Part shown: piece by piece, positions 1 through 11,632 of the stretch
Layout: each line of letters begins with the position of its first letter
Numbering within the stretch: position 1 is the stretch's first letter
Assembly (NCBI GenBank): GCA_028293725.1
Contig: JAQGOE010000180.1
Span: forward strand, 1 to 11,632
DNA length: 11,632 nucleotides
Direction of reading: 5' to 3'
Origin: Gammaproteobacteria bacterium
GTDB taxonomy: Bacteria > Pseudomonadota > Gammaproteobacteria > Steroidobacterales > Steroidobacteraceae
Translations under genes and position numbers: made by a program
Notes under the pieces: generated by a model
Seen by the model: the letters and a program-made list of their open reading frames with translations, nothing else
Database searches by the model: none
What the model was told of the DNA's origin: nothing

Positions 1-3000
1 ACCTCTGCTGCGGGGGTAGCCGCTTTGCGGCGGAACAGCCGGCCCACGAGTATGAAGAATAGCGGGACGAAGAAGATGCCCAGTGCGGTTGCCGCGAGTG
101 TGCCGCCGACAATGCCCGTCCCGATCGCAATGCGACTGTTGGCGCCCGCGCCGCTGGACACTGCCAGCGGCAGTACACCGGCGACGAACGCAAGCGAAGT
201 CATCAGAATCGGTCGCAGCCGCAAGCGCGCGGCGTGGACCGCTGCCTCCAACAACTGCATTCCGCCGCGGTAGCGCTCTTCCGCAAATTCGATGATCAGA
301 ATCGCATTTTTGGCTGAAAGCCCGATGGTGGTCAGCAGCGCCACCTGGAAGTAGACGTTGTTGTCTAGGCCGCGCAGTGTCGCCGCCAGGACCGCCCCGA
401 TGACTCCCAGGGGAATGACCAGCAGCACCGACAGGGGCACCGACCAACTTTCATACAACGCTGCGAGGCACAGAAATACCACCAGAATGGAGAGGGAATA
501 AAGTTGGGTCGTCTGATTGCCGGCGAGGCGCTCCTGGTATGACAAGCCGCTGAAGGCATGACTGCTGCCGGCGGGGAGTTGATTCGCCAGGGCCTCGATC
601 TCCTGCATGGCGGTCCCGGAGCTCACCCCCGGCGCGGCCGAGCCCTGGATGGAATAAGAGCTGAGGCCGTCGAAGCGGGATAACGTCGACGGGCCATAGG
701 TCCAGTTCGTGTTTGCAAAGGCGGAAAATGGCGTCATGCTGCCACTGCTGCCGCGGACGTACCATTGACCGAGATCGTCGGGGGACGAGCGGAACGGCGC
801 ATCGCCTTGGACATACACCTTCTTGACGCGTGAGCGGTCGATGAAGTCGTTGACGTACTCACCGCCCCAGGCGACCGACAGCGTGGTGTTGATGTCGGAA
901 AGTGCGAGGCCCAGCGAGCTCGCTTTGGCCTGATCGACTTTGACTTTGAGCTGTGGCGTGTCCTCCAGAGTCCCGAGGCGCACAGCCGCCAACTTGGGGT
1001 CCTTGTTGGCCTGCGCCATCAAAGTGGCCCGCATCGACTCGAGCGCCCTGCGGCCCGTGCCAGGGTTGGCCAGCAGCTGGAACTCGAAGCCGCCGGTCTG
1101 GCCGAGACCTGCGATCGCAGGCGGGCTCAACGAGAAAATCTGCGCGTCCCGTATAGAAGCCAGTCTTTGCATGGCGCGCCGCGCGATCGCGTCCGAACGA
1201 TTGCGACTTCCCTTGCGCTGTGACCAGTCCTTCAACAAGACGAACCCGGCGCCGGCATTCTGACCACTGCCACTCAAGCCGAATCCCGCGGCGGTGAACA
1301 TCGTGGCGACGTTGTCTTTCTCCTCCTCTAGGAAATAACGCTCGATTTGCTTGCCAACTTCCACCGTGCGCGACAGCGAGGCACCGCTCGGCAGCGTGAA
1401 CTGCACGATGATCTCGCCCTGATCCTCATCGGGTAGAAAGCTGGTGGGCAGACGTATGAAAAGCACCGCCAGCGCGACGACAATGGCAGCGTAAGTCCAC
1501 ATCCAGCGCCGGGCGTGTTTGGCTACACTTGTGATGCCGCGCTCGTAGTGATCCGACAAACGATCGAACGTGCGATTGAACCAGCCGAGGAATCCCTGGC
1601 TGGTGGCATCGTGCGTCGCTGTCAGCAAAGAGGCGCACACGGCGGGGGTCAACGTCAGGGCTACTACCACGGACAAAGCCATGGAGGCGACAATCGTGAC
1701 GGAGAACTGCCGATAGATGACTCCAGTGGACCCACTGAAGAACGCCATGGGCAGAAACACGGCGGTGAGCGAGATTGCCACGCCGATGAGCGCGCCGGTG
1801 ATTTCCTGCATCGAGCGTAGCGTCGCTTCGCGTGGCGACAGGCGCTCCTCGCGCATGACACGCTCGACGTTCTCAACCACGACGATCGCATCGTCCACCA
1901 GGAGTCCGATCGACAATACCAACGCGAACATGGTCAGTGTGTTGATCGAATAGCCGAGCAGATTCAGAACACCGAAGGTGCCCAGCAGTACCACGGGCAC
2001 GGCAATGGCCGGAATCAGCGTGGCACGCCAACTCTGGAGGAAAGCGAACATGACGATCACGACGAGAGCGATCGCTTCGAAAAGCGTCTTGACGACTTCC
2101 TCGATCGAGATCTTGATGAACGGCGTGCTGTCCTTCGGATACAGGAACTCGTAGCCGGCAGGGAGTCCGTGCGTGAGGCTGGCGACAGTTGCGCGCACCC
2201 GCTCGGCGGTCGCGAGCGCGTTGGCTCCCGGCGTCAGTTTGATCGCAACTCCAGAGGCCGGATGACCGCCTCCACGGGTGACGTTGTCATAGTTCTCGCT
2301 ACCGAGCTCGACGCGTGCTACATCGCCCAGACGTACGGTCGCACCGGATGCATCGTGTTTGAGGATGATGTCGCGGAATTCCTCGCGACTGGTGAATTTC
2401 GACTGCGCCGTCACGGTAGCATTGATCTGCTGATCGGCCACTGCAGGCTGCCCGCCTATGTTACCCGCCGAGATCTGCACGTTCTGCGCTACGATTGCCG
2501 AGGTGACATCGGAGGGCATCAGGCTGTACGCGGCGAGCTTCGCCGGGTCGAGCCAGATGCGCATGGCGTATTGGGCGCCGAACACCTGGACGCCTCCCAC
2601 TCCGCCAATGCGGGCGATCGGGTCCTGGATGTTGCTGACGAGATAGTCGGCAAGGTCATTCGCCGTCGCATGATCGGTTGCATCCGCCAGGGCGACGATC
2701 ATCAGGAAGTCGTTCTGCGACTTGGTGACCGTGACGCCCTGCTGCTGAACGGCGGTCGGCAACCGCGTGAGCGCCTGTTGCACTTTGTTCTGGACTTGTA
2801 TCTGCGCGGTGTCCGGATTGGTTCCCTGTTGGAAGGTGACCTGGATGCTCGAGCCGTGCGAGGGGTCACTCGTCGAGGAGAAGTAGAGCAGGCCGTCGAG
2901 CCCGGTGAGTTGCTCCTCCAGAATCTGGGTGACGCTGTTTTCGACGGTCTCGGCCGATGCGCCGGGGTAGCTGGCCGAGATGTTGACCGTCGGCGGCGCA

Positions 3001-3116
3001 ATGTCAGGGTATTGCTCGACGGGCAGGCTGGTGATCGACAATGCGCCGGCGAGCATGATCGCGATCGCGATCACCCATGCAAAAATCGGCCGGTTGACAA
3101 AGAATCGCGCCAGCAT
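1..3116 (-). CDS. RND (AcrB/MexB-type, HAE1) efflux transporter, C-terminus cut by the window edge
   Basis: This is the inner-membrane, proton-driven pump of a tripartite drug/solvent efflux system. It starts MLARFFVNRPIFAWVIAIAI, the classic first transmembrane segment, and reads open for 1038 codons to the window edge. AcrB-type proteins are about 1045 residues, so only the last few are missing. The proton-relay residues are present: the Asp pair 408-409 in GLLVDDAIVVVENVERVM (TM4), Lys936 in TTIGLSAKNAILIIEF (TM10), and the RLRPILMTSLAF segment near residue 970. The switch/Gly-rich loop FGLSGSGQNAG lies near residue 612. The ATG is 2 bases beyond the adaptor stop with no clear ribosome-binding site, which suggests translational coupling. 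Substrate cannot be read from the sequence. An outer-membrane channel gene could lie further left. The family assignment is secure. Confidence 0.97.
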   Translation of the reverse strand, partial: MLARFFVNRPIFAWVIAIAIMLAGALSITSLPVEQYPDIAPPTVNISASYPGASAETVENSVTQILEEQLTGLDGLLYFSSTSDPSHGSSIQVTFQQGTNPDTAQIQVQNKVQQALTRLPTAVQQQGVTVTKSQNDFLMIVALADATDHATANDLADYLVSNIQDPIARIGGVGGVQVFGAQYAMRIWLDPAKLAAYSLMPSDVTSAIVAQNVQISAGNIGGQPAVADQQINATVTAQSKFTSREEFRDIILKHDASGATVRLGDVARVELGSENYDNVTRGGGHPASGVAIKLTPGANALATAERVRATVASLTHGLPAGYEFLYPKDSTPFIKISIEEVVKTLFEAIALVVIVMFAFLQSWRATLIPAIAVPVVLLGTFGVLNLLGYSINTLTMFALVLSIGLLVDDAIVVVENVERVMREERLSPREATLRSMQEITGALIGVAISLTAVFLPMAFFSGSTGVIYRQFSVTIVASMALSVVVALTLTPAVCASLLTATHDATSQGFLGWFNRTFDRLSDHYERGITSVAKHARRWMWTYAAIVVALAVLFIRLPTSFLPDEDQGEIIVQFTLPSGASLSRTVEVGKQIERYFLEEEKDNVATMFTAAGFGLSGSGQNAGAGFVLLKDWSQRKGSRNRSDAIARRAMQRLASIRDAQIFSLSPPAIAGLGQTGGFEFQLLANPGTGRRALESMRATLMAQANKDPKLAAVRLGTLEDTPQLKVKVDQAKASSLGLALSDINTTLSVAWGGEYVNDFIDRSRVKKVYVQGDAPFRSSPDDLGQWYVRGSSGSMTPFSAFANTNWTYGPSTLSRFDGLSSYSIQGSAAPGVSSGTAMQEIEALANQLPAGSSHAFSGLSYQERLAGNQTTQLYSLSILVVFLCLAALYESWSVPLSVLLVIPLGVIGAVLAATLRGLDNNVYFQVALLTTIGLSAKNAILIIEFAEERYRGGMQLLEAAVHAARLRLRPILMTSLAFVAGVLPLAVSSGAGANSRIAIGTGIVGGTLAATALGIFFVPLFFILVGRLFRRKAATPAAE

Positions 3117-3118
3117 GG

Positions 3119-4339
3119 CTAAAACCGCTGTGGGCCGCGATCCGAGGCTGACAGGCTGGAGTTGACATTGGCGGCCTCGGCCGCCCGGACATGGGACGGG
3201 GTCCCATCCGTCGCGAGCGCCACCACCCGCACGGCATCTCCGGCGTGGACTCTGCCGAGCCCCTCGACGATGAGCTGATCGCCCGCCTTCAGTCCGGAGC
3301 TGATCAGCCACTGGTTGCCGACGGCACGCTCGGTAACGACGGTGCGCCGCTCAACGCGGTTACCGGGGCCGATGACCAGAGCAAACGCATCGCCGTTGGG
3401 GTCACGGCCAATTCCTTGCTGGGGTGCCAGCAGCGCGGCAGGCTGCACTGCATCCTCGATGACGGCGCGAACATACATGCCGGGCAGCAGCAGTCCCTGC
3501 GGGTTGGGAAACCGCGCGCGCAGCGTCACCGAGCCGGTGGCCTGATCCACCGCCACTTCCTGAAATTGCAAAATGCCCGCCTGCGCATACTGAGAGCCAT
3601 CCTCCAGCTTCAGTTGCACGCGTCGATTCCCGGGCGTGGTGCCGTGTGTCCCCAGCAACTCCCGCAAGCGCAGCAGCTGCGCGCTCGATTGTGTCAGGTC
3701 CACATAGATCGGATCGAGCGCGCGCAGGGTCGCAAGCGCCGTGTCCTGATTCGCTGTCACGAGCGCGCCGGCGGTCACGTTCGATTTGCCGACCTTGCCT
3801 GCAATCGGCGCGCGGATCTGGGTGTAGTCCAGGTTGATTCGCGCGCTCTTCAGGGCAGCTTTCTTGAGCGCCACGGTCGCCAAGCTCTGCTCGTAAGCGG
3901 CGTGCGCATCGTCCGCGTCCTGCTTCGAGACGCCCTGAATCTGCATTAACTCGCCGTAGCGTTGGTCCTTGAAGCGGGCGGCCGCAACCGCGGCCTCCGC
4001 ATTGGCCAGGTCGGCGTTAGCCTGGTCATAGGCGGCTTCATAGGCGGCCGCGTCGATCTGGTAGAGCACCTGGCCGGCTTTCACCAGGGCGCCTTCCTCG
4101 AAGAGCCGCGCCTTCAGGATGCCGGAGACCTGCGGCCGCACATCGGCCATCGAGGAAGCCGTGGTGCGGCCGGGAAGCTCCGACTGCAGCGCGATGGAAC
4201 GCGCCTGCAGGGTGACCACACCCACCTCCGCCATGGGCGGGAATGGAGGTCCCTTGTTCTTGGCGCACCCCCCGAGGCATACCGCGACGGCGATGAGCGC
4301 GTAGAGGGCGTTGCAGCGGGAACCGAGGCGGGCGGTCAT
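3119..4339 (-). CDS. RND efflux periplasmic adaptor (membrane fusion) lipoprotein, AcrA/MexA type
   Basis: This protein links the RND pump to an outer-membrane channel. From the chosen ATG it is 406 residues, close to AcrA (397) and MexA (383). Residues 1-24 form a lipoprotein signal: a short basic start, hydrophobic ALYALIAVAV, then lipobox LGGC with Cys25 as the lipidated residue. A lipoyl/barrel-sandwich half (VSGILKARLFEEGALVKAGQ, about 71-90) is followed by a short helical hairpin (about 97-170). The second lipoyl half is RAPIAGKVG (177-185), and the beta-barrel and membrane-proximal domains follow. Longer starts exist at 4378 and 4372 (ATG) and 4414 (TTG). I chose 4339 because the likely promoter and operator lie over the longer starts and because this start gives a normal signal peptide. 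A weakness is that no Shine-Dalgarno stands out before 4339, while 4378 has a GAGG about 10 bases upstream. The gene is followed directly by the pump gene. Confidence 0.93.
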   Translation of the reverse strand: MTARLGSRCNALYALIAVAVCLGGCAKNKGPPFPPMAEVGVVTLQARSIALQSELPGRTTASSMADVRPQVSGILKARLFEEGALVKAGQVLYQIDAAAYEAAYDQANADLANAEAAVAAARFKDQRYGELMQIQGVSKQDADDAHAAYEQSLATVALKKAALKSARINLDYTQIRAPIAGKVGKSNVTAGALVTANQDTALATLRALDPIYVDLTQSSAQLLRLRELLGTHGTTPGNRRVQLKLEDGSQYAQAGILQFQEVAVDQATGSVTLRARFPNPQGLLLPGMYVRAVIEDAVQPAALLAPQQGIGRDPNGDAFALVIGPGNRVERRTVVTERAVGNQWLISSGLKAGDQLIVEGLGRVHAGDAVRVVALATDGTPSHVRAAEAANVNSSLSASDRGPQRF

Positions 4340-4354
4340 GAGCGTAAAAAGATG

Positions 4355-4384
4355 TTGAGAGTGATCGTTCATTCTCATTATGAT
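4355..4384 (+). promoter_or_regulatory. Probable sigma70-type promoter of the TetR-family regulator
   Basis: The -35 TTGAGA (4355-4360, 5 of 6 matches to TTGACA) and the -10 TATGAT (4379-4384, 5 of 6 matches to TATAAT) are separated by 18 bp. The predicted start near 4391 would leave a leader of about 27 nt before the GTG at 4418. The palindrome at 4356-4377 occupies the spacer, so a bound repressor would block polymerase, implying autorepression. Confidence 0.6.
4356..4377. promoter_or_regulatory. Probable TetR-family operator, 22-bp near-perfect palindrome
   Basis: An 11-bp arm reading TGAGAGTGATC is followed by its imperfect mirror GTTCATTCTCA. Of 22 positions, 18 are symmetric, with centre CG at 4366/4367, i.e. 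consensus half-site TGAGArTGAwC. It lies in the short gap between the divergent regulator and adaptor genes. It fills the spacer of the regulator promoter and abuts the -10 of the adaptor promoter. TetR-type repressors of RND pumps typically bind such palindromes beside the promoter. Binding by the neighbouring regulator is inferred. Confidence 0.75.
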
Positions 4385-4405
4385 GCGGCCTCGAGAGGGG
4401 TGCAA
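4377..4405 (-). promoter_or_regulatory. Probable sigma70-type promoter of the adaptor-pump operon
   Basis: On the minus strand the -35 TTGCAC (4400-4405; only the TTG matches well) and the -10 CATAAT (4377-4382; 5 of 6) are separated by exactly 17 bp. Transcription would start around 4370, inside the palindrome, leaving about 30 nt of leader before the ATG at 4339. The -10 overlaps the -10 of the divergent regulator promoter, and the -35 overlaps the regulator's ribosome-binding site. Confidence 0.5.
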
Positions 4406-4417
4406 GGGGCTCAACAG

Positions 4418-5029
4418 GTGAGTGCGTCACAGTCAGTAAAGGTCAGGCGACCGCCGAAGAATCTGCGGGATCAAATCCGCCGCGATGAGATCGTGAACGC
4501 GGCGCGCACTTGCGTGGTGCGCCACGGTTTTCATGCGGCAAGCATGGGCGAGATTGCCGCGGCTGCGCGGATGAGCGTCGGGCAGATCTATCGATACTTT
4601 CCCAACAAGGAAGCCATCATCCACGCCATTGTCGAGCGCATCGTGGCGCAGCGTGTGCTGAAAATGGTTGCAACGGTCGGCGCCACCGACATGGCTACCA
4701 CGCTCGCCGAGCCGCTGGCGGCCGGTCTGAGCGATGTGCAGCGCGATGACCAGATCCTGATGCTCGAGGTGATCGCCGAAGCCACGCGCAATCCCGCGGT
4801 GGCGAAGATTGTCCAACAGGCCAGCAGGCGCCTGCACGATCAGGCGGTGCCGATTCTGATGAAGGAATATCCCTCGCTCAGCCGGGCCGAAGTGTCGGCG
4901 CGTGTTGAGTTGTTGGCCGTGTTGTTCGAGGGAACCCTGTTTCGCCGGATCGCAGGACACCGCAAAGACACCGTGCCGATTGCTCTGTACCGTGATGTCA
5001 TCGAAAGAGTGCTGCCGACGACTCGCTGA
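4418..5029 (+). CDS. TetR/AcrR-family transcriptional regulator, probable repressor of the adjacent RND pump
   Basis: This is a 203-residue DNA-binding protein of standard TetR length. The N-terminal helix-turn-helix covers about residues 20-65: RRDEIVNAARTCVVRHGF, then SMGEIAAAARMSVGQIYRYF (about 42-61), followed by PNKEAI, the family signature. The C-terminal two thirds are helical and divergent, as expected for a ligand-binding and dimerisation domain. I chose the GTG start at 4418 because AAGGGG (4404-4409) lies 8 bases upstream and because it places the helix-turn-helix at the usual distance from the N-terminus. The reading frame is open much further upstream but there runs antisense to the adaptor gene. 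The divergent arrangement and the shared palindrome point to autorepression and repression of the pump, relieved by a pump substrate. The ligand is unknown. Confidence 0.93.
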   Translation: MSASQSVKVRRPPKNLRDQIRRDEIVNAARTCVVRHGFHAASMGEIAAAARMSVGQIYRYFPNKEAIIHAIVERIVAQRVLKMVATVGATDMATTLAEPLAAGLSDVQRDDQILMLEVIAEATRNPAVAKIVQQASRRLHDQAVPILMKEYPSLSRAEVSARVELLAVLFEGTLFRRIAGHRKDTVPIALYRDVIERVLPTTR

Positions 5030-5385
5030 CCGGATAGGCGCCCGGCTTTGCGACGTGCGTAGCGCTTTACGCGGCATTGGATTTTCCTTCGGCTCGCGAC
5101 GAATTATCCGGGTTGTCGTATAGATTCGTCGCCGTACTTTACAACGGACTGGCGGCCGCCGCGCCGGCCAACCGTGCAAATAAAGGTAAAGAGCGGCGTT
5201 CGTTCCAGCAAAATCGCCGCGCGCCAGAGGCGTTTATTGAGCTGAATTCTGGCTGGCGCATCAATCGGATTCCGCGACGATCAACTTCGGCCGTGCCTGG
5301 TTCGGGCTCGAGACCGTCGGTCCGGGTTGATGCGAGTGAAAGCGGCCCCTGGTTTGTCCGGCTGCTTCGGCCATGCTATGTAACC
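5030..5385. other. Region without a convincing gene between the regulator and the unknown-function gene
   Basis: About 356 bases with no recognisable coding signal. The frame of the downstream gene stays open back to an ATG at 5077, but that extension is Arg/Ser-rich, resembles no domain I know, and is absent from the paralogue at 9029-9847. A small hairpin (GCGTA 5057-5061 with TACGC 5068-5072) follows the regulator stop but has no strong T-run, so it is a poor terminator candidate. A weak promoter-like pair (TTGTCC 5354-5359, TATGTA 5377-5382, 17-bp spacer) precedes the next gene but matches consensus poorly. Confidence 0.5.
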
Positions 5386-6207
5386 ATGATCGTGTCAGGT
5401 CACCCGGGCGCCCGGGGCAAGTTGCGGGAGATAACGGACGAGTATCTCGGGAGCCTGTTGCGGCACGCTCCCGCTTGCCCGGCCCTGGCGCCCGGGTGCC
5501 GGGCGACGGTCAACGCCGTCGCCACGGGCGTGACGAGTTTGCCCCCGATCGACGACTTTCCGGCTTTGCAGATCTTTACAGATCCGCAGCGGGGTGAAGT
5601 TGCCGTAGCCGGTGTCGCCAAGATCGCCGGGGCGTTGCATCCATTCGCGTTGCGGCTGCGCGTGGAGAGCGAGCGCATTCTCGAGGCGGAAGCGCTCCTG
5701 AGCAACACATCCAAGGGGCACTTCGCGGATGTCGAACAACTCTTGAAGCCCGACGTGTTGTATGACGCCCCCGTCGCGCTCGAGCGCGCGAGCGACCGCG
5801 CAGGGCTCACGGCGGCGGCAGACAGCTATTGGACGGGTCTGCAGGAAAGCGACGGCAGTATTCCCAAGTTCGCCTATCGCTGCGATCGCTTCGACAACGG
5901 CAAGAAGATCACCAACAATCTGTCGATTCTGCTGTCACCCGAAGCTGCGGTGCTCACTTGCGCCAGCGGTCTCAATGCGACCCGCCCGGCGCGTCCGGTC
6001 GCGCGTAATCGCCGCTTCCCGGTGTTGGATGTGAGTCTGGGCGTCGTCGTGAGCTTCGTCCTGGTGGACTTCAAGCCGAACCCGCAGATCAAGCTGCCCG
6101 GCATGACGCACTACATGATGGGCCTGTTCAAGATCGTGGACGGCGAGATCCGCAGTCTCGATGAGATCACGGAGAAGTTGCCGTTCGGCTCACCCTCAGG
6201 CTGGTGA
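5386..6207 (+). CDS. Unknown-function protein, paralogue 1, resembling the DUF8021/NTF2-like group
   Basis: A 273-residue protein, mostly collinear with the 272-residue product of 9029-9847. Shared blocks include GHFADVEQLLKPD, LYDAPV, AADSYW, SDGSIP, the two Cys contexts YRCD and TCAS, RRFPVLDV (RRYPVLDV in the other copy), YMMG, and the closing SGW. The C-terminal pattern (Arg-Arg-aromatic, V-hydrophobic-D, a second beta-rich block, then a DGEIRSLDEI-like turn) recalls the DUF8021 proteins of fungi and bacteria, which have an NTF2-like flavour. That is from memory, not a search. No signal peptide or membrane segment is visible. The ATG at 5386 was chosen because it gives the paralogue's length. 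No good ribosome-binding site supports it, and GTG at 5392 is also possible. The next gene is a flavin monooxygenase on the same strand. A small-molecule-binding or enzymatic role in the same pathway is inference. Confidence 0.8.
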   Translation: MIVSGHPGARGKLREITDEYLGSLLRHAPACPALAPGCRATVNAVATGVTSLPPIDDFPALQIFTDPQRGEVAVAGVAKIAGALHPFALRLRVESERILEAEALLSNTSKGHFADVEQLLKPDVLYDAPVALERASDRAGLTAAADSYWTGLQESDGSIPKFAYRCDRFDNGKKITNNLSILLSPEAAVLTCASGLNATRPARPVARNRRFPVLDVSLGVVVSFVLVDFKPNPQIKLPGMTHYMMGLFKIVDGEIRSLDEITEKLPFGSPSGW

Positions 6208-6219
6208 TTCCCTTGGGAA

Positions 6220-6266
6220 ATAAAACGACATCTTTTCTCGTATATTGACTTTTTACGTCGTTTTAT
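6220..6266. promoter_or_regulatory. AT-rich inverted repeat upstream of the flavin monooxygenase gene, possible operator
   Basis: A perfect 10-bp inverted repeat: ATAAAACGAC at 6220-6229 and GTCGTTTTAT at 6257-6266, with 27 bases between. Read outward-in, the two half-sites continue as AT and GT, giving the 12-base element ATAAAACGACrT twice in opposite orientation, with matching ends 37 bp apart. It lies in the 106-base gap between paralogue 1 and the monooxygenase gene, an AT-rich island in GC-rich DNA. TTGACT (6245-6250) and TATATT (6241-6246) are also there, but neither has a well-spaced partner. The layout suits an activator or repressor site. The binding protein is unknown. Confidence 0.45.
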
Positions 6267-6313
6267 AGGATGCTGATCGCAGTCAAATCCAGCCATTAAG
6301 AGGGGAAAGCGCC

Positions 6314-7417
6314 ATGCACGTCGGGTATGCGACAGGGTTTCAGCACCAGAGCGGACCGGAAGTGAATGACTCGACGTTCATCCACGAAGACCTGGAGATG
6401 GCGTTGCTCGCGGAGTCGCTCGGGTTCGAATCCGTCTGGGTGACCGAGCATCACTTTTCCAACTACTCGCTTTCCCCCGCGCCGCTGCAGACGCTCGCCT
6501 GGTTTGCGGGCAAGGTGCGCAAGGCATTCCTCGGAACCCAGGTCGTGGTGTTGCCGTGGAATGATCCGGTGCGCGTCGCGGAGCAGGCGCTGTGGTTGGA
6601 CACCGTCACGAACGGGCGCGTGGTGTTGGGATTCGGCCGCGGTCTGGGCAAGATGGAATACGAGGGGATGCGGGTCGACATCAACCAGACACGGCAACTG
6701 TTCCGCGAGTACGCCGAGTTGATCATCGGCGCGCTGGAGACCGGTGTGATGGAAGGTGGCGCACTCACCAGGCAGCCGCGCCGCGAGCTGCGTCCGCGGC
6801 CGCAACGCTCGTTCCAAGGCAGAATCTTCGGCTCCGCCGGCTCGCCGGAATCCGTGCGTACGGTGGCCGAGCTCGGCATGGGCGTGCTCATCATCAATCC
6901 CGAGCCACGGCCCGCGCTGGGGGTGGATTTTGAAACCTACAAGTCGGTGTGGGCCGAGAAGCACCCACAGCGCGCGCTACCGAGGCCGCTGCTGTCGGGG
7001 ACGATCTTCGTGGACGAAAGCGGCGAGCGCGCTCGGGAAATGTCGGTGCGATACCATCGAGTCAACTTCAAGGCGGCGGTGGTGAACTACGGTATGGCGG
7101 AAGCGGATTTCGGCACCGCGAAGGGCAACGAGTACTACCAGAAGATGAAGATCGCACCGGAGAAGGTCGACGAGATGGCGGACCGGATGGGAACCATCAT
7201 GCCCGCGGGGACTCCGACAGAGGTGCTCACACAGCTCGAGACCATCAACAAAAATATCGGCCTGCAGGGCTTCTTCCCGCACTTTCACTTTGGCGCCATG
7301 CCTCGCGAGGAAGCCGTCAGAAATCTGCGTCTGTTCGCCGAGAAGTGCCTGCCGGAGCTCAAGAGCTGGCCGGCGGAGGCCTCGTTCGGCTTGCCGCGGC
7401 TGGAGTCGGCCGCCTGA
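6314..7417 (+). CDS. LLM-class (luciferase-like) flavin-dependent monooxygenase
   Basis: A 367-residue protein of the bacterial luciferase/F420-type TIM-barrel family, which uses reduced flavin and oxygen supplied with help from a reductase. Visible family features are the early barrel strand and helix with LAESLGFESVWVTEHHF (about 32-48), the LPWNDPVRVAEQALWLDTVTNGRVVLGFGRG block (80-110) typical of the family, GSAGSPESV (about 173-181), and a C-terminal segment ending in an FFPHFHFG strand and LRLFAEKCLPEL helix. AAGAGGGG (6298-6305) sits 8 bases before the ATG, a strong ribosome-binding site. Family members include luciferases, alkane/sulfonate monooxygenases and type II Baeyer-Villiger monooxygenases. 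No visible residue fixes which of these this is. No flavin reductase is in the window. The neighbourhood of alcohol dehydrogenases and an esterase favours a Baeyer-Villiger or hydroxylation role (inference). Confidence 0.9.
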   Translation: MHVGYATGFQHQSGPEVNDSTFIHEDLEMALLAESLGFESVWVTEHHFSNYSLSPAPLQTLAWFAGKVRKAFLGTQVVVLPWNDPVRVAEQALWLDTVTNGRVVLGFGRGLGKMEYEGMRVDINQTRQLFREYAELIIGALETGVMEGGALTRQPRRELRPRPQRSFQGRIFGSAGSPESVRTVAELGMGVLIINPEPRPALGVDFETYKSVWAEKHPQRALPRPLLSGTIFVDESGERAREMSVRYHRVNFKAAVVNYGMAEADFGTAKGNEYYQKMKIAPEKVDEMADRMGTIMPAGTPTEVLTQLETINKNIGLQGFFPHFHFGAMPREEAVRNLRLFAEKCLPELKSWPAEASFGLPRLESAA

Positions 7418-7470
7418 AGGGGAGGGGAGCTCGCTGCTGCGCGTGAGGCTGTTGGATAGCGGCCGCCGGC

Positions 7471-8089
7471 TCAGGCCGCGCGGCCGAAGCGCCGTGAGAC
7501 TTCCGCGAGGCGGCGATACTTGACGTCCTGTGCCGCTGCCGCGCCGGAGGCGTCGCGGCGCGCGATGGCATCGGCCCCCTTGCGCGTCTCGGTCAGGTAG
7601 ACCTGATCGAGCTGCGCGAAGTCCGCGATGCCGACCATCTCCCAGGACGAAAACGCCTTGGTGCTGAGCAGGATGAGATCGATGAGAGGATTGTCGAGGG
7701 TGCGGGTGAGGCTCTCCTCGACTTCAAACATGGCGCATCTGACTTGCGTCGTCGGCAAGCTGGCAAATTTGCTCAGCGCCGCGTGGATGCGTGCAACATC
7801 CGCAGGCTCGGCGAGCGCGGCGGCCCTTGCTGCCGCCTCCATGCTGGTGGCGTGAAACAGCTTCATGGCGGCACCGGCGCTCAGCCCGTGGGCTGCGAAA
7901 TGACAACTGATCAGGCGGCACACCGAGGCCGGTCGCGGCACCTGGCTGACTACCCCGTTGCCGCGGCCGCGCAGCGAGGTCTGCCTCGATGCCGTTGGAC
8001 ACCTGGCAACCCAGCTTCAGCTCGCTGGGCAGCTCACCCACCAGGGAGGAAAAGAAGAGGGCGGGGCTGAATTCGGACGAAATTCTCAC
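7471..8089 (-). pseudogene. Broken GntR-family (FadR/FCD-type) regulator lacking its helix-turn-helix
   Basis: The upstream part starts at a GTG (8087-8089) that overlaps the esterase stop as GTGA, and it encodes ELKLGCQVSNGIEADLAAR. This resembles the segment that precedes the winged helix-turn-helix in many GntR proteins. The reading then changes frame around 7957-7972, in the GC-rich GCGCGGCCGCGG. The second frame begins with RGRGNGVVSQVPRPASV, like the wing (RRGRGNGLVV) that follows the helix-turn-helix. It continues into an FCD-like ligand domain (ARIHAALSKFASL; FEVEESLTRTLDNPLIDLILL) to the stop at 7471. The roughly 40 residues of recognition helices that should lie between are absent. 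I infer an internal deletion of about 120 bases with a frameshift. The second frame has a stop just upstream, so one continuous protein is not made. A ligand-domain-only product could start at the GTG at 7939-7941. A sequencing or assembly error is possible. Confidence 0.65.
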
Positions 8090-9024
8090 GCCAAGCAGCC
8101 GCGCAGAAAGGCGTCGATGCGTTGGTTGGCCACCGCCGCCAGGGGGTGAGGCGTTTCGATGAACGCATGGTCCGCACCCGGCCAGATGGCGATTTCCGCC
8201 CGATTGCCGCTGCTCAGCCAGCGGCAATACATGAACAAGGAGTCGTCGAGAAAGGCATCCAGCGTGCCTACGGTGAAGAGCGCGGGCGGCAGCTCATGCA
8301 GGCTCCCATATAAAGAGGAGATATCCGGGTGTCGCATCTGCTGCGGGTCTGGACAGTAGGTAGCGGCGATGCGCGCAATATCGGACGCTTTCAACACCCC
8401 GCTGTCCGCCTTGCGCTGGCTGGGGGTCATCGAGCTGTCGTAGACGCCGAAGGAGAGATTCGCGCCGCGAAATCCGCGGTAACCCTGTCGGTCGCGCATG
8501 CGCGTCAGTGTTGGCACGGCGAGCATCGCGCCGGCCGACTCGCCTCCAATGAGCAATGTGTCGGTGCCAAACTCGGCTTTGGCGTTGCGCGCCAGCCATA
8601 GCGCAACGGCTTCGCAGTCATCCCAGGCCGCCGGAAACGGATGCTCCGGGGCAAGCCGGTATTCGACGCTGACACAAGTCACGCCGACTTCGCGGGCAAT
8701 CCGTTCCAACATCGGGTCCTGGCCGGCCGCCGATCCGAGGATCATCCCGCCGCCATGCAGGTGCAGGTACACCGCGCGTGGTGACTCCGCGGGAACGATG
8801 TGCACCCCGATGTTGCCATCGATGGTGCGGTCGATGGCGCGTGCGGATCGCGGCATTGGCGGCATGAAGCCGCCGCCACGCGCCACTTCCACGCCGATAT
8901 CCCAGATCCCGGGCCTTCCCTGCATCATGCGGGCCGCACGTAGGTTGAATTCGGCTGTCTCGGGCGTTACGGCGGCGGCCCGGAACACATCGCCGAAAGG
9001 ATGCAGTGTCGTTGTTTGAGTCAT
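8086..9024 (-). CDS. Alpha/beta hydrolase, hormone-sensitive-lipase (family IV) esterase
   Basis: A 312-residue carboxylic ester hydrolase. The oxyanion-hole motif HGGG is at residues 90-93. The nucleophile elbow GESAG is at 161-165 with Ser163. The acid is probably Asp256 in GTLDAFLD, and the base His286 in GADHAF. VEYRLAPEHPFPAAWDD (120-136) is the typical family block. Length is normal and there is no signal peptide, so it is probably cytoplasmic. The start is ATG at 9022-9024, 4 bases after the stop of the preceding gene, with AGGT a few bases upstream. The frame is open further upstream, but that is antisense-free overlap with the preceding gene and lacks homology. The stop overlaps the start of the decayed regulator. 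In this operon it could hydrolyse an ester or lactone made by the monooxygenase, or deacylate a substrate (inference). Confidence 0.93.
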   Translation of the reverse strand: MTQTTTLHPFGDVFRAAAVTPETAEFNLRAARMMQGRPGIWDIGVEVARGGGFMPPMPRSARAIDRTIDGNIGVHIVPAESPRAVYLHLHGGGMILGSAAGQDPMLERIAREVGVTCVSVEYRLAPEHPFPAAWDDCEAVALWLARNAKAEFGTDTLLIGGESAGAMLAVPTLTRMRDRQGYRGFRGANLSFGVYDSSMTPSQRKADSGVLKASDIARIAATYCPDPQQMRHPDISSLYGSLHELPPALFTVGTLDAFLDDSLFMYCRWLSSGNRAEIAIWPGADHAFIETPHPLAAVANQRIDAFLRGCLA

Positions 9025-9028
9025 ATAC

Positions 9029-9847
9029 CTACCAGCCCGAGAGCGCCCCCAGGGGCAGAATCTCCCGGATCTCATCGACACTGCGCAGCTCGCAGTCGAC
9101 GACTTTGAACACACCCATCATGTAGAAGGAGCCCGCGTCCGGACGAGGGCGGTCGGGAATGGGGTGAAAATCGATCACCACGAAGCTGGCGGCCACCCCG
9201 CGCTCCACATCGAGCACCGGATAGCGACGCTCGCGGGCCCGCGGGCGCGCCGCTTTGGTGTGGTCGAGTGCCGAGGCGCAGGTGTGCACCGTGGCGTCCG
9301 GAGACAACAACGTTCTCAGGGTGTTGGTGGTCTTGGCGCCGTTGTCATATTTGTCGCAGCGATAGTGAAACCGCGGAATGGAGCCGTCGCTGCGCTCCAG
9401 ACCCTCCCAGTAGCTGTCGGCCGCCGCACGCAATTGCTCGAGACTGGCGGCACGGGCTGGTGGAACCGGCGCATCGTACAGGATGTCAGGTTTGAGCAGT
9501 TGCTCGACGTCGGCAAAGTGCCCCTTGGGATCGGTGCTGACGACCACCTCCGACTCGATGACGTGGCCGCCCTGGATGCGCAGGCGCACGGCGAATGGCC
9601 ATGGCCGGCTGTCTCGATAAGCAACCCCCATCATGACGAGCTGCCGTGCTTGCGGGTCGACGAAGAACTGCTCGCCCGCGAAGCGCTCGATGCTACGCCA
9701 GCAGCCTTCGCCCACCGGGATTTCCCGGCCGTTTTCCGTTGCGCGTAACGCAGGGTGCAGCGGCGCGCCCGCCGGGTCATGACGCACGATCGCCGCCAGA
9801 TACCGTCGGCCGACCTCGATCAACTCCTCACGTGTGTCGTCATTCAT
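9029..9847 (-). CDS. Unknown-function protein, paralogue 2, resembling the DUF8021/NTF2-like group
   Basis: A 272-residue protein clearly homologous to the product of 5386-6207, most strongly in the last 170 residues. Shared text includes KGHFADVEQLLKPD, LYDAPV, AADSYW, SDGSIP, LLSP, TCAS, the PVLDV block, YMMG and the closing SGW. Conserved Cys residues (YRCD, TCAS), several Asp residues and aromatic positions could form a binding or active site, but I recognise no catalytic signature. The ATG at 9845-9847 overlaps the upstream dehydrogenase gene by 8 bases and has an AGGGG-like element just before it, so translation is probably coupled. The start gives the same length as the copy. The frame is open further upstream (to 9901), but that lies within the dehydrogenase. 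The product is probably soluble and cytoplasmic. Placement between a dehydrogenase and an esterase suggests a role in the same pathway. Confidence 0.85.
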   Translation of the reverse strand: MNDDTREELIEVGRRYLAAIVRHDPAGAPLHPALRATENGREIPVGEGCWRSIERFAGEQFFVDPQARQLVMMGVAYRDSRPWPFAVRLRIQGGHVIESEVVVSTDPKGHFADVEQLLKPDILYDAPVPPARAASLEQLRAAADSYWEGLERSDGSIPRFHYRCDKYDNGAKTTNTLRTLLSPDATVHTCASALDHTKAARPRARERRYPVLDVERGVAASFVVIDFHPIPDRPRPDAGSFYMMGVFKVVDCELRSVDEIREILPLGALSGW

Positions 9848-10748
9848 ACCGCCCCTGATCCATCGCCTCGATGGCGCGCTTGGCCGCAGCCGTCTCCGCA
9901 CGGCGCGCCGCTTCGAGCATCTGCCGGCCGGGATCTATGACCTGGCCCTGCGGGAAGCTCGCGAGGATTTCCGTAAAGTGCTCCGCGAGCTCGTCACGGA
10001 ATTCGCCGTGGCTGAGGATGTAGGCTGTGTTGTGGAGGATGCCCTGTACCACTATTTCCCCGATCTCGTACGGATCCATGCCGGCCTCTGGCGGCGGTGT
10101 GAGGGGGCCCGGCGGGTGTCCAACGGGCGCGGGTCGCGCGAACCGCGGCTGCCGGTTTTCTTCGGACTGCAGCATCCGGCTGCGTGTCAATCCCGGATAC
10201 AACACCGAGACGCCGATGCCACGGGAAGCGAGGGTCAGGCGCAATGAATCGCTCAAGCCGCGCACGCCATACTTGGATGCCGCGTAGATGAAGTTGTTGG
10301 CCGTTGGGATCAGCCCCGCCATCGAGGCCGTGGTGAGGATATGGCCACCTTCGCCGTGGGCCAGCAGGTGCGGCAGAAAACTCATGATGCCGTTGATGGT
10401 GCCGCCGAGGTTCACGGCCAGGACCCAGTCCCAGTCGGCATAGCTCATCTGCTCCACCGGCGGACAGGTTCCCACGCCGGCGTTGTTGACGAGGATATGA
10501 GCTTTGCCAAAGCGCCGCACCGTCGCCTCGGCGGCCGCCGCCATGGCGTTGCGATCGCATACATCGACCTGCAGATACTCGACGGTGTCGGTTGCGCCGA
10601 GCAACTCGCGAGCTTCTGCCAGGTAATCGGCACGCAGATCGGCGACCACGACGCGCGCTCCGTGCGCCAACAGGCGGCGCACGATGCCGAGGCCAATGCC
10701 ACTGGCACCGCCGGTAACGAAAGCAACCTTGTTCGTAATGACGCGCAT
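9840..10748 (-). CDS. Classical short-chain dehydrogenase/reductase (SDR), second in operon
   Basis: A 302-residue NAD(P)-dependent oxidoreductase. The nucleotide-binding motif TGGASGIG is at residues 12-19. Asp37 at the end of the second beta strand (VVVADLRAD) favours NAD over NADP. NNAG is at 88-91. The catalytic Ser142, Tyr155 and Lys159 (YAASK) are all present. PGLTRS (185-190) follows the usual PG motif. The protein is about 50 residues longer than the family's minimal length. The extra residues are a Pro-rich insert (PPGPLTPPPEAG, about 214-225) in the substrate-lid region and an Ala/Arg-rich helical tail. The start ATG at 10746-10748 is preceded by GAGAG at good spacing. The stop overlaps the next gene. 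It probably oxidises a secondary alcohol or reduces a ketone. The substrate is unknown. Confidence 0.94.
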   Translation of the reverse strand: MRVITNKVAFVTGGASGIGLGIVRRLLAHGARVVVADLRADYLAEARELLGATDTVEYLQVDVCDRNAMAAAAEATVRRFGKAHILVNNAGVGTCPPVEQMSYADWDWVLAVNLGGTINGIMSFLPHLLAHGEGGHILTTASMAGLIPTANNFIYAASKYGVRGLSDSLRLTLASRGIGVSVLYPGLTRSRMLQSEENRQPRFARPAPVGHPPGPLTPPPEAGMDPYEIGEIVVQGILHNTAYILSHGEFRDELAEHFTEILASFPQGQVIDPGRQMLEAARRAETAAAKRAIEAMDQGRYE

Positions 10749-10775
10749 TGCCGGTCTCTCAACTGAAGCGAAGGA

Positions 10776-11612
10776 TCATGATCGATATGCCGCTGCCAGC
10801 AACGCGGCGTGGCGCGCTTGTAGGATGGGCTTCACCAACGCGTCCGTGAACACGTAAGGTTGATTCTCGGCCATTGCATCGGCAAGGCGCTCTCCTACGT
10901 CGAGCGGGTCGGCGCCCAGTGCCAGGATCGAGCGCGCCAACTCAGCCATCGCGCGCTGTTGTTCGGGGCTCGCACTGAGACCGGAATCGGCGAGTTCGGG
11001 CGGGCGCATCGAGCCGTGATCGTGGATGTTGGTATTGACGGCGGCGGGGCACAGCAGCGTGACCCCGATATGCTCGGCCTCGAGGTCCGTGCGCAAGCAC
11101 TCCATGAGCGCCGTCACGCCGAACTTCGCGCTGCTGTAGATACCCCCATCGTCTGCTACGACGAGCCCGCCCATGGACGACGTGGCGCAGACGTGCCCGC
11201 CGTCCCGGTTGGCGCGCAGGACCGGCAGGAAGGTCTCGAGACCCAGGGTGACCCCACGAAGATTGACGCCCATCAACCAGGCCCAGTCGTGCGGCCGCGC
11301 CTCCAGCACCTTGCCGAGCAGGCCGATGCCGGCGTTCAGACACAACAGGTGCAGCGTGCCGAAGCGCCGGGTCACCTCTGCATGCACCCGCGTCCAATCC
11401 CGTGGAGAGCTGACGTCAAGATGCTCCATCCGTACCCGGTCGCCGTAGGCAGCGAGGGACGTGACGGCCTGCTCCATGTGGTCCGGGCGGATATCCCCGA
11501 TCACGACCGTGGCACCCCTGCGTAGCAGGGCGCGACTGATCCCGAGGCCGATGCCGCTGGCCCCGCCGGTCACCAGGGCGACACGCCCGGTGAGAACCGA
11601 AGGTGAGCTCAT
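10776..11612 (-). CDS. Classical short-chain dehydrogenase/reductase (SDR), first gene of the operon
   Basis: A 278-residue NAD(P)-dependent oxidoreductase. TGGASGIG is at 15-22. Asp40 (VVIGDIRPD) suggests NAD preference. The usual NNAG is replaced by LNAG (92-95), a minor change. The catalytic Ser146, Tyr159 and Lys163 (YSSAK) are present. It shares family architecture and a long C-terminal part with the SDR at 9840-10748, but the two differ widely outside the motifs, so they are not a recent duplication. The start ATG at 11610-11612 fits, because LTGRVALVTGG follows at the normal distance and no alternative Met is near. Only 27 bases separate it from the next gene. As first gene it probably carries the operon promoter just upstream, mostly outside the window. 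Confidence 0.94.
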   Translation of the reverse strand: MSSPSVLTGRVALVTGGASGIGLGISRALLRRGATVVIGDIRPDHMEQAVTSLAAYGDRVRMEHLDVSSPRDWTRVHAEVTRRFGTLHLLCLNAGIGLLGKVLEARPHDWAWLMGVNLRGVTLGLETFLPVLRANRDGGHVCATSSMGGLVVADDGGIYSSAKFGVTALMECLRTDLEAEHIGVTLLCPAAVNTNIHDHGSMRPPELADSGLSASPEQQRAMAELARSILALGADPLDVGERLADAMAENQPYVFTDALVKPILQARHAALLAAAYRS

Positions 11613-11615
11613 TCG

Positions 11616-11621
11616 ATTATA
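11616..11621 (-). promoter_or_regulatory. Perfect TATAAT -10-like hexamer just before the first operon gene
   Basis: On the minus strand TATAAT ends 3 bases before the ATG at 11612. If it is a real -10, transcription would begin at or just inside the start codon, giving a leaderless or nearly leaderless mRNA. No Shine-Dalgarno is visible in the 20 bases available. The matching -35 would lie beyond the right edge, so this cannot be confirmed here and may be chance. Confidence 0.3.
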
Positions 11622-11632
11622 GTGGCCACCGG

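What the first reader, a model, noticed from the sequence alone, without database searches (positions are those of the whole stretch)
5386..9847. Two paralogues of an uncharacterised protein, one in each arm of a catabolic cassette
Products of 5386-6207 and 9029-9847 are nearly equal in length and share long identical runs, including GHFADVEQLLKPD, conserved Cys contexts and a closing SGW. One sits beside a flavin monooxygenase, the other between a dehydrogenase and an esterase, in opposite transcription units. Retention of two diverged copies in one pathway suggests two related substrates or a heteromeric partner pair. The nearest family I can recall is DUF8021/NTF2-like, which has no clear established function that I know. 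This is the best candidate for undescribed biology here.
Basis: partly seen in the sequence, partly recalled or inferred. Interest (0 to 1): 0.7.

Follow-up and report, generated by a model that had tools for sequence, protein, structure and literature searches.

The report
Paired double-NTF2 proteins in catabolic islands
Two related proteins of unknown function in this stretch of bacterial DNA each hold two linked copies of a pocket-forming fold, and in other bacteria the same two types recur near each other among enzymes that look built to break down plant phenolic compounds, which gives the unknown family a testable role.

Summary
The products of 5386-6207 (+) and 9029-9847 (-) are 52% identical over 267 residues (E 2e-89); both carry GHFADVEQLLKPD and a closing SGW. 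The predicted fold (pLDDT 93.7) is two NTF2/ketosteroid-isomerase-like domains in one chain.

The pair is no local accident. Of 14 other genomes found with this branch, 9 have both types (8 of 9 on one contig, 5-37 kb apart), 5 only the P0001 type (B), 0 only the P0002 type (A). All 9 A copies lie next to an HsaA-like flavin hydroxylase; all 14 B copies lie on the strand of, and within 4.6 kb of, a different one; 13 of 14 B copies lie within 6 kb of a lignostilbene-dioxygenase homologue. The islands, in Pseudomonadota and Actinomycetota, look like two-module pathways for plant aromatic compounds.

Most likely each DUF8021 protein is a cofactor-free lyase or isomerase acting on its partner hydroxylase's product: inferred, no substrate shown. 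An obligate A-B heteromer is disfavoured. The window holds neither hydroxylase nor the dioxygenase.

The parts
5386..6207 (+). DUF8021, type B (P0001, 273 aa), tandem NTF2-like domains
   Evidence: PF26061; fold; groups with the B copies; nearest B_G1215
9029..9847 (-). DUF8021, type A (P0002, 272 aa)
   Evidence: fold; nearest to A copies
6314..7417 (+). luciferase-like (LLM) flavin monooxygenase
   Evidence: Pfam Bac_luciferase E 6e-49; 74-76% identical to LLMs of islands in L001, L002, L003
8086..9024 (-). alpha/beta-hydrolase (HSL-type) esterase; ORF runs to 9114, start at 9024 inferred from the ATG 4 nt after the DUF8021 stop
   Evidence: Abhydrolase_3 E 2e-45; sequence; about 60% identical to island esterases
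9840..10748 (-). short-chain dehydrogenase, overlaps DUF8021-A start by 8 nt
   Evidence: adh_short E 1e-48; about 65% identical to island SDRs
10776..11612 (-). second short-chain dehydrogenase, first gene of the minus-strand unit within the window
   Evidence: adh_short E 5e-40; about 50% identical to island SDRs
7471..7977 (-). C-terminal remnant of a tandem GntR/FCD-type regulator that is longer in other islands (ORF 7471-7941)
   Evidence: weak FCD match E 0.0017; tblastn: only the last ~110-160 residues of 424-475-aa regulators C25/C1 align
6220..6266 (.). perfect 10-nt inverted repeat between DUF8021-B and LLM, possible operator
   Evidence: a 7-nt core version was not found in 88 other loci

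Best explanation
The two proteins are anciently diverged members (types A and B) of a branch of DUF8021 without an evident signal peptide, whose chain holds two NTF2-like domains. In the island type to which the window belongs, each serves its own catabolic module and works beside its own HsaA-like (group D, FMNH2-dependent) aromatic hydroxylase. Module B also has a lignostilbene-dioxygenase homologue, an SDR and, in several genomes, ring-cleavage-type genes. Module A also has an LLM monooxygenase, SDRs and an esterase. Proposed mechanism (inferred): the hydroxylase oxidises a phenolic ring of a plant-derived aromatic dimer or aryl-alkyl compound, and the DUF8021 protein, by acid-base catalysis in an NTF2 pocket without a cofactor, resolves the dearomatised or quinone-methide-like product by elimination or isomerisation. 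This would resemble what the NTF2 enzymes LdpA and PcfL do before a lignostilbene dioxygenase. Shown: homology, predicted fold, recurrence, gene coupling in relatives, purifying selection. Inferred: that it is an enzyme, the reaction class, the substrate.
Against: No substrate, activity or catalytic residue is shown. In the window neither DUF8021 has a hydroxylase beside it and no dioxygenase is present; the record ends at 11632, so absence cannot be told from truncation. Sequence profiles find no solved enzyme relative, so any tie to LdpA is by fold and context only, and LdpA itself was not compared. The N half is less conserved than the C half (A-B identity 34% against 58%), so one half may be only structural. 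The wider family (e.g. P0124, P0189) has signal-peptide-like N-termini (by eye), and of two distant loci looked at, one (L018) has an HsaA-like gene 5.8 kb away on the other strand and one (L019) none within its 41 kb, so coupling to hydroxylases is not general for DUF8021. The hydroxylase tree carries a long-branch warning. Type A as one clade with P0002 is not rejected but not supported either (p-AU 0.386).
Confidence: 0.45

Rival explanations
1. DUF8021 is an epoxide hydrolase or cyclase of the limonene-epoxide-hydrolase/Lsd19 type that opens an epoxide made by the LLM or HsaA-like monooxygenase.
For: Two-domain Lsd19 is the best Foldseek match for the P0001 model, E 2.8e-6; limonene epoxide hydrolase variants and an M. 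tuberculosis LEH-like protein are also in the list. An Arg and two Glu are conserved at 90% or more in the N half (R90, E100, E102), loosely like an acid-Arg-acid centre (recalled).
Against: The whole-chain Lsd19 alignment has rmsd 16.5 and TM about 0.35, so the domain arrangement differs. Group D hydroxylases normally hydroxylate phenols rather than epoxidise (recalled). KSI and SalBIII match the C half equally well.
Confidence: 0.2
2. DUF8021 is a non-catalytic partner (subunit, chaperone or product carrier) of the adjacent hydroxylase.
For: Very tight pairing: in L002 and L003 the ORF coordinates of HsaA_A and DUF8021-A overlap by 1 nt; pairing holds in 9 of 9 A copies and, within two mapped genes, 13 of 14 B copies.
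Against: A strongly conserved polar set is kept in both halves and in distant members, as expected of a catalyst. In the window DUF8021-A is coupled to an SDR and an esterase instead. In G001, G002 and G1215 other genes intervene on the B side.
Confidence: 0.2
3. A and B form one obligate heteromer.
For: Both in one locus in the window; both types in 9 of 14 genomes, and no genome with A alone among those 14. The 5 genomes with B alone are multi-contig assemblies, so a missed A copy is possible.
Against: B alone in 5 of 14 genomes (G004, G006, G009, G011, and G012, whose copy lies on a 4.5-kb contig). A and B lie in separate modules with their own hydroxylases and regulators. A single chain already holds two NTF2 domains.
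Confidence: 0.08
4. Chance duplication kept by drift, with no shared pathway.
For: The branch is rare: 2 of 397, 2 of 394, 1 of 398 and 3 of 299 genomes in four family samples, centre genomes included.
Against: Rare, yet two full copies in 7 of those 8 genomes; both types occur in Pseudomonadota and in Actinomycetota; purifying selection on both.
Confidence: 0.03

Closest known systems
PF26061 / DUF8021 (Pfam)
   Same: Both window proteins carry the precomputed assignment; 28-31% identity of P0002 to the distant Novosphingobium group P0123-P0129.
   Different: The window branch lacks the signal-peptide-like N-terminus seen in P0124 and P0189 and is tied to HsaA-like hydroxylases. No paper in the library names the family.
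LdpA / PcfL, NTF2-superfamily gamma-formaldehyde lyases of lignin-dimer catabolism
   Same: NTF2-superfamily proteins working with lignostilbene dioxygenases (passages of PMC12997858); the B module likewise places an NTF2-like protein with an LSD homologue.
   Different: Sequence relation to LdpA was not tested. DUF8021 has two NTF2 domains, and its usual neighbour is a flavin hydroxylase.
Lsd19 (two-domain polyether epoxide hydrolase, 3RGA/4RZM)
   Same: Two NTF2-like domains in one chain; best Foldseek match for the P0001 model.
   Different: Whole-chain rmsd about 16.5; 11-12% identity; biosynthetic context.
HsaA/HsaB and p-hydroxyphenylacetate hydroxylase C2 systems
   Same: The neighbouring hydroxylases score 213 and 173 bits against the NCBIfam HsaA model, and a flavin reductase is present in module A of some genomes.
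   Different: Far below HsaA's curated cut-off of 450; HsaA systems are not known to need a DUF8021 protein (recalled).
ifc isoflavone cluster of Variovorax
   Same: Plant-phenolic catabolic cluster starting with a flavin hydroxylase (passages of PMC11069340).
   Different: IfcA is a group A FMO; the terms NTF2, luciferase, carotenoid and acyl-CoA dehydrogenase have 0 occurrences in its main text.

Membership tests
DUF8021 (PF26061) | Match to the PF26061 profile | tested here: met
   Precomputed PF26061.1 listed for P0001 and P0002. The local library does not hold the model, which explains no hit; not re-scored here.
NTF2-like superfamily | Cone-shaped alpha+beta NTF2/KSI fold | tested here: met
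LdpA/PcfL deformylases | Sequence homology to LdpA/PcfL | not tested
   No LdpA sequence was fetched; the profile search of PDB chains gave only 5nr6 at E 0.65.
LdpA/PcfL deformylases | Gene context with a lignostilbene dioxygenase | tested here: met
   13 of 14 B copies have an LSD homologue within 6 kb; not met in the window itself.
LdpA/PcfL deformylases | Formaldehyde release with stilbene formation | not testable with these tools
   Needs enzyme assay.
Lsd19 / LEH epoxide hydrolases | Asp-Arg-Asp type catalytic triad in the pocket | tested here: inconclusive
   R90, E100, E102 conserved, but coordinates could not be inspected, and the identification with the triad is recalled.
Lignostilbene dioxygenase (island neighbour C4) | Homology to LSD | tested here: met
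   L007 copy 490 bits to NF053778, below its curated cut-off of 800; L009 copy best solved match 5v2d, a dioxygenase, E 1.4e-129 (that 5v2d is the P. brassicacearum LSD is recalled).

The most novel reading that the evidence does not exclude
An undescribed two-module bacterial pathway for plant aromatic dimers, passed between phyla, in which a new enzyme type, a cytosolic double-NTF2 protein coupled to a group D hydroxylase, performs a cofactor-free bond-breaking or rearomatising step; module B is the core and module A, always found with B in the 14 genomes seen, feeds it or handles the second ring.
Probability: 0.3. Interest if true: 0.75.

Novelty: new variant of a known kind. Interest (0 to 1): 0.5.

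Why it matters
It turns a domain of unknown function into a testable enzyme candidate with named partner genes, and points to an island, not found in print under the terms searched in the open-licence library, that may break down lignin-, lignan- or stilbene-type compounds in plant-associated and soil bacteria. That bears on the open question of which routes bacteria use for plant aromatic dimers.

Tried and rejected
Rejected: that hydroxylases A and B are sister paralogues co-duplicated with DUF8021; HsaA_A groups with other S. scabiei hydroxylases (97/96) away from HsaA_B, with a long-branch warning. Looked for and not found: positions that separate A-like (104) from B-like (13) rows at 85% in both; rows were sorted by identity alone, which put some, such as P0105, with A although the tree groups them with B-context copies. 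Seven distant rows were set aside before that sorting. Corrected on re-check: I first took L018's operon to have no hydroxylase; one search finds an HsaA-like gene there (8057-9163, other strand, annotated as acyl-CoA dehydrogenase family), and none in L019.

Led nowhere: PDB by sequence (one chain at E 0.65); the inverted repeat of 6220-6266 in the 88 other loci; sigma-70 and terminator scans, at or below chance level; plasmid collection, only distant or partial matches; papers for DUF8021, PF26061 and SLG_25140 (0 each), for S. scabies, suberin, lignostilbene and aromatic degradation (0 with 3 of 4 terms), and for flavin monooxygenase, HsaA and stilbene terms (1 review listed, not read). The 16 papers were seen as a listing of 15; of them I saw passages of PMC12997858 and PMC12607616. 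No row named LdpA is among the 50 rows shown in each fold list, which says nothing about relation. The ifc and pinoresinol papers (passages only) show no matching gene set for the terms asked. A-type proteins in other organisms (e.g. P0058, P0072, P0083, P0084, P0087) could not be checked for a B partner.

Full report
Observation. Both ORFs are present at the stated coordinates and are 52% identical over 267 residues, E 2e-89. The shared run GHFADVEQLLKPD is exact and both end in SGW. The + copy is followed by a luciferase-like monooxygenase; the - copy lies between an SDR and an alpha/beta-hydrolase. On the minus strand the genes are packed: the SDR stop overlaps the DUF8021 start by 8 nt, and the esterase ATG at 9024 is 4 nt after the DUF8021 stop (sequence).

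Family. The local Pfam and NCBIfam scans gave nothing above a curated cut-off for either protein. The homologue search lists PF26061 (DUF8021) for both window proteins and for the 120 rows shown of 144. The local library lacks that model, so I rely on the precomputed label. No paper in the library contains DUF8021 or PF26061.

Distribution. One genome-contig scan gave 17 loci. A whole-genome search of the 12 genomes behind them found two full copies in 7 of 12, both on one contig in 6 of these 7 (G001 has them on two contigs). Family samples at E 1e-60 gave hits in 2 of 397, 2 of 394, 1 of 398 and 3 of 299 genomes, centre genomes included. Four hits were not the centre genome (G001, G008, G1215, G1378); G001 and G008 were already known, and all four carry two copies. 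Genus samples (1 of 149, 1 of 5, 2 of 20, 2 of 75) added no new genome. In sum, of 14 genomes 9 have both types, 5 only B, 0 only A. The five with B alone are multi-contig assemblies.

Two types. In a tree of 22 branch members with 5 distant members as outgroup (near-identical copies of G006 and G010 left out) the 13 B rows, P0001 included, are one side of a branch (91/99, not starred). Holding the A rows plus P0002 together is not rejected (p-AU 0.386). The larger tree agrees for both window proteins but leaves the base unresolved. dN/dS by NG86 is about 0.06-0.20 in 5 of 5 pairs tested, two of type A and three of type B.

Islands. Neighbour clusters, Pfam and NCBIfam labels and maps show two modules. 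Module A: LLM (9 of 9 within 12 kb), IclR-type regulator (9 of 9), esterase (8 of 9), SDRs, an HsaA-like flavin hydroxylase, DUF8021A, and in several genomes a flavin reductase, a tandem GntR regulator and a TonB receptor. Module B: a lignostilbene-dioxygenase homologue (13 of 14 within 6 kb), an SDR (13 of 14 within 6 kb), a small SnoaL-like protein (13 of 14 within 9.5 kb), an MFS transporter and a tandem GntR regulator (12 of 14 each), DUF8021B, a second HsaA-like hydroxylase, and in several genomes a two-domain glyoxalase/extradiol-type protein, an FAA hydrolase and an aldehyde dehydrogenase. DUF8021A is next to its hydroxylase and on the same strand in 9 of 9. DUF8021B is on the same strand as its hydroxylase in 14 of 14: adjacent in 11, one mapped gene between in 2, and 4.5 kb away in G1215. 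The hydroxylases of the two modules are not sisters in the tree (long-branch warning).

The window. It carries DUF8021B, LLM, esterase, DUF8021A and two SDRs, plus a remnant of the tandem GntR regulator, but neither hydroxylase nor the dioxygenase. B lies beside the LLM here, an A-module gene elsewhere. The record ends at 11632, so what lies beyond is unknown.

Mechanism. NTF2-fold proteins catalyse isomerisation, dehydration and epoxide opening (recalled) and, in LdpA and PcfL, deformylation that yields a stilbene for a lignostilbene dioxygenase (passages of PMC12997858). With its constant hydroxylase neighbour in relatives, a DUF8021 protein most likely acts without a cofactor on that hydroxylase's product. 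SDR, LLM and esterase in module A would fit ketone formation, Baeyer-Villiger oxidation and ester hydrolysis (recalled chemistry, not tested); LSD and the ring-cleavage-type genes in module B would fit dimer cleavage and ring degradation. Substrate and reaction remain unproven. The wider family has signal-peptide-like N-termini (by eye), including SLG_25140 of Sphingobium sp. SYK-6. Of the two distant loci looked at, L018 has an HsaA-like gene 5.8 kb from the DUF8021 gene on the other strand and L019 has none, so the claim of coupling is limited to the window's branch.

Verdict. A real, recurrent pair and a good lead; the enzyme claim is inference. Interest 0.5.

Noticed in passing
window 6220-6266: Perfect 10-nt inverted repeat ATAAAACGAC / GTCGTTTTAT, 27 nt apart, between DUF8021-B and the LLM gene; a possible operator. 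A 7-nt core of it was not seen in 88 other loci.
   Followed up: partly
window 7471-7977 (-): Only the C-terminal part of a tandem GntR/FCD regulator remains, while other islands hold a longer form.
   Followed up: partly
window 3-5029: A probable RND efflux pair on the minus strand (plasmid matches named RND permease) and a TetR-type gene (TetR_N) border the cassette; the pump clusters C87 and C106 have no partner among the 17 loci.
   Followed up: no
L011 11704-12849; L042 1351-1638: S. scabiei and S. stelliscabiei carry further DUF8021 pieces that match only part of the model; one lies just after a further HsaA_A-like hydroxylase.
   Followed up: no
L018 14905-15822: A distant DUF8021 protein in Novosphingobium capsulatum sits with a TPP-requiring enzyme, a 2-dehydropantoate 2-reductase, an MFS transporter and a TonB receptor, with an HsaA-like gene 5.8 kb away: perhaps another catabolic setting.
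   Followed up: partly
P0189 (SLG_25140): The lignin model strain Sphingobium sp. SYK-6 encodes an exported-looking DUF8021 protein; no paper in the library names it.
   Followed up: partly
L014 756-2041: In the Robbsia andropogonis draft the HsaA_B hydroxylase reads in two pieces.
   Followed up: no
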